Of a stretch of DNA of 10,813 nt, positions 1-10,813 are shown in pieces. A program made the translations under genes and the position numbers. Positions within the stretch are counted from its first letter, which is position 1. Each line of letters begins with the position of its first letter. This DNA is from Alphaproteobacteria bacterium MarineAlpha10_Bin3 (GTDB taxonomy: Bacteria > Pseudomonadota > Alphaproteobacteria > UBA8366 > GCA-2717185), in contig PTKA01000011.1 of assembly GCA_002937525.1 (NCBI GenBank), positions 1 through 10,813 of the forward strand, in the 5' to 3' direction. Below the pieces are notes generated by a model. That model worked only from the letters and a program-made list of their open reading frames with translations. It was not told where the DNA came from and searched no databases.

Positions 1-220
1 CGGGGTGCTCCCCCACGCTCCGTAAGGCGAAAAACGCCCAGATGAGAATCGCCAGACCGAGCGCGATTACGGGCAGCCCGACGGCGAACTGCACACTGCC
101 CGCGGGCAGCACCCTGGCCGGCGCGAACACGTGCACGATCGCGGTCACCACAAGCACCCCCCCGTAAGCCAGGGGGGGCATAACTACCCCGTGAGGCAGG
201 TCATCGCTGCTATGGGCCAT
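1..220 (-). CDS. Isoprenylcysteine carboxyl methyltransferase-like membrane protein, N-terminal part
   Basis: Partial gene, running off the left edge after 73 codons. The reading frame starts at an ATG with a strong ribosome binding site (GGAGGTG at 226-232, 5 nt upstream). The visible protein has a short polar N-terminus, then PPLAYGGVLVVTAIVHVF (about residues 15-32) and a second long hydrophobic stretch at about 44-66, ending in ALRSVGEHP. This two-helix start followed by an R-x-x-G-x-x-P turn resembles bacterial ICMT/PEMT-like proteins, small integral membrane methyltransferases whose catalytic C-terminal half would lie outside the window. The family call rests on pattern only, since no SAM-binding residues are visible. 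It sits 24 bp after the PHP gene on the same strand, so it is probably co-transcribed. It could instead be another small membrane protein. Confidence 0.55.
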   Translation of the reverse strand, partial: MAHSSDDLPHGVVMPPLAYGGVLVVTAIVHVFAPARVLPAGSVQFAVGLPVIALGLAILIWAFFALRSVGEHP

Positions 221-225
221 ACTGT

Positions 226-232
226 CACCTCC
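226..232 (-). promoter_or_regulatory. Ribosome binding site for the ICMT-like gene
   Basis: On the minus strand this reads GGAGGTG, close to the anti-Shine-Dalgarno complement, 5 nt before the ATG at 220. It fixes the start of the truncated gene and shows that the short stretch after the PHP gene opens a new coding region. Confidence 0.7.
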
Positions 233-244
233 ATTCTGTGGCTG

Positions 245-928
245 TCAGAGGGTCGTGAAACCCTCCGTATTGTACTCCTGTCCCGGGACGTACGCCTTCG
301 CTTTCAGGGCTTCAACCAGGTCGGACTCCGATCTCACGTCGCCATCGAAAACCGTCACGCAGCTGCCAAGCCCGTGGGTCGAGTGTACATCGCTGCCGCC
401 CGTTCCGCGCAACCCCAGGCATCCGGCGACCTCGGACGCGAATGCGTTCTCCTCGGGGCTGTTGGCGCCGTTGAGAACTTCGATATCGTCGACGATGGCG
501 AAAAGCGGGTGGCGGGAAGCATCCTGGGCGTCATTGGGAACGTCCGCCACTTCCGGGTACAGCAGGTTGGAGCTGTACGGGGGCCGGCTGAACATGTTCC
601 TGAACGGATGGGCCGAGATCATCACACCGCCCGCCCGGTCCACCGCTCTGCGCAGCTCGCCGATACGGCCAATCCCGGCCTCGTACCGCTGCATGCCGAG
701 CACCAGCACGTGGCCCATTTCGGTGGCAACCTCCAGGCCCTGAATCACGGTGAGGCCGGAGTCGCCGAAGGTCCGCTGGAGCTCGGCTGGCTCCCAGCCC
801 CCGCTATGCTCTGTCAGGCACACGCCGTCGAGTCCGATCCGTGCCGCCTCCCGAATGAGCTCTTCGGGCGCCAGGCTGCTGTCGCTGCTGCCTCTGAGCG
901 TATGCACGTGTAGGTCGAATACCGACAT
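245..928 (-). CDS. PHP-domain metal-dependent phosphoesterase
   Basis: The 227 aa protein is a single PHP domain (polymerase and histidinol phosphatase family), a TIM-like barrel binding two or three metal ions and hydrolysing phosphoesters. Visible ligand motifs in order are DLHVHT (H7, H9), D16 in the following loop, LTEH (H41), GLEV (E66), H73, SAHPFR (H107) and GSDVH (D180, H182). This is a complete set for a catalytically competent member. Length fits stand-alone PHP proteins; there is no polymerase or other fused domain and no signal peptide. The natural substrate cannot be read from sequence: relatives act on histidinol phosphate, nucleoside bisphosphates or short oligonucleotides. It lies 18 bp after the small membrane protein and 24 bp before the ICMT-like gene, suggesting one operon with ispE. 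No strong ribosome binding site is visible, so translational coupling is likely. Confidence 0.85.
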   Translation of the reverse strand: MSVFDLHVHTLRGSSDSSLAPEELIREAARIGLDGVCLTEHSGGWEPAELQRTFGDSGLTVIQGLEVATEMGHVLVLGMQRYEAGIGRIGELRRAVDRAGGVMISAHPFRNMFSRPPYSSNLLYPEVADVPNDAQDASRHPLFAIVDDIEVLNGANSPEENAFASEVAGCLGLRGTGGSDVHSTHGLGSCVTVFDGDVRSESDLVEALKAKAYVPGQEYNTEGFTTL

Positions 929-946
929 ATCAGTGTCGTCGCAATC

Positions 947-1360
947 TCAGCTAGCCAGGAACGGCAGGAGCCAGCCGAATATCGCCACCGAGGAGACCGC
1001 GATGCCGACGACGCCCTGCCAGACCCGTCTGAGCAGCAGCGTCAGGGGTGCAGCCAACAGGGCCGCCGCGGTGGTGACCGCTATCGAGTATGCCAGGTTG
1101 GGGCTCCCCAGCCCGCCCCCGGGCATGCCGTTCTGCATCGCCAGGAAGAGCAGCCCCATGACGACGCCGATCGCCCCCCAGACCGGATAGGCCAGCACCA
1201 CCACCGCCATGACCGCGCCACCGGGCGGGAACCGCGCCAGCATCACCGCCATTGCCGGCGAAGGGTCTTTGACCAGCGTGAACGCCATGAACGCACCCAC
1301 TGACACGAAGACCGAGGCCATGAACGCTCCGCTGGCGGCCCCGGCAATCAGCGCACCTAT
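947..1360 (-). CDS. Small hydrophobic membrane protein of unknown function
   Basis: I do not recognise a family. From the first ATG (1321) the protein has 124 aa and about three or four hydrophobic segments: residues 1-17, about 32-63 (probably two helices around a YPVWG turn), about 80-100, and a C-terminal segment VVGIAVSSVAIFGWLLPFLAS. The frame is open upstream and encodes further hydrophobic residues (GALIAGASGAF), so helix 1 probably begins before that ATG. A very strong Shine-Dalgarno (AGGAGGGG, 1365-1372) stands 4-6 nt before an in-frame ATA at 1358-1360. The boundary given uses that unusual start and yields 137 aa overlapping the ispE stop codon. The conservative alternative is 947-1321. 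It lies between ispE and the PHP gene, probably in one operon. Confidence 0.6.
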   Translation of the reverse strand: MGALIAGAASGAFMASVFVSVGAFMAFTLVKDPSPAMAVMLARFPPGGAVMAVVVLAYPVWGAIGVVMGLLFLAMQNGMPGGGLGSPNLAYSIAVTTAAALLAAPLTLLLRRVWQGVVGIAVSSVAIFGWLLPFLAS

Positions 1361-1935
1361 AGCTCCCCTCCTGCGGGCTCCCCTCCCGCCGGCTGCCAGG
1401 CCGACACCAGGAAGGCTGGCCAGCCATATCTCTGGGAAAGCAGTAGCTGCATGGCCGTGCCTACCTCTCTCTTAGCCACGGGCGCGAACAGCGTCGGTCC
1501 GCTGCCGGCCAGGTGTATCTCTCTGGCGCCAACGGACACGAAGGCTTGCCAGTGCCTGGAGCTGTCTGGAAACACCTTCCGAGCCACGCTGTCGAAGGCA
1601 TTGAAGAAGAACTGTGCGGGTACGTCCCCGCCGCCGCGAATCCTGGCTTCGAGCTTTCTCGTCAACGCCCCCCTGGTGTAGCTGGTCCGCGGGATGGCGG
1701 AGTACATGGACGCGGTCTTGTCGGCCAGCTCGGTCCCGGGCGCAAGCAGTACCATCCAGGGGAGGTCGGCCCCGGGCAGCGCGCGCACGCGCTCTCCCCT
1801 GCCCAGGACGATGGCCGTCCCGCCGCGAATGAAGAATGGCGCGTCAGAGCTAAGCTGGGCCGCCAGAGACTGAAGCTCCTCGGCGCCGAGACCGAGGCCC
1901 CAGAGCCTGTTCAACCCGACCAGCGCCGCCAGCAT
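1357..1935 (-). pseudogene. ispE: IspE (CDP-methylerythritol kinase), N-terminally truncated at a junction
   Basis: IspE phosphorylates CDP-methylerythritol in the MEP isoprenoid pathway. Only the C-terminal two thirds is here, about 185 of a usual 280-300 residues. Visible hallmarks are LNRLWGLGL, SSDAPFFIRGGTAIVLGRGE (the substrate-loop region), NAFDSVA and the GHMP motif 3 AGSGPTLFAP. Missing are the N-terminal substrate motif and the glycine-rich ATP loop GLGGGSSDAA, which should stand immediately before the first recognisable residues. Instead the frame continues in phase into a different short protein (CoxF-like). As read, the product could not bind ATP and would be inactive. The C-terminus ends in a short PAGGEPAGGEL tail. 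Its downstream neighbours belong with it, not with the cox genes. I infer a chimeric joint; a full ispE would be expected in the true source genome. Confidence 0.85.
1365..1372 (-). promoter_or_regulatory. Strong ribosome binding site inside the ispE 3' end
   Basis: The minus strand reads AGGAGGGG just before the ispE stop codon. No ATG, GTG or TTG lies at a useful distance in the downstream frame; the codon at the right spacing is ATA. It indicates that the membrane protein begins here rather than at the ATG 39 nt further on. Confidence 0.5.
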
Positions 1936-1940
1936 AGCCC
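1905..1940. other. Junction between the cox block and the ispE block
   Basis: The coding identity switches from CoxF-like to IspE within residues MLAALVGLNRLWG of one continuous frame. Both families have a small hydrophobic run of Ala, Leu and Gly at this point, so the joint lies in a stretch where the two parents could share short sequence. Genes on both sides are truncated at this spot. I see no inverted repeats, target-site duplication or integrase nearby. Confidence 0.75.
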
Positions 1941-2037
1941 AGTTCTTGGAACGTTGCCGCCGGTGCATTTCACTTCGATAGCCGTGATTATCGTCTTTCT
2001 CGGCCATATTCCTCGCCGTTGTCATGGACGCACCCAT
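1912..2037 (-). pseudogene. CoxF-like small membrane protein, N-terminal fragment only
   Basis: Directly after ctaB (6 bp) a short frame begins: a polar charged N-terminus, then RRQRSKNWAMLAALVGL, the start of a hydrophobic helix. In alphaproteobacteria the gene after ctaB is typically a 40-60 aa protein of exactly this plan (basic RRxRxKN followed by one transmembrane helix, often VVLFYxVTIVRM), lying between ctaB and ctaG. Here the helix breaks off after about seven residues and the frame continues as IspE. The family assignment rests on position and architecture, because the conserved second half of the helix is lost. Two more ATGs lie downstream (codons 5 and 11), so the exact start is uncertain; AAGGTGGG just before the first ATG is very close to it. 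Confidence 0.65.
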
Positions 2038-2043
2038 CCCACC

Positions 2044-2970
2044 TTAACCGCCCAACCCGGGCGCCGCGTCCACCATCAGCAAGGCGAACAGCGCGAACAG
2101 GTAGAAGATCGAATATCCGAACATGCGTTTTGCCGCGCGCGTAGTCGGGTCGAACCACACCGCGCTCGCGGCGGCGAGGAAGAACAGACTCAACACCAGC
2201 GCCCCGACGCCATAGACGATTCCGGTGGTGCCGAGCCAGGCCGGCAGCACGGCCACCGGGACCAGCAATACGGTGTAGAGCAGCATTTGTTTTTTCGTCT
2301 CGGCGTCGCCCGCGACAACCGGCAGCATTGGAATTCCGGCCTTGGCATAGTCGCCCCGCCGATAGAGCGCCAACGCCCAAAAATGCGGCGGCGTCCATAA
2401 GAAAATCAGGGCAAACAAGGCCAGGGACTCGACCGTCACGCCACCCGTGACCGCGGCCCAGCCGATCATCGGCGGGAAGGCGCCGGCCGCGCCGCCAATC
2501 ACGATATTTTGCGGCGTGCGGCGCTTCAGCCAGACCGTATAGATGAAAACGTAGAACAGGATCGAAACCGCCAACAACCCCGCCGCGGCAAGATTGACCG
2601 CCAAACCCATGACCGCGACCGCGCCGATGGCAAGCACGACGCCAAAGCCCAGCGCGTCGCCGGGCGCGATCCGCCCGGTTGGTATGGGCCGCTGGCAGGT
2701 CCGCGCCATGATCGCGTCGATATCGCGGTCATACCACATGTTGATAGCCCCCGCCGCACCCGCGCCGATTGCGATGCAAAGTATCGCCACCATGGCAATC
2801 AGGGGATGAATGCCGCCGGGCGCAACGATGACCCCCGCCGCCCCGGTGAAGACAACAAGCGACACCACGCGCGGCTTGAGCAGGGCAAAATAGTCGCCCG
2901 GGCTGCCATAGCTCAATTCGCCCCGCACGAGTTCGGTTTCGCGGTATGCGGTATCGCTCACTTTTATCAT
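2044..2970 (-). CDS. ctaB: Protoheme IX farnesyltransferase (heme O synthase)
   Basis: This UbiA-family inner-membrane prenyltransferase attaches a farnesyl group to heme B, giving heme O, the precursor of heme A used by the adjacent CoxA. The 308 aa length is normal. The first Asp-rich motif is N77-x3-D81-x3-D85 (NMWYDRDID) followed by ARTCQRPIPTGR. The conserved loop YTVWLKRRTPQN is at 144-155, WTPPHFWALAL at about 192, and the second acidic motif around D207 leads into AGIPMLPVVAGD. About eight or nine hydrophobic helices are evident. GAGGAG (2971-2976) abuts the ATG at 2970 with no spacing, so the GTG at codon 4 (2961), 9 nt downstream of it, may be the real start. It follows coxA by 17 bp and is clearly in the same operon. 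Confidence 0.96.
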   Translation of the reverse strand: MIKVSDTAYRETELVRGELSYGSPGDYFALLKPRVVSLVVFTGAAGVIVAPGGIHPLIAMVAILCIAIGAGAAGAINMWYDRDIDAIMARTCQRPIPTGRIAPGDALGFGVVLAIGAVAVMGLAVNLAAAGLLAVSILFYVFIYTVWLKRRTPQNIVIGGAAGAFPPMIGWAAVTGGVTVESLALFALIFLWTPPHFWALALYRRGDYAKAGIPMLPVVAGDAETKKQMLLYTVLLVPVAVLPAWLGTTGIVYGVGALVLSLFFLAAASAVWFDPTTRAAKRMFGYSIFYLFALFALLMVDAAPGLGG

Positions 2971-2987
2971 CTCCTCAACGCCGCTGC

Positions 2988-4586
<1,599 letters not shown>

Positions 4587-4600
4587 TTAATCTCTGCGCT

Positions 4601-5452
4601 TCAGTCTGCGGCTTTGTTCTTGGCAAGTTGGAGCAGCCGCTTGGCCGGCTCGTCCTGACGTGCGTATTTCTTCTGCGCGGCCTCGACCCAAATTGCGAAG
4701 TCTTCCGGAGAGACCGCTTCGATCGCAACCGGCATATAGCTGTGATTAACGCCACACAACTCCGAACAGAACCCGTAATAGACGCCGGGCTTCGTAATCT
4801 GAACCCAGGTTTCGTTCAACCGCCCCGGCACCGTGTCCAGCTTGATTCCGAAGGACGGGATACCCCAGTTATGGAGGACGTCGTTGGACGTCATGAGCAG
4901 CTGGATCCGCTTGCCGACCGGCAACACGACCCGGTTGTCGGTGTCCATCAAGCGTTTTAAATTCGGGTTCTTGGCGATGTCCTCGTCGCTGACCATGTTG
5001 GCGTCGAAGCCAAAATTGCCGTAATCGGGATACTCATAGGACCAGTACCACTGATTTCCGGTGATCTTCAGGGTCATGTCCGGGTTTTCGACTCGGTCGG
5101 CATAATAAAGCAGTTTGAACGACGGAACGGCGATAATAATCAAGATGAGGACCGGACCCGCGGTCCACAGCACTTCGAGCAGCATATTGTGGGTCGTGGT
5201 TGTCGGCGTCGGGTTGGCCCGTTCATTGAACTTGAAAATGACGATGAGCAGCAGGACCATCACAAAGATTGAAATTGCGACCGCAATAATGGTGACGAAA
5301 TCGTGAAATCCGTCGATCCGGTCCATGGTTAAACTGGCCGGTTCCTGAAAACCGAACTGCCAATCCTTCGGCTCACCTGCTTGCGCCATTCCGACGCCAG
5401 CGCCAAACACGCCCGCAAGCGTCGCCGCGTATGCGGCAAACCGTGATTCCAC
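4601..5452 (-). CDS. coxB: Cytochrome c oxidase subunit II (CuA subunit)
   Basis: Subunit II takes electrons from cytochrome c through a binuclear CuA centre and passes them to CoxA. I choose the GTG at 5452 because GGGAGGAG lies 5 nt upstream and the resulting N-terminus, VESRFAAYAATLAGVFGAGVGMAQA, is a good signal peptide with predicted cleavage after AQA. The mature chain would begin GEPKDWQ. This gives 283 aa. The longer frame back to a TTG at 5530 would put 26 unusual residues before the signal. In 283-aa numbering, two membrane helices lie at about 52-74 and 91-112. Then come QWYWSYEYP (electron entry) and the CuA ligands H194, C229, E231, C233, H237 and M240 (YGFCSELCGVNHSYMP). No C-terminal cytochrome c domain is present. 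First gene of the cox operon. Confidence 0.97.
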   Translation of the reverse strand: MESRFAAYAATLAGVFGAGVGMAQAGEPKDWQFGFQEPASLTMDRIDGFHDFVTIIAVAISIFVMVLLLIVIFKFNERANPTPTTTTHNMLLEVLWTAGPVLILIIIAVPSFKLLYYADRVENPDMTLKITGNQWYWSYEYPDYGNFGFDANMVSDEDIAKNPNLKRLMDTDNRVVLPVGKRIQLLMTSNDVLHNWGIPSFGIKLDTVPGRLNETWVQITKPGVYYGFCSELCGVNHSYMPVAIEAVSPEDFAIWVEAAQKKYARQDEPAKRLLQLAKNKAAD

Positions 5453-5538
5453 GATTGCTCCTCCCATCCCAAACCCATCTATTGCCGCTTCGGCCATCGT
5501 CTCGGCACCGACGATCATCGACTGCACCAAATTATTTC

Positions 5539-5566
5539 ATACTACTGCGCCGCCTCGCCAATTCAA
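5539..5566 (-). promoter_or_regulatory. Candidate sigma70-type promoter for coxB-coxA-ctaB
   Basis: On the minus strand TTGAAT (5561-5566) and TAGTAT (5539-5544) are separated by 16 nt, each matching 4 of 6 consensus positions. Transcription would start near 5532, leaving a leader of about 80 nt before the GTG start. The alternative coxB start at 5530 would leave almost no leader, which supports the GTG choice. The match is moderate and unproven. Confidence 0.35.
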
Positions 5567-5664
5567 GCGCGTTGCTGGACAAATCGCATATTTCAGCGGG
5601 TTTGTACCGAATTTCGGGGAATTTCAGTCGTCGGCGCGACACTTTGCCACAAAATCGAGGCCGC

Positions 5665-5694
5665 AAAATCGGGTCAAATCGTTCTTGTCCCGAT
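5665..5694 (-). terminator. Possible weak terminator after prmC
   Basis: The minus strand carries ATCGGG and CCCGAT arms around a loop of about 15 nt, followed by a short T run, about 50 bp past the prmC stop. The stem is only 6 bp and the loop long, so this is a weak candidate. The same bases overlap the CAAAATCG repeats, which may be the real reason for the symmetry. Confidence 0.25.
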
Positions 5695-5744
5695 CCGTCC
5701 TTGCGAAGGGCGTTATCGAACAGATGGTATCGCGGGGCAATTTA

Positions 5745-6587
5745 TCATCGCGATTCACAAACAACGCACCGGTCGCGCCCCGCAAGGTCGCGACGCCGCG
5801 CCACGACACACAGGCCGGCATCGACGATCAATCCCGCGACCGCAACGCCTTGCCCGTCGCCGAACTCCACCACCGCCGTCCCGCCGGCGGCCAGCAAGGC
5901 CGGCAGCCCGGCGATGACCCGGCGCAGCGCCGACAGCCCGTCGCGACCGCCATCAAGGGCGCGGCGCGGTTCATAAACCGAGACTTCCGGCTGCAGACCG
6001 CCAATCTCGCCGCTTGGTATATAGGGCGGATTGGCGACCACCAGATCGAATTTTCCGGACAACGCCTCGCCCCAGTCGCCAACCATGGTCTGGGCGCGGC
6101 CGCCAAAGCCCAGCGCCACGAAATTATGCGCCGCGATGGCGGCGGCGGCCGGGTCGCGGTCCACCGCCAGACCCGACGCATAGGGCAGCATCGACAGCAG
6201 CGCCGCCAGCAGGCAACCCGTTCCGGTCCCCAGATCGGCAATGCGCAGCGCCGCCGACCGGTCGGCAATCCGCGCCAGAGCGGCTTCAATGACGGTCTCG
6301 CTATCGGCGCGGGGGTCAAGCGTGTCGCGGGTGACCGTGAATTCTAGGCTCCAGAATTCGCGCCGGCCAAGCAGATGCGACAGTGGTTCGCGCGCCGCGC
6401 GGCGGGCCAGAAGACGCTCATATTTCGGCCGGTCGTCGACCGGCCGTTCAGGATAACCGATCAGCGTCTCCAGCGCGAACCCGGTCGCCTGCGCCAATAA
6501 CAGGCGCGCTTCCTTGCGCGCACCGGAAATCCCCGCCGCCGCGAGCCGCGCCGATCCCTGGGCAAGGCAGGTCCCGATGCTGGTCAT
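5745..6587 (-). CDS. prmC: Peptide chain release factor N5-glutamine methyltransferase
   Basis: PrmC (HemK) uses S-adenosylmethionine to methylate the glutamine of the GGQ loop of release factors, including RF1 encoded just upstream. The 280 aa protein has the N-terminal helical recognition domain (about 1-75), then [22 protein letters not shown] (77-98), a variant of the usual PRPDTE loop, the SAM motif DLGTGTG (118-124), the acidic strand end AVDRD (141-145) and the catalytic NPPY (186-189). EFGDGQG near 241 is the conserved C-terminal strand and loop. The ATG overlaps the prfA stop codon (ATGA), which implies translational coupling. It appears intact. Confidence 0.96.
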
Positions 6588-7645
6588 CTTATATGCGCCA
6601 GCCGGGCTGCCTGGTCGTCGGCGATCAAGGGATCGATGATTTCATCCAACGCTTCGCCATCGACGACTTTATCGATTTTATAGAGGGTCAGATTGATCCG
6701 GTGATCGGTGACCCGCCCTTGCGGAAAATTATAGGTGCGGATGCGTTCCGACCGGTCGCCGGTGCCGATCTGGCCGCGCCGATCGGCGGCGCGCGCGGCA
6801 TCCAGCTGGGCGCGCTCATGATCGTAAATTCGCGCGCGCAAAATCGTCACCGCCTTGGCCCGGTTCTTGTGCTGGGATTTCTCGTCCTGCTGGGAGACGA
6901 CGATGCCGGTCGGCAGATGGGTGATCCGCACGGCGCTGTCGGTGGTATTCACGGATTGTCCGCCGGGACCGCTGGCGCGAAAAATATCGATCCGCAGATC
7001 CTTGTCGTTGATCTGGACATCGACTTCCTCGGCCTCCGGCAATACCGCGACCGGCGCGGCGGAGGTATGGACCCGGCCGCTGGACTCGGTCGCCGGCACG
7101 CGCTGCACGCGATGGACACCGGATTCGAATTTCAGCCTGGCGAAAACGCCCCGGCCCGAAACCAGCGCCGATGCTTCCTTGTAGCCGCCAAGTTCGTTAT
7201 CGCTGATGCCCATGATCTCGAATTTCCAGCCCCGCCCCTCGGCGTAACGCTGATACATCCGAAACAGTTCAGCCGCGAACAGCGACGCCTCATCCCCGCC
7301 GGTCCCGGCCCTGACCTCCAGGATAGCGTTCTTGTCGTCCGCCGAGTCCTTGGGCAGAAGCATGATTTGCAGCGCCTGCTGGATTTCCGGTATGCGGGCG
7401 CGGAGTTCCTGCATTTCGGCCTCCGCCAGTTCCTTCATTTCCGGGTTGGACGAGAGTTCCGCCAGATCGTCGAGTTCGCGCGATGCACTGTCCAGTTGCT
7501 TGATTTTTTCGACCACCGGCGCCAGTTCGGCAAATTCCTTCGACATATTTTTATAATCATCCGGCGCCAGATCGCCACTCGACATCAACGCCGTCAGTTC
7601 TTCGTGCCGCGCAACAAGACTTGCGAATTTTTCGTTCCTGGCCAT
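6584..7645 (-). CDS. prfA: Peptide chain release factor 1
   Basis: RF1 recognises UAA and UAG in the ribosomal A site and triggers release of the finished chain. The 353 aa protein has the coiled N-terminal domain (1-100), the AGTGGDEA region (113-120), the PAT tripeptide that selects UAA/UAG (184-186, followed by ESSGRVHTS) and the catalytic GGQ at 228-230 ([16 protein letters not shown]). The PAT motif, rather than SPF, separates it from RF2. [10 protein letters not shown] marks the conserved segment after the GGQ loop. Its own stop is TGA, not read by RF1. It starts 12 bp after the hemA TAG stop and in the same frame, and it overlaps prmC, its modifying enzyme, by 4 bp. No clear ribosome binding site is seen. 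Confidence 0.98.
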
Positions 7646-7657
7646 TTTGTCTACTTT

Positions 7658-8926
7658 CTAATCTTCGCGTCCACCAAGGTCGAACAACCGCCGCAACAGG
7701 CGATCCGCTTCCTGCAACTCCTGCATCTCATCCGCTTGTTCGGCAAAAGACCGCATCGCACGGCTCGGCTGGTGCAGCAACCGGTTGATTAATTGCCGGG
7801 TTGCGTCGCGCGCATCGGCGTCCGGCGTATCGTCCAGAATTTCCGCCCGGACCGCTTCGAACCGGGTCCGCAGCGCCGTTATGGCGGGTGCTGCGTCGCG
7901 TGCGGCTTCGGCGCGCCGCCACGATGCAACTTCCTCATCGACAATGCGCCATGCCGTTCCGGCGGCCGCGCCCCGCGTCGAGCGCCCCTCCATCGCAACC
8001 CGCTCCAGATCGTCCAGGGTATACAGAAATGCGCCGTCCAAAGCGCCGACCGCAGGATCGATATCGCCTGGAACCCCCGCATCGATCAACAATACCGGCC
8101 GCCATCGCCGCCGCCGCAGCGCCCCTTCCATCATTTCGGGCGTGATCAGAAACTGGCCGGTCCCGACCGCGGTAACGATGATTTCGGCGGCCTTCAGGCT
8201 ATCTTCCAGCGCCTCGAAGGATACAAAATTATACCCGTTGCGCCGCGCCGCTGCCGCCGTCCGGCGCGACGGGCCGCAAAGCGTGACCCGCTTTACGCCC
8301 GCGGCGCGCAGTTGATCGACGATGATATCGCCCATATCGGCAAGCCCGACCACGAACAATGCCGCCTGGCCAAGGTCGCCCTGCACGTCACGGGCAATCC
8401 GTCCCGCCGCCGCCGCGATCGACACCGGCCGGTGGCCGATTTCGGTTTCCGAGCGCACCCGTTTTGCGGTGACATAGGCGGATTGCAGCACCGATTCCAG
8501 TTCGGCGCCAATCATGCCGCTGGACCGGGCCAGACGATGGCTTTCCTTCATCTGGCCCAGCACTTGCGGTTCGCCGATGGTCTGACTGTCCAGCGAGGAT
8601 GCGACGGCAAAGATATGCCGCACCGCCGCCGCACCGGACAAACAATAGACCTGATCCGCAAGATCGCCTTCGCCGATACCGGCCATCCGGGCCAGCATAC
8701 CACGAATGGATTGCGCAGCCCCGTCGGGATTTTTGGACACCGCTTGCACTTCAACCCTGTCGCAGGTCGACATCAAGAGGGCTTGTTCGATTCCGCTTTC
8801 TGCGAGCTGCTCGAATACCAGCGGCGCTTTCGCCTCGTCGATGAACATCCGGTCGCGCAACGCCACCGTGCTGGAGCGATGATTCGCGCCAACCACGAAC
8901 GGCTCGGCCCGCCCTTCGGCCGGCAT
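7658..8926 (-). CDS. hemA: Glutamyl-tRNA reductase
   Basis: GluTR reduces glutamyl-tRNA(Glu) with NADPH to glutamate-1-semialdehyde, the first committed step of C5-pathway tetrapyrrole synthesis. The 422 aa protein has VVGANHRSS near the start, catalytic C55 in STCDRVEV, GEPQVLGQMK (118-127) and the NADPH-domain loop GLADMG (194-199), where the second glycine of the usual GxGxMG is alanine. The C-terminal dimerisation helices (about 330-422) are complete. Many alphaproteobacteria instead make aminolevulinate with ALA synthase, also often called hemA; this is clearly the C5 enzyme, so gene-name confusion should be avoided. It begins 6 bp after the hisS stop without a recognisable ribosome binding site. 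It ends in TAG, a stop read by the RF1 gene that follows. Confidence 0.97.
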   Translation of the reverse strand: MPAEGRAEPFVVGANHRSSTVALRDRMFIDEAKAPLVFEQLAESGIEQALLMSTCDRVEVQAVSKNPDGAAQSIRGMLARMAGIGEGDLADQVYCLSGAAAVRHIFAVASSLDSQTIGEPQVLGQMKESHRLARSSGMIGAELESVLQSAYVTAKRVRSETEIGHRPVSIAAAAGRIARDVQGDLGQAALFVVGLADMGDIIVDQLRAAGVKRVTLCGPSRRTAAAARRNGYNFVSFEALEDSLKAAEIIVTAVGTGQFLITPEMMEGALRRRRWRPVLLIDAGVPGDIDPAVGALDGAFLYTLDDLERVAMEGRSTRGAAAGTAWRIVDEEVASWRRAEAARDAAPAITALRTRFEAVRAEILDDTPDADARDATRQLINRLLHQPSRAMRSFAEQADEMQELQEADRLLRRLFDLGGRED

Positions 8927-8932
8927 CGCGCG

Positions 8933-10177
8933 TTAACGATAGCGGGCGAGATAGTCCGAAAGAGCGGCCAGCGCCACCTCTTCCTGTTCGCCCGTATCCA
9001 TGTGGCGGACAGTGGCCGCCTGCCGCGCCAATTCATCTTCGCCCAGAATCACGACCGCCGAGGCATTGATTTTATTGGCCCGTTTCATGCGCCGGCTCAA
9101 ATTTCCGCCATACCCGATATCGATTCGATAGCCATCGCGGCGCAGCTGTTCGGTGAGGGACTGTGCTGCGCGCAACGCCGCTTTGCCGATCGGCACCACG
9201 CCGACCGGCCGCGGCGGCAGCGGCGGATCGCCCCGCAGCATCGCCAATCTTTCAATGCCGCCGGCCCAGCCGACGCCCGGCGTCTCCCGCCCCCCCATCA
9301 TGCCGATCAGCCCGTCATAGCGGCCGCCGGCAATAAGCGCGCCCTGCGCGCCCAACGCATCGGTGGTGAATTCAAACGCCGTGTGGCAATAATAGTCGAG
9401 ACCGCGCACAAGCCGCGCATTGAGCGTGAACGCGATATCCAACGCCTCAAGACCGGCCGTTACGGCGGTAAAGAAATCGCTGCTTTCCGCGTTCAAATAA
9501 TCGGCAAAAAGCGGCGCGTTGGCGACAACTTCCCGGTCGGCCTGGTTCTTGGAATCGAGAATCCGGAGCGGATTGCGCGTCAGCCGGTCGCGGCTTTCCG
9601 GGGAAAGCGCGTCCAGATGGTCACTGAAATACGTCACCAGCGCGGCACGGTAGGCCGTGCGGCTGGCAGTGTCGCCAAGCGTGTTCAATTCCAGCACCGT
9701 ATCCGACAGCACACCCAGATCGTCGAGTACGCGAGCGCCGCAGGCGATGACCTCGATATCAGCCTGCGGCTGGGCGACGCCGATCAACTCCACGCCGATC
9801 TGGTGGAACTGGCGCAGCCGCCCTTTTTGCGGCCGTTCGTAGCGAAACATCGGTCCGCTGTAGAACACCTTGAACGGCGCGCTGTGCGCCAATCCCTCGG
9901 AAATGAAGCAGCGGGCAATGCCGGCGGTGTTTTCCGGCCGCAACGTGACTTCGTCGCCGCCCTTGTCGGTGAACGTGTACATTTCCTTGGTCACGATGTC
10001 CGACGTGTCGCCCAATGTCCGCTGGAACACCTGGCTGAACTCGAATATCGGCGTCGACATCTCGTCGAACCCGTAGCGTGACGCGGCGGCGCGCGCGACC
10101 TTCGACACAAACCGGTGCGCACGGGTCTGGTCCGGCAACAGATCATGCGTGCCGCGAACGGGCTGTAGCAGGGCCAT
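8933..10177 (-). CDS. hisS: Histidyl-tRNA synthetase
   Basis: Class II aminoacyl-tRNA synthetase charging tRNA(His). I place the start at the ATG at 10177 because MALLQPVRGTHDLLPDQT is the canonical N-terminus; an upstream ATG at 10234 would add 19 residues that do not fit the family and overlap the promoter candidate. The resulting protein has 414 aa. Motif 1 covers about 40-65, LRPENTA is at 79-85, motif 2 FRYERPQKGRLRQFHQ at 111-126, the histidine-specific RGLDYY at 258-263, GGRYDGL at 284-290, and motif 3 VGWAGGIERL near 302-311. The C-terminal anticodon-binding domain follows. It is the first intact gene of the hisS-hemA-prfA-prmC run; no strong ribosome binding site is visible. Confidence 0.97.
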   Translation of the reverse strand: MALLQPVRGTHDLLPDQTRAHRFVSKVARAAASRYGFDEMSTPIFEFSQVFQRTLGDTSDIVTKEMYTFTDKGGDEVTLRPENTAGIARCFISEGLAHSAPFKVFYSGPMFRYERPQKGRLRQFHQIGVELIGVAQPQADIEVIACGARVLDDLGVLSDTVLELNTLGDTASRTAYRAALVTYFSDHLDALSPESRDRLTRNPLRILDSKNQADREVVANAPLFADYLNAESSDFFTAVTAGLEALDIAFTLNARLVRGLDYYCHTAFEFTTDALGAQGALIAGGRYDGLIGMMGGRETPGVGWAGGIERLAMLRGDPPLPPRPVGVVPIGKAALRAAQSLTEQLRRDGYRIDIGYGGNLSRRMKRANKINASAVVILGEDELARQAATVRHMDTGEQEEVALAALSDYLARYR

Positions 10178-10215
10178 GGTCGAAACGCCGTTGTTTGCGG
10201 TTGATGCGGAACGGC

Positions 10216-10244
10216 GAATGTGCCCGCGCCGCAAGGAAAGTCAA
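10216..10244 (-). promoter_or_regulatory. Candidate promoter for hisS-hemA-prfA-prmC
   Basis: On the minus strand TTGACT (10239-10244), preceded by C to give CTTGAC as favoured in alphaproteobacteria, stands 17 nt before ACATTC (10216-10221). The -10 match is poor. Its position in the 86 bp between the rodZ stop and the hisS start would give a leader of about 30 nt and fits the 10177 start. Confidence 0.35.
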
Positions 10245-10263
10245 GCGATAGCGGTTTGCATGG

Positions 10264-10655
10264 TCAGCGGCTAATGGCGGTGCCGGCTTTTAGCCGTTCC
10301 GCATCGAGCACGACCTCGTGGCGAATAGCGCCCTTGGGACCGAGCCCCGGCACGGATTCGCCATCGACCCGGATATCGAGCCCGCCGGCATTTCCGGTAC
10401 GCATCACCACCCCGGCCAGGTTCGGCACCCAATAGCTGTCGCCAACCCGCAGAACCCGCGTCAACAGCAACTTACCTTCTTTGTTGCGAATCTGCACCCA
10501 GCTGTCATCCGTCGCCTGAATGACGACCCGCGCATCGGTGTTTTCAGCACCGTAGCGACGCGGTTCCCCAGTGCTTTGGGCCGGCGGAGCCGGCGGAACG
10601 GGCGGGGCCAGATCGGTCGCCGGCGGCACCGCCGTTTGTGTCCTTCGTCCGCAAC
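10264..10655 (-). pseudogene. rodZ: RodZ-type protein, C-terminal periplasmic domain only
   Basis: The frame encodes a proline-rich linker (PPATDLAPPVPPAPPAQS) followed by a DUF4115-type domain: DARVVIQATDDSWVQIRN, LLLTRVLRVGDSYWVPN, TGNAGGLDIRVDG and a tail ending AISR. This is the periplasmic end of RodZ, the MreB-associated cell-shape protein found near ispG and hisS in many alphaproteobacteria. A complete RodZ would carry about 200 more residues, with a cytoplasmic helix-turn-helix domain and one transmembrane helix. Both are missing. The frame can be extended upstream to a GTG at 10725, but that stretch (ASPFSTGGPSNREPALCFCC) is a wrong-frame reading of the methyltransferase end. I read this as a fragment cut at the right-hand junction. 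No ispG lies between it and hisS. Confidence 0.8.
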
Positions 10656-10665
10656 AGAAACAAAG
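10620..10665. other. Junction between the methyltransferase end and rodZ
   Basis: On the minus strand a methyltransferase-like frame loses family character after GTRTLFLLRTK (about 10645), without a stop. RodZ character begins in a different frame at about 10650-10625. Two truncated genes meeting out of frame marks a breakpoint. I cannot place it more finely, and I see no repeats or mobile-element remnant. Confidence 0.6.
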
Positions 10666-10813
10666 TGCGGGTTCCCGATTGGAGGGGCCGCCGGTCGAGA
10701 ATGGAGAAGCGAGTTTCGCAGGCACGGGCGAACGCCTCCTCCGTCAGGCCGGTATGAAGGTCCTCGCGGCCCCGGTAAAGACGCCTGAAATTGGCATCTT
10801 CCGGCGCTACGAA
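10640..10813 (-). pseudogene. C-terminal end of a SAM-dependent methyltransferase-like protein
   Basis: The frame enters from beyond the right edge and is open to a TGA at 10544-10546. Its first 60 or so residues include EDANFRRLYRGREDLHTGL, TEEAFARACETRFSILDRR and SGTRTLFLLRTK. This resembles the last segment of class I SAM-dependent methyltransferases of the NoeA-like group, which end with a LxxREDIF...YTEEAFExA...F.I...SGTRxLYLL pattern. The catalytic domain is outside the window, so function and substrate cannot be judged. After LLRTK the reading becomes low-complexity (GGAAGDRSGP, a shadow of the rodZ proline-rich linker), so the natural stop is lost at the junction. Confidence 0.5.

Follow-up and report, generated by a model that had tools for sequence, protein, structure and literature searches.

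According to the GUNC paper (PMC8201837), misassembly is the wrong assembly together of fragments of several sources, and misassemblies are a known error in metagenome-assembled genomes that is relatively rare as compared with mis-binning. The stretch of DNA analysed here (the window) is the whole of one contig, C13, 10,813 bases in length, of a fragmented alphaproteobacterial genome that is by all signs metagenome-assembled and that comprises 502 contigs and 2.30 Mb, with a completeness of 64% and a contamination of 1.3%. The window resembles misassembled chimeric contigs in that it contains DNA of two lineages and in that gene order, composition and gene integrity all change at one short point. 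It differs from them in that a reading frame happens to stay open across that point, hence its look of a fusion gene. We conclude that the window is very probably a chimeric contig.

The recognised genes of the window, and all features described below, are on the minus strand; no tRNA gene was found in the window. The feature at the point of change is an open reading frame of 226 amino acids (1357..2037) in which the N-terminal part of CoxF (the name that we take to apply to the small protein encoded after ctaB in alphaproteobacterial cox operons) is joined in frame to the C-terminal part of IspE. From about residue 11 to residue 42, the hybrid frame matches the small open reading frame after ctaB of relatives (59% over 37 residues for locus L017, a copy for which no Pfam family was found; 69% over 32 residues for L019), and after the residues A-A-L-V-G-L it switches to N-R-L-W-G-L-G-L, which is IspE. 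A profile search matches residues 37-190 to positions 111-261 of the 294 positions of the IspE family TIGR00154 (9.4e-23), and the score of the frame, 81.2 bits, lies below the curated cut-off of 138.7. Comparison with relatives makes codon 11 (MAEKDD...) the likely native CoxF start. The part that is CoxF only, by comparison with relatives, runs from codon 11 to codon 36 (1930..2007); the part that is IspE only, by profile match and by alignment with the IspE protein P0001, occupies 1357..1911; and between them lies the joint, codons 37-42 (A-A-L-V-G-L; 1912..1929), of at most 18 bases that fit relatives of both parents.

Alignments with intact IspE and CoxF relatives establish that both genes at the joint are broken in mid-gene relative to both lineages. 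The shared codons and the part downstream of them correspond to residue 104 onwards of the 293-residue P0001; the first 103 residues are absent. Compared with IspE (TIGR00154), the hybrid therefore has the C-terminal two thirds, 94% identical to a Chloroflexota-type IspE, and lacks the N-terminal third with the GHMP-kinase ATP-binding loop GLGGGSS, which is present in all nine aligned relatives. Compared with CoxF, the hybrid has the N-terminal 32 residues and the position behind ctaB, and from codon 43 onwards the hydrophobic C-terminal tail (LFYVV...VRMGGG in most of the relatives read) is exchanged for IspE. These results bear out the initial annotation, which had described a 226-codon frame that passes from CoxF into an IspE without its ATP-binding loop, with both parent genes cut at the same point. 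In protein searches, the hybrid frame is matched best by IspE proteins of full length, among them P0001 (94% identity over 77% of the query). The best 120 of the 842 matches all keep the glycine-serine loop of IspE (109 in the strict pattern, 11 as close variants such as GGGSAD or GGGSCD); none of these 120 contains a narrow CoxF pattern, and none has the CoxF-IspE layout. A comparison of the hybrid frame with phage records gave no match, which is uninformative on the origin of the joint.

The joint had been placed within 1905-1940, at a short Ala/Leu-rich stretch similar in both genes; our alignments narrow it to 1912-1929 (codons 37-42), and the stretch is indeed common to relatives of both. 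DNA similarity to the CoxF of a genome of the same family (G004) and to that of a genome of another family of the same order (G283) stops at window position 1912 in both cases; the CoxF of G283 reads MLAALVGL at the joint site, and the IspE of P0002-P0005 reads AALVGL at the matching site. On these sequences, the stretch common to the parents can extend over up to codons 37-42, and the crossover can be placed no more finely than that range, which is judged from relatives. Because three CoxF copies of the same genus (L013, L014 and L016) differ there, without AALVGL at the joint site, the true common stretch may be shorter than 18 bases, and the AALVGL residues may come from IspE alone. Matching of six-residue stretches between six of the eight CoxF sequences read (L016 and L020 being left out) and six IspE sequences gave results that depend on the CoxF sequence. 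For CoxF sequences with AVLVGL (L015, L017 and L018), the joint is the sole best match, with five of six residues, in all 18 comparisons, each of some 11,000-12,100 pairings; for L019, the joint matches at four of six residues and is tied with three to six other places; for L013 and L014, only three of the six residues agree at the joint, and the best match lies elsewhere.

To the right of the joint, the window carries an alphaproteobacterial run of genes: ctaB, encoding an alphaproteobacterial heme o synthase (2044..2970), coxA (2988..4574), whose product is 87-88% identical to those of four relatives of the genus and family, coxB (4601..5530), and then, within 5745..10725 and named from right to left, an open reading frame with a RodZ C-terminal domain, hisS, hemA, prfA and prmC, the order from hisS to prmC being that of four relatives. 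The full order hisS-hemA-prfA-prmC-coxB-coxA-ctaB is collinear with the window in all four alphaproteobacterial stretches compared. The RodZ-like frame is matched in two of these (L040 and L041) and unmatched in the other two (L038 and L039), both of which are cut inside hisS. We also observe that the RodZ C-terminal domain is carried by a 153-residue frame at 10264-10725 that adjoins hisS, as in L040 and L041. The hisS of the window is a member of a 100% cluster in which the named relatives are Rhodospirillaceae and Alphaproteobacteria, one being named only as Proteobacteria; the cluster has four contigs, the longest of 4964 bases and too short to span the ~7 kb from hisS to the joint.

In intact relatives, the small frame after ctaB does not end as it does in the window. 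In all eight loci read, from 11 relatives' loci fetched, this frame is complete, with a tail such as LFYVVALVRMGGG followed by a stop, and a reading of CtaG comes after CoxF. The expectation of the initial annotation that ctaG and coxC should follow holds in the relatives: the Pfam families CtaG_Cox11 and COX3 are confirmed downstream in L038, and ctaG and coxC come next in the same place in three further genomes (G001, G002 and G007). On the other contigs of the window's own genome, ctaG and coxC were sought and not found, a weak result at 64% completeness; the same two queries match in all three control relatives (G001, G002 and G007). A literature search on coxF together with ctaG and cytochrome oxidase found no paper.

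To the left of the joint, the window carries genes of Chloroflexota type. The IspE part is followed by a gene for a 124-residue membrane protein (947..1321), by a gene for a PHP-domain protein (CehA/McbA-like; 245..928; best match 96%) and by the start of a hydrophobic frame of 73 residues that is cut by the contig end (2..220). The initial annotation had read this side as ispE, a membrane protein, a PHP protein and an ICMT-like protein; the first three readings stand, and the last does not, the frame at 2-220 giving a weak DUF981 match below the cut-off and no convincing family match. Of the two halves of the hybrid, the IspE side is of Chloroflexota type and the CoxF side is alphaproteobacterial. 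A search of named genomes with P0001 gave 14 loci; the five with the highest identity (53-63%) come from genomes with Chloroflexi or Dehalococcoidia in their titles, and the organism-named entries among the 120 listed matches of the PHP protein are SAR202 or Chloroflexi. In the order of genome G020, which is one of these Chloroflexi or Dehalococcoidia genomes, P0001 is matched in 232 of 250 genomes searched; because the best of these matches has 65% identity, as compared with 94% between P0001 and the window, the donor species of the left part is absent from the 250 genomes searched.

The gene order on this side was compared with that of seven Chloroflexota loci (five of the 14 named-genome P0001 loci and two more). 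The membrane-protein gene adjoins ispE in six of the seven; in the seventh, L028, there is no match within 1 kb behind ispE. The PHP gene lies behind ispE and the membrane-protein gene in four of the seven (L024, L025, L092 and L093), at a gap of ~0.6 kb in L092 and of 1.5 kb in L093, and none is found there in L026, L027 and L028. In a further Dehalococcoidia locus (L031), a PHP gene lies behind ispE and the membrane protein is unmatched. The fragment at 2-220 is matched in none of the seven loci, and none of the four left-side frames scanned gave a mobile-element match. The membrane protein at 947-1321, which has no Pfam or NCBIfam match, is thus conserved beside an isoprenoid gene and has no name (L024-L027, L092 and L093).

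The left-side genes had been said to have no link to a cox operon, and one locus runs counter to this: in the Dehalococcoidia locus L026 (10304-17453), coxB and coxA are found past ispE and its membrane protein, at ~4 to 6.6 kb from ispE. The proteins encoded there are 32% (coxB) and 45% (coxA) identical to those of the window, and the genes lie on the other side of ispE. This neighbourhood is unrelated to the cox genes of the window, whose coxA is 87-88% identical to that of alphaproteobacterial relatives, and it does not explain the joint.

Composition changes at the same point as gene order. We computed third-order Markov log-odds, own genome minus Chloroflexota, in bits per base, and found -0.046 for 1-1900 vs. 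+0.039 for 2040-10813; the value changes sign at the joint, which confirms the shift that had been noticed by eye. When half-overlapping stretches of 950 bases are scored, negative values are found for the three inside 1-1900 and for the one across the joint (1426-2375), and every stretch from 1901 onwards is positive. As a sample of the own genome, we took 34 of its other 501 contigs, of which three (L084, L085 and L086, from contigs C300, C350 and C400) consist entirely of N and were dropped, leaving 31 contigs and 92 pieces of 1.9 kb. The 92 pieces have a mean of +0.041 and a lowest value of +0.008, none being as low as the left part of the window, and 55 pieces of the seven Chloroflexota loci have a mean of -0.040, none being above 0. 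The left part is ordinary for Chloroflexota, and its value falls beyond those sampled from its own genome; among the sampled other contigs of the genome, none has a foreign composition. The results of the gene-order, protein and composition comparisons establish that the window has two origins.

A different IspE is found in the alphaproteobacterial family. Searches with the hybrid protein covered 19 genomes (the own genome and relatives); 11 gave a match, and the match is full-length in the own genome only. In all five of the genomes G004, G005, G006, G007 and G010, the CoxF part and an IspE-like part match apart from each other: four of these family members have them on different contigs, and in G005 a distance of 166 kb on a single contig lies between them. 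The family's IspE-like matches have 33-40% identity to the IspE piece of the window. Three genomes of the same genus gave no match with the hybrid protein, though their CoxF was read separately. The family thus has an IspE-like gene of its own, different from that of the window and unlinked to coxF where this is visible. A family search found no other IspE in the window's genome (the same search matched in 13 of 14 control genomes). The reading of the IspE piece as the alphaproteobacterium's own gene is rejected, given the 33-40% identity of the family's IspE-like proteins and their lack of linkage to coxF.

According to the explanation that we favour, an alphaproteobacterial part (~1930-10813), comprising the RodZ-like frame, hisS, hemA, prfA, prmC, coxB, coxA and ctaB and running into coxF, and an ispE-membrane protein-PHP piece of a SAR202/Dehalococcoidia-type Chloroflexota (1 to ~1911) would have been fused across the 18 or fewer bases over which coxF and ispE differ little, either through a short overlap during assembly or through template switching while the library was prepared. 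The position of the joint at such a stretch favours joining of this kind. We infer that the common stretch caused the join and that the event took place in the assembler or in library preparation, not in the cell. The frame would be open across the joint because the join is at a short overlap common to both genes. Against a chimera, contamination is low (1.29%) and no other sampled contig is foreign, so that the error would be an isolated one.

Assemblers often use words longer than 18, and for this reason the joint may instead stem from a physical chimera or from real recombination. The second of these would be a recent rearrangement in which a Chloroflexota (SAR202-type) fragment entered coxF by microhomology-mediated (illegitimate) recombination across the 18 or fewer common bases, leaving behind a broken ispE fragment, a broken cox operon and a hybrid open frame. 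Such recombination in a cell would leave an identical sequence pattern, is likewise favoured by a short stretch common to relatives of both genes, and is compatible with the frame staying open. Yet the foreign DNA continues up to the end of the contig without any resumption of host sequence, the four left-side frames are without a mobile-element match, and a dead IspE piece that shows no decay, being 94% identical to an intact one, would require the event to be recent. A rearrangement would also split the cox operon from ctaG and coxC; neither gene is found in this genome, which at 64% completeness is weak either way. The same CoxF-IspE arrangement in an independent genome would speak against a chimera, as the initial annotation had pointed out; among the 43 genomes of the order searched, the joint occurs in the window's own genome only (none of 42 others). 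Because both genes are cut, the IspE piece is without decay, the foreign part runs to the contig end and 42 other genomes are without the joint, illegitimate recombination is a poorer reading than artefactual joining, and we consider it very unlikely. Artefact and real rearrangement are weighed here by plausibility and not by reads; the hybrid protein is almost certainly an artefact.

The 226-codon open frame, with a start codon close to where CoxF begins in relatives, would speak for a functional CoxF-IspE fusion protein. Such a protein is extremely improbable, and we reject it: both the ATP-binding loop of IspE and the tail of CoxF are missing. The IspE part is without its first 103 residues, including the GLGGGSS loop kept by the 120 listed homologues, the CoxF part is without its hydrophobic tail, and the layout is absent among the same 120. 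The preference of the initial annotation for a chimera or a rearrangement over a functional fusion is supported by the two sources, which differ from each other in gene order and in composition, and by the breaks in both genes. Last, that the contig is correct and its left genes are an old, settled horizontal acquisition has hardly any chance of being right, since nothing beyond their physical linkage in the contig was found in its favour and against it stand a left-part composition beyond the sampled range of the rest of the genome and two joint genes cut in mid-gene.

The chimeric contig is foremost a matter of quality control. Through gene calling, the hybrid frame could find its way into protein databases as a 'fusion', and a transfer of Chloroflexota genes to an alphaproteobacterium could be read into the left 1.9 kb. 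Before any use, the contig should be divided at ~1912-1929. More generally, where two parent genes have a short motif in common and in the same frame, a reading frame that stays open over their joint does not testify to a functional fusion. For the biology of the organism, the apparent fusion is most likely of little interest.
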